Position numbers and translations under genes: made by a program. The notes under the pieces were generated by a model, which saw only the letters and a program-made list of their open reading frames with translations, did no database searches and was not told the origin of the DNA. This document shows positions 1-64,000 of a DNA stretch of 64,000 bases, in pieces. The stretch spans positions 1 to 64,000 of the forward strand of contig NZ_CANMOO010000006.1 of the NCBI RefSeq assembly GCF_947499585.1, written 5' to 3'. The number at the start of each line of letters is the position of its first letter. Positions within the stretch are counted from its first letter, which is position 1. The DNA is from an uncultured Allomuricauda sp. GTDB taxonomy: Bacteria > Bacteroidota > Bacteroidia > Flavobacteriales > Flavobacteriaceae.

Positions 1-528
1 GTAAGGTTAGTCCAGTCCGCTGCTATTGCGGCATTGTCCACAGAAAAAGCTGTCCCCGTTAGAGTGAGCCCAGTTCCGGCGGTGTAAGTTGTGTCGTTGT
101 CGGTATCGTCCGCAAATCCTGCGGGGATACTGGTAAGGTTAGTCCAGTCCGCTGCTATTGCGGCATTGTCCACAGAAAAAGCTGTCCCCGTTAGAGTGAG
201 CCCAGTTCCGGCGGTGTAAGTTGTGTCGTTGTCGGTATCGTCCGCAAATCCTGCGGGGATACTGGTAAGGTTAGTCCAGTCCGCTGCTATTGCGGCATTG
301 TCCACAGAAAAAGCTGTCCCCGTTAGAGTGAGCCCAGTTCCAGCGGTGTAAGTTGTGTCGTTGTCGGTATCGTCCGCAAATCCTGCGGGGATACTGGTAA
401 GGTTAGTCCAGTCGGGAGTAAGGTTTGCGTTGTCCGCGGAGAAGACTGTTCCAGCGAGTAAGATACCAGCTCCGGCAGTATAGGTTGTATTGTCATCGGT
501 ATCATCTGCAAAGCCGGCAGGGATGTTT
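1..528. repeat. Tandem 132-bp in-frame repeats
   Basis: Units begin at 1, 133, 265 and 397. The first three differ, as far as I can see, at a single base (A at 342 where the others have G). The fourth is diverged, and a partial fifth starts at 529. The period is exactly 44 codons, so copy-number change keeps the reading frame of the surface protein. The array continues past the window edge. The near-identity of the copies far from the N-terminus and the divergence of the copies nearest to it suggest recent duplication or gene conversion. Confidence 0.95.
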
Positions 529-1358
529 ATGATATTGGTCCAGTCAGGGGTAATGTTTACGTTGTCTACCTCCAAGGATCCATCCCCAGCCTGGTTGAGC
601 CCAGTTCCTGCGACGCTAAGGTCTATTTTATCAGCTGTGACAGCATCTGTAGCAAGTTCATCGGTATCTATTCCTCCATCCAAAACATCTAATGTGTAGG
701 GGTCTAGATCGGAACCTGCTCCAAACCTCTCTAAAGACCCTCCTAGAGTTGCATTTAAAATTTCATTTCCAACAACCCCATCAATTTCGGTTACCGTTAT
801 AGCAGATTCATCTATTAAAACCCATTCGGTCCCGTTCCATTGTAAAAGTTCTCCAGTAGCCGTTCCATCTGCCAACTTATTAAAGGATACTGTGGCATCT
901 TGCAATTGAAGACCTGTAATAGAGCCTTCTTGTATATCAACAGAACCATTTATGGATGTATCTACAATATTTTCGCCCCGTATTTCTCCAACTTCAAAAT
1001 TAAAGTTGGTACCATTGGCATCTGGGGTTATAATCATGGTTGGACTAAAATTTACGATGGCATCGGTAGTAAAGGTTTGCTCATCTGGTCGATCACAAAG
1101 ATTGATCCAAAGAGCTCCATCATAAAAATGTACACATTGCGTGTCTGTATTATAGACAACAGCCCCTCTTAAAGGAGATGTGTTTTCCATTTGTATTGTG
1201 GTCATTCTGGTAATGACCAATACCCGGGAGTTGCTCTCCAATTCTAAAACGGATGCAGGATCTAATGTTTGTGGGTTGTCACCAATTTTAATCTGCCCTT
1301 TAAGGGAAGTCGTCGCTAGGAGTAGGCCAAGGACTAAATAAAGAAGTTGTGTTTTCAC
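1..1358 (-). CDS. Secreted repeat-containing surface protein, N-terminal part (gene runs off the left edge)
   Basis: An open frame of more than 450 codons starts at a GTG at 1358 and has no stop before the window edge. An in-frame stop lies just upstream and there is no ATG between, so GTG is the likely start. Residues 1-22 form a signal peptide (Lys-Thr, a Leu-rich core, then KG-QI). Next comes a domain containing GAVVYNTDTQCVHFYDGALW, of the kind that begins many flavobacterial surface or tail-fibre-like proteins. After about residue 250 the chain enters 44-residue repeats with the motifs IPAGFADDTD, TYTAGTGLTL and DWTNL. Low-complexity repeats rich in Asp, Thr and Gly suggest an extracellular stalk or adhesin. 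The C-terminus, where an anchor, an S74-type peptidase domain or a type IX secretion tail would sit, is not visible. Function is inferred only. Confidence 0.8.
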   Translation of the reverse strand, partial: MKTQLLYLVLGLLLATTSLKGQIKIGDNPQTLDPASVLELESNSRVLVITRMTTIQMENTSPLRGAVVYNTDTQCVHFYDGALWINLCDRPDEQTFTTDAIVNFSPTMIITPDANGTNFNFEVGEIRGENIVDTSINGSVDIQEGSITGLQLQDATVSFNKLADGTATGELLQWNGTEWVLIDESAITVTEIDGVVGNEILNATLGGSLERFGAGSDLDPYTLDVLDGGIDTDELATDAVTADKIDLSVAGTGLNQAGDGSLEVDNVNITPDWTNIINIPAGFADDTDDNTTYTAGAGILLAGTVFSADNANLTPDWTNLTSIPAGFADDTDNDTTYTAGTGLTLTGTAFSVDNAAIAADWTNLTSIPAGFADDTDNDTTYTAGTGLTLTGTAFSVDNAAIAADWTNLTSIPAGFADDTDNDTTYTAGTGLTLTGTAFSVDNAAIAADWTNL

Positions 1359-1395
1359 AGTGTTTGAGTATTTGAGGATTTCAAAACGTAAATGG

Positions 1396-1403
1396 CAAAA
1401 CTA
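1396..1403 (-). promoter_or_regulatory. Putative -7 box (TAGTTTTG) of the surface-protein gene
   Basis: The minus strand reads TAGTTTTG, an exact match to the Bacteroidota -7 consensus TAnnTTTG, 37 bases upstream of the GTG start. No convincing TTG -33 box lies at the right distance, so this rests on one short motif. Confidence 0.35.
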
Positions 1404-1573
1404 ACTCTATGACCTGATTATTCTAATTATTACCGTCAAAATACCCTAGTTCAAAGATGAACGGACAACACTGTGTATCAGCTCTTTTTATAGAATTAAC
1501 AAAAGTTTAGAATAGGTTTATTTTTTTATATGCTTCTCAAGGGTTTTCTTTAACTTGAGCTAAATGGCTTTTT

Positions 1574-2314
1574 ATGAAAAACACTATCCTACTTTTATTT
1601 TCCTTTATTTTCTCAATTGCTGCTCTAGCGCAGGATAACAGACAAGTTCTGCGAGGCAAAGTACTGTACAGGGGCAGTAATGTACCCAATGAAAATGTTA
1701 TTAATTCCACTTCTGAAACCGCTACAATTACCAATGATGATGGGCAATTTGTCATTTTGGTTAAAGAAGGTGATCAACTTGTTTTTACTGCGGTGAATTA
1801 TCAGTTGGAAGTGGTTACGATTACCCCAGAAATTTTAAATAACAATAGATTGGTCGTAGAGGTAACGGAAAAAGTGACACAACTGGATGAAGTAGTTATA
1901 ACTCCAGAAAATCAGCAGAAATTTCTAGAAGTAAAAAATGAAAACTTTAAAGGTTTTGAATATGAAATTGACCGTACCACAGAAGTTGAAAACGTTGCTG
2001 AATCCCGCAGTGTACGCGGAATGCGAGACGGAATTAATTTTGTGAATATTTTTAAGGCGATGTTCAATTCCAAGAAGGAAGATGGTGAGGACAAAACGCC
2101 GTTAAAGGTTAGTGAAGTATTGCGCCAAGTGTATGAAGATGAATTTTTTGTGGTTGACCTAAAGTTGCCCCAAGATAAAATAGATGCTTTTTTAATTTAC
2201 TGCGATGATAAAGTACCTTCTCAAACACTTTTGCGAAAGGAGAACGAGTTTCAGTTGATTGACTTTTTAGTGACCCATAGTAAAACATATTTAGCTGAGT
2301 TGGATGAGGATTAA
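1574..2314 (+). CDS. Secreted protein with carboxypeptidase-like regulatory domain, paralogue 1
   Basis: 246 residues. A signal peptide covers residues 1-19 (ends IAALAQ). Residues 24-105 resemble the beta-sandwich regulatory domain found at the N-terminus of TonB-dependent receptors (LRGKVLYRG, TNDDGQFVILVKEGD, LDEVVITP), but no barrel follows. The C-terminal half holds a conserved block (FFVVDLKLPQDKIDAFLIYC) shared with the next gene. The role is unknown; periplasmic or outer-membrane association is likely. The next gene overlaps it by 11 bases, so the two are almost certainly cotranscribed and translationally coupled. Confidence 0.85.
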   Translation: MKNTILLLFSFIFSIAALAQDNRQVLRGKVLYRGSNVPNENVINSTSETATITNDDGQFVILVKEGDQLVFTAVNYQLEVVTITPEILNNNRLVVEVTEKVTQLDEVVITPENQQKFLEVKNENFKGFEYEIDRTTEVENVAESRSVRGMRDGINFVNIFKAMFNSKKEDGEDKTPLKVSEVLRQVYEDEFFVVDLKLPQDKIDAFLIYCDDKVPSQTLLRKENEFQLIDFLVTHSKTYLAELDED

Positions 2315-3092
2315 GCTCCTTTTTTCATTGTTGTTTTTGGTTGCTTTTTCGGTTAGTGCCCAACAAAAGGAATTAAGAGGAAAAGTTTATAGCAAAGGCA
2401 AAGATGTTGTTGGGGTTGTTGTGCAGAATATTACTACCGAAAAGGCGGTAATCACTGATATTGATGGAAACTTTTCCATTTTGATAAAACTGAACGATAC
2501 CCTTGTATTTTCCGCTGTTCAGTTTAAAAGAAAAATTTTACCGGTTAATGAAGTGCTTTTCAATACAAGTTTTATAACAGTTCCTTTGGAAGAATTTGTA
2601 AATGAGCTAAGTGAAGTAGTGGTGAAACCTTATGATCTTTCTGGAGATTTAGGGCAAGATTTGGGTGGATTACAATTGGAAAAAGATGTGAGTGCGGAGG
2701 CGTTGGGACTGCCAAATGCCCATCAAAAAATACCATCACAAAGTCAACGTAAACTACAACAAGCTACTTTTGGAAAATTTAATGTGGGTATGATTTTAAC
2801 CCCACCTTTGGATCCTATCATCAATGCTATTACTGGACGGACAAAAATGCTGAAGAATAGGGTCAAGGTAGATAAGGCCTATGCAAGAACACAAAGAGTC
2901 CAAGATTTTTATGTTGACTCCCTTTTTGTGGTCACCTTAAAAATTCCTTCGGAAAAAATTGAGGATTTTATGTATTTCTGTGAAGTTGATGAGCAATTTC
3001 AGCAGACGGTGGATTCAAAGGATAAATTAAAGTTGTGGGATTTTCTAGTTTTGAAGAGTCGGGCCTATCGAAAAAACAATAGTCTTGATTGA
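2304..3092 (+). CDS. Secreted protein with carboxypeptidase-like regulatory domain, paralogue 2
   Basis: 262 residues, with a signal peptide ending FSVSAQ. It has the same plan as its upstream neighbour: regulatory domain (LRGKVYSKGKDVVGV, TDIDGNFSILIKLND, LSEVVVKP), then a C-terminal block with LFVVTLKIPSEKIEDFMYFC. The C-terminal match shows that the pair arose by tandem duplication and then diverged. The start overlaps the end of the upstream gene by 11 bases. No catalytic residues are recognisable. The products may act together, for instance as partners of the M1 peptidase encoded downstream, but that is inferred from position only. Confidence 0.85.
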   Translation: MRIKLLFSLLFLVAFSVSAQQKELRGKVYSKGKDVVGVVVQNITTEKAVITDIDGNFSILIKLNDTLVFSAVQFKRKILPVNEVLFNTSFITVPLEEFVNELSEVVVKPYDLSGDLGQDLGGLQLEKDVSAEALGLPNAHQKIPSQSQRKLQQATFGKFNVGMILTPPLDPIINAITGRTKMLKNRVKVDKAYARTQRVQDFYVDSLFVVTLKIPSEKIEDFMYFCEVDEQFQQTVDSKDKLKLWDFLVLKSRAYRKNNSLD

Positions 3093-3185
3093 TTCATAAT
3101 TTGGCATGTGGTTTGTACAGTTTGGATTGAAAGAATTATTCGGAAAATAGTGTAACATCATAATTGTTACCAAGTCTATTAAGAT

Positions 3186-3704
3186 ATGATGAATTTGAAA
3201 GTAGTAAGAAACATGGTTTTGCCAATAATGGCAGGGCTATTTTTGTCTTTTACCGTAGCACATAAGTTTTATGTAAGTGTGACCAATGTGGTGTATTCAG
3301 AAAAAAATGACTCATTTCAGATTACGAGTCGCATTTTTATTGATGATTTAGAGGAGCTTTTAAAAGAGCGTTACGACATTAATGCTAAGTTGGCCACCAA
3401 CGATGAGACCAAAGTTTCTGATGAATACATTAAAAAATATTTTAAAGCAAAATTCGCCATAGAACTTAATGGGGAAATAGCAGAGTATACGTTTTTAGGT
3501 AAAGAGTACGATAATGATGTGGTACTTTGCTACTTAGAATTGACCGATGTAAATTTTTCTGAACTAAAGTCAATATCCGTCCAAAATGAAATCCTAACCG
3601 ATATGTTCGAAGAACAGCAAAATGTTGTCCATATAAAATGGAATGGACAAAAGAAGAGTTTTGTGCTGATCAAAGAGAATAATAAAGGAATGTTAAACTT
3701 ATAA
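3186..3704 (+). CDS. DUF6702-like secreted protein
   Basis: 172 residues starting with a membrane-type signal (MVLPIMAGLFLSFTVAHKF). The sequence HKFYVSVTNVVYSEKNDSFQ followed by RIFIDDLEELL is typical of the family I know as DUF6702, usually found just upstream of an M1 peptidase gene in Flavobacteriaceae, as here (61 bases apart). Nothing suggests an enzymatic function. Two ATGs stand in tandem at 3186 and 3189 and either could be used. The family assignment is from memory of the motif and is fairly firm; the role is unknown. Confidence 0.8.
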   Translation: MMNLKVVRNMVLPIMAGLFLSFTVAHKFYVSVTNVVYSEKNDSFQITSRIFIDDLEELLKERYDINAKLATNDETKVSDEYIKKYFKAKFAIELNGEIAEYTFLGKEYDNDVVLCYLELTDVNFSELKSISVQNEILTDMFEEQQNVVHIKWNGQKKSFVLIKENNKGMLNL

Positions 3705-3765
3705 CTAATCCTTAACAATTGGTTAAAAAAAAGTTATTTTTCAACGTTTTAAAATCAAAAAGAAA

Positions 3766-6081
3766 ATGAACAAAATCAAGTATTATTTTGCTTCTATGTT
3801 GTTCCTTTTTGGCGCTATGGCCATAGCACAGGAAGAGGAGGAAGTCAAAGAAGGGCGAGACCCAGGCCATTACAATCAAAGCAGGTTTAAACAGTTGTAC
3901 GAGGAGTTCGCTACTCCGAACACATATCGCTCCGCCTCAGGAGCCCCTGGCCCAGATTATTATCAGCAACGGGCAGATTATGATATGAATATTGAATTGG
4001 ACGATAAAAACTCCAAAATATATGGTGAAGAAACGATTACCTATTTTAATAATTCTCCGGACAATTTAGAGTTCCTTTGGGTGCAATTGGATCAAAATGT
4101 TCGTGCTAAGGATTCTAAATCCCCATTAAGGGATGGCAACGGTGTAAACTTTGCTTATACAACTGGAAACTTCGCAAATACTTATGTTAGTGAACCTTTT
4201 GATGGTGGTTTCAATATTGAATATGTGAAAGATGCCAATGGCAGACCTTTATCATACACCATAAACCAAACCATGATGCGGTTGAATATTCCTCAACCTC
4301 TAAAAAGTGGGGAGCAAATTTCTTTTTCTATTAAGTGGTGGTACAATATTAACGATCATGTTAATGGAAGAGGACGTTCAGGTTATGAATATTTTCCAAA
4401 AGATGGAAATCGTGCCTATGTAATTGCACAATTCTTCCCGCGTATGGCAGTATATAGCGATGTGGAAGGATGGCAGAACCACCAATTTTGGGGCAGTGGA
4501 GAATTTGCACTTCCATTTGGCAACTATAATGTAAACATCACTGTTCCTGCTGATCATGTTTTAGATGCCACAGGAGTATTGCAGAACAGAAAAGAAGTCT
4601 TCTCAAAAGATATGATGAAGCGATACGAAATGGCCAAGAAGTCTTATGATAAACCAGTGGTCATAGTAACGCAAGAAGAGGCGGAAGCTGCAGAAAAAGG
4701 CTTTTCAGAAAAGAAAAAGACTTGGAAATTTAAAGCTACCAATGTACGTGATTATGGTTTTGCAACTTCCCGAAAGTTTGTTTGGGATATGCAAGCTGTA
4801 AAGATTGGCAGTAAAGACGTAATGGCTGTTTCATTATATCCAAAAGAAGGAAACCCGCTTTGGGAAGAACAATCAACCAAAGCAGTTGCACAAACTTTAA
4901 AAACGTACTCTAAGCACACGTTTGACTATCCTTACCACAAAGCGATTTCTGTACATGCAAAAAATCAAGGGATGGAGTATCCAATGATATGTTGGAACTA
5001 CGGACGTCCTAATGAAGACGGTACTTATTCTGATAGAACAAAATATGGGATGATCAGCGTTATCATTCATGAAGTAGGTCATAACTTCTTCCCAATGATT
5101 GTAAACTCTGATGAACGTCAGTGGGGTTGGATGGATGAAGGTTTAGATACTTTTATGCAGTATTTAGCAGAGCAGGAGTTCGGTAAAAACTATCCAGAAG
5201 TGATCGCTCCCAATGGTAACTACCCATCTCGTAGAGGGGAACCTTCTAAAATAGTACCGTACATGAGCGGGGATCAAAGCCATATTTCACCCATTATGTC
5301 GAACCCAGAAAATGTATATCAACTTGGGCCAAATGCATATGGAAAGCCGGCTACAGCTTTAAATATTTTGAGAGAAACGGTTATGGGCAAAGAATTGTTT
5401 GACCATGCATTTAAAACCTATGCACAACGTTGGAAATTTAAACATCCTACCCCAGAAGACTTCTTTAGAACCTTAGAAGATGCATCTGCAGTAGATTTAG
5501 ACTGGTATTGGAGAGGTTGGTTCTACACCACGGATTATGTGGATATTGGTGTTAAGGGGGTGAAAAAATACTTTGTTTCTGATAAGCCTACCAAAGAAAT
5601 GGAAAAATATATGGCTGACAGGAATTTAACGGAAGCTGATTTGCCACCATTGGTATATTTAGCAGAAGAGGACAGTGAAGATTTTTCTCCGGAGTTAAAA
5701 GGGAAGTCACCAACAGAAACTTCTCAAAACTTGAAGGAATTTATGATGGACAACATGACCGAAGCTGAAAGAGCAGAGGTTGAGGAACCTAAATATTTCT
5801 ACGAAGTAACTTTTGACAAACCGGGAGGTATTCCAATGCCATTGATTGTTGAATACACTTATGCAGACGGAAGCAAGGAAAATATTACATACCCTGCCGA
5901 AATTTGGAGAAAGAATGATGCCGAAGTAAAACGTGTTATTTCTTCACAAAAAGAATTGGTTGGCATTGTAGTAGATCCAAAATTAGAGACCGCAGACATT
6001 GATACTGCCAATAATTCTTGGCCAATTAAAGATGAGAAATCTGACTTTGATAAATTCAAAGAAAATATTAAAGGCAAGTAA
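3766..6081 (+). CDS. M1 family zinc metallopeptidase, secreted
   Basis: 771 residues. A signal peptide ends AMAIAQ. The gluzincin motif HEVGH is at residues 435-439, with the third zinc ligand Glu at 458 inside WMDEG, so HEXXH-X18-E is intact. The substrate-binding GXMEN-like motif appears as GMEYP about 50 residues earlier. An N-terminal beta-sandwich precedes the catalytic domain and a long C-terminal region follows. The enzyme should be an aminopeptidase trimming peptides in the periplasm or at the surface. It is the last gene of the 1574-6081 run and is followed by a clear terminator. Confidence is high for family, low for substrate. Confidence 0.93.
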   Translation: MNKIKYYFASMLFLFGAMAIAQEEEEVKEGRDPGHYNQSRFKQLYEEFATPNTYRSASGAPGPDYYQQRADYDMNIELDDKNSKIYGEETITYFNNSPDNLEFLWVQLDQNVRAKDSKSPLRDGNGVNFAYTTGNFANTYVSEPFDGGFNIEYVKDANGRPLSYTINQTMMRLNIPQPLKSGEQISFSIKWWYNINDHVNGRGRSGYEYFPKDGNRAYVIAQFFPRMAVYSDVEGWQNHQFWGSGEFALPFGNYNVNITVPADHVLDATGVLQNRKEVFSKDMMKRYEMAKKSYDKPVVIVTQEEAEAAEKGFSEKKKTWKFKATNVRDYGFATSRKFVWDMQAVKIGSKDVMAVSLYPKEGNPLWEEQSTKAVAQTLKTYSKHTFDYPYHKAISVHAKNQGMEYPMICWNYGRPNEDGTYSDRTKYGMISVIIHEVGHNFFPMIVNSDERQWGWMDEGLDTFMQYLAEQEFGKNYPEVIAPNGNYPSRRGEPSKIVPYMSGDQSHISPIMSNPENVYQLGPNAYGKPATALNILRETVMGKELFDHAFKTYAQRWKFKHPTPEDFFRTLEDASAVDLDWYWRGWFYTTDYVDIGVKGVKKYFVSDKPTKEMEKYMADRNLTEADLPPLVYLAEEDSEDFSPELKGKSPTETSQNLKEFMMDNMTEAERAEVEEPKYFYEVTFDKPGGIPMPLIVEYTYADGSKENITYPAEIWRKNDAEVKRVISSQKELVGIVVDPKLETADIDTANNSWPIKDEKSDFDKFKENIKGK

Positions 6082-6102
6082 TAACTCAAAATGAATGTTA
6101 AG

Positions 6103-6130
6103 AGCCCTGTGATTTCACAGGGCTTTTTTT
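6103..6130 (+). terminator. Rho-independent terminator after the M1 peptidase gene
   Basis: A perfect 9-bp stem (AGCCCTGTG / CACAGGGCT) with loop ATTT is followed by a run of seven T. It lies 22 bases after the stop codon and before tatA. Confidence 0.9.
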
Positions 6131-6151
6131 ATTTTACTACCAAGTTCTCAT

Positions 6152-6159
6152 TATATTTG
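6152..6159 (+). promoter_or_regulatory. Putative -7 box (TATATTTG) four bases before the tatA start codon
   Basis: TATATTTG matches TAnnTTTG exactly and lies between the upstream terminator and tatA. Only four bases separate it from the ATG, so a transcript started here would be leaderless or nearly so. No TTG -33 box is evident. Confidence 0.4.
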
Positions 6160-6163
6160 TTCT

Positions 6164-6442
6164 ATGCATTTTCTATTTATAAGCGGCGCAGAAATCTTTT
6201 TTATCCTCTTTATAGTGGTGATGGTCTTTGGTGCGGATAAAATCCCAGGAATTGCCAAAGGACTGGGTAAGGGAATGCGTCAATTACGTGATGCCACAGA
6301 TGATATCAAGCGAGAAATTCAAAAAAGCGCTGAAAAGCAGGGTATTGACACGGATTTCACAAAAGATATCAGGAAAGAAATTAATGAAGTCAAGAAAAAT
6401 GTAGAGGAGGTTACCGGTGCCGTTAAAAGAAGCACTAAATAA
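6164..6442 (+). CDS. tatA: Twin-arginine translocase subunit TatA/TatE
   Basis: 92 residues. One N-terminal transmembrane helix (about residues 8-22) leads into the hinge VFGADKIPGIAKGLGKGMR, then an amphipathic helix and a charged tail, the TatA plan. TatA oligomers form the passage for folded proteins with twin-arginine signals. No tatC lies in the window. The conserved FISGAEIF start supports this ATG. The next gene begins 3 bases after the stop, so tatA and the PAP2 gene form an operon. Confidence 0.92.
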   Translation: MHFLFISGAEIFFILFIVVMVFGADKIPGIAKGLGKGMRQLRDATDDIKREIQKSAEKQGIDTDFTKDIRKEINEVKKNVEEVTGAVKRSTK

Positions 6443-6445
6443 CCC

Positions 6446-7030
6446 ATGTTAGAGAAACTTCTTAAATGGGATAGGGACACCTTTATTTACTTCAATGGAT
6501 TAGGTGTTGAGGAGTATGATTTTTTCTGGTCAACCATTACCAACATTACCACATGGATTCCCTTATTTCTATTGCTCATAGTACTTCTTATATTGAAATT
6601 TCCAAAGAAAGAGGCATTTTATAAGCTAATGACCATTTTTGGATTGGTATTTTTTATCATTATTGTTACGCACTTGACCAAAACATGGGTAGGACGTCTT
6701 CGACCTAATAATGCAGAAGAAATTAATACTTTGATCCGTATTTTAAAAAGCCCTACAGACTACAGTTTTTTTTCAGGACATGCTGCAAGTTCTTTTTCAA
6801 TAACCGTTTTGGTCTTTCTTTTTCTTAGGAAAAAGGTCAGATGGTTGGTTTTGTTTTTTATATGGCCATTGCTATTTGCAATAAGTAGAATATATGTGGG
6901 CGTTCATTATCCTCTAGATATCATAGTAGGAGCTTTAGTTGGTATTTTAACTGGACTACTTTTTTACAAATTGTACAACCGTTTTATTTTACCCTACTCA
7001 GAGTCAATCCATCCCTCACCGGAAGAATAA
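6446..7030 (+). CDS. PAP2-family membrane phosphatase
   Basis: 194 residues with about five hydrophobic helices. The three motifs of the acid phosphatase/PAP2 superfamily are present: KTWVGRLRP, FFSGHAAS and SRIYVGVHYPLD, giving the catalytic His-Arg-His set. The likely substrates are lipid phosphates such as undecaprenyl pyrophosphate or phosphatidylglycerophosphate; the sequence does not say which. It follows tatA by 3 bases. The last 47 bases overlap the 3' end of the convergent O-methyltransferase gene. Confidence 0.9.
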   Translation: MLEKLLKWDRDTFIYFNGLGVEEYDFFWSTITNITTWIPLFLLLIVLLILKFPKKEAFYKLMTIFGLVFFIIIVTHLTKTWVGRLRPNNAEEINTLIRILKSPTDYSFFSGHAASSFSITVLVFLFLRKKVRWLVLFFIWPLLFAISRIYVGVHYPLDIIVGALVGILTGLLFYKLYNRFILPYSESIHPSPEE

Positions 7031-7625
7031 CGGTTTCAACCCTAGGGTCATTTTTTAGCTTTTGGTTGTAGTCAATCAGAACAGCAGTGGCTTTATCAGA
7101 TTTAGCTAAGGGCTCCACAACTTTTCCGGACCATAAAACATTATCAGAAAGAATAATACTGCCAGATCTTGTTTTTTTGATTGCTGCCTCAAAATAGGCA
7201 TCATAATTTACCTTTTGCGCATCAATAAAGATTAGGTCAAAGCATAGGTCTAGCGTTGGAACAATATCCAAGGCATCACCAGTATGTTGTACAATCTGAG
7301 TTCCATAACCACTTTTATCAAAATACTTTCGCTGTAAATCATGTAACTCCTCATTTACCTCAATAGTATGTAATTCGCCCGTTTGTTGCAGCCCTTCAGC
7401 CAAGCAGATAGCAGAATAGCCAGTATAGGTGCCAATTTCAAGAATATTTTTGGGAGATGTGATTTTTGAGAGCAAGCTCAGCACCCTTCCTTGAAAGTGT
7501 CCGGTGATCATTCTAGGTTGTACAACTTTTAAATGGGTCTCCCTTGTTAGCTCCGTGAGAATTTCAGGTTCTGCCTCAGAGTTTTCAATGATATAATTTT
7601 CCAATATGGGTGATAGGAAATGCAT
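6984..7625 (-). CDS. Class I SAM-dependent O-methyltransferase (caffeoyl-CoA OMT-like)
   Basis: 213 residues. The SAM-binding motif ILEIGTYTGYSAICLAEGL is near residue 62, FDLIFIDAQKVNYDAYF supplies the metal-binding Asp region, and the C-terminus LPVRDGLTLSRVK is the family's usual ending. That confirms the stop and so confirms the 47-base tail-to-tail overlap with the PAP2 gene. The family methylates hydroxyls of small catechol-like compounds with Mg2+; the physiological substrate in flavobacteria is not known to me. Confidence 0.9.
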   Translation of the reverse strand: MHFLSPILENYIIENSEAEPEILTELTRETHLKVVQPRMITGHFQGRVLSLLSKITSPKNILEIGTYTGYSAICLAEGLQQTGELHTIEVNEELHDLQRKYFDKSGYGTQIVQHTGDALDIVPTLDLCFDLIFIDAQKVNYDAYFEAAIKKTRSGSIILSDNVLWSGKVVEPLAKSDKATAVLIDYNQKLKNDPRVETVILPVRDGLTLSRVK

Positions 7626-7688
7626 GCTTAAATTTTCGTAAAAATATAGAAAAGAACTACATTAGAATTTCACTTTTTAATTAAATGG

Positions 7689-8159
7689 ATGATTATGACA
7701 TCACCAGATTTTAAGTTAAGAAATGCAACCTTGGAGGATTTGCCAATTCTTTTGGATTTTGAACAAGAACTCATTACGGCAGAACGCCCTTTTGATGTTA
7801 CTTTAAAGGAAGATCCTATTAGTTACTATGACCTAAAACAAATAGTACTAGATGAGAATTCTTGTGTTTTGGTAGTCGAAATAGAGGGACGGGTGGTAGC
7901 ATCTGGATATGCAGTTCCCAAAAAAGCGAGACACTATCTTGACCATGAATATTATGCATACCTGGGCTTCATGTTCACCCATCAAGATTTTAGGGGAAAA
8001 GGTATCAATGCAAAAATTGTGGAAGAATTGAAAGATTGGTCAAAATCAAAAGGATATAAAGAAGTTAGGTTGACCGTCTATGAAGATAATATTCCAGCAA
8101 TAAAGGCTTATGAAAAAGTAGGCTTTAAAAAACACCTTATTGAAATGCGATTAGAGTGA
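7689..8159 (+). CDS. GNAT family N-acetyltransferase
   Basis: 156 residues. The acetyl-CoA site is readable in DFRGKGINAKIVEELKDWSK (R/Q-x-x-G-x-G/A), and the C-terminal AIKAYEKVGFKKHLIEMRL is the usual GNAT beta6/7 ending. Two start choices (7689 or ATG 7695) differ by two residues. The substrate cannot be told from sequence. It is a short free-standing gene before kynU. Confidence 0.88.
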   Translation: MIMTSPDFKLRNATLEDLPILLDFEQELITAERPFDVTLKEDPISYYDLKQIVLDENSCVLVVEIEGRVVASGYAVPKKARHYLDHEYYAYLGFMFTHQDFRGKGINAKIVEELKDWSKSKGYKEVRLTVYEDNIPAIKAYEKVGFKKHLIEMRLE

Positions 8160-8189
8160 ATTACACAAATTAAATAAGCCCACAAATTG

Positions 8190-8197
8190 TATTTTTG
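8190..8197 (+). promoter_or_regulatory. Putative -7 box (TATTTTTG) of kynU
   Basis: An exact TAnnTTTG match ends 15 bases before the ATG at 8213. The TTG inside this box could be mistaken for a start codon of a longer kynU frame; its promoter-like context argues for the ATG. Confidence 0.45.
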
Positions 8198-8212
8198 AAA
8201 CAAACCAAAACT

Positions 8213-9490
8213 ATGGCTTTCCAAAATTCCCTTGAATTTGCACAACAGTTGGATGCAGAAGATGAGCTTTCCAAATACAGGCAAGAATTTCACCATCCAC
8301 AGGTAAATGGCAGGGATGTTATCTACTTTACTGGAAACTCTTTAGGGTTGCAGCCTAAAAGAACTCAGAAGTTTGTAGACGATGTAATGAAAGATTGGCG
8401 GGAACTTGCAGTAGAAGGACATTTTTACGCAGAAAAACCATGGTGGGATTATCATGAACGCTTGGCGGAAGGTTTGGGCAAAGTGGTAGGTGCTAAGGCT
8501 CAAGAAATATCGGTAATGAATACACTTACTGTAAATCTTCATTTATTGATGGTGTCTTTTTACAGACCAAATAATAAACGCTTTAAAATTCTCTGCGAGG
8601 AAAAAGCATTCCCTTCAGACCAGTACATGCTGCAAAGCCAGGTGAGATTCCATGGCCTTGATCCAAAAGAAGCCATAATTGAGGTCAAAAAGAGAAATGG
8701 AGAACATTCCTGGAGAACAGAAGATATTATTGAAAAAATCAATGAAGTAGGGGATGAGTTGGCTTTGGTACTTATAGGGGGAGTCAACTATTATAACGGA
8801 CAAGTGCTGGACATGAAGACCATTACAAGCGCAGGAAAATCTGTTGGTGCTTTTGTAGGATGGGACTTGGCTCATGCTGTTGGCAATGTGGAACTCAAAC
8901 TTCATGATTGGGATGCTGACTTTGCAGCTTGGTGCAGTTATAAATACATGAACAGTGGCCCGGGAAATGCTTCGGGCATTTTTGTAAATGAAAAACACTT
9001 GGCCAAGAAAGATATTCCGCGTTTTGAAGGATGGTGGGGCACAAAAAAAGAAACCCGTTTTTTGATGCAGCCAGAATTCGACCCAATTGAGACTGCTGAT
9101 GCATGGCAATTAAGCAACCCGCCCATATTGTCTATTGCACCGTACTTGGCTTCTTTGGAACTTTTTAATGAGGTTGGAATGAACGCTCTTATTGAAAAGC
9201 AGAAAAAAATCGTGGCCTACCTTGAATTTGTTTTAAAGGAGATTGATAAAGAAGTAGAAAGTTCTTTTGAAATTATTACTCCTAAGGACCGAGGTTGCCA
9301 GCTCTCCGTTTTTTTACATGGAGAAGGCAAGGCTTTGTTCGATTACCTCATGAAGAATGGTGTAATTACAGATTGGAGAGAGCCTAACGTTATCCGGCTT
9401 GCTCCAGCACCATTTTATTGTTCTTATTCAGATATGTATAGTTTTGGACAGATTTTAAAACAGGGCATTCTTTCCAAAAAGAAACTATAG
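8213..9490 (+). CDS. kynU: Kynureninase
   Basis: 425 residues from the ATG chosen here; an upstream in-frame TTG at 8195 lies in a promoter-like box. A fold-type I PLP enzyme: GNSLGLQPK binds substrate and phosphate, WDLAHAVGN holds the PLP-ring Asp, and the Schiff-base Lys is K244 in SYKYMNSGPG. It splits kynurenine or 3-hydroxykynurenine into (3-hydroxy)anthranilate and alanine. The partner kynurenine 3-monooxygenase is encoded about 7 kb away (16400), so both enzymes flanking 3-hydroxykynurenine are here but not in one operon. No 3-hydroxyanthranilate dioxygenase or tryptophan dioxygenase gene was seen in the window. Confidence 0.96.
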   Translation: MAFQNSLEFAQQLDAEDELSKYRQEFHHPQVNGRDVIYFTGNSLGLQPKRTQKFVDDVMKDWRELAVEGHFYAEKPWWDYHERLAEGLGKVVGAKAQEISVMNTLTVNLHLLMVSFYRPNNKRFKILCEEKAFPSDQYMLQSQVRFHGLDPKEAIIEVKKRNGEHSWRTEDIIEKINEVGDELALVLIGGVNYYNGQVLDMKTITSAGKSVGAFVGWDLAHAVGNVELKLHDWDADFAAWCSYKYMNSGPGNASGIFVNEKHLAKKDIPRFEGWWGTKKETRFLMQPEFDPIETADAWQLSNPPILSIAPYLASLELFNEVGMNALIEKQKKIVAYLEFVLKEIDKEVESSFEIITPKDRGCQLSVFLHGEGKALFDYLMKNGVITDWREPNVIRLAPAPFYCSYSDMYSFGQILKQGILSKKKL

Positions 9491-9648
9491 CAGGATAGCG
9501 ATTTTTATTTCCCAGTTCCGTTTTCCAGATTGTTATTGATTGTACAAGTATCGTTCTATTTGCCTTCCGTTCATCGAAAAGATGCAGTAATCACTTACTA
9601 TCTCAGTTTTTCTTACGTACATATTTAAGTTTTAACCCCAAAATTAAA

Positions 9649-10722
9649 ATGAACATGAAACGTAAAAATGAAAAAATGAGACACAAAATCAGTTTAAGAA
9701 AACTGCTGGTTTTGACAACTATTATGGTTATGTGCTTTGCTTCTTGCGAGAAGAATGATGTTGATGATCAAAATGCGATAACCCCGGATGAAGAAGTATC
9801 CATAGAAGATCAGGATACTGCATTTATTACCAAATACTTTTTAGGAGAACCAGTAAAAGTTAGGCTTGAAGAAGATGGCACCTACAGTCTAGCAGGCAGT
9901 GACACTAGATTGTTTGAAGAACAATTGTCGGATACTGCGGATTCTTTTGTGGAAAACCCGGTTCCGGATGCAAGCTTAACCAATCTAGGATTGGGAGGCG
10001 GTGTTCGCAAATGGACTAACGGCGTTGTCTATTATGTGATCAATGGACTTAGTTCCTCGGTACGTTCTGAGCTTCAAAAGTCATTTGACGAATGGTCCAG
10101 TAAAACCAGTGTAACGTTCAAGGAACGCACAAATCAGTCCAATTATGTAACTATTTCTTCTTCAGGATCTAATAGCAATTCTGGAGTAGCAACTCTTGGA
10201 ATGAATGGAACCAGAGGTTTTATTCGATTGGGCACTCGAGCCACAGCTGTGGTCATCATACATGAAATTGGACATACCTTGGGGTATATTCATGAACAAA
10301 ATCGGTCAGATAGAGATAGTTTTATTAGGATCAATTTTGAGAATATACAAGATGGTGCACAAGATCAGTTTTTTAAAAGTAACTCGGCAACCTTGTTGAC
10401 AGGTCAGTTTGATATAAACTCTACCATGATGTACGGCAGCTTTACTTTTAGTAAAAACGGAAGACCTACAATTACAGATTTAAATGGAAACCTTTTACCG
10501 CAAAGACAGGCGAGAATATCTACCTTGGATGTAGAAGGAACAAATTCTTTATACCCATCCACAGATGGTAACCCAGATACCGGGGGAGAAACAGACCCAT
10601 GTGATGGTGTTGAAGAATGGTCTAGATCTAGGAGGTATTTTGTTGGAGAACGTGTAACCTATCGTGGAAGTTTGTACGAGAGGGATTTTACCAGATGGAA
10701 TTTTATAACAAGATGTAATTAA
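9649..10722 (+). CDS. Astacin-like (M12A) metallopeptidase lipoprotein with C-terminal chitin-binding-type module
   Basis: 357 residues. The N-terminus is a lipoprotein signal (hydrophobic stretch then CFASC), so the protein is anchored at a membrane. The astacin zinc signature HEIGHTLGYIHEQ starts at residue 205 (ligands H205, H209, H215; base E206), and a Met-turn-like STMMYG follows. A Gly/Asp-rich linker then joins a small C-terminal module (WSRSRRYFVGERVTYRGSLY) resembling CBM5/12 carbohydrate-binding domains. The enzyme probably digests protein on the cell surface while bound to chitin-like or other polysaccharide; that is inference. A strong terminator follows. Confidence 0.9.
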   Translation: MNMKRKNEKMRHKISLRKLLVLTTIMVMCFASCEKNDVDDQNAITPDEEVSIEDQDTAFITKYFLGEPVKVRLEEDGTYSLAGSDTRLFEEQLSDTADSFVENPVPDASLTNLGLGGGVRKWTNGVVYYVINGLSSSVRSELQKSFDEWSSKTSVTFKERTNQSNYVTISSSGSNSNSGVATLGMNGTRGFIRLGTRATAVVIIHEIGHTLGYIHEQNRSDRDSFIRINFENIQDGAQDQFFKSNSATLLTGQFDINSTMMYGSFTFSKNGRPTITDLNGNLLPQRQARISTLDVEGTNSLYPSTDGNPDTGGETDPCDGVEEWSRSRRYFVGERVTYRGSLYERDFTRWNFITRCN

Positions 10723-10770
10723 TAACAACAGGGGTTAACACTAAGGCAACTTGTCTAGTTGTAAAATCTA

Positions 10771-10797
10771 AGACCGTTCTTCGGGACGGTCTTTTTT
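10771..10797 (+). terminator. Rho-independent terminator after the astacin-like gene
   Basis: A 9-bp stem AGACCGTTC / GGACGGTCT (one T-G wobble) with a stable TTCG tetraloop is followed by six T. Confidence 0.9.
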
Positions 10798-10879
10798 ATA
10801 AAGTAAGCTAGGCATTTACTAATGTTATTTCTCCTTTTCTTTTAAGTATGATTTTAAACAGATTTTAATACAAGGAATC

Positions 10880-11746
10880 TTATAAAAGTGATTCATTATA
10901 TTTTGATTTTAAATAGGCAGAAGGTGTTGTATTTTGATACTTTTTAAACTGTCTGGTAAAGTAGGAAGGATCATTGAAGCCAGACTTGTACATTACCTCT
11001 GCAATAACTGTATTGTTCTCATTAAAGAATTCAAGTGCTTTGCCAATCCGAAATTCATTAACAAAACTGATAAATTTCTGACTGGTCATTTTTTTAAAGA
11101 ATCGGCAAAAAGAATTAGGGGTAAAACCTAATTTCTTAGAGATTTCTGTAACCGAAATGTTTTTATGATAATTAGTATTAACGTATTCAAAGGTCTGCTC
11201 TAGTCTCCAAATCTCATCTTTTTTATAATTACTCAGCGAAATGGTATCGAATAGGCTTTCATAAGTTGCATTTTTGGATAGGTAATCAAGAATGGATAAC
11301 AAGTTTATCAGTTTGCCTTGATTGTCCATATGTTCAAAATTTTTGAAACTGTTCCAGAGTGCATTTTTGCTCTCTTGGTCAAAAATTAAAACTTGCTTTG
11401 ATTTTTCAATAAGTTGTTTTATTCTTTTTAATTCAGGAAATACTTTGAGTTTTTCATCCAGAAACTCTTTTTTAAATTGAATGACTACCTCTAGACCATC
11501 ATCATGATCTTTATTTCCAAAATCGGCATGTGGAATGTTGCCGCCCAAGAAAACAAGCACTCCATTATCATACTTTTTCTTTTTAGAGTCAATATTAAGA
11601 AGGCCAGAACCATTTTTTACATAGACCAATTCAAACTCTGGATGAATATGCCAACCAGCTGATTCACAATAACTTGAACTGGTGTATGCTTCTGCCTTCA
11701 AAGAGGTGTTTGTGTCAACATTGATTGCTTCTAGCATTGGTTTCAT
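10880..11746 (-). CDS. AraC-family transcriptional regulator
   Basis: 288 residues. The N-terminal half is a cupin-like sensor domain (GWHIHPEFELVYVKNGSG, then VFLGGNIPHADF). The last hundred residues are the two helix-turn-helix motifs of AraC proteins (ISVTEISKKLGFTPNSFCRF and GFNDPSYFTRQFKKYQNTTP). It diverges from the MFS transporter gene, with about 124 bases between start codons, and probably regulates it and itself in response to a small, perhaps sugar-like, effector. The effector is not deducible. Confidence 0.92.
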   Translation of the reverse strand: MKPMLEAINVDTNTSLKAEAYTSSSYCESAGWHIHPEFELVYVKNGSGLLNIDSKKKKYDNGVLVFLGGNIPHADFGNKDHDDGLEVVIQFKKEFLDEKLKVFPELKRIKQLIEKSKQVLIFDQESKNALWNSFKNFEHMDNQGKLINLLSILDYLSKNATYESLFDTISLSNYKKDEIWRLEQTFEYVNTNYHKNISVTEISKKLGFTPNSFCRFFKKMTSQKFISFVNEFRIGKALEFFNENNTVIAEVMYKSGFNDPSYFTRQFKKYQNTTPSAYLKSKYNESLL

Positions 11747-11870
11747 ATAGTAAAATTACCCAAATAAAAGACTCATAAAAGCATTTCAGAATAAAATGTC
11801 TTATCTCCTGAATGTTTTATGTTAAAAATTGAGCTATAACCTTAGTTATTTTGTCTGGATATTCGATACT

Positions 11871-13019
11871 ATGAGGTCACTTCGTCTTATTTTTTCCAAT
11901 CCTAGATATTTTGCACCGGCATGGGTATTTGCAAGTCTCAATATTTGGTTTGGTACTTGGGCCATTTACATTCCCACGATAAAAGATAAATTGGGAATTG
12001 ATAAAGCTGACTTGGGTATTGCCATCTTTTGTCTATCTCTGGGTGTTTTTACCATATTTCCTATAGCTTCAAAGATTATTGACAAACTTGGTGTGGGAAA
12101 GGCTACTTGGGCAGGTGTGGTTTTAAGCAGTATTGCAGCGCTATTTCCACTTTTAGTTCCAAACTATTACTTGTTAATGATTTCTCTGTTCTTTTTAGGA
12201 GCATCTAATGGACTTTTAGATATTTCTATGAACACTTTGGTTACAGAAATTGAAAAAGAGGACAAGCAAAATTTTATGTCAGCTGCTCATGGCTTTTTTA
12301 GCCTAGGTGGTGTAATTGTTGGTTTAGGTAGTTTTTTGATTCCAATTATTGGAAACCCTGCATTGCATATGGGTATCACTGTTGCCTTTGTTTTTATAAT
12401 CAATCTTCTTATTTATAAGAACTATAAACATATAGTTGCTGCGCCTGTTAAAAAAGAACCCTTTAGCTTAAAATTGTTTAAACCCTTATTCTTATTGGGG
12501 ATAATAGGTTTTGTGGCTATGGGCAGTGAAGGTGCAATCATAGATTGGAGTGGACTTTATTTAAAAGAAATAACCTTGGCACCAGAAGCACTTATTGGTT
12601 CAGGTTTCTTGGCATTTTCTGCAGCAATGACCTTAGGTAGATTTTTAGGAGATGGAATTAGTGCTAAAATAGGCTCAGTAAAAATTGTGGGCTTGGGTTC
12701 TTTAATTGCAGTTTTTGGTTATCTACTTGTGCTTTCAGGACATACAATTTGGGCTATAACGGGCTTTGCTCTCAATGGTCTTGGTTTCTCTGTTATTGTT
12801 CCGGAATTATTTAGAATCGGTGGAAATGTTAAAGGAGTGGATTCTGCCCAAGGAGTCTCTTTTATTGCTGGTACAGGTTACTCTGGCTTTTTGTTAGGTC
12901 CTGTTATTTTGGGGTTTCTAGCCGAGAGTGCATCCTTAAAACATAGCTTTTATGCCCTTTTAGGTTGTATTTTACTTGTTTTAGCAGTAACAATGTTATT
13001 GAAAAAGAATAGGTCTTAG
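11871..13019 (+). CDS. MFS transporter (YbjJ/FucP-like)
   Basis: 382 residues from the ATG at 11871. An in-frame TTG at 11829 would add 14 residues, but MRSLRLIFSNPRYFAPAWVF is the natural amphipathic start before helix 1. About twelve transmembrane segments. ASNGLLDISMNTLVTEIE and HGFFSLGGVIVGLGS in the middle resemble the YbjJ/fucose-permease branch. A proton-coupled transporter of a small polar compound is likely; the substrate is unknown. The divergent AraC gene suggests inducible expression. It ends 12 bases from the convergent lipoprotein gene. Confidence 0.88.
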   Translation: MRSLRLIFSNPRYFAPAWVFASLNIWFGTWAIYIPTIKDKLGIDKADLGIAIFCLSLGVFTIFPIASKIIDKLGVGKATWAGVVLSSIAALFPLLVPNYYLLMISLFFLGASNGLLDISMNTLVTEIEKEDKQNFMSAAHGFFSLGGVIVGLGSFLIPIIGNPALHMGITVAFVFIINLLIYKNYKHIVAAPVKKEPFSLKLFKPLFLLGIIGFVAMGSEGAIIDWSGLYLKEITLAPEALIGSGFLAFSAAMTLGRFLGDGISAKIGSVKIVGLGSLIAVFGYLLVLSGHTIWAITGFALNGLGFSVIVPELFRIGGNVKGVDSAQGVSFIAGTGYSGFLLGPVILGFLAESASLKHSFYALLGCILLVLAVTMLLKKNRS

Positions 13020-13031
13020 AATGTTTTTAGA

Positions 13032-13712
13032 CTATTCTTTTTGAACCATCAAATTGGTGAAGTTTATATTGAAAACTCCTTCAGCTTTTTTATGATCTTG
13101 TGCCAGTTTTAGACCATCCATATCAATGTAATTCTCCCAAGTCGTTGTCATTGATGGCTCAGCTTGATTTGCTTTCCTAAAAACCCACTCACGAAGAATA
13201 AAATCATCCTTAAAGTAAAAATCATAAGCATCACCTGGAGTATATCCTCCTTCATTGGAATATACTATGGTCAGTTTTTGCATAGGTTCACCACTAATAG
13301 GAGATTTTTCTTCTTCAGCATGTTTATAAGTGAAATTTTCAGAATCCCAAATAAGATTAAAAGGAGCTAAAACCCAATATCTGTCATTAATAAAACCACC
13401 ATTTCTTTTGGTGGCAATGCTATCCATGGATTTCCTATTGTATACAAGGGTATCATTTTCAGAAATGGATGTAATATGGTTTGACTTTGGCTTCCAAATC
13501 CAAGTACGTTCAAAATGAGAGCTATCCCTGTCCACATTAAAGGTGAATGTAAACTCTTTTACCGATTTCCAATTTTCGTAACCATGGGCAAAAGCTATTT
13601 TTTCAAGAACCGTTTGTTCTGTCTTTTCTTCTGATATTGTATTCTTTGGCTCTGTTTTACAAGACAAAAAGATGAAAAAAGATAAGACCGTAAAAAGAAA
13701 AGTGGCTTTCAT
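13032..13712 (-). CDS. Conserved lipoprotein (DUF6503-like)
   Basis: 226 residues with a lipoprotein signal ending FLSCK. The body is beta-rich with many Trp and Tyr residues: AFAHGYENWKSVKEFTFTF, then RTWIWKPKSNHIT, then a lipid-carrier-like pattern (LTIVYSNEGGYTPGDAYDFY). It resembles LolA/outer-membrane-carrier-like folds and the family I recall as DUF6503, but the function is unknown. It stands alone, convergent with the MFS gene. Confidence 0.75.
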   Translation of the reverse strand: MKATFLFTVLSFFIFLSCKTEPKNTISEEKTEQTVLEKIAFAHGYENWKSVKEFTFTFNVDRDSSHFERTWIWKPKSNHITSISENDTLVYNRKSMDSIATKRNGGFINDRYWVLAPFNLIWDSENFTYKHAEEEKSPISGEPMQKLTIVYSNEGGYTPGDAYDFYFKDDFILREWVFRKANQAEPSMTTTWENYIDMDGLKLAQDHKKAEGVFNINFTNLMVQKE

Positions 13713-13802
13713 GATAAATTTTAGTTCAAATATACTCTCATTTTAAATTATCTTGTTCAATAATTCTTCAAAGAACTTAATAGGACCTTAAAAACGTTTC
13801 AA

Positions 13803-14429
13803 GTGACTTTTCTAAAAAGGCTGTTTCTAATTCTTATAAATAACCTAGATAAGAAATCTTTGGAAGCAGATGACCCATATGCTCATTTATCTGATGAGGA
13901 ATTGGTAGAACGAATTGTTGCAAACAACAACCCTATGTTATTTGGTAAGTTGTACGATCGTTACGGAAAAATGGTCTATAACAAATGCTATGGATTTGCC
14001 AGATCACAGGACGAGGCAGAGGATTTAACTCAAGATGTTTTTCTACAATTGTTCATTAAGTTGAAAATGTTCAAGGGAAAGTCCAAGTTTTCTACCTGGC
14101 TATATTCCTTTACATATAACTTTTGTGTGAACTATGTAAACAGGAACAAGCAGCGCAAAATGAGTGATAAGTCTATTCCAGTTGAAAATTCGGAACATAA
14201 GTTAATCGTTGAAGTGCGAGATGATAGCCTGTTCGAAATGAAGGCTAATAAGCTAAAAGAAGCACTAGAACTGGTATCTGCGGAAGACAAATCCATTTTG
14301 TTGTTAAAATATCAAGATGGAGCCTCGATAAAAGATTTGGTGACATTGATGGAACTTGGAGAAAGTGCGGTGAAAATGCGCTTAAAAAGGGCAAAAGAGA
14401 AACTATTGGAAATCTATAATACCTTATAA
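13803..14429 (+). CDS. RNA polymerase sigma-70 family (ECF-type) factor
   Basis: 208 residues from a GTG start. Region 2 is clear (LYDRYGKMVYNKCYGFARSQ, DEAEDLTQDVFLQLF, STWLYSFTYNFCVNYVNR), and region 4 follows (ALELVSAEDKSILLLKYQDG, ESAVKMRLKRAKEKL). The first 25 residues before region 2 are less conserved, so a later start is possible. It is 3 bases upstream of a 62-codon gene and close to an MscS channel gene, suggesting an envelope or osmotic-stress regulon. No classical transmembrane anti-sigma gene is adjacent. Confidence 0.9.
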   Translation: MTFLKRLFLILINNLDKKSLEADDPYAHLSDEELVERIVANNNPMLFGKLYDRYGKMVYNKCYGFARSQDEAEDLTQDVFLQLFIKLKMFKGKSKFSTWLYSFTYNFCVNYVNRNKQRKMSDKSIPVENSEHKLIVEVRDDSLFEMKANKLKEALELVSAEDKSILLLKYQDGASIKDLVTLMELGESAVKMRLKRAKEKLLEIYNTL

Positions 14430-14432
14430 TAG

Positions 14433-14621
14433 ATGGCAAAGAAAAAAAGAAATCCGTTTAGGGAGTTAGAGGCCTCATTGAGAGAGGTGCCTCCTGGAAT
14501 GAAGAAAAAGGTAATGAACGATATTGCAGCAGCAAAGTTGATTATGGACTTGGCTTCCCTGTTCTCTTTTAATATTGGGTCAGCTTTGCGAAAGCTTTTT
14601 AGAACATCAGGAAACAATTAA
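14433..14621 (+). CDS. Small conserved basic protein between sigma factor and MscS genes
   Basis: 62 residues, starting MAKKKRNPFRELEASL with VPPGMKKKVMNDIAAAKL in the middle. No signal peptide and no full transmembrane helix; the segment LIMDLASLFSF is amphipathic. Three bases separate it from the sigma-factor stop and 24 from the MscS start, so it is cotranscribed with both. I recall the same trio in other Flavobacteriaceae. It might bind the sigma factor or the channel, but nothing in the sequence proves this. Confidence 0.75.
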   Translation: MAKKKRNPFRELEASLREVPPGMKKKVMNDIAAAKLIMDLASLFSFNIGSALRKLFRTSGNN

Positions 14622-14645
14622 AAACAACAGTATAAAACTATAGAT

Positions 14646-15476
14646 ATGGAAACAATTAACGAATGGAAGAACTTGACCTTTGATTCCCTAGCTGCAATGG
14701 GCAGAGATGTGGCATTGGCGTTGCCCAAAATTGTTGGGGCACTAATTATTCTTTTGGTAGGATGGTTAGTTACCAAAATTGTTCTTTTTGTTTTGGGTAA
14801 GGTTTTAAAACTTGCTAAAATGGATACGCTTAGTGATAAAATCAATGAGATGGACCTTTTTGGAAAGGGAGATTTTAAAATTGATATTATTAAAGTGATT
14901 CTTGGTTTTGTTAAGTGGTTGTTGCTCCTAGTGTTCTTGATAGTTGCAGCAGATATACTCAGTTGGGAAATAATTTCTACAGAAATAGGGAATCTTTTGC
15001 GCTATCTGCCTAGACTGTTTAGCGCACTTGCTTTAATGATGATAGGGCTTTACATTGGAAACTTTATCAAGACAACTGTCAAGAAGTTGTTTGATTCCCT
15101 AGAATTTGGCGGATCCAATCTTGTAAGTAACATGCTGTTTTACATCATTGTAATCTTTATTTCCATTACGGCTTTGAATCAAGCGGGTATCGACACTACA
15201 ATTATTACCAACAACATCACCTTAATTTTGGGGTCGTTCCTTTTGGCATTCGCAATCGGATTGGGGCTGGGTTCCCGAGATATTATTACAGACCTGTTGC
15301 GTTCTTTTTATACAAGAAGAACGTATGCGGTGGGTGATAAAGTTGTAATTGGCAAAAATGAAGGGACAATAGAAGCAATAGAAAATAATACATTGACATT
15401 GTTAACCAAAACTGGAAAATTTGTAATTCCTATTAAAGAGGTGGTATCAAAAAAGGTTGAGATAAAAACAAAATAA
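14646..15476 (+). CDS. Small-conductance mechanosensitive ion channel (MscS family)
   Basis: 276 residues. An N-terminal amphipathic stretch is followed by transmembrane helices near residues 20-45, 77-100 and 110-135. The pore-lining helix TM3 is ITNNITLILGSFLLAFAIGL with Ala/Gly packing, and the MscS beta-domain follows (RRTYAVGDKVVIGKNEGTIE). The C-terminus stops soon after the beta-domain, shorter than E. coli MscS. It relieves turgor at hypo-osmotic shock. Operon with the upstream sigma factor and 62-residue protein. Confidence 0.92.
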   Translation: METINEWKNLTFDSLAAMGRDVALALPKIVGALIILLVGWLVTKIVLFVLGKVLKLAKMDTLSDKINEMDLFGKGDFKIDIIKVILGFVKWLLLLVFLIVAADILSWEIISTEIGNLLRYLPRLFSALALMMIGLYIGNFIKTTVKKLFDSLEFGGSNLVSNMLFYIIVIFISITALNQAGIDTTIITNNITLILGSFLLAFAIGLGLGSRDIITDLLRSFYTRRTYAVGDKVVIGKNEGTIEAIENNTLTLLTKTGKFVIPIKEVVSKKVEIKTK

Positions 15477-15528
15477 TTTTATTTGAACAAGTAGATTCAT
15501 GAAGACTATAACTTCCTTAGAATTTGAT

Positions 15529-15536
15529 TAATTTTG
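15529..15536 (+). promoter_or_regulatory. Putative -7 box (TAATTTTG) of clpP
   Basis: An exact TAnnTTTG match ends 20 bases before the clpP ATG. No TTG -33 box is evident at 17-23 bases. Confidence 0.45.
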
Positions 15537-15556
15537 AAACTTTCAACAAATAAAAA

Positions 15557-16105
15557 ATGAGTTCAAAAAAAGGCAAGGTTCAAGAGTTAGTCCAAGAAAA
15601 ATTATTAGAGGAACGTAAGGTGTTTTTATGGGGTATGGTAGATGATGATTCCGCAAAGCACGTTATTGACCGTTTACTCTATTTGGATTTACTAAATAAT
15701 AAGGAAATTCAATTAATTATCAATAGTCCTGGTGGGTATGTAACCTCTGGTTTCGCTATTTATGATACAATAAAGCAGATAAAAAGCCCAGTGTCTACCG
15801 TTTGTTCTGGTTTGGCGGCATCTATGGGTTCTATTTTGTTATCAGTAGGCGAGAAAGGTAGAAGATTTATACAGCCTCATGCCCGTGTAATGATTCACCA
15901 GCCAAGTGGCGGTGCGAGGGGGCAGGCTTCCAATATTGAAATCCAAGCTAAAGAAATTATCAAGACCAAAGAACTTGGGGCAAAAATATTGGCGGATAAC
16001 TGCGGACAAGATTATGATAAAGTAATGAAAGATTTTGATCGCGACTACTGGATGGGAGCAGAGGAATCTGTCAAGTATGGTATTGTAGATGGAATTTTAG
16101 AATAA
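15557..16105 (+). CDS. clpP: ClpP-type serine protease, short stand-alone form
   Basis: 182 residues. The catalytic triad is intact: S89 in GLAASMGS, H114 in RVMIHQPSGG, D163 in DRDYWM. It lacks the longer N-terminal extension of the main ClpP of most bacteria (about 195-225 residues), and no clpX or tig gene is adjacent, so it may be a second paralogue rather than the housekeeping ClpP. It would form barrel-shaped proteolytic rings fed by a Clp ATPase. A 13-bp-stem terminator follows, making this a single-gene unit. Confidence 0.92.
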   Translation: MSSKKGKVQELVQEKLLEERKVFLWGMVDDDSAKHVIDRLLYLDLLNNKEIQLIINSPGGYVTSGFAIYDTIKQIKSPVSTVCSGLAASMGSILLSVGEKGRRFIQPHARVMIHQPSGGARGQASNIEIQAKEIIKTKELGAKILADNCGQDYDKVMKDFDRDYWMGAEESVKYGIVDGILE

Positions 16106-16130
16106 TCATTAAACATATTATAAAAGGGAA

Positions 16131-16164
16131 AAAGTCCTTCACAATTTTTGTGAAGGACTTTTTG
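16131..16164 (+). terminator. Strong rho-independent terminator after clpP
   Basis: A perfect 13-bp stem AAAGTCCTTCACA / TGTGAAGGACTTT with loop ATTTT ends in a T run. The roughly 235 bases from here to kmo hold no gene or structure that I can support. Confidence 0.93.
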
Positions 16165-16399
16165 CATATATATGGACGCCTAAGCGGAATATTTACTTTA
16201 TATACGTCAACTTTAGTACCAAAAGCTTACGATCTACTGTTAAAAAAACCAAAAAGTTTTAAGTTTTTAACGCCCTTTTTGTTGTTTACCATAAAGTTAG
16301 GACTGCAAACTCCTATTTTGTTATTTACTAAGGACTAATGAGCAAGTTTTGAAATTTCTTATTTTTACTATTTAACTAGAATTGGCCTTATGGGCATGT

Positions 16400-17749
16400 A
16401 TGACACAAACTCCTAAAAATATTGCCATCATCGGTTCTGGATTGGTGGGCTCGCTTTTAGCCATTTATTTAAAAAGACATGGGCATTCCGTTACTGTTTT
16501 TGACAGAAGGCCCGATATTAGGACAATTGACTTTTCTGGACGTTCCATTAATTTGGCCATGAGTAATAGGGGCTGGAAATCACTTAGAAAAGTAGGTTTG
16601 GAGGACAGCATCAAAAACATTGCAATTCCTTTAAGCAAAAGGGCCATGCATGTAAATGATAAGCCGGTTTATTTTCAAAAATATGGCAAAGAAGGAGAAG
16701 CCATATGGTCTATCTCAAGAGGTATTTTAAATCGAAAAATGATTGATTTGGCTGAAGAAGCTGGAACTATTTTTCGATTCAATGAAAAAGTTTGGGATAT
16801 TAACCTATCTGATGCTAAGATATTTACGGGAGAATCAGAAAAGAGCGAATGGAAAGAATACCAATACGACTTAATTTTTGGTTGTGATGGCGCTTTTTCC
16901 AGAGTACGGCATAAAATGCAACGTCGAAGTAGGTTTGACTATTCTCAGGACTTTATAGATGTTGGTTATAAAGAGCTTACTATTCCCCCAAATGAGGACG
17001 GTTCCCATAAACTGGATAAAAACTCTTTCCATATTTGGCCTAGAGGAAAATTCATGCTTATCGCAATGCCCAATATTGATGGCAGTTTTACCTGTACATT
17101 GTTTCTACCTTTTGAGGGCGAAGTTTCTTTTGAAAATATTACCACTGAAAAAGAGGCAAAGGCTTTCTTTAAAACTTATTTTCCCAATGTTAAAAAGGAG
17201 ATTGAGAATTTGACGGGAGATTTTTTTAAGAACCCAACAAGTGCGATGGTTACCATGAAATGTTATCCTTGGACTTATTGGGATAAGGTGGCTTTAGTAG
17301 GTGATTCTGCACATGCCATTGTTCCTTTTTATGGGCAAGGAATGAATGCTGGCTTTGAAGACATTTATGAGTTGGATGAATTAATGACAACCTATGGAGA
17401 TGATTGGGAGGTTATATTTAGTAAATACCAGACAAATAGAAAACCCAATGCTGATGCAATAGCGGAACTTAGTTATAGAAATTTTATTGAAATGAGCAGT
17501 AAGACTGCTAGTCCAAACTTTCTATTGCAAAAGAAAATTGAAAAAAGATTTGCTGCGAAGCATCCAGATAAATGGATTCCCGTGTATAGTAGGGTCACAT
17601 TTTCAGAAAGACCTTATGCCGAGGCTTTGGCAATAGGGGATGAGCAAGAGAAAATCATGCAAGAAATCATGAAGTTATCAGATATTGAAACGAAATGGGA
17701 TTCTGAGGAGGTAGAGAAAAAAATGATAGAATTACTTTCCAGTACCTAA
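16400..17749 (+). CDS. kmo: Kynurenine 3-monooxygenase
   Basis: 449 residues from the ATG at 16400; an in-frame TTG at 16382 would add six. FAD-binding Rossmann motif IIGSGLVGSLLAIYLKR at the N-terminus, then RSINLAMSNRG (substrate-side Arg-Ser). The second FAD motif GDSAHAIVPFYGQGMNAGFE lies near residue 305, as in class A flavin hydroxylases. It turns kynurenine into 3-hydroxykynurenine with NADPH and O2. With kynU at 8213 it yields 3-hydroxyanthranilate, a route to NAD or to ring cleavage. Confidence 0.95.
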   Translation: MTQTPKNIAIIGSGLVGSLLAIYLKRHGHSVTVFDRRPDIRTIDFSGRSINLAMSNRGWKSLRKVGLEDSIKNIAIPLSKRAMHVNDKPVYFQKYGKEGEAIWSISRGILNRKMIDLAEEAGTIFRFNEKVWDINLSDAKIFTGESEKSEWKEYQYDLIFGCDGAFSRVRHKMQRRSRFDYSQDFIDVGYKELTIPPNEDGSHKLDKNSFHIWPRGKFMLIAMPNIDGSFTCTLFLPFEGEVSFENITTEKEAKAFFKTYFPNVKKEIENLTGDFFKNPTSAMVTMKCYPWTYWDKVALVGDSAHAIVPFYGQGMNAGFEDIYELDELMTTYGDDWEVIFSKYQTNRKPNADAIAELSYRNFIEMSSKTASPNFLLQKKIEKRFAAKHPDKWIPVYSRVTFSERPYAEALAIGDEQEKIMQEIMKLSDIETKWDSEEVEKKMIELLSST

Positions 17750-17777
17750 ACTTAATTCATAGGAAATAGAATAAAAA

Positions 17778-17799
17778 AAGCCACCTGAAAAGGTGGCTT
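17778..17799. terminator. Bidirectional terminator between kmo and the zinc-ribbon-like gene
   Basis: A perfect 9-bp stem AAGCCACCT / AGGTGGCTT with a GAAA tetraloop has an A run on the left and T-rich sequence on the right. It can therefore serve both convergent genes. Confidence 0.8.
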
Positions 17800-17821
17800 A
17801 TACTTTTTAGAAAAAATGTTT

Positions 17822-18601
17822 CTAGATTTTAGCGAACATTCCTTGCATTCTTACTTGCTCTTCTTCTGCAAGCTGTGGATCTACCAAAATCCTTCCACTA
17901 TGCTCATCAGTAATGATTTTCTTTCTTGAAGCAATCTCTACCTGCACTTGCGGAGGTATAGTAAAGAAAGAACCACCAGATGCTCCTCTCTCTACAGGAA
18001 CAACAGCTAAACCATTTTTTACGTTATGGCGAATTCTCTTGTAAGCCTGTATCAAACGCTCTTCGATTTTTTCTTCAAACTCTTCAGATTTTTTCAAAAG
18101 TGCCTTTTCCTCTTTTTCGGTTTCGGCAAGAATAGCATCCAACTCACTTTTCTTGTGCTTTAGGTGGCCATCTCTTTCTGATAATTTCTCTTTGGTGTCT
18201 GCTATGACCTCTTTTTTCTGATCTATTTGGGCCTTGAACTCCTTTATATTTTTTTCAGCCAATTGAATTTCCAATTCTTGGAATTCAACTTCTTTGCTCA
18301 AAGAATTAAATTCACGACTGTTTCTTACATTCTTCTGCTGCTCAGCATATTTCTTAATAAGCGTCTTGGCTTCTTCAATGAGGTTCTTCTTAGCTGCAAT
18401 TTCAAAATTTACAGTTTCTACATCCGTTTTCAATTTGTCCATACGGGTTTTAAGACCCAATACTTCATCTTCCAAATCTTGAACTTCTAGAGGCAATTCA
18501 CCTCTTACATTGCGTATTTCATCAACCCGAGAATCAATTAACTGCAAATCATACAGCGCTCTTAATTTTTCCTCAACGGTGTTTTCCTTTTTTTTCGCCA
18601 T
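17822..18601 (-). CDS. Coiled-coil protein of the C4-type zinc-ribbon family, cysteines lost
   Basis: 259 residues. Residues 10-190 are one long charged coiled coil. The C-terminal domain aligns with the zinc-ribbon family usually encoded beside nif3 (GA-C-GG-C ... C-E-x-C-GRILVD), but all four cysteine positions are replaced: S208, S211, D232 and S235, within RGASGGSFFTIPPQ and KKIITDEHSGRILVD. The fold around them is kept, so it may hold without metal. The family is thought to act in nucleic-acid or ribosome-related processes; function here is unknown. It sits 3 bases downstream of the Nif3-like gene and is cotranscribed with it. Confidence 0.88.
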   Translation of the reverse strand: MAKKKENTVEEKLRALYDLQLIDSRVDEIRNVRGELPLEVQDLEDEVLGLKTRMDKLKTDVETVNFEIAAKKNLIEEAKTLIKKYAEQQKNVRNSREFNSLSKEVEFQELEIQLAEKNIKEFKAQIDQKKEVIADTKEKLSERDGHLKHKKSELDAILAETEKEEKALLKKSEEFEEKIEERLIQAYKRIRHNVKNGLAVVPVERGASGGSFFTIPPQVQVEIASRKKIITDEHSGRILVDPQLAEEEQVRMQGMFAKI

Positions 18602-18604
18602 AAA

Positions 18605-19699
18605 TTATAAATACTTGATGGGATTTGTTATACTTTCCGATAACGAGATTGCAAAATTAGGAATTTTTTTGATAAGATAATCAACTAATAAGTCTTTTGT
18701 AAACTGCTCAGTTTCAAAGTGCCCAATATCTGCTAGTACCAATTGACCCTCCGCTTCGTAAAACTGATGATATTTTAGATCAGAAGTAATAAAAACATCA
18801 ACACCTGCTTTTTTTGCCGTGGAAATTGCAAATGCACCGCTACCACCTAGTACCGCTACCTTTTTTACCTTTTTGCCAAGCAAATTGGAGTGTCTAACAA
18901 CGGAAGCATTCATTCTTTTCTTAACCATTTGAAGAAAAGTGCTTTCATCCATTTCCGTATCAAGAACCCCATACATTCCCATACCAATATTTTGGTTGGT
19001 ATTTTCTAAAGTGGCTATTTCATATGCTACTTCTTCATAAGGATGGTCTTCAAAAAGGGCTGATACGATGGATTTTTCTTTTTCAAAGGAAAAAATCATA
19101 TTGATTTGCACTTCTTTTTCAAAATGGGTTTCTCCTATTTTACCAATTGTTGGATTGGCATCAATCCCTGCCTTAAAACTACCATCACCATTGGTGCTAA
19201 AGCTACAATTACTGTATTTCCCCATTTCTCCGGCCCCAGCGTTGAACAAAGCAGATTTAACAGCATCGGCATTAGCTATTGGGGCATAAGTGGTCAATTT
19301 TTTGATTGTTCCTTTTTTTGGTATAAGAATTTTTGGATTTTGGATGCCCAAGACCTCACAGATTTTAGCATTTACCCCCATATTGCTATTGTCCAAGGCC
19401 GTATGCATGCTGTAAATGGCAATATTATGGGCTATAGCCTTTAAAACTACTCTTTCCACATAATTAGCTCCAGTTAGTTTTTTAAGTCCTTTAAATATGA
19501 TGGGATGAAAGCTCACAATCATATTGTAGTCCTTCTTAATAGCTTCATCCACAACATTTTCAAGTGTGTCCAAAGTAACTAAGACGCCTTTTACATTCAT
19601 GTTATAATTGCCAACCAGTAATCCTACATTATCAAATTCTTCTGCATGGGACAATGGAGCAAGTTCTTCCAGTATTTTTGTAATATCCTTTACGGTCAT
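18605..19699 (-). CDS. Nif3-like dinuclear metal-centre protein
   Basis: 364 residues, the long form with an inserted PII-like/CutA-type domain in the middle (about 125-230). The metal-binding residues of the Nif3 family are visible in SFHPIIFKGLKKL, in YSMHTALDNSNMGVN, and at the C-terminus in DLKYHQFYEAEGQLVLADIGHFETE. The family is annotated as GTP cyclohydrolase type 2-like, but its true activity is unsettled. Operon: upstream of the coiled-coil gene; divergent from lpxK. Confidence 0.93.
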   Translation of the reverse strand: MTVKDITKILEELAPLSHAEEFDNVGLLVGNYNMNVKGVLVTLDTLENVVDEAIKKDYNMIVSFHPIIFKGLKKLTGANYVERVVLKAIAHNIAIYSMHTALDNSNMGVNAKICEVLGIQNPKILIPKKGTIKKLTTYAPIANADAVKSALFNAGAGEMGKYSNCSFSTNGDGSFKAGIDANPTIGKIGETHFEKEVQINMIFSFEKEKSIVSALFEDHPYEEVAYEIATLENTNQNIGMGMYGVLDTEMDESTFLQMVKKRMNASVVRHSNLLGKKVKKVAVLGGSGAFAISTAKKAGVDVFITSDLKYHQFYEAEGQLVLADIGHFETEQFTKDLLVDYLIKKIPNFAISLSESITNPIKYL

Positions 19700-19747
19700 T
19701 TGATGTTTCTTAATGTTGCTAAAGATAAAATATTATATTTTCGCTAT

Positions 19748-20743
19748 ATGCTGCAACTGCTTCGGAAAATAGCATTTCCATTTTCTTTTATTTATGCATT
19801 GGTCGTTTATGTGAGGAATCTTCTTTATGATATTGGATTCTTCAAATCCATAACTTATAAAACGCCTACTATATGCGTGGGTAACCTGAGTGTTGGTGGC
19901 ACTGGTAAAACACCAATGATAGAATATTTAATTCGATTAATTGGTGATAAAAAGGTAGCGGTTTTAAGTAGGGGCTATAAAAGAAAGTCTAAAGGTTTTT
20001 TGCTTGCTGATAAAAAATGCTCAGTAGAGGATTTGGGTGATGAACCCTTTCAGTTGTTTAAAAAATTTCCGCAGGCCATAATAGCGGTTGACGCGGATAG
20101 AAGAAATGGCATTACTAAACTTCAAAGTACCGTCAAGCCAGATGTTATTCTCTTGGACGATGCTTTTCAGCATAGAAAGGTAAAACCTAGTTTTTCTATT
20201 TTATTAACGGCATATGACAATTTGTTTTTCAGCGATTGGTATTTGCCAACAGGAAACCTTAGAGATAGTAAAAAGGAGTCAAAGCGAGCAGATATCATTA
20301 TTGTTACAAAATGCCCTGAATCTTTATTGGAAGATGAAAAAACCTCCATTTCACAAAAGTTGAAACCATCAAATAATCAAAAAGTGCTTTTTTGCCATTT
20401 TAAGTATGCCAATAGCTTTAAAAATGCAGAGGGAAGTGTTGAGCGTTCTGAGCTAAATGGTAAAAAGGTTGCATTGGTCACTGGAATAGCTTTTCCCAAA
20501 CCCTTAGTTTCTTATCTAATCAATCTTGGTTTGGAATTCAAACATTTTGAGTATAGCGATCATCATTATTTCTCGGATCAAGAAATACGTCAATTTAAAG
20601 ACTATGATGTAGTGCTGACCACTGAAAAAGACTTTGTTAGGTTAGAAGGTAAAGTTGAGAATCTTTATTATTTGGAAGTGGCCCATCATTTTTCAGATGA
20701 AGATCATAAGGTATTGAAAAAGGCCGTGATTGAATTGATTTAG
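19748..20743 (+). CDS. lpxK: Tetraacyldisaccharide 4'-kinase
   Basis: 331 residues from ATG 19748. A longer frame reaching back to 19646 would run into the Nif3-like gene and is rejected because MLQLLRKIAFPFSFIYALVV is the proper membrane-anchoring start. The P-loop is GNLSVGGTGKTPM, and the second LpxK signature is LLDDAFQHRKVKPSF. It phosphorylates the lipid A disaccharide on the inner face of the inner membrane, so the cell makes lipopolysaccharide-type lipid A. The last 4 bases overlap the convergent kinase gene. Confidence 0.95.
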   Translation: MLQLLRKIAFPFSFIYALVVYVRNLLYDIGFFKSITYKTPTICVGNLSVGGTGKTPMIEYLIRLIGDKKVAVLSRGYKRKSKGFLLADKKCSVEDLGDEPFQLFKKFPQAIIAVDADRRNGITKLQSTVKPDVILLDDAFQHRKVKPSFSILLTAYDNLFFSDWYLPTGNLRDSKKESKRADIIIVTKCPESLLEDEKTSISQKLKPSNNQKVLFCHFKYANSFKNAEGSVERSELNGKKVALVTGIAFPKPLVSYLINLGLEFKHFEYSDHHYFSDQEIRQFKDYDVVLTTEKDFVRLEGKVENLYYLEVAHHFSDEDHKVLKKAVIELI

Positions 20744-22962
20744 ACTTGACCCTCCATCTTTTTTCTAAAGATGTTCTCTCCAATTTTCTGGTAGAATACC
20801 TCTGGCTTAAATGGTTTGGTTACTACATCATTACAGCCAGCTTCATAAAAGCTGTCCAAACTGTCGTCCAAAGAAATAGCCGTTAAGGCGATAATGGGAA
20901 TTTCTTCATCAAATTTTCTTATTTGACGGGTAGCTTCTTCACCACTTATTCCGGGCATATGGATATCCATTAGAATAGCATTATAGGTATTTGCCTTGGC
21001 CATATCTATAGCTTCGTTGCCATTGTTTGCAATATCACAGGTAATCTCCTTTTTGGTTAACATTTTCTTGGTGATTACTTGGTTTATTTTGTTGTCTTCC
21101 ACAATCAAAATATGTAATCCCTTAAATTCAAATTCTTCCGGATCTAATTCAAAAGAAACCTCATCCATTGCATTGGTATCACATTTAATGTCCATTTCAA
21201 AGAAGAAGGAACTTCCGTGGCCAAGTTCACTTTCTAAGTTTATTTTGCTATTAAAAAGACCTAGCAAACTCTTTACAATGGTTAGTCCTAAACCTGTTCC
21301 GCCGTATTCTCTATTTATTTGAACAGAACCTTGTTCAAAACTGTCAAAAATATTTTTCTGTTGATCTTCGGAAATCCCAATACCATTATCTTTTACCTCA
21401 AAGTATAGCTTTACGTTTTCCTCGTCCTTGTTCAATAATTTGGCTATAACTTCTACCTTTCCGTCTTTGGTGAACTTTAGCGCATTACCCATAAGGTTCA
21501 TGAATATTTGAGATAATTTTATGGGGTCACCTAGAAGGTGCTTCGGAATTTTTGTGTCGTAATCTAAAATTAAGCTGGTATTAGTTTCATTTGCATTCTG
21601 TCTTAATGAATCCACAACATCTGTAAGAACTTTTTGCAGTTTGAACTCAATGTTCAAGGGTTCAAGTTTTTCTGCATCTATTTTGTTGATTTGTAGAATA
21701 TCGTTAATGAAGTTTAAAAGGTAGTCACCTGAAAACTTTAAAGATTTTAAATGTTCTTTTTGATGTTCTGCCGGGTCTTCATCCAACAACAAGTGCGTAA
21801 GCCCAGTCACTGCATATAGTGGTGTGCGCAACTCATGCGTAACCGTGGATAAAAAATTGGTTTTAGCTTCCATAGCAGAAACCGCCGAGTCTCTTGCCAA
21901 CTCCAACTCTTTGTTTTTTGTATATAATAAATCGTTTGTTTTAAGCTTAATTTGATTATTTCTAAAAAGGGATACTGCCAATAATGAGATAATAGTTAAG
22001 AAAGCGGAAGTAAGTATGGCAGTGATCTCTGAACGATTTTTAGATTCACTTAACTCCTCATTTTTAGCAGTAAGCTTATTTATTTCGGTCATTTGATGCT
22101 CAAACCTAATTCTATCTGCAGTTGTGGCCTCTAATTTTACTTTCTCAATATTGAAAATAGAATCCTTAATCTGTTGCAGGCTCTTTTTATAACGAAGTGA
22201 TTCATCATAGCTGCCAATTCTCTCATAGATAATGGAAAGTCTCTCGTTGGCTATTTTTATCTCTTTGGAATAACCATGTTTTTCAGCAAGCTCAAGTGCA
22301 GCTTTAGAATGAATAATTCCTTCTTCCAAGTCATCTAAGTCGAGGCTTATTTTTGCAAGCTGCAGGTTTGCCTTGGTGGCTAGATATGCTCTTTCTTTAT
22401 CGTCTGAATTAACTATAAGCGCATGTAAGTTCTTAATGGCATCCTCATATTTTTCAATATTGGTATATATGTATGCTTCAAGTAATAGAATATTGTTGCT
22501 TAAATTCCTGTTGTTGCTCAACTTTCTTGATTCTTCTAAAAGCTTTAGGGACTGAAAATTGTTTCCTTCATCAAAACGTACCGCGGCTTCCAAATAATTG
22601 TGGAAAGCTTGCCCAAATGAATAGGAGAGGTCTTTTAACAGAATACTTGCTCGATCCCAATAGAAAATTGTGGTTTCTCTATCGCCTTCTTCCAAAAACA
22701 ATCTTGCGTATTGATGATAGGTATCCAACAGAAGCTTTGCATCTTCATTGTTTTCCGCAATTTTTGCGGCTTGATCTAAAGTTTCCAGGGCTTTATCTAC
22801 TTTGTTTTGATGTCTGTAGACCATGAACTCATCAAAGATGGACTGTACTTTTGTGGTAGAACTAATATCCTTTTGCCCATAAGAGACTTGGGTGCAAAGG
22901 AAAATGTACAGCACAATTAACTTTATGCTGCAAACACATTTATATATTGTATTTGACGTCAA
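20740..22962 (-). CDS. TPR-containing hybrid histidine kinase with receiver domain
   Basis: 740 residues in this order: signal or membrane start (LIVLYIFLCTQVSYG), TPR-type helical repeats (about 35-280), transmembrane helix (about 310-330), coiled coil, HisKA with phospho-His H376 in THELRTPLY, HATPase (NALKFTKDGK, DNGIGI, GGTGLGLTIV), and a receiver with phospho-Asp D666 in LMDIHMPG. The TPRs face the periplasm, so this belongs to the common Bacteroidota TPR-hybrid kinase type. Its start overlaps the stop of gap by 4 bases (ATGA), so it is translationally coupled to a metabolic gene. Confidence 0.94.
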   Translation of the reverse strand: MTSNTIYKCVCSIKLIVLYIFLCTQVSYGQKDISSTTKVQSIFDEFMVYRHQNKVDKALETLDQAAKIAENNEDAKLLLDTYHQYARLFLEEGDRETTIFYWDRASILLKDLSYSFGQAFHNYLEAAVRFDEGNNFQSLKLLEESRKLSNNRNLSNNILLLEAYIYTNIEKYEDAIKNLHALIVNSDDKERAYLATKANLQLAKISLDLDDLEEGIIHSKAALELAEKHGYSKEIKIANERLSIIYERIGSYDESLRYKKSLQQIKDSIFNIEKVKLEATTADRIRFEHQMTEINKLTAKNEELSESKNRSEITAILTSAFLTIISLLAVSLFRNNQIKLKTNDLLYTKNKELELARDSAVSAMEAKTNFLSTVTHELRTPLYAVTGLTHLLLDEDPAEHQKEHLKSLKFSGDYLLNFINDILQINKIDAEKLEPLNIEFKLQKVLTDVVDSLRQNANETNTSLILDYDTKIPKHLLGDPIKLSQIFMNLMGNALKFTKDGKVEVIAKLLNKDEENVKLYFEVKDNGIGISEDQQKNIFDSFEQGSVQINREYGGTGLGLTIVKSLLGLFNSKINLESELGHGSSFFFEMDIKCDTNAMDEVSFELDPEEFEFKGLHILIVEDNKINQVITKKMLTKKEITCDIANNGNEAIDMAKANTYNAILMDIHMPGISGEEATRQIRKFDEEIPIIALTAISLDDSLDSFYEAGCNDVVTKPFKPEVFYQKIGENIFRKKMEGQV

Positions 22963-23969
22963 ACGTAGTTTTTCTTTATAAGTAAAGCTATTAAATCAAC
23001 AATTCTGGAGCAATATCCAGTTTCATTATCATACCATCCAATGATTTTCACCATTTTTCCAATAACGGAGGTCATTAATGAATCAAACGTACAAGAATAA
23101 CAACTATTGTTTATGTCTATGGAAACAATGGGGTCTTCGGTATACTGAAGTATATTATTCAGTTGATTATTAGCATAATACTCAAAAGTATGGTTTATTT
23201 CCTCAATTGAGGTCTCTTTTTTAACATTGAACGTTATGTCTGTCAATGAGCCGTTTGGCACGGGAACGCGAATGCCACATCCTCCAATGACATCTGATAG
23301 TTGCGGAAAAATCCTTGTTAGCGCTTTTGCAGCACCTGTTGTTGTGGGTATAATGGACTGTCCGGCCGCTCTAGACCTTCTTAAATCTCTATGTGGTCTG
23401 TCATGAAGGCTTTGATCGGAAGTATAGGAATGGATCGTGGTAATATAGGCTTGTTCTATACCACATAACTCGTCAATTACCTTTATCATGGGAGCTGCGT
23501 TGTTGGTTGTGCATGAAGCATTGGAGATGATATGGTCATCTGGTCCAATCTGTGTTTCATTTACTCCAATTACCACCATTTTAATGTCGTCATCTTCAGG
23601 CGGAACGGACAGGATGACCTTTTTAGCACCATTTTCTAGATGTTGTGTTAAATGCGCTCTCTTTTTAAATTTCCCTGATGCTTCAACTACGATATCTACA
23701 TCGTATGCTTTCCAATTAATCTCTTGCGGATTATTGTGGTTTAATACCTTGACCTTTTTGCCATCAACAATGATGTCACTTTCACTAGAACCTATATTGA
23801 CATTGAGAGTACCATGAATACTATCATATTTTAAAAGATGTGCCAATGTTCTGGCATCACTCAAATCATTAATGACCACAACATTTATATTGGAGTGGTT
23901 TTGAAGTAACCTAAACAGTGTTCTTCCAATACGTCCAAAGCCGTTTATGCCAATGTTAACATGTTTCAT
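22959..23969 (-). CDS. gap: Type I glyceraldehyde-3-phosphate dehydrogenase
   Basis: 336 residues. NAD-binding INGFGRIGRTLFR at the N-terminus with Asp35 in VINDLSD, which favours NAD. Catalytic Cys153 in SNASCTTN, base His in TTIHSYTSDQ, phosphate-site SRAAGQSIIPTTTGAAKA. The C-terminal half (NNSCYSCTFDSLM) departs from the usual housekeeping sequence, so this may be a second GAPDH paralogue. It lies between lipA (26 bases upstream) and the hybrid kinase (4-base overlap). Confidence 0.95.
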   Translation of the reverse strand: MKHVNIGINGFGRIGRTLFRLLQNHSNINVVVINDLSDARTLAHLLKYDSIHGTLNVNIGSSESDIIVDGKKVKVLNHNNPQEINWKAYDVDIVVEASGKFKKRAHLTQHLENGAKKVILSVPPEDDDIKMVVIGVNETQIGPDDHIISNASCTTNNAAPMIKVIDELCGIEQAYITTIHSYTSDQSLHDRPHRDLRRSRAAGQSIIPTTTGAAKALTRIFPQLSDVIGGCGIRVPVPNGSLTDITFNVKKETSIEEINHTFEYYANNQLNNILQYTEDPIVSIDINNSCYSCTFDSLMTSVIGKMVKIIGWYDNETGYCSRIVDLIALLIKKNYV

Positions 23970-23995
23970 TTGATAATAATAGGTAGGGTATGTGG

Positions 23996-24871
23996 CTAGT
24001 GAATATGCTTATGAGCCTTGTAGGAAGATCGAACCAAGGCACCGCTTTCTACATGTCTAAAGCCCATTTCTAAACCTATTTCCTCATATTTTTTAAACTG
24101 CTCGGGTAGTATAAATTCCTTTACCGGTAAATGTTTTTTCGATGGCTGTAAATATTGACCTATTGTAACTACATCAACATCAGCCTTTCTTAGGTCCTTC
24201 ATGGTCTGTATTACCTCTTCTTCCATTTCGCCAAGACCCAGCATGATACCAGATTTAGTTCTGCTGGCACCATTTTTCTTGAGATAATCCAAAACACCCA
24301 AACTTCTTTCATACTTAGCTTGAATGCGTACTTCTCTTGTAAGCCGCTTTACGGTTTCCATATTATGGGAAATGACCTCAGGAGAAACCTCTAGAATTCT
24401 ATCTAAATGGGTTTCAATTCCTTGGAAATCAGGAATAAGAGTTTCCAAAGTGGTTTCTGGGTTCATTCTTCTAATGGCCTTTACGGTTTCTGCCCATATA
24501 ATAGATCCCATGTCTTTTAGATCATCTCTATCTACCGAGGTGACCACCGCATGTTTTATCTCCATAATTTTTATGGAACGAGCCACCTTTTCAGGTTCTG
24601 CCCAGTCAACACTCTCTGGTCTTCCCGTTTTAACTCCACAAAATCCGCAGGAACGAGTACAAATGTTTCCTAAAATCATAAAAGTAGCTGTTCCTTCACC
24701 CCAACATTCTCCCATGTTAGGGCAACTTCCTGAGGTGCAAATAGTATGCAGGTCATACTTGTCCACAAGGCCTCTTAACTGCGTATATTTTTTACCAGTT
24801 GGGAGCTTTACCCTAAGCCATTTTGGTTTTCCTTTTGGTGGTAGAACATTGTCTATAACAGCTGTGCTCAT
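23996..24871 (-). CDS. lipA: Lipoyl synthase
   Basis: 291 residues. Both iron-sulfur clusters are readable: the auxiliary cluster in CTSGSCPNMGEC and the radical-SAM cluster in CTRSCGFCGV (CX3CX2C). The C-terminal RSSYKAHKH is the usual ending with the Ser ligand of the auxiliary cluster. It inserts sulfur into octanoyl groups to make lipoyl cofactors. lipB is not in the window. It has its own putative promoter and leads a lipA-gap-kinase transcript. Confidence 0.96.
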   Translation of the reverse strand: MSTAVIDNVLPPKGKPKWLRVKLPTGKKYTQLRGLVDKYDLHTICTSGSCPNMGECWGEGTATFMILGNICTRSCGFCGVKTGRPESVDWAEPEKVARSIKIMEIKHAVVTSVDRDDLKDMGSIIWAETVKAIRRMNPETTLETLIPDFQGIETHLDRILEVSPEVISHNMETVKRLTREVRIQAKYERSLGVLDYLKKNGASRTKSGIMLGLGEMEEEVIQTMKDLRKADVDVVTIGQYLQPSKKHLPVKEFILPEQFKKYEEIGLEMGFRHVESGALVRSSYKAHKHIH

Positions 24872-24888
24872 AAAAGAAATTTGATTTA

Positions 24889-24896
24889 CAAAGATA
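24889..24896 (-). promoter_or_regulatory. Putative -7 box (TATCTTTG) of lipA
   Basis: An exact TAnnTTTG match on the minus strand ends 17 bases before the lipA ATG. No clear -33 TTG. Confidence 0.45.
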
Positions 24897-24931
24897 CGAA
24901 ACTAGGAAGGAAAGAACTTCTTGTGATGGCC

Positions 24932-25492
24932 TCACTTTTTTTTGATAATCTCTGCTAAAAGTTTTTTGGCCCGTAAAAGTTTTACTTTGATATTGTTTAT
25001 GGGTTCATTGAGTTCTTTTGCTATTTCTGCGTAACTCAATTCATTAAAATATCTAAGGTTGATGACTTTTTGATAGTGAGGTTTTAATTTTTTAATGTCT
25101 TGTAAAAGATTGGCAAGATTTTGTTCTATAATTAATTGATCTTCTACAGAAGGTGTTTCATCCAAAACCTTTTTTACAACGTCACCATGGGTATCCATTT
25201 CATCTAAAAGGCTTCTTTTTCTTTTTCGGATAAGGTCTACATGAAGATTTTTGGAAATAGTAATGAGCCACGTCTTAAATTCATAGGCATCATCGTAGGT
25301 ATTTATCTTATCAAAAGCCTTGGAAAAGGTTCTGATTGTAATATCCTCGGCATCATTTTCGTTTTTAGTCCTAGTGAGCTGAAATCCATAAACATCGTTC
25401 CAAAAAGTATCCAAAAGTATGCTAAAGGCAATTTGATTACCATCTATTGCCTTTTTTATGTTCTCCTGTATGGACTGCTCAACTTTGTTCAA
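24932..25492 (-). CDS. ECF-type RNA polymerase sigma factor
   Basis: 186 residues from a TTG codon; no in-frame ATG lies upstream before a stop. Region 2: LLDTFWNDVYGFQLTRTKN, NDAEDITIRTFSKAF, FKTWLITISKNLHVD. Region 4: LPHYQKVINLRY-like block (KPHYQKVINLRYFNELSYAE) and NIKVKLLRAKKLL. Its regulon is unknown. No anti-sigma gene follows directly; lipA downstream has its own promoter. Confidence 0.92.
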   Translation of the reverse strand: MNKVEQSIQENIKKAIDGNQIAFSILLDTFWNDVYGFQLTRTKNENDAEDITIRTFSKAFDKINTYDDAYEFKTWLITISKNLHVDLIRKRKRSLLDEMDTHGDVVKKVLDETPSVEDQLIIEQNLANLLQDIKKLKPHYQKVINLRYFNELSYAEIAKELNEPINNIKVKLLRAKKLLAEIIKKK

Positions 25493-25527
25493 AAACTTTA
25501 TTTTGCAGAGTGGGTATTAAAAATGAG

Positions 25528-25737
25528 CTATTGTAATTCTGGAACAGAGTCCTTTTTACAGTCTTGTTCAGATGGAAGTTTTCCACAGAACCCGCAAGCT
25601 TCTCCGTCGTTATTTAAATAAGGATTCTGACTTGCACAGGTGCCAGCAAATTTACCATCTTTTTTAGACCATATTTTAATGGCAATTCCGGCAAATGCAA
25701 GTCCTAATAGACCTATGGTCAATAATGCGAGCTTCAT
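25528..25737 (-). CDS. Small membrane protein with cysteine-rich tail
   Basis: 69 residues from ATG 25737. An upstream TTG at 25755 is part of a promoter-like box and is rejected. One transmembrane helix (LALLTIGLLGLAFAGIAIKI) is followed by a tail of about 45 residues with four cysteines (GTCASQNP, ACGFCGK, DCKKD). The CxxC pair could bind metal or form disulfides in the periplasm. I recall similar small proteins in other flavobacteria but no assigned role. 35 bases upstream of the ECF sigma gene, so possibly cotranscribed and functionally linked. Confidence 0.75.
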   Translation of the reverse strand: MKLALLTIGLLGLAFAGIAIKIWSKKDGKFAGTCASQNPYLNNDGEACGFCGKLPSEQDCKKDSVPELQ

Positions 25738-25752
25738 ATTCCAACTTTTGGA

Positions 25753-25760
25753 CAAAGTTA
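25753..25760 (-). promoter_or_regulatory. Putative -7 box (TAACTTTG) of the small membrane protein gene
   Basis: An exact TAnnTTTG match ends 15 bases before ATG 25737. The same octamer TAACTTTG precedes rsfS and the receiver gene at 59722. Confidence 0.45.
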
Positions 25761-25812
25761 CAAAATACCTGTCTAAAGGAACTGAAGTTTAAGGATACTT
25801 TAGAGGTAGTGT

Positions 25813-26571
25813 TTAATAAGTGATATTGGCCACTATATTTTGAACTGTAGGTGAGGTATTGCCTCCTTCTGGTTCAATGGTAATGTATCCTATTGCATTT
25901 TCTGCATATGGAAGCGCCAAGAGTTTATTTTTATCATCAAATTGTTTGATGACACCCAAATTGACCAACTCTCCATTTACTTCTGCCCACATTTGAAAAC
26001 ATTTGTTTTCAGGAAGATTGGGCACATTGCTAACATTGATATAGGAAAGTTTTTTTACTGGATTTATGTAAGCTACGGCCTTAAGCTCTTTAGCTTCCAT
26101 TTTACCTTTTACATTATATCTTTTAGTACCTGGGTTGTTAAGAACGATAAACTGGTTTCTAACATCTTCCAGTTGATTTTTCATGTTTTCCTCCAAAGAC
26201 TTCATTTGGTTGGTAACCAAAGTATTTTCTTCTTGAAGACTTTTGCTTTGATTCCAGAAAAAGTATGAAGAGCCAGCAAATATCATTATGGCCACACTGG
26301 CCGCAATTGCATAACGGAAGAATTTTTTACTTGCAACTTGCTCTTTTCTAGCACTGTGAAGAATAATCTCCTTAAGACCTTCAGGTGTTTTTCTAGCATA
26401 TGTCTTAGCAAAAGCTTCCAAGTTATCTTGAAGCTCATTGTAAGTTTCCCTTACTTCAGGATACATAGTGATGTACCTTTCTGCTTTAAGGTTTTCTTCT
26501 TTAGAAGTATCCCCTAAAAGATATTTTTCCAGTATATCGGAATCCAAGAATATTTTTACTTTTTCTTTCAT
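25813..26571 (-). CDS. Anti-sigma factor, RskA-type
   Basis: 252 residues. Residues 1-80 form the cytosolic sigma-binding part (ILEKYLLGDTSKEENLKAER), a transmembrane helix spans about 86-106 (FFRYAIAASVAIMIFAGSSY), and a coiled coil leads to a periplasmic RskA-like domain (CFQMWAEVNGELVNLGVIKQ, IGYITIEPEGG). It overlaps the upstream sigma gene by 4 bases, the classic sigma/anti-sigma pairing. It would hold the sigma factor at the membrane until a periplasmic signal frees it. Confidence 0.92.
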   Translation of the reverse strand: MKEKVKIFLDSDILEKYLLGDTSKEENLKAERYITMYPEVRETYNELQDNLEAFAKTYARKTPEGLKEIILHSARKEQVASKKFFRYAIAASVAIMIFAGSSYFFWNQSKSLQEENTLVTNQMKSLEENMKNQLEDVRNQFIVLNNPGTKRYNVKGKMEAKELKAVAYINPVKKLSYINVSNVPNLPENKCFQMWAEVNGELVNLGVIKQFDDKNKLLALPYAENAIGYITIEPEGGNTSPTVQNIVANITY

Positions 26572-27134
26572 GGTAATAAAATTATCAATAGAAGTATAGT
26601 CATTGTTGTACCGTAAATCTTACCAAGTTCCCTTAAACCAATTTTTAATCTTGATTTAACTGTTCCCAGTGGAATATCCAACTCTTCACTTGCTTCTTGC
26701 TGCGTCATTCCTTGAAAAAAAAGAGCTTCCAAAACGATTTGATATTTTGACTCTATTTTCTCCAAGTTATCTTGGACATCCATAAATTCTGGCCTTATGC
26801 CGTTTACTCCTAGATTATATACGTCTGAAACGTCTATTTGGACTTCTTTGTCTGATTTATTGTTAACACTTCTTAACTTATCTATCGCTGTGTTTCTTGT
26901 AATGCGAAACAGCCATGTGAAAAGTTTTGCTTTGGATGGATCGTAAGAATCTGCTTTTTTCCAGATTTTTATGAAACTTTCTTGAAGAACATCTTGTGCC
27001 AAATCCTCATCTCTAACAACTTTATAGGCCACACCAAAAAGAGTATCTCCATAGTTATCATATAAAAGTGATATTGCTTTATCATCTTTTTCAGCAAGTA
27101 ATGAAACAATATGTTTCTCGATTAGTGTACTCAT
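26568..27134 (-). CDS. ECF sigma factor (SigK-like) paired with the RskA-type anti-sigma factor
   Basis: 188 residues. Region 2: ISLLYDNYGDTLFGVAYKVV, DLAQDVLQESFIKIW, FTWLFRITRNTAID. Region 4: ALFFQGMTQQEASEELDIP and GTVKSRLKIGLREL. The C-terminus adds a short hydrophobic tail. It is the first gene of a two-gene operon with the anti-sigma factor. A perfect 8-bp inverted repeat lies 69 bases upstream of its start. Confidence 0.93.
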   Translation of the reverse strand: MSTLIEKHIVSLLAEKDDKAISLLYDNYGDTLFGVAYKVVRDEDLAQDVLQESFIKIWKKADSYDPSKAKLFTWLFRITRNTAIDKLRSVNNKSDKEVQIDVSDVYNLGVNGIRPEFMDVQDNLEKIESKYQIVLEALFFQGMTQQEASEELDIPLGTVKSRLKIGLRELGKIYGTTMTILLLIILLP

Positions 27135-27202
27135 TTATGGGTCGTTAGGGTAAAATTTTAGGGGGCTAAAATCTAAAATAACGTTTATATCGTATATACA
27201 AC

Positions 27203-27238
27203 AACGCTAAATTAGGAAAAGGATTATTTGTTAGCGTT
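27203..27238. promoter_or_regulatory. Inverted repeat upstream of the SigK-like gene
   Basis: AACGCTAA (27203-27210) and TTAGCGTT (27231-27238) are perfect 8-bp inverted repeats 20 bases apart, 69-104 bases upstream of the sigma-factor start. They could be a two-site operator or a hairpin in an untranslated RNA. No known regulator can be named. Confidence 0.4.
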
Positions 27239-27303
27239 TAAATGCAAGATAAAGAAAGAATACTTAGATAAGTACATACAATTTTGGTTAGTTTGGTTTG
27301 GTA

Positions 27304-27331
27304 TAACCCCTGTGATTGATTCAATGCGGGG
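27304..27331. terminator. Hairpin with T-rich tail just beyond the murB stop
   Basis: ATAACCCC and GGGGTTAT form an 8-bp stem whose loop itself holds ATTG/CAAT. The T-rich stretch is on the plus-strand side (to the right), the wrong side for murB, which reads leftwards. It could still end murB transcripts as a weak terminator, or end an unseen plus-strand RNA from 27135-27300. Confidence 0.5.
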
Positions 27332-27332
27332 G

Positions 27333-28349
27333 TTATTTTATTATATTAACTTCTGGGTGAATGCGAATTTTGAATTTACTATCCACTTCTTGATGAATTA
27401 ATTGCGCCAGTTCCAGTATTTCCCCACCAGTGGCATTCCCATAATTTACAAGCACCAAGGCCTGTTTTTCATGTACACCGGCATCTCCAAATCGCTTTCC
27501 TTTAAATCCACATTGTTCTATTAACCAACCCGCGGGAATCTTAAATTGATCCTTGTCCATGCTATAAGAGGGAATGTCAGGATGTATTTTTTTAAGCTTT
27601 TCTAAGTTTTTTCTGGAAATCACCGGATTCTTAAAGAAACTACCACTATTTCCAAGCTCTTTAGGGTCGGGTAATTTGCTTTGTCTTATTGCTATTACAG
27701 CGTTGGATACATCTTGTATAGTAGGGTAAACAATACCATTTTTCTTAAGTTCACCTTCAATGGCACCATAACCTGTGTTTAAATCATGATTTTTCTTGGT
27801 TAGTTTTAAACTTACTGATGTTATGATGTACTTATTTTTAGCATCATTCTTGAAAATAGAATCTCTATAACCAAATTCACAATCTTTTGCATCAAAGGCG
27901 ATTAAATTGCCGCTTTCTATTTCCATAGCGGAACAACTTACAAACACATCTTTGAGTTCCACACCATATGCGCCAATGTTCTGAATGGGTGCAGTTCCAG
28001 TATTTCCTGGGATAAGCGAAAGGTTTTCTAATCCACCATAACCATTGTCTAAACTCCAAAGTACCAGTTCATGCCAATTTTCTCCTGCCATGGCCTTAAC
28101 CACAACTTCCTCCTCATTTTCTTCAACAACCGTTATACCTTTTAAATTGATATGCATCACTAAGGCATCAATATCGTTGGTAAGCAACATATTGCTTCCG
28201 CCGCTTATGATAAACTTTTTTGGATACGCTTCAAGTTCAAGTACCTTTTGGAGCTGTGCAAGGCCATTTATTTCAATAAAAAAGCGAGCTTTTGCGTCAA
28301 TACCAAAGGTATTGTAGCTTTTTAACGATATGTTTTCTTGAATGTTCAC
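27333..28349 (-). CDS. murB: UDP-N-acetylenolpyruvoylglucosamine reductase
   Basis: 338 residues, the long (type I-like) form. FAD-binding pattern FIISGGSNMLLTNDIDALV, then PIQNIGAYGVEL, catalytic-site GNSGSFFKNPV with the active Ser, and AGWLIEQCGFKGKRFGDAGVH near the C-terminus. It reduces UDP-GlcNAc-enolpyruvate to UDP-MurNAc with NADPH in peptidoglycan synthesis. Its start overlaps the aminotransferase stop by 4 bases. Confidence 0.95.
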   Translation of the reverse strand: MNIQENISLKSYNTFGIDAKARFFIEINGLAQLQKVLELEAYPKKFIISGGSNMLLTNDIDALVMHINLKGITVVEENEEEVVVKAMAGENWHELVLWSLDNGYGGLENLSLIPGNTGTAPIQNIGAYGVELKDVFVSCSAMEIESGNLIAFDAKDCEFGYRDSIFKNDAKNKYIITSVSLKLTKKNHDLNTGYGAIEGELKKNGIVYPTIQDVSNAVIAIRQSKLPDPKELGNSGSFFKNPVISRKNLEKLKKIHPDIPSYSMDKDQFKIPAGWLIEQCGFKGKRFGDAGVHEKQALVLVNYGNATGGEILELAQLIHQEVDSKFKIRIHPEVNIIK

Positions 28350-29539
28350 TTGGTGTTATATGTTTTCAAGGCTTTTCCCAATATTTGAACAGCCTTAATA
28401 AGTTGTTCTTTTTCAAGAACATATGCAATTCTTATTTGATTTTCACCTAATCCCTCGGTGGCATAAAATCCCGCAGCTGGAGCGACCATCACAGTATTTC
28501 CGTCCGCTTCAAATTTTTCTAAAAGCCATTGGGCAAAATCATCAGAATTAGAAACAGGCAGTTCAACAACACAGTAGAACGCTCCTTGAGGTATTGCAAT
28601 CCTAACACCTTCTATTTTTTGTAGCTCGGAAACAAGAATATTTCTTCTTTCCACATATTCTTTAATAACCTCATCAAAATAGCTTTGCGGCGTTTCCAAA
28701 GCAGCTTCACTGGCAATTTGAGCAAATGTTGGTGGGGATAATCGTGCTTGGGCAAATTTCATTGCAGTTTGAATAACTTCCTTGTTTTTGGAAACCAAGC
28801 AGCCAATACGCGCCCCGCACATGCTATATCTTTTAGAAACAGAATCTACAATAATGGCATGCTCTTCAAGCCCTGATTCTTGTAAAATAGAGTAATGTTC
28901 ACGCCCTTCATAAGTGAATTCTCTATATACTTCATCTGCAACTAAGAATAAATTATGCTTTTTAACCAGATTTGCTAGTTGTTTAATTTCCTCCTTACTG
29001 TACAGATATCCGGTAGGGTTTCCCGGATTACAGATAAGGATTGCCTTTGTTTTTGGAGTTATTAATTTTTCAAAATCAGCTATTGGGGGTAGTGCAAAGT
29101 TACTCTCAATTGAAGATGCTATGGGCACCACATTTACTCCAGAAGCAGTTGCAAAGCCATTATAGTTGGCATAAAAAGGTTCAGGTATGATGATTTCGTC
29201 ATCACCATCCATAATTGTTCCCATTACAAAAGAAAGTGCCTCGGACCCTCCTGTGGTTACAATAATGTCCTTGGCCGAGACATTTATGTTTTTTTTGGAA
29301 TAATAATCGGCAATTTTTTCTCTATACTGCTCGGAACCTTCTGTCATGCTATACGCAAGAACTTCAATGGTATGGTTTCTTACGGCATCCAACGCTATTT
29401 TTGGGGTCTTAATGTCCGGTTGCCCAATATTTAAGTGAATTACATGGGTACCCCTTTTTTTTGCTTCCTCGGCATATGGAACCAATTTACGTATAGGGGA
29501 GGCTGGCATTTGTAGCCCTTTTTTAGATATACCTGGCAT
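28346..29539 (-). CDS. Class I/II PLP-dependent aminotransferase
   Basis: 397 residues. Substrate and PLP motifs in order: HLNIGQPDIKTPK, TTGGSEALSF, CNPGNPTGYLYS, ADEVYREFTYEG and the Schiff-base Lys in SVSKRYSMCGARIGCLVS. It belongs to the aspartate/aromatic aminotransferase group (AspC/AspB-like), and its acceptor range cannot be fixed from sequence. A kynurenine aminotransferase activity is conceivable given kynU and kmo elsewhere in the window, but nothing shows it. First gene of a two-gene operon with murB. Confidence 0.93.
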   Translation of the reverse strand: MPGISKKGLQMPASPIRKLVPYAEEAKKRGTHVIHLNIGQPDIKTPKIALDAVRNHTIEVLAYSMTEGSEQYREKIADYYSKKNINVSAKDIIVTTGGSEALSFVMGTIMDGDDEIIIPEPFYANYNGFATASGVNVVPIASSIESNFALPPIADFEKLITPKTKAILICNPGNPTGYLYSKEEIKQLANLVKKHNLFLVADEVYREFTYEGREHYSILQESGLEEHAIIVDSVSKRYSMCGARIGCLVSKNKEVIQTAMKFAQARLSPPTFAQIASEAALETPQSYFDEVIKEYVERRNILVSELQKIEGVRIAIPQGAFYCVVELPVSNSDDFAQWLLEKFEADGNTVMVAPAAGFYATEGLGENQIRIAYVLEKEQLIKAVQILGKALKTYNTK

Positions 29540-29688
29540 GCTTTAAATTTTAAGCAAAAATGGTAAAACCAACTCTTGGAAACAACACATTATTACATTA
29601 TTTGAGGGGTTATGGGAATGTTAAATTAAAGTTAGAGTCGGTTATTATTTTGTATATTGAATAACATAACCTTTTAGAAGTAAGCAAA

Positions 29689-31020
29689 TTGAAAAAAAAC
29701 CTACATCTTTTTACGCTTCTTTTTGTGTCACTTCCCTTTTTGATTTCGGCACAGGGCTTCAAGTTGCCCAAAAACCAAAAGTTTCAAAAAATCAATTTTG
29801 AACTGATTAACAACCTCATCATCATTCCTATCGAAATTAATGGTGAAGAACTCACTTTTGTATTAGACTCTGGAGTAAGCAAGCCTATTCTTTTTAACAT
29901 TTCAGATAGAGATTCGCTACAAATCAACAATGTTTCGGAGGTTACAATTAGAGGGCTAGGGGATGGTGAACCAATGAAAGCCTTGAGTTCCAAGGGAAAT
30001 GTGTTTAAACTGGGGAAGGTCAAGAACTACAACCAGGATTTATATGTGGTTTTGGACAAAGAAATTAATTTTTCGACATCTTTGGGGATACCGGTACATG
30101 GTATTCTGGGGTATGAACTGTTTAGGGATTTTAAAGTAGAGATCAACTATAATGCAAGGAACATTAAACTACATAATCCTGATTTGTACAGACATGACCC
30201 CCATAGTAAATCTCAGACCCTTAACCTATCTATAGAACGACGGAAAGCCTATGTTGAGGGTACAGTTTTAATGGAAGGTGCCGAAGACATTCCCGTTAAG
30301 CTATTAGTGGATACAGGAAGTAGTGATGCGTTATGGCTTTTTAGAGAGCCAGAAAAAGGATTAGAGATACCAGAGAAGCATTATGAGGACTATTTAGGAC
30401 GCGGATTAAGCGGAGATATTTTTGGTAAACGTACAAAGGTAAGTGGTATTAAAATTGGAGATTTTGAGTTAAAAGATGCAAAAGCGGCTTTTCCGTATCG
30501 AGAATCTTTTGGATTTATTAAAAACTTGGGAGATCGCAACGGAAGCGTGGGTGGAGAGATTTTAAAGCGGTTTAATATCATTTTTGATTACGCCAAGGGA
30601 CAGGTTACTTTTAAAAAGAATGGAAATTTTAGGGCCCCATTTCAATATAACATGGCCGGTATAGAATTACAGCATAATGGACTTAGGTATATAGCGGAGA
30701 GTATAGCTGGTTTTAATGGCGTGGTAAAAAGTGAAGAAGGCTCTTTTGGAAATGTTCAAATTCTTTTGGAAAACAAGACCAGACTTAGTTTAGTGCCAGA
30801 AATTATCGTTTCTGGTATTAGGGCTGGAAGCCCTGCAGCCGAGGCCGGATTGCAAGCGGGTGATGTAATACTGGCAGTTAATGGAAAAAAAATACACCGT
30901 TATAAACTGCAAGAAGTCCTAAAAATGTTGAATGACAAAGAAGGAAAACGCATACGTGTATTAATAGAGCGCTATAACAAAGATTTGCTGTTCTCATTTG
31001 TACTTAAAAAAGTATTCTAA
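29689..31020 (+). CDS. Secreted aspartyl protease-like protein with PDZ domain
   Basis: 443 residues from a TTG codon. No in-frame ATG precedes the signal peptide (KKNLHLFTLLFVSLPFLISA), so TTG is probably genuine. Two retropepsin-like lobes: FVLDSGVSKP (about residue 58, DSG) and LLVDTGSSDALWLF (about 206, DTG). A PDZ domain fills about 370-430 (GIRAGSPAAEAGLQAGDVIL). It resembles bacterial clan AA aspartic proteases with PDZ modules. Likely periplasmic; substrate unknown. A terminator shared with the convergent DUF1573 gene follows. Confidence 0.9.
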   Translation: MKKNLHLFTLLFVSLPFLISAQGFKLPKNQKFQKINFELINNLIIIPIEINGEELTFVLDSGVSKPILFNISDRDSLQINNVSEVTIRGLGDGEPMKALSSKGNVFKLGKVKNYNQDLYVVLDKEINFSTSLGIPVHGILGYELFRDFKVEINYNARNIKLHNPDLYRHDPHSKSQTLNLSIERRKAYVEGTVLMEGAEDIPVKLLVDTGSSDALWLFREPEKGLEIPEKHYEDYLGRGLSGDIFGKRTKVSGIKIGDFELKDAKAAFPYRESFGFIKNLGDRNGSVGGEILKRFNIIFDYAKGQVTFKKNGNFRAPFQYNMAGIELQHNGLRYIAESIAGFNGVVKSEEGSFGNVQILLENKTRLSLVPEIIVSGIRAGSPAAEAGLQAGDVILAVNGKKIHRYKLQEVLKMLNDKEGKRIRVLIERYNKDLLFSFVLKKVF

Positions 31021-31024
31021 ATAA

Positions 31025-31058
31025 AAAAGTCCCATGAATAAAAATTCATAGGACTTTT
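31025..31058. terminator. Bidirectional terminator between the aspartyl protease and DUF1573 genes
   Basis: AAAAGTCC and GGACTTTT form the base; ATGAAT/ATTCAT the upper stem, with one mismatch between. The A run on the left and T run on the right let it work for both converging genes. Confidence 0.85.
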
Positions 31059-31078
31059 AGTTTCAATATTATTTTCTT

Positions 31079-31468
31079 CTACTTGGCTCCTTCAGCCTTA
31101 ACGTTTCCTTTAATTTTAAGAACTTTAGTAGGAGTATCCGCGTTAGAGGTTACTGTAATTGCTTTTCTAATTGGACCAACTCTTTTGGTATCATATTTAA
31201 CCTGAATCTGGCCAGTTTTACCAGGTAAGATAGGCTCTTCTGGCTTTTTAGGAATAGTACATCCACAACTGGATTTAACATTACTGATTACCAACGGAAT
31301 ACTTCCGGTGTTGGTAAACTCGAAAACTCGAACTCCATCACTGCCTTTTGCAATTTCACCGTAATCGACGGTCTCACTTTTAAATTCAATTTTTGCTGTA
31401 GACTCTTGGGCAAAAACGCCTAAAGACAAAAGTCCAACGAACAACATGAGTACAGTTTTTTTCATCAT
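31079..31468 (-). CDS. DUF1573 domain secreted protein
   Basis: 129 residues from ATG 31468 (a second ATG follows at 31465). A longer frame from TTG 31519 is rejected because that codon falls in a good promoter. The signal peptide ends GVFAQ. One immunoglobulin-like DUF1573 domain: YGEIAKGSDGVRVFEFTNTG, then VKSSCGCTIPKKPEEPILPG with the characteristic SSCGC. Common and abundant in Bacteroidota periplasm; function unknown. Confidence 0.93.
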   Translation of the reverse strand: MMKKTVLMLFVGLLSLGVFAQESTAKIEFKSETVDYGEIAKGSDGVRVFEFTNTGSIPLVISNVKSSCGCTIPKKPEEPILPGKTGQIQVKYDTKRVGPIRKAITVTSNADTPTKVLKIKGNVKAEGAK

Positions 31469-31488
31469 TTCTAGTTTTGGGTGAACTT

Positions 31489-31521
31489 CAAATTTAAATG
31501 TTTTCACACCTGCATCCAAAA
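31489..31521 (-). promoter_or_regulatory. Bacteroidota-type promoter of the DUF1573 gene
   Basis: The minus strand reads TTTTG, 20 bases, then TAAATTTG: both boxes at the accepted spacing. The -7 box ends 20 bases before ATG 31468. Confidence 0.65.
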
Positions 31522-31524
31522 TTC

Positions 31525-31555
31525 TTTTGTTATGTAATAACGTTACTTATTTTTG
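31525..31555 (+). promoter_or_regulatory. Bacteroidota-type promoter of valS
   Basis: TTTTG (31525-31529), 18 bases, then TATTTTTG (31548-31555): a full -33/-7 match. It predicts a leader of roughly 105 bases before valS, which holds GGATTGG (31568) and CCAATCC (31627), able to pair over a distance. Confidence 0.65.
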
Positions 31556-31664
31556 TTTCGTATTTCGGGATTGGTTCTCAGCCGAAGAATAGCGTTAAAT
31601 TAACATTACGTCTCTCCTTCAAAAACCCAATCCGAGTACAAAAAGACAAAAACTATACCGAAAA

Positions 31665-34289
31665 ATGGAAATTCCATCAAAATACGACCCTAATAGGGTA
31701 GAAGAGCACTGGTACACCTACTGGATGAAGCATGATTTTTTTAGCTCAAAACCAGATGATAGGGAGCCTTATACAATTGTAATACCACCACCTAATGTTA
31801 CGGGAGTGTTGCACATGGGCCATATGCTCAACAATACTATTCAAGATGTGCTTATTAGAAGGGCAAGGCTTATGGGGAAGAATGCTTGTTGGGTTCCGGG
31901 GGCCGATCATGCGGCAATTGCCACTGAAGCAAAAGTGGTGGCTAAATTGAAGGAAGAAGGGATTGAAAAGTCAGATTTGACCCGGGAGGAATTTTTAAAG
32001 CATGTTTGGGATTGGACCCATGAGTACGGGGGAGTTATCTTTAAACAGTTGGAAAAACTGGGATGTTCCTTGGATTGGAAGCGTAAAAAATTCACTATGG
32101 ATGACGATATGTCAGCCTCGGTTATCAAAGTTTTTGTGGATTTATATGAAAAAGGTCTGATTTACAGGGGTTATCGGATGGTGAATTGGGATCCAGAAGC
32201 TAAAACCACTCTTTCTGATGAAGAAGTAATACATGAAGAACGTCAAGGCACCTTATATTACTTGGCTTATTCAATTGAAGGTTCCGATGAAAAAGTCACT
32301 ATCGCAACAACACGACCCGAGACTATTTTAGGTGATACCGCTATTTGTATTAACCCAAACGATGAAAGATATCGCCATTTAAGGGGAAAAAAAGCGATTG
32401 TTCCCATTTGTAATAGAGTTATTCCCATTATTGAGGATGAATATGTGGATATTGAATTTGGTACGGGTTGCTTAAAAGTGACCCCTGCTCATGATGAAAA
32501 TGATAAGAACTTAGGAGATAAGCATGGTCTGGAGGTTATAGATATCTTTAATGAAGACGCTACGCTTAATTCTTATGGCCTTCAGTATCAAGGGAAAGAC
32601 CGTTTTGTAGTGAGAAAGGAAATCTCAAAAGAGCTTGAAGAAAATGGTTTTTTGGTAAAAACCGAGCAACACATGAACAAAGTAGGTACTTCTGAGCGCA
32701 CAAAGGCGGTTATTGAGCCTCGACTGTCGGATCAATGGTTCCTTAAAATGGAAGGTTTGGCCAAGCCTGCTCTAGATGCAGTTCTAAAAAATGGTGATGT
32801 TAAGCTATACCCTAAAAAGTTTGAAAATACTTATCGTCATTGGATGGAAAACATAAGGGATTGGAATATTTCTCGCCAATTATGGTGGGGACAACAGATT
32901 CCAGCCTACTACTACGGAGATGGTAAAAACGATTTTGTGGTAGCAGAAAGTAAAGAAGAAGCACTTAAAAAAACAAAATCCAAGAATCCACAAATCCAAG
33001 CGTCAGATTTACGCCAAGATCCAGATGCCTTAGATACTTGGTTTTCTTCTTGGTTATGGCCTATAAGCGTTTTCGGTGGAATTTTGGACCCTGATAACGA
33101 AGAAATAAACTACTATTACCCAACAAGTGATTTGGTAACAGGACCAGATATTTTGTTCTTCTGGGTGGCAAGGATGATTGTTGCTGGTTATGAATATCAA
33201 GGAAAAAGACCTTTTGAGAATGTATACTTAACAGGTTTGGTGCGCGACAAGCAACGTAGAAAAATGTCCAAACAATTAGGGAATTCACCTGATGCCCTCA
33301 AACTCATGAAAGATTTTGGGGCTGATGGAGTTCGTGTAGGACTTTTGTTAAGCTCAGCAGCAGGAAATGACCTAATGTTTGATGAAGCTTTATGTCAGCA
33401 AGGAAAAAACTTCGCAAACAAGATTTGGAATGCCTTTAGATTGGTAAAAGGTTGGGAGGTTGCAGATTTACCTCAGCCTGAGGCTGCAAAAATTGGAATT
33501 GATTGGTATACTGCCAAGTTTAATCAAACTCTTGCTGAGATTGAAGACCATTTTTCTAAATATCGTATTTCAGATGCTTTAATGGCCATTTATAAACTGG
33601 TTTGGGATGATTTTTGTTCCTGGTTATTGGAGATTGTTAAGCCAGCCTATCAACAGCCTATTGATGAGACGACTTTAAATGCAGTGATTCACCTATTTGA
33701 AGAAAATCTAAAACTGTTACACCCGTTTATGCCCTTTTTAACAGAAGAAGTTTGGCAGCATATTGCGCAGAGAACACCGGAACAAGCACTGATTATTTCC
33801 AATTGGCCAAAAGTAGCCGAAGTAAATACTGATTTGATTTCTGATTTTGATTTTGCTGCTGAGGTAATTTCGGGTATACGCACAATTAGAAAGGAGAAAA
33901 ACATTGCTCAAAAAGAAGGGCTGGAACTTTCAATTTTAAATAGCGGAAAAATAAGTGCCCAGATGGATGCCATTATCACCAAATTGGGCAATATTACTCA
34001 TATAGAAACTGTGGATAAAGGATTAGATGGCGCTTTGAGTTTTAGAGTAAAAAACAATGAATACTTTATTCCTATTGGTGGAGCCATTGATATTGAGGCA
34101 GAAATCAAAAAGATTACAGAAGAGCTTAATTATACCAAGGGATTTTTGCAATCTGTCCAAAAGAAACTTAGTAACGAACGCTTTGTAAGCAATGCCCCTG
34201 AAAAAGTTGTGGCCATAGAAAAAAAGAAAGCTTCAGATGCAGAAGCCAAAATTGAGACATTGGAGAAAAGCTTGGCGAGTTTGGGGTAG
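31665..34289 (+). CDS. valS: Valyl-tRNA synthetase
   Basis: 874 residues, full length for the bacterial enzyme. Class I signatures HMGH (50-53) and KMSKQ (533-537). [20 protein letters not shown] and the zinc-free editing insert ([32 protein letters not shown]) are valine-type. The last 70 residues form the usual C-terminal coiled coil that grips the tRNA. It charges tRNA-Val and clears Thr-tRNA-Val. Stands alone behind its own promoter. Confidence 0.97.
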
Positions 34290-34466
34290 GGTTTTCAGAA
34301 TTTAGATAACATGAAATAAGCGGCAAAAATAATTCTTGGTTTACTTTGAGGTTATTTTGTTGCCTGAGCTTATCTAATCTCTTGGCTTTAAGCTGTGTGA
34401 GAATTAAATTAAAAATTACTGTAACAGTCGTGTTTTGAGATGTGTCTAAATCATAAAGCAATTATT

Positions 34467-34961
34467 ATGATTTACAAAAGATGCATTTACGCAGCATTAG
34501 TCATCTGCTTAGGTATGACCACTAATATGAATTCTCAAACACAAAAAGTTATGCAAACCAAAACAATTTCAGAAGACCAACAAGATGTTCTTAACGCAAT
34601 CGAGTCTATGACTCAATCCTTTAACAGTAAGGATATTGATGGCGTTATGTCTAGTTATCAAACCGGTGCTTTGGTGATTTTTGAACCAGAAACTAGGGTA
34701 ACCGATTTCAAAGTTTTAAAAGAAATGTTTTTGGGTGCTTTTTCGATCAATCCAAAATTTGAGTATCCCAAAGGTCACGAGGTTTTTATAAATGGTGATA
34801 CCGCAACCCATATTGCCCCATGGACTATGACCGGAACCGCACCAGATGGTACCATAATCAAACAAAGTGGACTTTCCATGGCAAATCTTAAAAAGCAGAA
34901 GAATGGTAAATGGTTGCTTACGTTTGATAATCCGCATGGAAGTTTTTTAATGAATAAGTAA
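34467..34961 (+). CDS. Secreted SnoaL/DUF4440-like protein
   Basis: 164 residues from ATG 34467. An in-frame ATG at 34440 would put nine charged and polar residues ahead of the signal peptide (YAALVICLGMTTNMNS) and is less likely. The body is a SnoaL-like alpha+beta barrel: AIESMTQSFNSKDIDGVMS, VTDFKVLKEMFLGAF, WTMTGTAPDGTIIKQSG and W-L-L-TFDNPHGS. Such folds bind small molecules or act as isomerases or dimer modules. Only 3 bases separate it from the sigma-factor gene, an unusual partner for an exported SnoaL protein. Confidence 0.85.
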   Translation: MIYKRCIYAALVICLGMTTNMNSQTQKVMQTKTISEDQQDVLNAIESMTQSFNSKDIDGVMSSYQTGALVIFEPETRVTDFKVLKEMFLGAFSINPKFEYPKGHEVFINGDTATHIAPWTMTGTAPDGTIIKQSGLSMANLKKQKNGKWLLTFDNPHGSFLMNK

Positions 34962-34964
34962 AAG

Positions 34965-35831
34965 ATGAACTCACAACTAAATGAAAATACATCTGATGAA
35001 GTTCTTATTGAAAAAGCCCTTTCTGGTGATAAATCTGCTTTGGAGTTTCTGATTATAAAGAATCAAGATTGGATTTTCAATGTGGCGCTGACCTTTGTTG
35101 GTGATACAAATGAGGCGGCAGATTTGACTCAGGAAGTATTGATCAAGGTCATTACAAAACTGGAAAATTTTAAACAGAACAGTAGTTTTAGAACATGGAT
35201 GTATCGTATCATAAAAAACCACTTTTTGAATATGAAAAGAGGAAAACATGAGGTAAATCCACCAACTTTTGAACAATTTGGTCATGGATTAGATCAGTTA
35301 CCAGATGAATCCCTTTCTGATTATTCCTTTGAAGTAGAGGAAAAACTATTGGTAAAAGAGGCTAAAATTAGCTGTATGAAAGGAATGCTCTTGTGCCTTG
35401 ATCGAGAGCAAAGGCTCATATATATTATTGGGGAGTTATTTGAGTTCCCAGATTCTGTTGGGAGCGAGATTATGGAAATTTCCAAGGAAAACTTCAGGGT
35501 AAAATTACATAGAGCTAAAAAGCAGCTATATAATTTTATGAATCATAAATGTGGCCTCCTTAATAAATCCAACCCCTGTAGATGCCATCGTAAGACAGCT
35601 GGTTTTATAAAAATTGGTTATGTAGATCCAGTGGAGCTTAGTTTTCAAAAAGATGTTATCAGTGAGATAAATGAGGTGATAGATAAGAAAGTAGAAGCCT
35701 ATTCCAACGAGGTTTTGCCAGATTATTTAAAACTCTATCAGGAACATCCATTTTTAAAATGTCCGGACAAGTTGGAGTCTATTAGAAAATTACTTTCTAC
35801 TAAAAGCATTAAGGAGACCTTTAATTTATAG
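34965..35831 (+). CDS. ECF sigma factor with long cysteine-containing C-terminal extension
   Basis: 288 residues, about 90 more than a plain ECF factor. Region 2: FLIIKNQDWIFNVALTFVGD, EAADLTQEVLIKVIT, FRTWMYRIIKNHFL. Region 4 is weaker (CLDREQRLIYIIGELFEFPD, ENFRVKLHRAKKQL). The extension starts with C196-x8-C205-R-C207-H208-R-K-T and then GFIKIGYVDPVEL, followed by a helical tail. The Cys/His cluster could bind zinc or an iron-sulfur cluster and sense redox. It follows the SnoaL-like gene by 3 bases and precedes a molybdoenzyme gene. Confidence 0.88.
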   Translation: MNSQLNENTSDEVLIEKALSGDKSALEFLIIKNQDWIFNVALTFVGDTNEAADLTQEVLIKVITKLENFKQNSSFRTWMYRIIKNHFLNMKRGKHEVNPPTFEQFGHGLDQLPDESLSDYSFEVEEKLLVKEAKISCMKGMLLCLDREQRLIYIIGELFEFPDSVGSEIMEISKENFRVKLHRAKKQLYNFMNHKCGLLNKSNPCRCHRKTAGFIKIGYVDPVELSFQKDVISEINEVIDKKVEAYSNEVLPDYLKLYQEHPFLKCPDKLESIRKLLSTKSIKETFNL

Positions 35832-35860
35832 GAGCGCTTTATGTTTATAGCCGATTTATG

Positions 35861-35888
35861 CCTCCCTCTCCTTTTTTGGAGAAGGAGG
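35861..35888. repeat. REP-like hairpin
   Basis: CCTCCCTCTCC and GGAGAAGGAGG pair with a single mismatch around a six-T loop. No T run follows in either direction, so it looks more like a dispersed palindromic repeat or an RNA-stabilising hairpin than a terminator. Confidence 0.55.
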
Positions 35889-35946
35889 TATATGCGGTCA
35901 ATGTTTTTTGCAATCTGTATCTTTATAATAATTATAATTTCAGCAT

Positions 35947-38232
35947 ATGCCTAAAGCTCCAAAACGTAACATTTCAGCCACCGGAACTATAGAATTTTCA
36001 AATTTAAAGGTTGCAGAGCCTTCAGATTATGCTGCCGGGATTCCTGGAATAAAGGCAGCTTTGGAACATGTAAGTAAGGAAGCTGGCTTGTTTAGATCTT
36101 TAAAAACCCTTTCCCATATGAATCAAAAGGAAGGTTTTGATTGTCCAGGTTGTGCATGGCCAGATCCGGAAAAGCCTTCTAAATTGGGTGAATACTGTGA
36201 AAACGGGGCTAAAGCGATTGCAGAGGAAGCTACATTGGAACGGGTAGATAGGAATTTTTTTGAGAAACATTCTGTTGAGGAAATTTCTACATGGACAGAT
36301 TATCGCATCGGAAAAAGTGGCAGAATTACTGAACCTTTCATTTTAAGGCCAGATTCGATTCATTATGAGCCTATTTCCTGGGCGGAGTCTTTCAAAATTA
36401 TTGCGGAAAATCTACATACTCTTCATTCTCCAGATGAGGCCATTTTCTATACATCTGGGCGTTCTAGCAATGAAGCTGCCTTTTTATATGGTCTTTTTGT
36501 GCGTGCTTTTGGCACTAACAATATGCCAGATTGTTCCAATATGTGTCACGAATCTAGTGGAGTGGCACTTTCTGAAACATTGGGAATAGGCAAAGGTTCT
36601 GTTGTTTTAGAAGACTTTCCGGAGGCTGAGGTTGTTATTGTCATTGGGCAAAACCCGGGCACTAATCACCCTAGAATGCTGACTGCATTGCAAAAATGCA
36701 AAGAAAATGGAGGTAAGATCATTACCATTAATCCTCTTTCAGAAAGTGGATTGAACAGATTTAAAAATCCACAACAACTCAGTGGAATATTAGGTGGAGG
36801 AACCCAACTCACTGATATTTTTCTTCAAGTGAAAATCAATCAAGATGTTTCTTTGTTAAAACTTATTATGAAGCGTTTGGCAAAGCGCCATAAAGAAGGG
36901 GAAAGGATATTTGATGATGCATTTATCTCAGAGAAAACAAGTGGGTATCAAGAGCTATTGGATGATTTGGAGAGCCATGATGAAGACCAATTACTCCAAT
37001 TATGTGGGGTAGATTCCGCACAAATTGATTTGGCAGTTGGGCTACTTGCTAAAAAATCAAAAATCATTATTTGCTGGGCCATGGGACTTACGCAACATAA
37101 AAATGGAGTTGAAAATATAAAAGAGTGTGTAAATCTGTTATTGCTTAAAGGAAGTATAGGCAAAAAAGGGGCGGGGACCTGTCCTGTTCGCGGACACAGT
37201 AATGTGCAAGGAGATAGAAGCGTGGGAATTATGCACCATGTTTCAGAATCTTTGAACAAATCCATTCAGAACGTATTTGGTTTTCAACCACCAAATAAAG
37301 AAGGCTTGGATACAGTGAATGCTATACAAGCAATGCACAAAGGAAAGGCCAAGGTTTTTATCGCGTTAGGTGGAAATTTTGTTTCTGCAGCGTCAGATAC
37401 CATATATACTTCGGATTCACTCCAGGCCTGTGATTTAACGGTTTCAGTTAGTACAAAACTAAATCGCACGCACCTTACTGCTGGTAAAATAGCTTTGATC
37501 TTACCCACTTTGGGTAGGACAGAGAAGGACAAGAAGCGCTTTGTAACCGTAGAGAACAGTATGGGAAAGGTACATCAAAGCGAAGGTAGGTTAGAACCCG
37601 CTAGTGACCATCTAATGAGCGAGCCAGAAATTATCGCCAACATGGCTCAGGCATATTTTGGTGCAGATGCTCAGATTGATTGGATGACTTTAGGAACTGA
37701 CTACAATTTGATTAGGGATAAAATTTCCATGGTTTTGAATGGTTATGAAGAATATTCCAATAGATCAAAAGGCTCTGGATTTTACTTGCCCAATAATACT
37801 AGGGAGGCGGATTTTTCAAAATTACCAGATGGCAAAGCCCAGTTTTCAGTATGTAAACTTCCGCAACATAATTTAGAAACTGATGAATTTGTATTGATGA
37901 CCGTTCGCAGTCATGACCAATTTAACACGACTATTTATGGTATGAATGATAGGTATCGTGGCATTTATGGAGAACGAAGGATTGTTTTTATGAATCCAAG
38001 TGATATGAAAAACCAACAACTACACGCTCAACAAGTGGTGGATTTGGTGAGCAATTATGATGGAAAAGAGCGGCGAGCGGAAAAATTCAAGCTAATTCCT
38101 TATGATATTCCTTCTGGGAATTTATGTGCATATTTTCCAGAAACCAATGTACTGGTGCCTATAGATTTGTATGCAGATAAGAGTAATACTCCGGTTAGTA
38201 AATCAATTATTGTAAAGATACAGTCCGTTTAG
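35947..38232 (+). CDS. FdhF/YdeP-family molybdopterin oxidoreductase
   Basis: 761 residues, of usual length. The short N-terminal Cys motif DCPGCAWPDP is that of YdeP-type proteins rather than true formate dehydrogenases. Further family marks are YTSGRSSNEAAFLYGLFVRA, CSNMCHESSGVALSETLGIG, IGQNPGTNHPRML and GAGTCPVRGHSNVQGDRSVG. The C-terminus is the molybdopterin-dinucleotide-binding domain (TVRSHDQFNTTIYGMNDRYR). E. coli YdeP is linked with acid resistance, but its substrate is unknown; no fdhD or mo-cofactor gene lies in the window. Confidence 0.92.
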   Translation: MPKAPKRNISATGTIEFSNLKVAEPSDYAAGIPGIKAALEHVSKEAGLFRSLKTLSHMNQKEGFDCPGCAWPDPEKPSKLGEYCENGAKAIAEEATLERVDRNFFEKHSVEEISTWTDYRIGKSGRITEPFILRPDSIHYEPISWAESFKIIAENLHTLHSPDEAIFYTSGRSSNEAAFLYGLFVRAFGTNNMPDCSNMCHESSGVALSETLGIGKGSVVLEDFPEAEVVIVIGQNPGTNHPRMLTALQKCKENGGKIITINPLSESGLNRFKNPQQLSGILGGGTQLTDIFLQVKINQDVSLLKLIMKRLAKRHKEGERIFDDAFISEKTSGYQELLDDLESHDEDQLLQLCGVDSAQIDLAVGLLAKKSKIIICWAMGLTQHKNGVENIKECVNLLLLKGSIGKKGAGTCPVRGHSNVQGDRSVGIMHHVSESLNKSIQNVFGFQPPNKEGLDTVNAIQAMHKGKAKVFIALGGNFVSAASDTIYTSDSLQACDLTVSVSTKLNRTHLTAGKIALILPTLGRTEKDKKRFVTVENSMGKVHQSEGRLEPASDHLMSEPEIIANMAQAYFGADAQIDWMTLGTDYNLIRDKISMVLNGYEEYSNRSKGSGFYLPNNTREADFSKLPDGKAQFSVCKLPQHNLETDEFVLMTVRSHDQFNTTIYGMNDRYRGIYGERRIVFMNPSDMKNQQLHAQQVVDLVSNYDGKERRAEKFKLIPYDIPSGNLCAYFPETNVLVPIDLYADKSNTPVSKSIIVKIQSV

Positions 38233-38312
38233 TCATCTATCCTATTTATTGAGAGAACGCCTTTATCGATTGGTAATCGATGACTTTAGATGATTTTTTT
38301 ATCTTTAGAAAC

Positions 38313-39566
38313 ATGGAAACCTATGCCACAGCTTTATTATATGCTACTCCATTTTTTATAGGGCTTGTACTTTTTGAAGTTCTATATGGGCATTTTGTAA
38401 AAAAACAGATGCACAATGTAATGGACACCATAAGCAGTTTAAGCTCCGGACTTACCAACGTAGTTAAAGATTCATTAGGCCTTGGGATTATTATTGTTAC
38501 GTATCCTTTTCTATTGGATTTTTTTGCATTAACTGAAATAAAAGAGACTTGGTTGGTCTGGATTGTGGCCTTTTTTGCTCTTGATTTTGCAGGTTATTGG
38601 AACCATCGTTTAAGTCATAGCATCAATTTTTTTTGGAACCAACATGTAATACATCACAGTAGTGAAGAGTTCAATTTGGCCTGCGCGCTAAGGCAATCTA
38701 TCTCCAATTTGTTGGGGTATTTTCCATTATTATTGATTCCCGCGGCGTTGTTAGGTGTTCCACATAAGGTAATCGCCATTTTGGCCCCTATTCATTTATT
38801 TGCCCAATTCTGGTATCATACAAGACACATTGGTAAAATGGGATGGTTAGAATACATTATTATAACACCGTCACAACATAGAGTGCATCATGCAATCAAT
38901 CCAGAATATATAGATAAGAATCTGGGTCAGATTTTTAGCTTTTGGGATAGAATGTTTGGGACTTTTCAAGAAGAACTACCAGAAGTTCCGCCTCAATATG
39001 GTGTCTTAAAACCAGCTGGTACATGGAATCCGATACTTATCAATTTTCAACATATTTGGAGGTTAATAAAAGATGCATGGCGTACCAATAGCTATTGGGA
39101 TAAACTAAGAATTTGGTTTATGCCAACAGGATGGAGGCCAGAAGATGTGAAGGAAAAGTATCCAATTCAAATTATTCAAGATGTTTATAACTTCAAAAAA
39201 TATAAGCCTGAAGCTTCCAAAGACCTGAAGGGCTATTCAATTTTTCAACTATTGGTAAACACCATATTAATGTTGTTTATGTTCTATAATTATTCTGAAA
39301 TAGGTTTTAGTGGTCTCCTTTTATTTGGGGCGTATATATTTATTGGAATTTATGGATACTCAACTTTGATGGATAAGGAAACCTATGCTGTTTGGATTGA
39401 AGTTTTTAGAAGTATCGCCGGACTAACATTGATTTTTATAACGGATGATTGGTTTGGTTTGAACAGTTATTTTTCGATAGGAAGCTACTTGGTGGGCCTC
39501 TATTTTGTAATTACAATCTTTGGTGGGGTGTATTTTGCTTACTTTGAAAATAAAGATATACTTTAA
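38313..39566 (+). CDS. Sterol desaturase / fatty acid hydroxylase family membrane protein
   Basis: 417 residues from ATG 38313. An earlier in-frame ATG at 38280 overlaps a 7-bp inverted repeat and is less likely. The di-iron histidine boxes are complete: HRLSH, HVIHHSSE, and HRVHHAINPEY. Several transmembrane helices surround them, and the C-terminal third adds more helices (FQLLVNTILMLFMFYNYSEI). The family inserts hydroxyls or double bonds in lipids at the membrane; the substrate here may be a fatty acid, sphingolipid or carotenoid. Ends 11 bases from the convergent acyl-CoA-binding protein gene. Confidence 0.9.
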   Translation: METYATALLYATPFFIGLVLFEVLYGHFVKKQMHNVMDTISSLSSGLTNVVKDSLGLGIIIVTYPFLLDFFALTEIKETWLVWIVAFFALDFAGYWNHRLSHSINFFWNQHVIHHSSEEFNLACALRQSISNLLGYFPLLLIPAALLGVPHKVIAILAPIHLFAQFWYHTRHIGKMGWLEYIIITPSQHRVHHAINPEYIDKNLGQIFSFWDRMFGTFQEELPEVPPQYGVLKPAGTWNPILINFQHIWRLIKDAWRTNSYWDKLRIWFMPTGWRPEDVKEKYPIQIIQDVYNFKKYKPEASKDLKGYSIFQLLVNTILMLFMFYNYSEIGFSGLLLFGAYIFIGIYGYSTLMDKETYAVWIEVFRSIAGLTLIFITDDWFGLNSYFSIGSYLVGLYFVITIFGGVYFAYFENKDIL

Positions 39567-39577
39567 AATTTGGCATC

Positions 39578-39844
39578 TTAAGATTTCTTGATCTCTTTAT
39601 TTACCAAATCAATATAGCCTTGCATAGCTTCTTCAATGCCTATGTTTTGGGCTTGAATCATGGCATTGGCTTTAAATGCATTAATAAGTGGAGTTTTACT
39701 TCCGGGATTACCAAAATTCTTATTTGCCACCTTGAAGTACGCATATAGTTTTAGCAAAAGATCGGCAGGCATAGGCTCTGTGTAGCTATTTACATAAGCT
39801 ACTGCTTCTTCAAACTGTTTATGTAATTTGGCTCTATCAGTCAT
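39578..39844 (-). CDS. Acyl-CoA-binding protein
   Basis: 88 residues, the size of a stand-alone ACBP. FEEAVAYVNSYTEPMPADLL, LLKLYAYFKVANKNFG and the C-terminal AMQGYIDLVNKEIKK give the four-helix ACBP pattern. It binds long-chain acyl-CoA in the cytoplasm. It overlaps the end of psd by 8 bases and closes the ftsH-LUD-cdsA-psd run, so acyl-CoA supply and phospholipid synthesis are encoded together. Confidence 0.9.
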   Translation of the reverse strand: MTDRAKLHKQFEEAVAYVNSYTEPMPADLLLKLYAYFKVANKNFGNPGSKTPLINAFKANAMIQAQNIGIEEAMQGYIDLVNKEIKKS

Positions 39845-40502
39845 CTTTTTTCCGAATAGATGCTATACAAGTTTTTGCACCGACTACTTTTTGGTCCAAT
39901 TTTACCGCAACGTCACAATCCAATGGTAAAAACAAATCTACTCTAGAACCAAATTTAATAAAACCTGCATCTTGTCCTTGTGAAACTTGTTCGCCTTCCT
40001 CCGCATAATTTACAATGCGGCGCGCAACGGCACCGGCAATTTGTCTATAGCCTATCTCTCCAAATTTTGGAGTGTGCAATATTACTGTAGTACGTTCATT
40101 TTCGGTGCTGGATTTTGGATGCCAGGCCACTAAGTATTTACCAGGATGATATTTTGAATATGTCACCGTTCCACTTGCTGCATAGCGCGTAACATGTACA
40201 TTTAGAGGAGACATGAATATGGAAACTTGTTTGCGCTTGTCCTTAAAATATTCAGGTTCTTCAACCTCTTCTATTACAACAACTTTACCATCAACAGGAG
40301 CAAGTATTTCATCAAAAGTCGGGGTTACCGGTCTTTTGGGGTTTCTGAAGAATTGCAATATTAAAATCAATAGAGTAAGTGAGGCAACTTGAACCGCCAA
40401 CTTAACCCATTCAATAGCTATATAGAAATGTGCAGAAAGGATAATGGCAACCACTATGAAAAAGGCTGTAATTATAATTTTTTGACCCTCTTTATGAAAC
40501 AT
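39837..40502 (-). CDS. psd: Phosphatidylserine decarboxylase (archaetidylserine-type, short form)
   Basis: 221 residues. Two N-terminal membrane helices, then FDEILAPVDGKVVVIEEVEE, IFMSPLNVHVTRYAASG and the autocleavage site near the C-terminus (FIKFGSRVDLFLP, with the GS that yields the pyruvoyl group). It makes phosphatidylethanolamine from phosphatidylserine. It overlaps cdsA by 11 bases and the ACBP gene by 8. pssA is not in the window. Confidence 0.94.
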   Translation of the reverse strand: MFHKEGQKIIITAFFIVVAIILSAHFYIAIEWVKLAVQVASLTLLILILQFFRNPKRPVTPTFDEILAPVDGKVVVIEEVEEPEYFKDKRKQVSIFMSPLNVHVTRYAASGTVTYSKYHPGKYLVAWHPKSSTENERTTVILHTPKFGEIGYRQIAGAVARRIVNYAEEGEQVSQGQDAGFIKFGSRVDLFLPLDCDVAVKLDQKVVGAKTCIASIRKKDD

Positions 40503-41295
40503 ACGAAAATATATTAAGTACTAAATATGCAAATGGAGCTGCAAATACCAAACTGTCTAATCTATCCCAAATACCGCCATGTCCTGGCAATATTGCACCA
40601 CTATCCTTTACACCGGCAATTCTTTTAAACTTGGATTCCAATAAATCCCCTAGGCTGCCAGCTACTACTATTACGACGGCAAGAATTAGCCATTCAAATG
40701 TCTTAAGGTTAGTTTCATATTCTGATAAAATGTATGCTGCTACCAATGCAAAAATAAGACCTCCCAAAGAACCTTCAATGGTTTTTTTTGGAGAAACTGC
40801 GGAATATAATTTTGTTCGCCCGATTGACCGCCCAACTAAATAGGCAAAAGTGTCATTAACCCAAATCAAAATAAAAATGCCCATAATAAGAAACTTGGCA
40901 AAATCATTTTGCTTGTATGGAATCATAGTTAAAAATATGCACCCGCCACCAATGTAAAAAACAGCAATGATAAACTTTTGAAACTCACTAAACTGTTTTG
41001 CTTTTTTGGAGAATAAAAACACCAAAAGGGCTAAATCTACCGTAATGGTGAGTAACATGAGTATGGTGATAATGGTGGTATCATGAACTAGATAAATGAA
41101 AGCCCACCAAAGAGCCAAATAGGCTACAAAAATATAATACCCTTTTAGGCGAACATTTTTTTTGAACTCATATAGACAAGCCAAACCAAAGGTCATGAAG
41201 AGAAAATCAAAAGCATCTGAGCTTAAAAAAACAGCTCCCATTAGGAGCACCACATAGATGACCCCTGTAATAGAGCGCCTTAGAATTTCTTTCAT
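40492..41295 (-). CDS. cdsA: Phosphatidate cytidylyltransferase
   Basis: 267 residues with about eight transmembrane helices. The CdsA signature near the C-terminus is SLGDLLESKFKRIAGVKDSG followed by LPGHGGIWDRLDSLVFAAP, with the catalytic Asp residues. It makes CDP-diacylglycerol from phosphatidate and CTP, feeding the pathway that psd completes. Starts 4 bases after the LUD gene. Confidence 0.95.
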   Translation of the reverse strand: MKEILRRSITGVIYVVLLMGAVFLSSDAFDFLFMTFGLACLYEFKKNVRLKGYYIFVAYLALWWAFIYLVHDTTIITILMLLTITVDLALLVFLFSKKAKQFSEFQKFIIAVFYIGGGCIFLTMIPYKQNDFAKFLIMGIFILIWVNDTFAYLVGRSIGRTKLYSAVSPKKTIEGSLGGLIFALVAAYILSEYETNLKTFEWLILAVVIVVAGSLGDLLESKFKRIAGVKDSGAILPGHGGIWDRLDSLVFAAPFAYLVLNIFSYVS

Positions 41296-41299
41296 GAGG

Positions 41300-41908
41300 T
41301 TAGTAGTCTTCTAGGAGTAAAAGATATACATTTTTTGAGGCACTTCCGTAGGATAGGAAATCATTTTTGTTTTCTGGGGTAGGTTGGAAGTGTTTTAGTG
41401 TTGTAATATTATTAGGAATATTTTTTTGATATTTCTCTTTGATAACCTTTAATGCCTCACTTATAGAATCCACTAATTGGCTAGTGGTGGCAAAGACGAT
41501 CAAGTTAGAAGGGAGTTCATCCAGTTTTTTTTCTTTGATTTGATTTGAACAAACCAAAATAGAACCATTATGTGCAATCAAATGCTCGCAGGTGGTAAAG
41601 AAAATATCACTTTCTTTTCGGTTGTCCGTAAATTCGATTTTTTCAGAAGAAAAACGACTTTGTAGTCGTTGGTCAAGAGTATAGAAGAGATGACTTTGCC
41701 AATCGTTCTCAGAAATAATACTCTTTAAAGCCTCAGAAATTTCAGAGTCATCTTCGCAATAAATAAACTTACCCCCGTTTTTTTTGAAGTATATGGTAAA
41801 CTTTTCGTCAACGGGAATTTTTAAGTCGGGCATATGATCTCCACGAGTCTCCACTGTTTCCTTGGAAACCTTTTTGCCACCTCCAAAAAGCTTGTCAAAA
41901 ACTCCCAT
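41300..41908 (-). CDS. LUD-domain protein (LutC/YkgG-like)
   Basis: 202 residues. The LUD fold is recognisable from ESDIFFTTCEHLIAHNGSIL and LPSNLIVFATTSQLVDSISE. LUD proteins occur in lactate utilisation, but this one is not beside lutA or lutB. It is found between ftsH and cdsA in other Bacteroidota as far as I recall, so a role linked with the membrane or FtsH is possible. The N-terminus has a short Gly/Lys patch (KLFGGGKKV). Function unknown. Confidence 0.85.
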   Translation of the reverse strand: MGVFDKLFGGGKKVSKETVETRGDHMPDLKIPVDEKFTIYFKKNGGKFIYCEDDSEISEALKSIISENDWQSHLFYTLDQRLQSRFSSEKIEFTDNRKESDIFFTTCEHLIAHNGSILVCSNQIKEKKLDELPSNLIVFATTSQLVDSISEALKVIKEKYQKNIPNNITTLKHFQPTPENKNDFLSYGSASKNVYLLLLEDY

Positions 41909-41964
41909 TTATGCTATGCTATCAACAACATTTAATCATTCGAAATTGTTTTTGGAAACTGAAT

Positions 41965-43908
41965 TTAATCAGTAGGTTCCATTTCCGCTTTTTCAAATGG
42001 TCTTTTTCCAAAAATCTTCTCTAAATCATCTTTAAAGATAACCTCTTTTTCTAAAAGTCTATCTGCTAGCTCTGTAAGTTTATCCTTGTTATCGGCTAAA
42101 AGTTTTATCGCTCGCTGATACTGCTCTTCTATCATTTTTGATATTTCCTCATCTATTTTCTGAGCGGTTTCTTCACTATACGGCTTTGTAAAACCATATT
42201 CATTGTTCCCTGAAGAATCATAATATGTAATATTTCCCAGTTGCTCATTAAGCCCATAAATGGTGACCATAGCTCTTGCTTGTTTGGTAACTTTTTCCAA
42301 ATCGCTAAGTGCACCAGTTGATATTTTGTCGAAAATAACACGTTCTGCAGCTCTTCCTCCCATGGTTGCACACATCTCGTCCAGCATTTGCTCTGGGCGA
42401 ACAATTAAGCGTTCTTCTGGCAGATACCAAGCAGCTCCTAGGGATTGTCCTCTAGGAACAATGGTAACTTTTACCAAAGGTGCAGCGTGCTCCAACATCC
42501 AGCTTACCGTAGCATGGCCAGCTTCATGGTATGCAATGGTCTTCTTCTCTTCAACGGTTATGATTTTGTTTTTCTTTTCAAGACCGCCTACAATTCTATC
42601 AACAGCATCTAAGAAATCTTGTTTGTTTACTGCTTTTTTCTCTTTTCGCGCAGCGATCAATGCGGCTTCATTACAAACATTTGCAATATCAGCTCCAGAG
42701 AAACCTGGTGTTTGTTTAGCAAGAAAATCCAAATCAAGCGTTTCTGCAGTTTTAATAGGACGAAGGTGAACCTCAAAGATTTCCTTTCGTTCTCTTATGT
42801 CTGGAAGATCTACATAGATTTGACGGTCAAAACGACCTGCACGCATTAATGCCTTGTCCAATACATCTGCACGGTTGGTAGCAGCTAGCACAATAACATT
42901 GGTGTTGGTGCCAAAACCATCCATTTCAGTTAATAATTGATTCAGTGTGTTTTCACGCTCATCATTAGAACCTGTAAAGTTGTTTTTACCTCTAGCACGA
43001 CCGATGGCATCAATTTCATCAATAAAAATAATTGCTGGTGATTTATCCTTGGCTTGTTTAAAAAGGTCTCGTACACGCGATGCGCCCACCCCCACAAACA
43101 TCTCAACAAAATCTGAACCAGATAGTGAGAAAAATGGAACTTTTGCTTCGCCAGCTACTGCTTTGGCCAAAAGGGTTTTACCTGTACCAGGAGGTCCTAC
43201 TAATAGGGCTCCTTTGGGTATTTTCCCTCCTAAAGAAGTGTATTTATCTGGATACTTAAGGAATTCTACAATTTCTTGAACCTCTTCTTTTGCTCCTTCA
43301 AGTCCTGCAACATCTTTGAATGAGGTTCTGGTATCTGTTTTTTCATCAAACAGTTTCGCTTTTGATTTTCCTATATTGAAAATCTGACCTCCAGCACCGC
43401 CGCCGGCACCGCCAGACATTCTTCGCATCAGGTAAATCCAAATACCTATAATCAATGCAAATGGAAGTAGCGAGAGCAATAACTCCCCTAAAACGTTTGA
43501 CTCTGTATCAAAATCAACAATCGTATCAAGATTGTTTTCTTTTTTGATGCTTTTTATTTCGTCCTCAAAATTCTGAAGATCTCCATAGTCCAAAATGTAC
43601 TGTGGAATTTTTCCTGCAGAAAAATTAAAAGGTTTCTCCGAAACATTTTTGTGCACATCTTTTTGAAGTGCTTCCTCGGTTAAGAAGACCTTTGCCTGTC
43701 TTGCATTCGTTATAATCAGGATTTCGGAAATGTCTCCATTTCTTAAATACTCTTGCAGTTCCGAGGTTGTGGTTTTTTCTGTGCTGGAGAAACTGTTTCC
43801 TCCAAAAAATTGAAAACCGATAATTAATGCGATTACCACACCGTAAATCCACCAAGAACTAAAACGAGGTTTCTTAGGAGTATTAGAATTGTTGTTGTCT
43901 TTTGCCAT
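41965..43908 (-). CDS. ftsH: ATP-dependent zinc metalloprotease FtsH
   Basis: 647 residues. Transmembrane helices at about 19-37 and 140-160 flank a periplasmic domain; a Gly-rich linker follows. AAA domain: Walker A GPPGTGKT, Walker [12 protein letters not shown], pore loop FVGVGAS, second region of homology [20 protein letters not shown]. Zinc site HEAGH with H461, E462 and H465. It degrades misassembled membrane proteins and regulators, including enzymes of lipid A synthesis in other bacteria. It starts 6 bases after rsfS. Confidence 0.97.
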
Positions 43909-43914
43909 TTTTTT

Positions 43915-44292
43915 TTAAGAATTGTAGCTGCTCTCCACCATGGTTACTTTAGCGTCACCCCAAAGCCCTTCTATGTCGTAGAATTCCCTAATGTGTTTTT
44001 GAAATACATGAACAACAACATTTACATAGTCCATCAAAATCCATTCTGCATTTTCAGAACCTTCAACATGCCAAGGTTTATCTTGTATAGCTTTGCTGAC
44101 AGTTTTTTGGATTGATGAAACAATTGCGTTTACGTGCGTGTTAGAAGTACCATTGCAGATAATAAAATAGTCACAAACTGTATTTTCAATTTCCCTAAGA
44201 TCAAGTAGATTTATGTCAACTCCTTTAACTTCTTCTATTCCATGTAATATTAAGGCAATCAGTTCATCTGCGCTAGCTTTCGTTTTCTGCAT
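43915..44292 (-). CDS. rsfS: Ribosome silencing factor RsfS
   Basis: 125 residues. The DUF143 core is clear: VCDYFIICNGTSNTHVNAIV, KPWHVEGSENAEWILMDYVN and VVVHVFQKHIREFYDIEGLW. It binds ribosomal protein uL14 and blocks subunit joining in stationary phase. First gene of the rsfS-ftsH-LUD-cdsA-psd-ACBP run; divergent from birA. Confidence 0.95.
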   Translation of the reverse strand: MQKTKASADELIALILHGIEEVKGVDINLLDLREIENTVCDYFIICNGTSNTHVNAIVSSIQKTVSKAIQDKPWHVEGSENAEWILMDYVNVVVHVFQKHIREFYDIEGLWGDAKVTMVESSYNS

Positions 44293-44311
44293 TCAAAAAT
44301 TTTAATTTCTA

Positions 44312-44319
44312 CAAAGTTA
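44312..44319 (-). promoter_or_regulatory. Putative -7 box (TAACTTTG) of the rsfS-ftsH operon
   Basis: An exact TAnnTTTG match ends 19 bases before the rsfS ATG. No TTG -33 at the usual distance. Confidence 0.45.
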
Positions 44320-44373
44320 TATTTTTTTTGTTTTCTTAGCCCTAGTTTTTAACATAACATTGGACGCACCACT

Positions 44374-45117
44374 TTGGGGGAACTATCACAAATAATCAAA
44401 CTTGATGCCACGGACTCTACAAATCTCTATTTAAAAGATTTGATGCAATCAAATACCTTAAATGATTTTACTGTGGTTGTTGCCAAGAGTCAGTTGAAAG
44501 GCAGAGGGCAAATGGGAACGACTTGGCAGTCTGAAGAGGGTAAAAACTTGACCTTTAGTGTCTTGAAGAATTTTAATTCATTTAAAGTCGTTCACCAGTT
44601 TAACTTGAATATTTGTATTTCCTTTGCAATTTGTGATGCTTTAGGGGAATTGTCCATACCTGATTTAAAGGTGAAATGGCCCAACGACATTATGTCAGGT
44701 TCTTCTAAAATTTGCGGCATTTTGATTGAAAATGTTCTTAAAGGGCAGTTGGTTCATAATTCCATCATTGGAATAGGCCTAAATGTGAATCAAACTTATT
44801 ATGAAAACTTAGAAAAAGTTGCATCGTTAAAGTCGTTAACGGGAAAGTTTTTTGATCTTGATGAACTGCTAAACAAAATTTTAGAAAGATTGAAATTCTA
44901 TCTTATCGAAATTGAAGGGAAATCAGTTTCCCAACTATTACCTTCTTACTTAAAGTTGCTTTTTAGAAAGGATAAACCTTCAACTTTTAAGAATAAGGAA
45001 GGGCAATTGTTTATGGGATTTATCCGCGGCATCTCACCAGAAGGAAAACTGGTCTTGGAATTAGAAGATAATATATTTAAAGAATATGGATTAAAAGAAG
45101 TATCGCTATTGTACTAA
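44374..45117 (+). CDS. birA: Biotin--[acetyl-CoA-carboxylase] ligase
   Basis: 247 residues from a TTG codon. No in-frame ATG lies before the conserved start IIKLDATDSTNLYLKDL, and a stop lies shortly upstream. Biotin-AMP site SQLKGRGQMGTTWQSEEGKN (GRGRxGR-type loop), then KWPNDIMSGSSKICGILIEN and GIGLNVNQTY. No N-terminal DNA-binding domain, so it is a ligase only. Divergent from rsfS. The last 4 bases overlap the convergent SRPBCC gene. Confidence 0.93.
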   Translation: MGELSQIIKLDATDSTNLYLKDLMQSNTLNDFTVVVAKSQLKGRGQMGTTWQSEEGKNLTFSVLKNFNSFKVVHQFNLNICISFAICDALGELSIPDLKVKWPNDIMSGSSKICGILIENVLKGQLVHNSIIGIGLNVNQTYYENLEKVASLKSLTGKFFDLDELLNKILERLKFYLIEIEGKSVSQLLPSYLKLLFRKDKPSTFKNKEGQLFMGFIRGISPEGKLVLELEDNIFKEYGLKEVSLLY

Positions 45118-45509
45118 CTTATTTTATCCAAATTTGACGAGAGCGTCTCCATGAAATTGGTAATCGGAGTTTTTATCATCATGGCCATCATGGCGTTAAA
45201 TTCCCCTTCAAAACTAAGACCTACTTCACTTTCATTTTCGCTTAAAGCCTCTATATTTCCAGTCAGTGTAAATGGTAATTTATCACTTGCTGCCCCAAGT
45301 ACAACCTTTTCGTTTGGGAACTGCTCTTTTAATCTTAGGATTATTTCTGGCATGCCCTTTAAAGCAAACTTGAAAGTTTTTTCATCTAAAACCTCAAATT
45401 TGTCAATATTATCAGGCATTAAAGTCTTAAAATTTTTGATGTCGCTTAAAAAATCAAAAACTTCTTTATCACTTTTGGCCACTTTCTTTTTAGAGACTTC
45501 AATATGCAT
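45114..45509 (-). CDS. SRPBCC-family (START-like) protein
   Basis: 131 residues. DKEVFDFLSDIKNFKTLMP at the N-terminus and the amphipathic last helix (PITNFMETLSSNLDKI) give the helix-grip fold. These proteins bind hydrophobic ligands, and nothing names the ligand. It lies 9 bases downstream of pyrE and is probably cotranscribed with it, as in related genomes as I recall. Confidence 0.85.
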   Translation of the reverse strand: MHIEVSKKKVAKSDKEVFDFLSDIKNFKTLMPDNIDKFEVLDEKTFKFALKGMPEIILRLKEQFPNEKVVLGAASDKLPFTLTGNIEALSENESEVGLSFEGEFNAMMAMMIKTPITNFMETLSSNLDKIS

Positions 45510-45518
45510 ATTGTAAAA

Positions 45519-46157
45519 TTATTTCCATTGCTGCGGATTTGATTTCCACTGCAACAAGGTTTGTAGATGAGATTCTTTTATATAATTGGTTTCAGAAGCT
45601 TGCTCAATCAAATGGTCATAATCTGATAAAGTATGAAGCTTCACATTTTCATTTGAAAAATTTTCGGTCGCAGTGGCAAATCCATAAGTAAAAATGGCAA
45701 TCATACCCTGCACGTTGGCTTGTTGGGCCTTTAATGCTTTTACTGCATTTAGACTGCTTTTACCTGTGCTTATTAGGTCTTCAATGACCACCACATTTTG
45801 CCCTGGTTCCAAATAGCCTTCAATCTGATTCTGTCTACCGTGCGATTTTGGTTCTGGGCGAACATAGATAAATGGCAGTCCCATTGCCTCGGCAACTAAA
45901 ATGCCAATCCCTATGGCTCCTGTAGCAACTCCTGCAATAACATCTGGTTTTCCATACAATGTTTCCACCTGTTTTGCCATCTCTTCTCCTACATAATTTC
46001 TTATTTTGGGATAGGAGAGCATAACTCTATTATCACAATAGATAGGAGATTTCCAACCAGAAGCCCAAGTAAATGGATTTTCTGGTTCCAACTTAATTGC
46101 ATTAATTTGTAGCAGAAGTTCGGCTGTTTTTTTTGCAGTGTCCTTGTTTAAAACCAT
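45519..46157 (-). CDS. pyrE: Orotate phosphoribosyltransferase
   Basis: 212 residues. NPFTWASGWKSPIYCDNR binds orotate and PRPP, and the PRPP loop is VVVIEDLISTGKSSLNAVKA (E-D-L-I-S-T-G). KPDVIAGVATGAIGIGILVA is also diagnostic. It makes orotidine monophosphate in pyrimidine synthesis. Its ATG lies only 7 bases from the divergent Nudix ATG, so the promoter must overlap the neighbour's coding sequence. Confidence 0.96.
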   Translation of the reverse strand: MVLNKDTAKKTAELLLQINAIKLEPENPFTWASGWKSPIYCDNRVMLSYPKIRNYVGEEMAKQVETLYGKPDVIAGVATGAIGIGILVAEAMGLPFIYVRPEPKSHGRQNQIEGYLEPGQNVVVIEDLISTGKSSLNAVKALKAQQANVQGMIAIFTYGFATATENFSNENVKLHTLSDYDHLIEQASETNYIKESHLQTLLQWKSNPQQWK

Positions 46158-46169
46158 TGCGCAAATGTA
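46157..46169 (-). promoter_or_regulatory. Shared pyrE / Nudix start region with palindrome TTGCGCAA and a -7-like box
   Basis: The octamer TTGCGCAA (46157-46164) is a perfect palindrome between the two divergent ATGs. On the minus strand TACATTTG (46162-46169) matches TAnnTTTG and ends 4 bases before the pyrE ATG. This could give a leaderless pyrE mRNA. Confidence 0.35.
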
Positions 46170-46773
46170 TAAAGTTTTTGTTAATGAGTCCCCACTGATT
46201 TTAACAAATGAGCGTCAAGAGAATTCTAATGGAAACCTCTTTTCTTTGGATGGTGATTCTATACTAATGGCTATAGATTCTTTGTCTAAGGGTAGGTTGA
46301 AAGAAGCTTACATATACCATCCTGATGAAGAAAAAATGCTTGATGTTTTTATGCATAAGCTTCCGGTAGTGGTAGCAGGAGGAGGGTTTGTAACAAATCC
46401 AAAAGGCAAGATTTTATTCATTTATAGAAATGATAAATGGGACTTGCCTAAAGGTAAGGTTGACAAAGGCGAATCTATTGAAAAGGCAGCTATTAGAGAG
46501 GTAGAAGAGGAAACAGGTGTACGAGACTTGGTTATTGACAAGTTTCTACGAACTACATATCATGTCTTTAGAAGAAGCGGAGAATACCGTTTAAAGCAAG
46601 TACATTGGTTTGCCATGTACACAACATACGATGGTAAGTTAATTGGGCAGAAAGAAGAGGGGATTATGAAAGTGAAGTGGAAAGGCCCTAAAAAAGCAAA
46701 AAAAGCTTTAAAAAACTCATACTTCAATATTAAAATTTTATTTGAAGGTTGGTTTAATCCTGAGCAAGAATAG
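46165..46773 (+). CDS. Nudix hydrolase
   Basis: 202 residues from ATG 46165. A GTG at 46138 inside pyrE is rejected because MYKVFVNESPLILTNER is a natural start. The N-terminal 65 residues are a family-specific domain. The Nudix box GX5EX7REVEEETGV is intact (GKVDKGESIEKAAIR...). It hydrolyses a nucleoside diphosphate linked to another moiety, not specified by sequence. The 3' end overlaps the M14 peptidase gene by 20 bases, tail to tail. Confidence 0.9.
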   Translation: MYKVFVNESPLILTNERQENSNGNLFSLDGDSILMAIDSLSKGRLKEAYIYHPDEEKMLDVFMHKLPVVVAGGGFVTNPKGKILFIYRNDKWDLPKGKVDKGESIEKAAIREVEEETGVRDLVIDKFLRTTYHVFRRSGEYRLKQVHWFAMYTTYDGKLIGQKEEGIMKVKWKGPKKAKKALKNSYFNIKILFEGWFNPEQE

Positions 46774-48529
46774 TTGCAGCTCTACTGCCTTTTACAATGC
46801 GATAGACCGGGTATCTTAAATAGGGCTCTTCTTTGTGTTTTGAGCGCTGATAAATCCAGTCTAGTTGTGCATACCAGTCTTTAGAAAATTCTATATCAAT
46901 TTCTTTTTTGAGTAAAAAATTACCACGAAGTACAGAATCTTTTTTCAGCATATCCAAGGCTACATCTTCAAAAACATATGGGGAAAACCCCTCTTTTTGT
47001 TGAAGAACGGTGTCAAAGAAGTTCCAATTAAAAAAGGAATCTGCTCCTTGGGGTTCAAGGGTTTCCAATATATATCTAATACCATGCTGATTTGTTGGGA
47101 CTACATAATCACCAGCTCTGAAAGCAACCTTAATCATACTTTTTCCAACTTCAGTATCATAATGAAGGTAGTGCCCTTCATATGGGTTTTCTCTGGTATT
47201 GTAATCTACAATTTTATAGGATTCCACTGATAGAACGGTATCTTTCTCTATCTCAAAATATTGAATTCTATTCGCATCCAATCTATCCATTATTTTTTGC
47301 CAGCTTTGCTTGATTAGATACGCGGCAGGAACCGTAATTGTATCTTGTGGCGCGTAATAGTTATAATAAGTAGTCTCTTTGGTAAAAGGTTTAGTTTGAT
47401 CATATTTTAACCTCCACAAACCAGTAACTTGACTTTGTACTCGCTCGGCCTCATACCCTTTAAAATTCAATGTTGATGTTTGGGTGGTATCCACATGCCA
47501 GTTGAAGTAATACGCTGAAGCCTTGGGATTTTCTTCCAAAGTCTCTTTACGCATCGTTTTTATAGTATCGTATTCCTTTTCAGCAACGGATATCATGCTA
47601 TGCATAAGTTCATAAGTGCCTTCAACCCTCTTTTTATATGGTTTTAGCATATGGGTTTCCACCATTAAACCTAAAGTGCTCCAAAGGGTGGTATAACCTG
47701 TTGAATACCTAGGATGATCTATAAATTGGCTAAAACCAAATTCTGGAGGCCTATTGAATACATTAACATATGGGGTGATATCCAAATCTTTATCTGCTAA
47801 TGATTTTTCTACTTTGGGCATAAATTCTTTATGAAGATAGTTGCCAAGTTTTCCACCCATCTTATTGTGCTGCGTAAAAAGATGTGTTAATGTGTATTGA
47901 TAATCTGCGCCATTGCTCACATGGTTGTCAATAAAAACATCGGGTTGCACTAAATGAAAAATCTGTGTAAAGGTTTTTGCGTTTTTGGTATCCATTTTTA
48001 TAAAATCCCTGTTCAGATCATAATTCAATGCATTTCCGCGAAAACCATATTCAGATGGCCCGTTTTGATTTGCTCTGGTGGTAGAATTTCTATACAAAGC
48101 TCCTCCAATATTATAAATAGGAATGGTTACTAAAATTGTGTTTTTTGGGTGAGATAGTTTTTTTGTTGCCAAATCACGATAAAGAAGCATGGTGGCATCA
48201 ATACCATCGCTTTCTCCAGGATGTATGCCGTTATTAATTAGGATAATGGCCTTTTCCTTACGCACGTTTTCAAAATTAAAATCCCCATCAGGATTAAAGG
48301 TGACCATATGCAAGGGATACCCACTATCTGTTTGTCCTAAAGTTTGAATATTGATTTCAGGAAAATCCTTTGCCAATTTGATATAAAAAGCAATGGTTTC
48401 TTCATATGTGGGAGTCTCTTTTCCTTGTGAGGTTTCAAAAAATGTTTGGTAGGAGGCAATTTTATCTTGTGTTTGTGTTTCACAGGATAAAAAGAATATT
48501 AGTACTATCAAAAAAAATAAATACTTCAA
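46754..48529 (-). CDS. M14-family zinc carboxypeptidase lipoprotein
   Basis: 591 residues. Lipoprotein signal ending FFLSCE. Zinc ligands in GIHPGESDG (His, Glu) and the later His in IDNHVSNGADY; QTDSGYPLHMVTF and LNYDLNRDFIKMDT support the M14 fold. The last 200 residues form a beta-rich domain of unknown role. A membrane-anchored peptidase for peptide uptake or remodelling is likely. Nothing is cotranscribed with it for sure. Confidence 0.9.
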   Translation of the reverse strand: MKYLFFLIVLIFFLSCETQTQDKIASYQTFFETSQGKETPTYEETIAFYIKLAKDFPEINIQTLGQTDSGYPLHMVTFNPDGDFNFENVRKEKAIILINNGIHPGESDGIDATMLLYRDLATKKLSHPKNTILVTIPIYNIGGALYRNSTTRANQNGPSEYGFRGNALNYDLNRDFIKMDTKNAKTFTQIFHLVQPDVFIDNHVSNGADYQYTLTHLFTQHNKMGGKLGNYLHKEFMPKVEKSLADKDLDITPYVNVFNRPPEFGFSQFIDHPRYSTGYTTLWSTLGLMVETHMLKPYKKRVEGTYELMHSMISVAEKEYDTIKTMRKETLEENPKASAYYFNWHVDTTQTSTLNFKGYEAERVQSQVTGLWRLKYDQTKPFTKETTYYNYYAPQDTITVPAAYLIKQSWQKIMDRLDANRIQYFEIEKDTVLSVESYKIVDYNTRENPYEGHYLHYDTEVGKSMIKVAFRAGDYVVPTNQHGIRYILETLEPQGADSFFNWNFFDTVLQQKEGFSPYVFEDVALDMLKKDSVLRGNFLLKKEIDIEFSKDWYAQLDWIYQRSKHKEEPYLRYPVYRIVKGSRAATILAQD

Positions 48530-48601
48530 GGTCGTGGAATGCTAATTGAAAATAGGCTTGGGAAAATTTCTTTCCTACGATAAAAATAGGCAATAAAATA
48601 A

Positions 48602-49015
48602 TTATGATGCTATATTGACCCTGTTCAGGTCAGTAGCTTCAATTTTGTATATGGGTTTGTTTTTGAAATTAAGATAGTGTAGGGACTTTAACCTAAAGTC
48701 ATTCCATCTTTGATAATCTAAAGGATCGATAGATGATGTAATCACATTAATGATTATTTTTTCCTTGATATCCATACCAACAAACTCTTCCAAAAACTCC
48801 CATCCATCCATAATGGGCATATTGATGTCTAAAAAAATAACCTCTGGCACAGAAGCTCCTTTTTCAATCCTTTTTGTTAACCCTTCCAACGCTGTTTTTC
48901 CATTTTCAAAGGCTTTAATGTCTTTGCAAATGACAGTGGTTTTCAGCATTTTTTTTATGCCGAAAATTGTTATTGGGTCATCATCTATAATAAATATGCT
49001 ATTAATCTTCTTCAT
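48602..49015 (-). CDS. Single-domain response regulator
   Basis: 137 residues from ATG 49015; an earlier start at 49054 would lie fully inside the kinase gene and is less likely. Receiver marks: FIIDDDPITIFG at the N-terminus, phospho-Asp in VIFLDINMPIMDGWEF, Lys in the C-terminal third. No output domain. It overlaps the upstream PAS kinase gene by 14 bases and should be its direct partner. The resemblance to RcpB/CheY-type receivers suggests signalling by protein contact. Confidence 0.92.
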   Translation of the reverse strand: MKKINSIFIIDDDPITIFGIKKMLKTTVICKDIKAFENGKTALEGLTKRIEKGASVPEVIFLDINMPIMDGWEFLEEFVGMDIKEKIIINVITSSIDPLDYQRWNDFRLKSLHYLNFKNKPIYKIEATDLNRVNIAS

Positions 49016-50852
49016 TAAAATAAACATTGAATGTAGTCCCCTTATCCACTTCACTACTTACAGTTATATTACCACCCATTGCCTCTACTTGATTCTTTAT
49101 AATATATAGACCAAGACCTCTAGCATCTTTGTTGTTATGAAAGGTTTTGTACATTCCAAAGATTTTACCTCCGTACCTATTTAAATCTATGCCCATACCA
49201 TTATCACTTATGCTGAAAACGACACTTTTTTCTTGTTTTTGAGCACTTAAGGTAATGGTGGGATTTTCTTTTGGTTTGCAATACTTTACGGCATTGGTAA
49301 CTAAGTTTAGAACAATGCTCTCCAGGTATGCAGGAACACTCATTACCGATAAATTATTTGGAACGGAATTAATGAATTCCACTTTGTTTTTCACCAAGAA
49401 ACCAGCTAGATTTTGTTGAACTTTAAGAATGTTCTCGTTGAGGTTTAAAGATTTCTTATCTAGATTGACATTGGTACTTATATCCACAACTTCATTTAAA
49501 TTTTCCAATGTATCTAAAAGATTATCAGAAGCATGGGACAACATTTTCATGATTCTTTTTTTCTCCTTTTCTTCTTTTTCTTTAATAAGAAATTCTAGAA
49601 GCATAGAAAAATTGGCTGTATGTGATCTTAAATTGTGAGAAACAATGTGCGCGAAGTTTATTAATTTTTTGTTTTGTATTGCGGTTACATTGATTAAATC
49701 CTGTAATTGATCTTCCTTCTGTTTTATATGGGTGATATCCATACTCATGCCAATTAGGCCGTATGCTTTACCCTTAATGTCTAGAAGCGGAATCTTTGAG
49801 GTTAGAAAATTAGTTGCGCTACCATCTTTTCTTACATTAATGGTTTCTCTTCCGATCATAGGTTTTAATGTGCGCATTACTTCTAGATCCTCATCTCTTG
49901 AAATCTGCGCTACTCTATCATCATAAAGATCAAAATCCGTTTTGCCTATTAAATCCTTTGAATTAGCGCCTAAGTATTCACACTCCGTTTTGTTTACCAG
50001 TATTTTTCTAGATTCCTTGTCCTTTATAAAGACATTTATGGGAAGATTATCAATTAAGGTGGTCAATAACTGTTCGCTTTCCTTTGTCTTGATTTCAGCT
50101 AGAACTTGATCGTTAATATCTTGAAAAGTTCCAAAGAGCTTAACAATCTTTCCATTTTTCTTAATGGCTTTTCCACCGGCTGTTACCCATTTCTCTTCCC
50201 CTTTATTGGTAATTATGATTAAGCGCTCGTTATATGGGGTTCCATCTTCCAATGCTTTATGGAACAACATGGAAATTTTGTTTCTGCTATATCCCTGTTT
50301 GTAGAATTCTATACCCTGATTTATCTTGGGTTTAAAGTTGGGTGAGACTTGGTGAATTTCTTTAGTTACTTTACACCAAGTAAGATTTTCCGTGGATATG
50401 TCATATTCCCAACTACCTACTTTGGCAACCTCGGATTTTGCCTGAAGTAAAGTTTTGATTCTTTCAAGTTCAAGTTCTTTTTCAATTTCCTTAGTTATGT
50501 CTTCTATTTGTACTATTGTTCCAAGTATATTTTCTTTTTCATCAAACCAAGGCGCAAAAGTACTTTCAAACCATCTTTCATTTTCTTTCTCATTTTTTTT
50601 ATGACGAATTACTTGTTTGTGCTTTTTTGACAAACATTCCTTTAGTGTTTTGCTTGAAAACTCTTTATGGCTATCGTAAAAATCAAAAACGCTTCTGTTA
50701 TGTGTATTTTTTGGTTCGAAATGTTCTAAATCAAAAATGTTCAACCATGAATTGGAGGCTTCTATCAAAGAATAATTCGTATCAACAAGAGCGGTGGCTT
50801 TAGGTAATTGCTTTAATAAGTAATGGTAAGGAACGGTTTCAATTGTTTTCAA
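49002..50852 (-). CDS. Cytosolic multi-PAS sensor histidine kinase
   Basis: 616 residues from a TTG codon; no ATG alternative is in reach. No transmembrane helix. Three PAS domains (about 10-120, 135-250, 265-380), then a HWE/HisKA-like helix with phospho-His H406 in FAHIVSHNLRSH, and an HATPase domain (NLVTNAVKYCKPKENP, SDNGMGIDLNRYG, GLGLYIIKNQVEAMGG). Input is cytoplasmic, perhaps light, oxygen or a ligand; no cofactor-binding residue can be assigned. Operon with the receiver at 49015. Confidence 0.92.
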   Translation of the reverse strand: MKTIETVPYHYLLKQLPKATALVDTNYSLIEASNSWLNIFDLEHFEPKNTHNRSVFDFYDSHKEFSSKTLKECLSKKHKQVIRHKKNEKENERWFESTFAPWFDEKENILGTIVQIEDITKEIEKELELERIKTLLQAKSEVAKVGSWEYDISTENLTWCKVTKEIHQVSPNFKPKINQGIEFYKQGYSRNKISMLFHKALEDGTPYNERLIIITNKGEEKWVTAGGKAIKKNGKIVKLFGTFQDINDQVLAEIKTKESEQLLTTLIDNLPINVFIKDKESRKILVNKTECEYLGANSKDLIGKTDFDLYDDRVAQISRDEDLEVMRTLKPMIGRETINVRKDGSATNFLTSKIPLLDIKGKAYGLIGMSMDITHIKQKEDQLQDLINVTAIQNKKLINFAHIVSHNLRSHTANFSMLLEFLIKEKEEKEKKRIMKMLSHASDNLLDTLENLNEVVDISTNVNLDKKSLNLNENILKVQQNLAGFLVKNKVEFINSVPNNLSVMSVPAYLESIVLNLVTNAVKYCKPKENPTITLSAQKQEKSVVFSISDNGMGIDLNRYGGKIFGMYKTFHNNKDARGLGLYIIKNQVEAMGGNITVSSEVDKGTTFNVYFNEED

Positions 50853-51056
50853 AATAAGGTTCAGATTTGGGGGTTCTTTGAAAATATAAGAAATTTCTTA
50901 CTAAAATAGTAGTATTGCTATTATTCACTCATTTATTGTTGCGAACTACAACAAATATGTGGTTTGCTAAACGAAATGAGAGGTTTGAAGGGTTAGGGAT
51001 GGAGCATTTTAGAAGTACTACAAATTTTACAAGATTTCATCTCTTGCAGACCAAGG

Positions 51057-51515
51057 TTAGGATTTAACGAATACTGTATCCGGTACCAAACCAGTATAGT
51101 CCCCACCATTTCTGATAACATCCCTTACAATGGACGAACTGATATAGGATTTGCCCGAAGATGTCAATAAAAATACCGTTTCAATTTCGGAAAGTTTTCT
51201 ATTGGTATGGGCAATAGCCTTTTCAAATTCAAAATCTCCGGGATTTCTCAACCCTCTCAAGATGAAATCGGCATCTATTTTTTTGCAAAAATCCACCGTT
51301 AGGCCTTCATAGGTCACCACTTTTATTTTTGGCTCATCTTTAAAAGCCTCTTCAATGAACTTTGTCCTTTCTTCCAAAGAGAACATGTATTTTTTATCCG
51401 CATTTATACCTATTGCAATTACGAGCTCATCAAATAGCGTTATGCCCCTTTTTATGATATCATAATGGCCTAAGGTCAATGGGTCAAAAGAACCTGGGAA
51501 AATGGCACGTCTCAT
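51057..51515 (-). CDS. coaD: Pantetheine-phosphate adenylyltransferase
   Basis: 152 residues, the usual length. PGSFDPLTLGHYDIIKRG carries the nucleotidyltransferase (T/H)xGH motif, followed by ADFILRGLRNPGDFEFE and the C-terminal ISSSIVRDVIRNGGD. It makes dephospho-CoA in the fourth step of CoA synthesis. It lies 32 bases downstream of ddl. Confidence 0.96.
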   Translation of the reverse strand: MRRAIFPGSFDPLTLGHYDIIKRGITLFDELVIAIGINADKKYMFSLEERTKFIEEAFKDEPKIKVVTYEGLTVDFCKKIDADFILRGLRNPGDFEFEKAIAHTNRKLSEIETVFLLTSSGKSYISSSIVRDVIRNGGDYTGLVPDTVFVKS

Positions 51516-51547
51516 GTTTGAAAAGTTTGTTTAAAAATACAGATTTT

Positions 51548-52522
51548 CTATCGTAATGTTTCTTCTATGGCGCTGCCAAATAGCTCTTCTAATGAAATTC
51601 CTGCGGCATTTGCCTGTTGCGGTAAAATACTTTCTTCAGTAAGGCCGGGTGTAGTATTGACTTCTAAAAGATATGGTTCGTCTTCTAGAAAGATGAATTC
51701 ACTACGCGTATAACCTTTTAACCCAAGGGTTTTATAAATGTATTCCGCCCATCCTATAACACGTTCTTCTTGTATTTTAGAAATTCTTGCAGGTGTTATT
51801 TCTTGTGACTTTCCTTGATACTTTGCTTCGTAGTCAAAAAAATCGTTTTCCGAAACTATCTCGGTTATAGGGAGCACCTTGACCTCATTTTTATAGGTAA
51901 TAACCCCTACAGATACCTCTGTTCCATCTAAGAAAGATTCAATGATAACCTCATTATCCTCTTTAAAAGCATTTGTAATGGCTTCACCTAGATTATCTTT
52001 TTCATATACCTTGGTAATACCATAACTACTACCAGCCCTGTTGGCTTTTACAAAACAAGGAAGACCTACCTTGTCCACAATTGCATCTGTATCAATTGTA
52101 TCCCCTAAATTTAAATAGAAAGATGTGGCACAATGAATACCATATGGTTTAAGTGCACTTAACAAATCCCTTTTGTTAAAGGTAAGCGCAGCCTGATAAT
52201 GGCCACATGATGTTTGCGGTATGTTCAATAACTCAAAATACGCTTGCAATATGCCATCTTCTCCCGGCGTTCCATGGATAGCATTAAAAACACAATCAAA
52301 ATAGACGGTTTTATCTTTCAGTTTAACACTGAAATCGGACTTATTTACAGGAAATTCTGTATTGTCATCATCCAGATAAATCCATTTTTCAGTTGTGATG
52401 ATGATACGGTACGGATTGTAGGCTGTTTTATCCAAATATTGATACACCACGTTACCGCTTTTAATTGAAATTTCATATTCACTGGAGTAACCACCCATAA
52501 TGATGGCAATGTTTTTTTTCAT
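51548..52522 (-). CDS. ddl: D-alanine--D-alanine ligase
   Basis: 324 residues from ATG 52522; an upstream GTG adds 6 and is less likely because MKKNIAIIMGGYSSEYEISI is the standard start. ATP-grasp marks: FNAIHGTPGEDGILQAYFEL, KANRAGSSYGITKV, YTRSEFIFLEDEPYLLEVNT with the metal-binding Asn and Glu. It makes D-Ala-D-Ala for peptidoglycan. Operon with coaD; divergent from the PASTA gene. Confidence 0.95.
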   Translation of the reverse strand: MKKNIAIIMGGYSSEYEISIKSGNVVYQYLDKTAYNPYRIIITTEKWIYLDDDNTEFPVNKSDFSVKLKDKTVYFDCVFNAIHGTPGEDGILQAYFELLNIPQTSCGHYQAALTFNKRDLLSALKPYGIHCATSFYLNLGDTIDTDAIVDKVGLPCFVKANRAGSSYGITKVYEKDNLGEAITNAFKEDNEVIIESFLDGTEVSVGVITYKNEVKVLPITEIVSENDFFDYEAKYQGKSQEITPARISKIQEERVIGWAEYIYKTLGLKGYTRSEFIFLEDEPYLLEVNTTPGLTEESILPQQANAAGISLEELFGSAIEETLR

Positions 52523-52574
52523 CAGCTTGTCGAATATCACTATGTCAAAGTAAAGAAAAAACGACTGGCTTTCC

Positions 52575-52582
52575 TATATTTG
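52575..52582 (+). promoter_or_regulatory. Putative -7 box (TATATTTG) of the PASTA-rluA operon
   Basis: An exact TAnnTTTG match ends 18 bases before the ATG at 52601. No clear TTG -33. Confidence 0.45.
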
Positions 52583-52600
52583 TTCAGATAAGGCATATGC

Positions 52601-53188
52601 ATGAAACATTTTTTGAGTTTTTTAAAAAGTAAGATTTTCTTAATCCAAATAGGTTTAGCCTTGGTTGCGGTTGTGCTCTTTTGCTTTTTGGTATTGCAGT
52701 GGCTAAAAGGCTCTACAAATCACGGAGAGTTTGTTGAGGTTCCAGATTTCTCAAAAATGTCTGTTTTGGAAATGCGCAAATCCGTAGAAAATGCGGGACT
52801 TCGCTATCAGGTTTTGGATTCTTCCAATTACAATCCAGATTACCCCAGATTTTCCATTTTGGACCAAGACCCACCAGCCGGTAATAAAGTAAAGTCCAAC
52901 CGAAAGATTTACTTTACTGTGAATCCTTCAGGATATAAAAAAGTAACGGTTCCAGATATTATTCAAGTAACGCAACGTAACGCAGCATCTATGTTAAGAG
53001 CAGTAGGACTGGACGTGCAACGTGTTACCTACATAGATGAGTTGGGAAGGGACATGGTTTATAGAATGAAGCACAAGGGGAAATACTTGAAACCTGGTGA
53101 TAAATTGCCCAAAACATCTAAAATAGAGCTGATTTGTGGTAATGGAACAATTACGGGAAGTGCCCGCGTACAGGCAGATTCCCAATAA
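52601..53188 (+). CDS. Membrane-anchored PASTA-domain protein
   Basis: 195 residues: cytoplasmic stub, one transmembrane helix (about 14-33, LALVAVVLFCFLVLQWL), then two PASTA domains (about 45-110, 113-185: VPDFSKMSVLEMRKSVENAG and VPDIIQVTQRNAASMLRAVG). No kinase domain. PASTA domains recognise peptidoglycan or its precursors. Its place next to ddl fits a role in wall synthesis or its control. Two bases separate it from the pseudouridine synthase gene. Confidence 0.92.
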   Translation: MKHFLSFLKSKIFLIQIGLALVAVVLFCFLVLQWLKGSTNHGEFVEVPDFSKMSVLEMRKSVENAGLRYQVLDSSNYNPDYPRFSILDQDPPAGNKVKSNRKIYFTVNPSGYKKVTVPDIIQVTQRNAASMLRAVGLDVQRVTYIDELGRDMVYRMKHKGKYLKPGDKLPKTSKIELICGNGTITGSARVQADSQ

Positions 53189-53190
53189 TT

Positions 53191-54216
53191 ATGGATACTT
53201 CAGAAAATACCGAGATTTCACAAGATGAGCTTTTTGAACACCATAAGTTTGTAGCTTCAAAAGGGCAGGAGCCTTTAAGGGTGGACAAATTTCTAATGAA
53301 TTTTATAGAAAATGCTACTCGAAATAAGATTCAACAGGCAGCCAAACAAGGACACATTTGGGTAAATGATACCATAGTAAAACAAAATTATAAAGTAAAA
53401 GCTGGGGATGAGGTAAAAGTCTTATTTGAACACCCTCCTTATGAGTTTTTACTTACTCCTGAAGATATTCCGTTGGATATTGTTTATGAAGACGAAACGC
53501 TTCTTGTGGTCAATAAACCTGCCGGAATGGTGGTTCACCCCGGTCATGGCAACTATTCAGGAACCTTGATTAATGCCTTGGTTCATCATTTTGATAATTT
53601 ACCCAAGAACAGTTCTGAACGTCCTGGGTTGGTTCACCGTATAGATAAAGATACTTCGGGTCTTTTAGTAATTGCCAAAACGGAAGCTGCTATGACCCAT
53701 TTAGCAAAACAGTTTTTTGAGAAAAGCAGTGAGCGTGAATATTTGGCATTGGTTTGGGGCAATTTGCAAGAAGAAGAAGGAACTGTAGAAGGGCATATTG
53801 CCAGAAACCCTAAAAATCGTCTGCAAATGATTGTCTTTCCGGATGGAGATCAAGGAAAAGAGGCAGTCACGCATTATAAGGTTGTTGAACGATTGGGTTA
53901 TATTACTTTGGTTTCATGTAGGCTGGAAACTGGTAGAACACATCAGATTCGTGTTCACATGAAACATATAGGGCACACATTATTTAATGATGAGCGATAT
54001 GGAGGCAATAAGATTTTAAAAGGCACCACTTTTACCAAGTACAAACAGTTTGTGGAAAATGCTTTTAAAATTTTGCCAAGACAAGCCCTTCATGCAAAAA
54101 CCTTAGGCTTTAAACATCCAAAGACAGGAGAGTTTATGCGATTTAATTCCGAATTGCCTGAAGATATGGTTAGTTGTATCGACAAATGGCGGAATTATAC
54201 AAAGCATAGTGAATAA
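53191..54216 (+). CDS. RluA/RluD-family 23S rRNA pseudouridine synthase
   Basis: 341 residues. An S4 RNA-binding domain at about 30-90 (LRVDKFLMNFIENATRNKIQ), then the catalytic domain with the Asp in VHRIDKDTSGLLVIAKT and LETGRTHQIRVHMKHIGH. It isomerises uridines of 23S rRNA; RluD-type targets in helix 69 are the likeliest. Cotranscribed with the PASTA gene. Confidence 0.94.
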   Translation: MDTSENTEISQDELFEHHKFVASKGQEPLRVDKFLMNFIENATRNKIQQAAKQGHIWVNDTIVKQNYKVKAGDEVKVLFEHPPYEFLLTPEDIPLDIVYEDETLLVVNKPAGMVVHPGHGNYSGTLINALVHHFDNLPKNSSERPGLVHRIDKDTSGLLVIAKTEAAMTHLAKQFFEKSSEREYLALVWGNLQEEEGTVEGHIARNPKNRLQMIVFPDGDQGKEAVTHYKVVERLGYITLVSCRLETGRTHQIRVHMKHIGHTLFNDERYGGNKILKGTTFTKYKQFVENAFKILPRQALHAKTLGFKHPKTGEFMRFNSELPEDMVSCIDKWRNYTKHSE

Positions 54217-54248
54217 TAGTTTTCTTCAATTGAAGGATTGAAAACACC

Positions 54249-54269
54249 TTTTACACTTATAGTGTAAAA
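54249..54269. promoter_or_regulatory. Perfect 21-base palindrome upstream of yaaA
   Basis: TTTTACACT-TAT-AGTGTAAAA is a perfect inverted repeat with 9-bp arms. It lies 15-35 bases upstream of a weak -7-like box (TATTTTTA, 54284-54291), where a repressor would block the -33 region. It could also be an AT-rich terminator of the rluA operon. Confidence 0.55.
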
Positions 54270-54308
54270 AACCATTTTCTCTTTATTTTTACTAAAAATT
54301 AGTTTTCT

Positions 54309-55070
54309 ATGAAAATTGTTATTTCGCCGGCCAAGTCGCTAGATTTTGAAACAACGCTACCTACATCAAAATATAGTCAACCTGAGTTTTTGGAGCAATC
54401 TAAAAAATTGAACAGTGTATTGGTTAAAAAGAAACCGAAGGCATTGTCAAAACTTATGTCCATATCGGATAATCTGGCAGAGCTTAACTGGCAAAGAAAC
54501 CAACAATTTTCAACTCCGTTCACTCCACAAAATTCAAGACCTGCCGTATTTTCGTTTAACGGGGATGTTTATCAAGGCTTGGATGCTTATACCATTCCTG
54601 AAAATAAGTTGGATGAACTTCAAGATACGCTTCGCATTTTATCAGGACTCTATGGAATTTTAAAGCCTTTGGATTTAATGCAGCCCTACCGTTTGGAAAT
54701 GGGCACTCAATTAAAAGTGGCCCGTAAAAAGAACCTTTACGAGTTTTGGCAAAAACAATTAACAGAACATCTAAATTCAGAATTAGAGGATGGAGAGCTT
54801 TTTATCAACTTAGCTAGTAATGAATATTTTGGAGCGGTAGATGAAAAGAAACTTAAGGTACCTGTAATTACGCCAATTTTTAAAGACTGGAAAAATGACA
54901 AATTAAAGGTCATTAGTTTTTTTGCCAAAAAAGCACGTGGCTCAATGGTCCGCTATATTTTGGATACTAATGCACAAACGTTGGAGAACCTTAAGGGTTT
55001 TGATTATGATAGCTACGTGTTTAGTGCTGAACATACCTTAAAAGAAAATCAACCTGTTTTTATCAGGTAA
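54309..55070 (+). CDS. yaaA: Peroxide stress protein YaaA (UPF0246)
   Basis: 253 residues. [54 protein letters not shown] and the C-terminal [15 protein letters not shown] plus GFDYDSY are the family marks. In E. coli YaaA limits free iron during hydrogen peroxide stress and binds DNA. Single gene with a palindrome in its promoter region. Confidence 0.94.
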
Positions 55071-55134
55071 TTTCTATCGGACATCTCTAAGTTTTTTGAA
55101 AAGATGTTAGGTTTATGCCTCGTCACGCTTTAAA

Positions 55135-55167
55135 TTGTGATGTAGATAAAATAGGTCGTTAATTTTG
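55135..55167 (+). promoter_or_regulatory. Bacteroidota-type promoter of ppc
   Basis: TTG (55135-55137), 22 bases, then TAATTTTG (55160-55167). Both boxes are present at an allowed spacing; the transcript leader would be about 50 bases. Confidence 0.5.
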
Positions 55168-55221
55168 ACTTTTATCATCATCTTTGATTCTTTAAAAATA
55201 ATCTAGAAACACATTCCACCG

Positions 55222-57777
55222 ATGAATTCAGTACAACAAGCAAAGCGTTTAGAAGAGTTTAAAAAATCGGTAACCAATAAATTCAATATTTATAACAGCC
55301 TATTTTTAACATTACCCTATCGGAACATAGAAAATGTAATTATGCTGGTTCCACTTTTGTTCGACCAATGTGAAAAAGGTTTAAAAGAAGGAAAGACTCC
55401 CCAGCAAATCCTAGAAATATTTTTCACAAATTTTGTGGATATCAAAGACGAACGGGAGAGATTGGATTTTATGTTCAGGATTATTCAATATGTTGAACGT
55501 CAGGTTGTACTGTATGACAGTGTTGAAGATTCTGCCTTTTCCAAACTGCAAAAATATAGCAATTCACTTTCCATTAAAGACTATTTTGAGTTAGTAGACC
55601 AAAGCAAGAACTGGGATAAAATAGCCAAGAAATTGTCAACATTTAGTGCAAGAATCGTACTCACGGCACATCCCACTCAATTTTATACCCCAGCGGTTCT
55701 GGACATTATCTCAAAAATGCAATCGTTGATCAATGAGGATGAAGTCAATGAGATAGATGTTACCCTGCAACAATTGGGGTTGACCTCTCTGATAAATGCA
55801 AAAAAGCCTACACCTTTAGATGAGGCAAAAAACATTATTTACATTTTACGGCACACCTATTATGATGCTATTGGTGAATTGTTTCAGTATGTAAAAAGTA
55901 ATATTAGAGCTGAAGACTTTTCTAACTACAATATTATGAAATTGGGTTTTTGGCCCGGGGGAGATCGCGACGGCAACCCTTTTGTAACAGCTGAAATCAC
56001 TAGGCAAGTAGCAGATGAGCTTAGGCTTACACTGATGAAATGCTACTACAATGAGCTAAAAGCATTGCGCAAAAAATTGACATTTAAAGACTTGCAACAG
56101 GACTTAACAGAGTTGAACAATAAGTTGTACAGGGCTATGTTTGATGCCAAGTTCGTTATTGGTTATCCAGAAATAATTGAATCGCTCCTCAAAATCCGGG
56201 AGAAATTGAACAAGAGTTATCACGGCTTGTATTTGGATGATCTGAACAACCTAATTGATAGGGTTCATATTTTTAAAACACATTTTGCGACTTTGGACAT
56301 TCGTCAAGATCATAGCAAGCATTATTTAACGGTTGAGACCGTCCTAAAAAAGAATGGAGCCATTAAAGATAATCTTGAAGAATTGAGCAAAGATGAATTG
56401 TTGGAATGGCTACTTAAAAAAGATTTAAAACTTGACCCCGCCGATTTTGATGAAGATATTGTAAAAGATACCTTGATTAATATTCAACAATTAAAAAGCA
56501 TACAGAACAGCAATGGTGAAGACGGATGCAATCGATACATCATTAGTAATTCAGAGGATATTTTTTCTATCCTTTTTGTATTTGGATTGTTTAGATGGTG
56601 TGGTTGGGAAGAAAAGGAGATCACCTTTGATATTGTTCCACTTTTTGAAACAATGAAAGGAATGGATGCTTCTGAAGAGGTAATGCAGACCCTTTTTGAT
56701 ATCCCTAGCTATCGCGACCACTTGGAGCGAAGAGGAAACGATCATACTATTATGCTCGGTTTTTCAGACGGAACTAAAGACGGCGGCTATCTAAAGGCAA
56801 ACTGGTCCATTCTAAAAACAAAAGAAACGTTGAGTAAGGTCTGTAAAAAGAACGGTATAAGAGCCATGTTTTTTGATGGTAGGGGAGGACCGCCAGCAAG
56901 AGGAGGTGGTAAAACCCACCGTTTTTATGCTGCACAGACCAAAGATGTGGCAAATCACGAAATACAGCTTACCATTCAGGGCCAGACAATTACTAGTACC
57001 TACGGTACCAAAGAGCAGTTTATCCACAATGCAGAACAATTACTTACTGCTGGGTTGAGCAATAACCTTTATGGGAAGGAACATGTGATTTCAGCTAATG
57101 AGCGAAAATTGATAGAAGAGTTGTCAGAATTAAGTTTTGCCAAGTACGATGCATTAAAAAAACATGAAAAATTTATCCCTTACTTAGAGAACAGAAGTAC
57201 ATTAAAATATTATACTAAAGCTAACATCGGTAGTCGCCCAGGAAAACGGGGCAGCAAAAAACAGTTGGAACTTTCAGATTTACGAGCAATTTCTTTTGTA
57301 GGCTCTTGGAGCCAATTAAAGCAAAATGTACCCGGTTATTTTGGTCTAGGTTCTGCGATTGAGGCTTTTAGAGAACAGGGAAGATTGGAAGATGTAAAAA
57401 GGTTGTTCAAAGAAGTGCCGTTCTTTAGAGCGTTGATGATGAACAGTATGATGTCGTTGGCCAAGACCAATTTTGAGTTGACCAGTTATATGAAAGAAGA
57501 CCAGGAGTTTGGAGAATTCTGGAACATACTCCATGATGAGTATCAACTTTCAAAAAAGATGCTTTTACAGATTTCTGGACATAAAATTTTGATGGAAGAT
57601 GAGGCGGTCTCAAGAGAATCCGTAAAGATTCGTGAAAAGATCGTTCTTCCGTTATTGGTCATTCAGCAAAACGCATTGTATCATATTACCCAGAATTCTG
57701 AATACAAAGAATTGTACGAAAAAATAGTTACAAGGTCATTGTACGGAAACATTAATGCCAGTAGAAATTCGGCATAA
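55222..57777 (+). CDS. ppc: Phosphoenolpyruvate carboxylase
   Basis: 851 residues, a little shorter than the E. coli enzyme (883) and typical of Bacteroidota. Catalytic His in VLTAHPTQFYTP; GFWPGGDRDGNPFVTAEI; the mobile loop and catalytic Arg in FFDGRGGPPARGGGKTH; the C-terminus ends NINASRNSA in place of the usual MRNTG. It carboxylates PEP to oxaloacetate and replenishes the TCA cycle. Single gene with its own promoter. Confidence 0.95.
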   Translation: MNSVQQAKRLEEFKKSVTNKFNIYNSLFLTLPYRNIENVIMLVPLLFDQCEKGLKEGKTPQQILEIFFTNFVDIKDERERLDFMFRIIQYVERQVVLYDSVEDSAFSKLQKYSNSLSIKDYFELVDQSKNWDKIAKKLSTFSARIVLTAHPTQFYTPAVLDIISKMQSLINEDEVNEIDVTLQQLGLTSLINAKKPTPLDEAKNIIYILRHTYYDAIGELFQYVKSNIRAEDFSNYNIMKLGFWPGGDRDGNPFVTAEITRQVADELRLTLMKCYYNELKALRKKLTFKDLQQDLTELNNKLYRAMFDAKFVIGYPEIIESLLKIREKLNKSYHGLYLDDLNNLIDRVHIFKTHFATLDIRQDHSKHYLTVETVLKKNGAIKDNLEELSKDELLEWLLKKDLKLDPADFDEDIVKDTLINIQQLKSIQNSNGEDGCNRYIISNSEDIFSILFVFGLFRWCGWEEKEITFDIVPLFETMKGMDASEEVMQTLFDIPSYRDHLERRGNDHTIMLGFSDGTKDGGYLKANWSILKTKETLSKVCKKNGIRAMFFDGRGGPPARGGGKTHRFYAAQTKDVANHEIQLTIQGQTITSTYGTKEQFIHNAEQLLTAGLSNNLYGKEHVISANERKLIEELSELSFAKYDALKKHEKFIPYLENRSTLKYYTKANIGSRPGKRGSKKQLELSDLRAISFVGSWSQLKQNVPGYFGLGSAIEAFREQGRLEDVKRLFKEVPFFRALMMNSMMSLAKTNFELTSYMKEDQEFGEFWNILHDEYQLSKKMLLQISGHKILMEDEAVSRESVKIREKIVLPLLVIQQNALYHITQNSEYKELYEKIVTRSLYGNINASRNSA

Positions 57778-57886
57778 ACACTAATTTATAGAATAATTTC
57801 TATTGGTTGTAGGCCTTGTTTCAGTTTAATTTTATTCTGATATAATTCCTAATTGTTTTTTGATTGATTGTTTTTATTTTTAGGCA

Positions 57887-58612
57887 ATGTATTATTATTT
57901 AATTATTGCGTTACAAGGATTCTGTATTTATCATTGTTACACCAATAGAAATAGCTATTATTGGATTTTTGCAATAATTTTTCTTCCCCTTATTGGTTCT
58001 CTCCTTTATCTTTTTATGAATGTTTTTAGAAAAAGGGATATTGAAAAAGTTCAGGAGAATTTGGTTACAGTAATTAATCCATCCAAGAAAATTAACGATT
58101 TAGAAAAGAAACTCAAATTTTCTGAGACCTTTGAAAATCAGGTTGCACTTGCCGATGCTTATTTAGAAGAAGAAATGTACAGTGATGCCATTAGTCATTA
58201 TGAATCTTCTTTGAAAGACGTTTTTAAAAATGATTTTTATGTAATTTCTAAGGTAATAGAAGCATACTATTACTCATCAAATTTTGAAGAAGTAATTGAG
58301 TATACAAAAAGAATAGAAGGTAATTCTAAGTTCAAAAAATCTAAAGCATCATTTTTGTATGGAATGGCATTGGATAAAAAGGATATTCCCGAATTGGCGG
58401 AGGAACAGTTGCGAACATTTGACGCTCCCTACTCAAATTTTATGGAGCGTTTAGAACTTGCTCGGTTTTTGATAAGACAGAAAAAGCTTGAGGATGGGAA
58501 AATTATTTACAATGAGATGATTTCAGAATCTGAAAATATGTCTAAACATGGTAATAAAATGAATAGAAATTTAATTAAAAAAGCGAAAGAAGAAGTAGCT
58601 GAACTTGCCTAA
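57887..58612 (+). CDS. Membrane protein with PLDc_N-like helices and TPRs
   Basis: 241 residues. Two N-terminal helices separated by a short polar turn (YYYLIIALQGFCIYHCYTNR, then YYWIFAIIFLPLIGSLLYLF) match the N-terminal cap of cardiolipin synthases, but no phospholipase D domain follows. Residues 75-235 are TPR-type helical repeats (VALADAYLEEEMYSDAISHY, ASFLYGMALDKKDIPELAEE). A membrane-tethered scaffold is the likely nature; partner unknown. Its stop overlaps the next start by one base (TAATG). Confidence 0.8.
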   Translation: MYYYLIIALQGFCIYHCYTNRNSYYWIFAIIFLPLIGSLLYLFMNVFRKRDIEKVQENLVTVINPSKKINDLEKKLKFSETFENQVALADAYLEEEMYSDAISHYESSLKDVFKNDFYVISKVIEAYYYSSNFEEVIEYTKRIEGNSKFKKSKASFLYGMALDKKDIPELAEEQLRTFDAPYSNFMERLELARFLIRQKKLEDGKIIYNEMISESENMSKHGNKMNRNLIKKAKEEVAELA

Positions 58613-59289
58613 TGTTTCAACATATTCATCCCTATAAACCATTTCTTTTTCCAGAGGCCACAAAATTGATTGTAGGCACTTTGCCACCCCCAAGATTTAC
58701 TACTGGTGAGTTAAAAAAGGACGATGTTGACTTTTGTTATGGTAGTAGAAATGGAATGCTTTGGCCCATTTTGGACCGAATTTTTGATTTAAATCTAAAG
58801 TATGAAACTACCGCTGAAGCTGCAGAGCAACGTAAAAAGTTCTTATTAAAAAGAAAAATAGGTGTTTGCGATATTGTGGGTAGTGCAGAGAGGCATAAGA
58901 TTGATGCATCTGATTTGGGAATGCAAAATGCTAAACTTAGAGATTTGATAATGTATTTGAAGAAATATACAAATGTAAATACGCTGTTATTCACTGGAGG
59001 AAACAGCAAGAACGGTCCTGAATATTTTTTTAGAAAACAGTTGAAAGAATATGGAATACAATTAGATGTGGTTTCTGGCGAGGTACCGAGAATACATCAA
59101 TTTAAACTACCCATCACATCGAGCGGAACCGAGAAGTCTAGAATGGTGAAAACCGTATCATTGACTGCACCATCTGGTGCTGCCAATAGGGCAGTTGGAA
59201 GTCTACAAGTTTATAAAGATTTAAAAGCTAAAAACCCCAAATTCAATACACTAGATTTCAGGGTGATGCAATACAAAGAGTTTTTTTAA
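58612..59289 (+). CDS. Uracil-DNA glycosylase family protein
   Basis: 225 residues. LIVGTLPPPRF near the start is a Gly-Pro-rich loop in the place of the UDG water-activating motif, and TLLFTGGNSKNGPEYFFRKQ and SLTAPSGAANRAVGSL are similar to the C-terminal SPS(P)-type loop of MUG/UDG-fold proteins. It may remove damaged bases, or be an inactive relative. Coupled by one base to the TPR gene; ends 7 bases from the convergent receiver gene. Confidence 0.8.
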   Translation: MFQHIHPYKPFLFPEATKLIVGTLPPPRFTTGELKKDDVDFCYGSRNGMLWPILDRIFDLNLKYETTAEAAEQRKKFLLKRKIGVCDIVGSAERHKIDASDLGMQNAKLRDLIMYLKKYTNVNTLLFTGGNSKNGPEYFFRKQLKEYGIQLDVVSGEVPRIHQFKLPITSSGTEKSRMVKTVSLTAPSGAANRAVGSLQVYKDLKAKNPKFNTLDFRVMQYKEFF

Positions 59290-59296
59290 ATGTACC

Positions 59297-59722
59297 TTAG
59301 TTAAGGTCAAAATTGGAAAGCAATTCTGAAAAAGGAAAGGTTTTGATTTGCTTGACCTTCTTTTGTTCAATTTGTTTGATGATTTTATCAATTGCGATAT
59401 CAAATCTCTTTTTAGGCATGGGTTTCATTAAAAAATCATTTATCCCATAATCAAAAGCCCTCTCCGCAAAATTTTCCCATGTGGAGTTCAAAACGATAGC
59501 TGAATTGATTTCAATATTGTCAAGCAACTCAAAAGCGTCTACGTTCTCCATCAACACATCCAGAAAAACAATATCTACTTTTTGGTCATAAACGGCCTTG
59601 ATACCTTTATACGGACTTTCATAAGAACCAATCAATTCAAGATTTGGGTGGTTTTTGACCAAAACAGATGTGGCTAAGCGCTGAATTGAAGAATCATCAA
59701 TAACAAGTGTACTATATTTCAT
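59297..59722 (-). CDS. Orphan receiver-domain protein
   Basis: 141 residues. Receiver domain with acidic pocket LVIDDSSIQR, phospho-Asp D55 in DIVFLDVLM and the conserved Lys in INDFLMKPMPKKRF. No output domain; the N-terminal pattern resembles LytTR-type regulators that have lost the DNA-binding half. No kinase gene is adjacent. Confidence 0.88.
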   Translation of the reverse strand: MKYSTLVIDDSSIQRLATSVLVKNHPNLELIGSYESPYKGIKAVYDQKVDIVFLDVLMENVDAFELLDNIEINSAIVLNSTWENFAERAFDYGINDFLMKPMPKKRFDIAIDKIIKQIEQKKVKQIKTFPFSELLSNFDLN

Positions 59723-59747
59723 ATTGAGTAGGTAAAATAATTCATGT

Positions 59748-59755
59748 CAAAGTTA
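59748..59755 (-). promoter_or_regulatory. Putative -7 box (TAACTTTG) of the orphan receiver gene
   Basis: An exact TAnnTTTG match ends 25 bases before the ATG at 59722. Confidence 0.4.
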
Positions 59756-59901
59756 ATTTTACCTACAGCTTTATGAAGAAAAATAGAGATGTACTACTTT
59801 TTTATCGGGATAAAATAATGGTTTCAATGATTTTTATGGAAACCAAGCTTTTTTACATCGATATTAATTGCCGTTTACAGGAGAGAATATAAAGTTTTGT
59901 A

Positions 59902-61407
59902 TTAATTAGTAGCAGTGGAAATGATGCTGTAAAATGCTCTAATTCCATAATCCAACTGCCCAATTTTTAAATTCTCGTTAGGACTATGTTGGTTATTGTC
60001 CGCATTTACCATGGGAACAATAAATGCCGGTATTTTTAATTCATTGATGAAGGGAGCAATGGGAACCGTACCGCCCATGATACGAATTCGAACCACATCT
60101 TTTTCAAAAGAGGTTCTTAGGGTTTCAACTAAAAATTTTCCGTAGGAATTGTCCAAGTTGGTGCGGAAAGCATCGGTAACACTACCTTCAGTTACCGTAA
60201 TGATTTTATCATGAGCCATACGTTCTTCTTTAGATGGAATATGGTTCAAAACATGAAATCCTTGTTTGGTAATATGGTCCTTCACCAGTTTCTTTAAGCG
60301 GGTTCCATCACTTTCAGGAACCAAACGCAAATCAAGTTCAGCCGTTGCACTTTCTGGCACTATGGTTCGCGCTTTTTTTCCTACCCAACCAGAACCCAAT
60401 CCTCGAATGTTTAAAGAAGGGTACTGCAAAGCTTCTTGGTAGAACCCACCTACCTTTTCGGCAGATTTAAATTGAAGTTTTTCCGAAATTGCTGCATCAC
60501 TGTCAGGTACACTTTTTAAAACTTCCTGAACAGTATCGTCCAAGGAAATGCCATCATAATACCCAGGAATAGTCACACGACCCTCTTTGTCTTTCATGCT
60601 CGCCAATAATTGGGCAAGTTGAAACCCTGGATTTGGAGCATAGTTTCCATAATGTCCGCTGTGTTGTGGCGTTATTGGACCATACGAGGTAAGAGTCAAA
60701 GAAGTAATGCCACGACAGCCATATACTACTGTTGGATCACCTGAAGGATGAACCGGGCCATCGTTGATGACCAAAAAATCAGCCTCAAGCAATTCTCTAT
60801 ATTGTTTTACTGCCTTAGGTAAGGGCTTACTGCTTTTTTCTTCTTCACCATCCAAAATCACCTTAATATTGAAGGGAATCTCCTTGTTATCTTTTTTAAG
60901 CAGATCAATGGCATTCAAAAACATGACTATAGGTCCTTTATCATCTGAGGTTGAACGACCAAATAGTCTCCAGTCGTAGTTGATGTCCTCCTCCAAAGCA
61001 TCAAAAGAAATGGTTTCAAAACCATTCTCAGCCGGCTTTTTCAAAACCGCTTCATATGGATTCGGCTGATCCCATTTTGAGGGGTCTACAGACTGACCAT
61101 CCAAATGCATGTATATAAGCATTGTTGGTTTGGAATCTTCCATAGGCAAAGCAGCAAAAAAAAGAGGTAGGTTCTCAGTTTCCAATACCGTAGTATTAAA
61201 CCCCCGTTCGCCAAACTTTTTCTTTAACCAAAAAATATTATCATCGATATCATCCGCGTTAAGTGCATCATTTGGAATGGCAACAAAATCTTTAAGTTCG
61301 TTTATTGCATCCTTCACTTCAGATTTTACAGCGATTGAATCTTGGGAGAAAGCTGAAAAACAAGCGGTTATGGTAAATAGAAATACAAATCTTTTGATTG
61401 AAAACAT
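59902..61407 (-). CDS. Secreted M20-family dipeptidase
   Basis: 501 residues, signal peptide ending FSAFSQ. Zinc ligands and catalytic acids: MLIYMHLDGQSVD, FGRSTSDDKGPIVMFLNA, VILDGEEEKSS, FLVINDGPVHPSG, and the C-terminal NQHSPNENLKIG. The middle holds the M20 lid and dimerisation domain. Likely a periplasmic dipeptidase of the CNDP/DapE-like branch. It is downstream of trpA on the same strand with a 21-base gap, so it may be read through from the trp operon. Confidence 0.93.
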   Translation of the reverse strand: MFSIKRFVFLFTITACFSAFSQDSIAVKSEVKDAINELKDFVAIPNDALNADDIDDNIFWLKKKFGERGFNTTVLETENLPLFFAALPMEDSKPTMLIYMHLDGQSVDPSKWDQPNPYEAVLKKPAENGFETISFDALEEDINYDWRLFGRSTSDDKGPIVMFLNAIDLLKKDNKEIPFNIKVILDGEEEKSSKPLPKAVKQYRELLEADFLVINDGPVHPSGDPTVVYGCRGITSLTLTSYGPITPQHSGHYGNYAPNPGFQLAQLLASMKDKEGRVTIPGYYDGISLDDTVQEVLKSVPDSDAAISEKLQFKSAEKVGGFYQEALQYPSLNIRGLGSGWVGKKARTIVPESATAELDLRLVPESDGTRLKKLVKDHITKQGFHVLNHIPSKEERMAHDKIITVTEGSVTDAFRTNLDNSYGKFLVETLRTSFEKDVVRIRIMGGTVPIAPFINELKIPAFIVPMVNADNNQHSPNENLKIGQLDYGIRAFYSIISTATN

Positions 61408-61428
61408 TGAATTGAATTTGAGTTCAAT

Positions 61429-62196
61429 TTAGCGAATTCCCCTTACAAACTCATCAATTTTTTCAACTCCATTTTGAGTCAAATGTTTTATAAATGCCGA
61501 ACCAATAATAGCCCCTTTTGTTTTTTTGGTAGCTTGATTGAAAGTATCAGAATTACTGATACCAAAGCCAACAATTTGAGGATTCTTAAGATTCATACCA
61601 TTGATTTTTTCAAAGTAGGTTTCGGTTTTTTCCCCAAAACCTGTTTTTGCCCCAGTAGTACTAGCAGAACTTACCATATAAATAAAACCGTCAGAAGCTT
61701 CATCAATTTCACGAATGCGTTCCTCACTAGTCTGTGGGGTTATTAAAAAGACATTGATTAGACCGTATTTTTTGAAAATGGTTTCGTACTCTTCCTGATA
61801 CACATCCAAAGGCAGATCTGGCAGAATAATGCCATCAATACCAATTTCTTGGCATTTTTTACAAAAGGCCTCCACACCGTATTGAAACACCGGATTAAAA
61901 TACCCCATCATGATTAACGGAATGGAAACGGTCTTTCTAATTTTCTTTAACTGGTCAAACAGCAATTCAGTATTCATACCGTTGTGCAGCGCAGCTGTGG
62001 AACTCTCCTGGATTGTGGGACCATCTGCCAATGGGTCACTAAAAGGCAAACCTATTTCAATCATGTCAACACCATTCTGTTCAAGGTGTTGGATTATTTC
62101 AGCCGTATCATTTAAACTAGGGTAACCCGCCGTGAAATATATGGAGAGAAGTTTTTTGTCTTCTTTTAGTTTGGTTTTTATTCTATTTTCTTTCAT
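61429..62196 (-). CDS. trpA: Tryptophan synthase alpha chain
   Basis: 255 residues. Catalytic Glu in DMIEIGLPFSDPLADGPTIQ, catalytic Asp in IDGIILPDLPLDVYQEE, and VGFGISNSDTF. It cleaves indole-3-glycerol phosphate and passes indole to TrpB. It lies after trpB, with a GIY-YIG module between, so the two synthase chains are not coupled by overlap as in most trp operons. Confidence 0.96.
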   Translation of the reverse strand: MKENRIKTKLKEDKKLLSIYFTAGYPSLNDTAEIIQHLEQNGVDMIEIGLPFSDPLADGPTIQESSTAALHNGMNTELLFDQLKKIRKTVSIPLIMMGYFNPVFQYGVEAFCKKCQEIGIDGIILPDLPLDVYQEEYETIFKKYGLINVFLITPQTSEERIREIDEASDGFIYMVSSASTTGAKTGFGEKTETYFEKINGMNLKNPQIVGFGISNSDTFNQATKKTKGAIIGSAFIKHLTQNGVEKIDEFVRGIR

Positions 62197-62251
62197 TTGT
62201 TCAAGTATTTCGGGTGTGCTTTTCCTGAATAATAATCAGTATGTTCTTGTC

Positions 62252-62272
62252 ATTCCGCACTTGATGCGGAAT
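62252..62272. repeat. Left palindromic end of the GIY-YIG module
   Basis: ATTCCGCA-CTTGA-TGCGGAAT: perfect 8-bp stem, 5-base loop, REP-like. Confidence 0.8.
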
Positions 62273-62275
62273 CAA

Positions 62276-62581
62276 TTAATCAAACCAGTCAGATGCTAAA
62301 TCATTCCATTCATGATTATCTTCTTCGATCAAATCAATTTTCCATTGTCTTTTCCATTTTTTTAATCTTTTTTCTCTCAAAATAGCATCATTTATATATT
62401 GATAGGTTTCAAAATAGACTAATTGGTGAAGACTGTATTTTTTTGTGAACCCATTAACTTGCTTGTTCTTGTGTTCAGCAATTCTTCTTTCTAAATCATT
62501 GGATATACCAATGTAAAGCGTACCGTTCTTTTTATTGGCAAGTATGTAAACGTAATATTGATGAACATTTTTTACCATCAT
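62276..62581 (-). CDS. GIY-YIG nuclease-domain protein (UPF0213/YhbQ-like)
   Basis: 101 residues from ATG 62581 (or 62578). A GTG at 62599 sits within the right hairpin and is rejected. YYVYILANKKNGTLYIGISN is the GIY-YIG core; RRIAEHKNK carries the catalytic Arg, YFETYQYINDAILREKRLKK the catalytic Glu. A single domain with no DNA-binding partner. Stand-alone genes of this type are common in bacterial genomes, often next to palindromes as here. Function: possible nicking of hairpin DNA, inferred only. Confidence 0.9.
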   Translation of the reverse strand: MMVKNVHQYYVYILANKKNGTLYIGISNDLERRIAEHKNKQVNGFTKKYSLHQLVYFETYQYINDAILREKRLKKWKRQWKIDLIEEDNHEWNDLASDWFD

Positions 62582-62585
62582 ATGG

Positions 62586-62605
62586 ATTCCTGCTTTCACA
62601 GGAAT
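62586..62605. repeat. Right palindromic end of the GIY-YIG module
   Basis: ATTCCTG-CTTTCA-CAGGAAT: perfect 7-bp stem, 6-base loop. Together with the left end it supplies the inverted terminal TTGTCATTCC. Confidence 0.8.
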
Positions 62606-62613
62606 GACAAAAA

Positions 62614-63795
62614 TTAAAGTTTGAAATAATCAATATAATTCTGTAAATCTTTATCACCACGCCCTGAAAGGTTGATGACTACGATATCATCTTTTTTAAA
62701 CTTTTTGTATTCAAAAATGGCAAAGGCATGGGAAGTCTCTATAGCTGGAATAATTCCTTCCAGTTGTGAAACCTCCAAACCTGCGGTCATGGCTTCATCA
62801 TCTGTGATAGAAATAAATTCCCCTCTACCTGATTTAAACAAATGTGCATGCATTGGCCCCACACCAGGATAATCCAATCCTGCTGAAATAGAATAGGGTT
62901 CGGTAATTTGACCATCATTGGTTTGCATCAAAAGGGTTTTGCTGCCATGAATGATCCCTACTTTACCCAATGCTGAGGTTGCCGCACTTTCTCCAGAATC
63001 AATACCTTTTCCTGCTGCTTCCACCGCAATGATTCCAACTTCAGGAGTATCTAGATAATGATAGTACGCTCCTGCAGCATTACTGCCTCCACCAACACAG
63101 GCGATCACATAATTAGGATTTTCAACGCCTTCTTTTTCCAATAACTGTGCCTTGATTTCTTCGGAAATCACGGATTGAAATCTCGCGACCATATCTGGGT
63201 AAGGATGTGGGCCTACCACGGAACCTATAATATAATGGGTGTTAACCGGATTATTGATCCAATCTCTTATCGCTTCATTCGTGGCATCTTTTAAAGTTCT
63301 ACTGCCAGATAAAGCGGGTCGTACTTCTGCACCCAGCATTTTCATTCGGGCTACATTTGGCGCTTGGCGTGCAATATCAATTTCACCCATGTATACCACA
63401 CATTCAATACCCATTAATGCGCAAACCGTAGCTGTAGCTACCCCATGTTGTCCTGCACCTGTTTCAGCAATGATTCTATTTTTGCCAAGTTTTTTTGCCA
63501 TTAAAATCTGACCTATGGTATTGTTTACTTTATGTGCACCAGTATGGCATAAATCTTCCCGCTTCAAGTAGATTTTGGTCTGATATTTTTTCGATAGTCT
63601 TTCTGCAAAATAGAGTGGGGTAGGACGCCCAACATAATCTTTGAGCAATTGATGAAACTCTTCTTTAAAAGAAGGTTCTTCCATAATGCGAATGTAATTT
63701 TGGCGAAGTTCCTCTGTATTGGGATAGAGCATCTCTGGGATGAAAGCTCCTCCAAACTCTCCGTAATATCCTTTGTCGTTAGCGTGGTAACTCAT
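62614..63795 (-). CDS. trpB: Tryptophan synthase beta chain
   Basis: 393 residues. The PLP Lys is in [13 protein letters not shown], the phosphate-binding loop in [13 protein letters not shown], and [13 protein letters not shown] and GDKDLQNYI are standard. TrpB1-type, so expected to pair with TrpA. Follows trpF by 26 bases and precedes the GIY-YIG module. Confidence 0.96.
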
Positions 63796-63821
63796 ATCTG
63801 GTTAACAGTTTAAAGTTGATG

Positions 63822-64000
63822 CTAGTCAAATAGCAATTTTTTAAATTTCTTTAGTTGTTCCATATTTTTTAAGCCTGGTTTTATTTCAAACCTACTGTTG
63901 ACATCAATAGCGTAGCATTGTTTTGAGGCTGGACTTTCTAAAAAAGACAATAAACTGTCCATTTCTTCCAATCCAATGCCTCCACTTAAAAAATAAGGTT
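63822..64000 (-). CDS. trpF: Phosphoribosylanthranilate isomerase, C-terminal end (partial)
   Basis: The minus strand reads into a stop at 63822-63824 after about 58 codons. FLSGGIGLEEMDSLLSFL and CYAIDVNSRFEIKPGLKN are the end of a TrpF (beta/alpha)8 barrel; the last part carries the phosphate-binding GG loop and the catalytic Asp (IDVNSRFE, usually DVNSGVE). The start lies beyond the right edge. Its position before trpB matches the usual order of the trp operon. Confidence 0.9.
   Translation of the reverse strand, partial: PYFLSGGIGLEEMDSLLSFLESPASKQCYAIDVNSRFEIKPGLKNMEQLKKFKKLLFD

Follow-up and report, generated by a model that had tools for sequence, protein, structure and literature searches.

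A predicted two-gene operon of a SnoaL-like protein and a five-cysteine ECF sigma factor as a probable autoregulated switch in an uncultured Allomuricauda

What does an ECF sigma factor with a cysteine-rich tail control when its gene sits between those of a SnoaL-like protein and a molybdoenzyme? This arrangement is found in the window (the whole 64,000-nucleotide stretch of DNA analysed here, from an uncultured Allomuricauda sp.), where three genes follow one another on the forward strand: a SnoaL/DUF4440-like (NTF2-fold) gene at 34467-34961, encoding 164 amino acids with a signal-peptide-like N-terminus; an ECF sigma gene at 34965-35831, encoding 288 amino acids with five invariant cysteines and a C-terminal extension of about 90 residues; and an FdhF/YdeP-family molybdopterin oxidoreductase gene at 35947-38232, a neighbour that lies outside the conserved unit. 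The gene row, the gap of just 3 bases between the first two genes (34962-34964), and the residues C196, C205, C207, and H208 of the sigma tail had all been recorded in the first-pass annotation and were borne out. The mechanical ORF start of the SnoaL-like gene, at 34440, falls within the putative promoter described below, and 34467 is therefore the likely start.

The pairing of the SnoaL-like and sigma genes is conserved far beyond the species and above chance. Of 36 related loci, 29 have the SnoaL gene immediately before the sigma gene, and one (L050) has it downstream. Across 60 genomes sampled from the genus, the SnoaL-type sigma factor, the SnoaL gene, and the conserved promoter all occur in the same eight, and in a sample of 247 genomes from the phylum the SnoaL family (E-values up to 1e-20) was found in two, both times adjoining such a sigma factor, with these phylum counts resting on the best 10 and best 14 first-look candidates per genome. 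The genomes compared are related and are thus not independent samples. Judged from its sequence, the conserved unit is a predicted two-gene SnoaL/DUF4440-sigma operon.

Positions 34419-34449 of the forward strand probably act as the ECF-type promoter of this operon, with a putative -35 element (TGTAAC, 34420-34425) and -10 element (TGTCTAA, 34443-34449). The corresponding pattern, TGTAAC-N17/18-GTCYA (TGTAAC-N18-GTCTAA in the window), has 42 matches in 59 loci (822,064 bases), 40 of them before a partner-sigma operon, and a backward control gave nine matches. The strict TGTAAC pattern was not found in L038, L107, or the L009-type group (L009, L051, L101-L103, and L108); four distant relatives (L050, L053, L104, and L105) carry TGTCACA, with TGTCTA, in place of TGTAAC, and the match in L048 lies about 300 bases ahead of the SnoaL match. 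Within the window's own genome, the strict pattern has a single match, namely the operon promoter. Since a relaxed pattern yielded three matches in that genome versus nine backward-control matches, no wider regulon was detected there, and a wider regulon was likewise rejected across ten genomes, where 11 pattern matches (three of which mark operons already known from G019 and G162) stood against 14 control matches. General scans of the window added little: a simple sigma-70 scan was uninformative (16 promoter-like matches versus 13.6 expected), as was a terminator scan (one terminator-like match, within the sigma gene, versus 3.0 expected), and Rfam gave no match at gathering thresholds.

The sigma factor has the regions 2 and 4 without region 3 that define ECF (group 4) proteins, region 4 being weak in Pfam. 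Specifically, Sigma70_r2 is matched above its cut-off (E 8.8e-16), region 4 scores below the Pfam threshold (16.1 versus 25.7), and the ECF superfamily model TIGR02937 is passed at 66.8 versus 42.9 over residues 25-190. Pfam gave no SnoaL match within the protein, and the tail consists of the cysteine motif plus predicted helices, in a structure model of mediocre quality (pLDDT 73.8, with the tail mostly at about 60-70). In an alignment of 60 sigma relatives, five cysteines are kept in all 60. C137 and C144 lie where region 4 begins, and C196, C205, and C207 directly past the recognition helix; their spacing in the window is C137-x6-C144, then C196-x8-C205-x-C207. Additional cysteines are absent from 42 of these relatives. 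The tail cluster first proposed was upheld in its three cysteines, which are conserved, and is enlarged by the two at the start of region 4, but H208 does not belong to the motif and was rejected as a metal ligand, with histidine at this position in just 14 of the 60.

The 60-sigma set used for the alignment and tree was filtered for more than 250 amino acids and at least four cysteines, which cost three of the 64 cluster members (in L024, L037, and L069), each under 200 amino acids in length, and none above 250. L031 and the second sigma of L102 stand outside the list, and both have five cysteines; L055 and L100 are extra copies of genomes already counted. Unfiltered alignments returned the same five invariant cysteine columns (30/30 and 32/32). 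Of 25 sigma loci, a regular expression overlooked only L087, whose sigma is the same gene as in L106, because its position 197 is a serine; all five cysteines are there. None of six other ECFs of the own genome carries the full set, although one has a cysteine aligned at 196 and one at 205, and the sigma2-sigma4 linker of the window sigma contains no cysteine.

We consider it likely that the two genes constitute an autoregulated, single-operon ECF switch whose thiol or metal sensor is built into the sigma, and, by analogy, the best reading is that this switch would work like the ECF41 operons, with the cysteine tail in place of the fused SnoaL domain. Specifically, the five cysteines around region 4 would bind a metal or form a thiol switch, thereby setting the shape of region 4, and a sigma factor that senses its own signal would need no anti-sigma factor. 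The activated sigma would transcribe its own operon, raising the levels of both sigma and SnoaL-like protein; the latter, once exported, may act within the envelope by binding or converting a small organic compound, and removal of the inducer in this way would close the loop. The YdeP-like gene would be transcribed from a promoter of its own. It could instead be that the five cysteines hold a structural zinc that only stabilises region 4, with activity set by expression level alone. The total invariance of the set across very different partners is equally compatible with a structural site and with a sensor, but an operon that activates itself and encodes no further regulator would presumably require a switch, and the tail cysteines of CorE, CorE2, and OrbS, in the excerpts of PMC9023288 drawn on here, do sense metals; a purely structural role is accordingly somewhat unlikely.

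An on-board sensor leaves the SnoaL-like protein to be placed. Its predicted fold (pLDDT 83.7) is the NTF2 fold of SnoaL/DUF4440 proteins and resembles ketosteroid-isomerase/NTF2-like structures (best 3hx8, TM 0.80 by target); a profile matches 2gxf (E 5.1e-8), and the best Pfam family for the single sequence is DUF4440 (E 1.1e-4), slightly under the curated threshold (23.0 versus 25.2 bits). All 32 SnoaL rows show a hydrophobic N-terminal segment, as called by a simple hydropathy test and not a dedicated predictor; the rows include the window itself (L001), two of them (L010 and L029) represent one genome, and those of L048 and L050 start upstream of the likely start codon. Because the protein is separate and begins with a signal-peptide-like segment, a simple split of the ECF41/ECF56 domain does not account for it, just as the first-pass annotation had argued, and its replacement in sister operons likewise speaks against that simple reading.

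The closest sister operons encode, in the position of SnoaL, an SRPBCC-like protein unrelated to it, and six of eight have the same promoter, which farther relatives retain only partly. This replacement lacks a signal peptide in eight of nine rows. The partner in cluster c19 gives a profile match (E 9.5e-8) to 2qpv, which we take to be an SRPBCC-type fold, and four of the eight cluster members match Polyketide_cyc2 at E-values up to 1 (best 2.9e-6). Since the SRPBCC-like protein replaces SnoaL, mostly beside the same promoter, the SnoaL-like partner looks like a controlled product rather than a split sigma domain, and the swap in close relatives suggests a modular chemical-stress circuit. A regulatory role, in which the SnoaL-like protein or its precursor would bind sigma and hold it inactive as a detached ECF41 SnoaL domain, draws on the near-overlapping genes within the genus, on the strict pairing, and on the control of ECF41 sigma factors by SnoaL domains (in the parts of PMC3426412 and PMC8999054 consulted), but is improbable in view of the invariable signal-peptide-like N-terminus and of like sigma factors, mostly with the same promoter, paired with an unrelated protein that itself mostly lacks such a segment.

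Partner exchange extends further, with at least 12 partner-label changes among five assigned partner classes on the sigma tree, a count that depends on hand-assigned labels that are not always those of the nearest gene. DUF6194 is nearest to sigma in L068, where the ABM-like gene used as tree label is second; a small lipoprotein-like gene separates sigma from Polyketide_cyc2, or from its relative c48, in L052 and L069; the immediate neighbour of sigma in L051 and L108 is a DinB-type gene; and the labelled partner genes of L009, L101, L102, and L103 lie downstream of sigma. Neighbour labels lacking a Pfam call, including the SDR-like partner of L070, are readings of the sequences by eye, and the ABM-like label is weak: for L068, L106, and L109 the best match, to SnoaB, has E 0.08, and Pfam ABM is matched at about 0.04 in L106 and L109 but not at all in L068.

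More tentatively, these operons may represent a broad new family in which a five-cysteine sigma reads a reactive organic compound or metal and drives only its own operon, while a swapped small-pocket partner removes the compound; with similar reserve, its members might share a TGT[A/C]ACA/TGTCTAA-type promoter and have SnoaL, SRPBCC, YdhR-like, or other partners, often exported. If so, the sensor would be held constant while the detoxifying cartridge is exchanged. To our knowledge, few self-sensing sigma factors have been described, and a fixed five-cysteine set with a single promoter and partner in each operon would make self-sensing directly testable, with the partner swaps offering many natural versions whose signals could be compared. 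The system would also show what exported SnoaL/DUF4440-like proteins do, and could yield an orthogonal sigma-promoter pair for Bacteroidota.

Among known systems, single-operon logic has been established by experiment for ECF41 (Ecf41Bli, Ecf41Rsp, and SigJ), where, in the excerpts of PMC3426412 used here, an enzyme gene lies beside sigma, often upstream and possibly in one operon, a bipartite promoter precedes it, and there is apparently just a single target gene or operon. The window operon likewise has no anti-sigma gene and a partner gene adjoining sigma, and the ECF41 -35 element, TGTCACA, resembles TGTAAC and recurs in the four distant relatives mentioned above. However, the full ECF41 promoter, TGTCACA-n16-CGTC, differs from the window form, and SnoaL is fused to sigma in ECF41, whereas here it is separate and exported-like, and the extension is the cysteine motif plus predicted helices. 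The partners seem to differ too: an ECF41 sigma adjoins a COE gene (carboxymuconolactone decarboxylase, oxidoreductase, or epimerase), and the window sigma a SnoaL/DUF4440-like gene. A plasmid search with the SnoaL protein returned 13 records of weak DUF4440-type relatives (27-29% identical), and, because distant relatives on Rhizobium plasmids are annotated as SgcJ/EcaC family oxidoreductase, the partner may count as an oxidoreductase in the loose COE sense.

Cysteine-rich tails are found in ECF238 in the wide sense, ECF287, and ECF288. Like CorE and CorE2 (formerly ECF44, now with ECF238), as covered in part by PMC8999054, the window sigma has cysteines in the C-terminal extension and before or at region 4, and no anti-sigma factor. 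The spacings, C-x4-C-x2-C-x-C in CorE and CC-x3-C-x2-C-x-C in CorE2 (in excerpts of PMC9023288), differ from C-x6-C then C-x8-C-x-C in the window, where the operon also lacks a metal-transport gene. A CorE-like CXC in the sigma2-sigma4 linker is likewise missing, but, since about 85% of ECF238 have no CXC motif according to the same portion of PMC8999054, its lack leaves room for ECF238 membership. OrbS (ECF243), an on-board iron sensor, has its sensing cysteine cluster just past region 4.2, within sigma itself (in part of PMC9023288), but has C-x2-C-x3-C-x5-C spacing and siderophore-gene targets, and is not known to have a SnoaL-type partner. Finally, ECF56 SigG1-RsfG links an ECF sigma with a SnoaL domain (in part of PMC7730460), there as a fusion and with a separate anti-sigma factor, RsfG, neither of which is seen here.

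The YdeP-like gene belongs to the FdhF/YdeP family (TIGR01701, 860 versus 582 bits), falls far short of the YdeP equivalog (648 versus 1473 bits), and is untied to sigma in relatives. YdeP occurs in 52 of the 60 genus genomes, 45 of which lack the pair, and adjoins this sigma in only seven. Although the pair persists in most related loci, the three-gene neighbourhood does not, with YdeP following the pair in only 7 of 36, all from Flagellimonas/Allomuricauda. Of the eight genus genomes that carry the cassette, seven have a same-strand YdeP gene downstream of it, and the eighth, G356, lacks YdeP; the promoter-like block just ahead of YdeP (35900-35928) is nearly unchanged in the cassette-free L092, as aligned with the window and L016. 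Hence the proposal that the sigma senses redox or acid stress through its cysteine tail and drives the molybdoenzyme, as same-strand placement and the lack of a reported consensus intrinsic terminator between the two genes might favour, is improbable, given the 29 of 36 loci without adjacent YdeP, the genus genomes with just one or the other, the retained block, and an intergenic hairpin seen in the window as well as in three of seven relatives. YdeP is probably a mere neighbour that, because of its usual same-strand position, may at most be raised by read-through. The terminator scan reported nothing between the sigma and YdeP genes, including the hairpin-forming stretch at 35860-35891, a possible transcript end or barrier without a U tract. 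This stretch folds with z -2.98 and -3.14 in two calculations, and the intergenic stretches of the seven relatives have z -2.3 (L015), -4.6 (L016), and -1.9 (L017), and -1.1 to 0.5 in the other four.

In the window, a valine-tRNA ligase gene, named by reading its sequence, lies upstream of a SnoaL/DUF4440-like gene (34467-34961, +), which is followed after 3 bases by an ECF sigma gene (34965-35831, +), after a further 115 bases by an FdhF/YdeP-family oxidoreductase gene (35947-38232, +), and then by a fatty-acid-hydroxylase-family gene (38280-39566). The likely start of the SnoaL gene is 34467, since the longer mechanical ORF start, 34440, falls within the promoter. The first-pass annotation had noted the SnoaL-sigma-YdeP row, which is real; for the pair and for the cysteines the case proves stronger than was supposed. 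With the sigma protein as query, pattern-based searching of 84,980 species genomes, a method that finds close relatives, returned 36 loci; in 29 a SnoaL relative on the same strand is the immediate upstream neighbour, in one (L050, Kiloniella) it lies downstream, and in six a different small gene takes its place. In a sample of 60 genomes from the genus, which counts the own genome, 14 have a member of the sigma family (E up to 1e-40). The SnoaL-paired type (E 4.1e-143 at worst) and SnoaL occupy an identical set of eight, and the two genes are adjacent in every case. In a phylum sample of 247 genomes, where scoring took in the best 10 and up to 14 candidates from each genome, the sigma family was present in at least six. 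At least two had the SnoaL family (E up to 1e-20), both matches listed adjoining such a sigma gene. The SnoaL-sigma unit is therefore patchy in distribution but tightly linked.

The same annotation proposed that cysteines in the sigma tail could control the YdeP-like enzyme, and this link is not borne out. YdeP follows the pair in only 7 of the 36 loci, every one from Flagellimonas/Allomuricauda, and 52 of the 60 genus genomes carry YdeP against eight with the pair; one of these eight (G356) lacks YdeP, which adjoins the pair in the other seven. Moreover, eight genus genomes (L092-L099) have a YdeP 80-92% identical without the pair, preceded by other genes or, in L099, by no more than a short ORF close to the end of the contig. 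Directly ahead of YdeP in the closest, L092 (YdeP 92% identical), stands a block, TAATGTTTCTTGCAATCTGTATCTTTATAAT, that differs little from the window's, whereas the sequence upstream of it is far less alike. Retention of this block in a pair-free locus, together with a hairpin between sigma and YdeP in the window (z about -3), suggests that YdeP most likely has its own promoter; a hairpin is found there in three of seven relatives (z -2.3, -4.6 and -1.9) and not in the other four. Gene content between ValS and YdeP/fatty-acid hydroxylase (window 34290-35946; L092-L098) differs between genus genomes, as if insertion or replacement were frequent at this junction.

ECF promoters typically combine an AAC-containing -35 with a GTC-containing -10 element, and the conserved bipartite sequence upstream of SnoaL, CTGTAACAGTCGTGTTTTGAGATGTGTCTAA at 34419-34449, is of this form. 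Across 59 loci (822,064 bases), the pattern TGTAAC-N15-19-GTC[TC]A matched 42 times, and 40 of these matches stand before a partner-sigma operon; read backwards, it matched nine times. Every one of the 29 loci with SnoaL upstream has the pattern ahead of the operon (by about 300 bases in L048), as do the window and genome G162. A stricter form occurs in eight of the 60 genus genomes, precisely those with the pair, at one site each except for one extra in G312; its backward control gave four sites across all 60. We infer that the sigma factor autoregulates its own operon. A relaxed form gave three sites in the own genome versus nine backward, so no further target stands out. Divergent TGTGACA/TGTCACA elements lie upstream of sigma in L051, L103 and L108, an arrangement resembling facing promoters, one for sigma and one for a divergent gene.

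The sigma protein is marked by five cysteines, C137, C144, C196, C205 and C207, invariant in alignments of 30, 32 and 60 sigma proteins, the last set filtered for over 250 aa and at least 4 Cys. C196, C205 and C207 of the tail motif first described are upheld in 60/60, but H208 is not (His in 14/60). No further cysteine is present in 42 of the 60, and five-Cys relatives extend to Leptospira, Enterococcus and Kiloniella, and to a MAG whose label is Chloroflexota. The set is absent from six other aligned ECFs of the own genome, one of which has a cysteine at position 196 and one at position 205. In the predicted model (pLDDT 73.8 overall, mostly about 60-70 in the tail), C137 lies within the helix opening region 4, C144 just past that helix, and C196 just past the next long (recognition) helix. 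C205 and C207 fall in coil, and the five may come together in the structure. The window also holds an ordinary ECF gene (26568-27134, -) beside an RskA-like anti-sigma gene (25813-26571, -), and two more ECF genes (24932-25492 and 13803-14429).

The partner differs between related operons. The SnoaL model (pLDDT 83.7) has a signal-peptide helix and then an NTF2-like cone, its nearest solved structures being ketosteroid-isomerase-like (3hx8, TM 0.80 by target); residues invariant in 18 aligned sequences include H104, H115, W119, D127, S137 and D154, and could line a polar pocket. In close sister loci (L037, L038, L040-L043), an SRPBCC-like gene lies directly upstream of sigma, with a small ORF intervening in L043. 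This partner matches the profile of 2qpv (E 9.5e-8) and Polyketide_cyc2 (4/8), and lacks a signal peptide in eight of nine entries. The promoter is retained in six of eight SRPBCC-like operons, namely five of these loci and a second G162 operon, and was not found in L107. G162 (L067) has two sigma operons of this family near each other with a promoter each (8854 and 12348), one with a SnoaL and the other with an SRPBCC-like partner, a natural partner-swap pair.

Farther relatives have Polyketide_cyc2 (own-genome paralogue L009, L052), YdhR-like (L071 and Runella plasmid L110, both just above Pfam's cut-off), weakly ABM-like (L068, beside a DUF6194 gene; L106; Leptospira plasmid L109), DUF2461 (Enterococcus L111) or DinB (L051) partners, an unclassified partner read as a membrane protein (L053, L054, L104, L105) or one read as an SDR (L070). 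TGTAAC is retained in L070, L071 and L110, and TGTCACA...TGTCTA precedes sigma in L050, L053, L104 and L105; neither form was found in the remaining farther relatives. In a maximum-likelihood phylogeny built from 60 sigma proteins, with bootstrap not fully settled and the long branches L050 and L111 unsurely placed, five hand-assigned partner classes change at least 12 times, against a possible minimum of 4 and a mean of 26.2 after shuffling; for SnoaL, well-supported branches require two changes or more. Since the partner is exported in one clade and in the next has another fold and looks mostly cytoplasmic, it is unlikely to regulate sigma directly; more likely, the partner is what the sigma factor is for.

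Among known systems, ECF41 places the sigma gene in the same operon as an enzyme-like gene, with one promoter and one target, and has a regulatory C-terminal extension but no anti-sigma factor (PMC3426412). The window's operon follows this logic; its sigma lacks the fused SnoaL domain that defines ECF41, and its promoter does not match TGTCACA-n16-CGTC. On-board cysteine sensing is described for CorE, CorE2 and OrbS (PMC9023288, PMC8999054), with spacings that differ from those here. ECF287 and ECF288 are described as having tails with abundant cysteines, and most ECF238 members lack CorE's CXC motif (PMC8999054). The open-access papers searched, which did not include the main ECF classification paper, yielded no description of such a sigma with SnoaL, SRPBCC or ABM partners. 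The system is filed as a variant among those ECF sigma factors whose C-terminal extension is regulatory, and may fall within ECF238, ECF287 or ECF288.

Additional copies of the five-Cys sigma gene also occur. For example, L041 has two in succession (7001-8801), sharing 68% and 45% identity with that of the window, and the own-genome paralogue (G000:C1:353231-354073; 41% identity, all five Cys) is followed by three Polyketide_cyc2-type genes. Finally, plasmids carry such genes in Leptospira interrogans (about 47% identical), near the small weakly ABM-like gene, and in Enterococcus raffinosus (about 30% identical), adjoining the DUF2461 gene.
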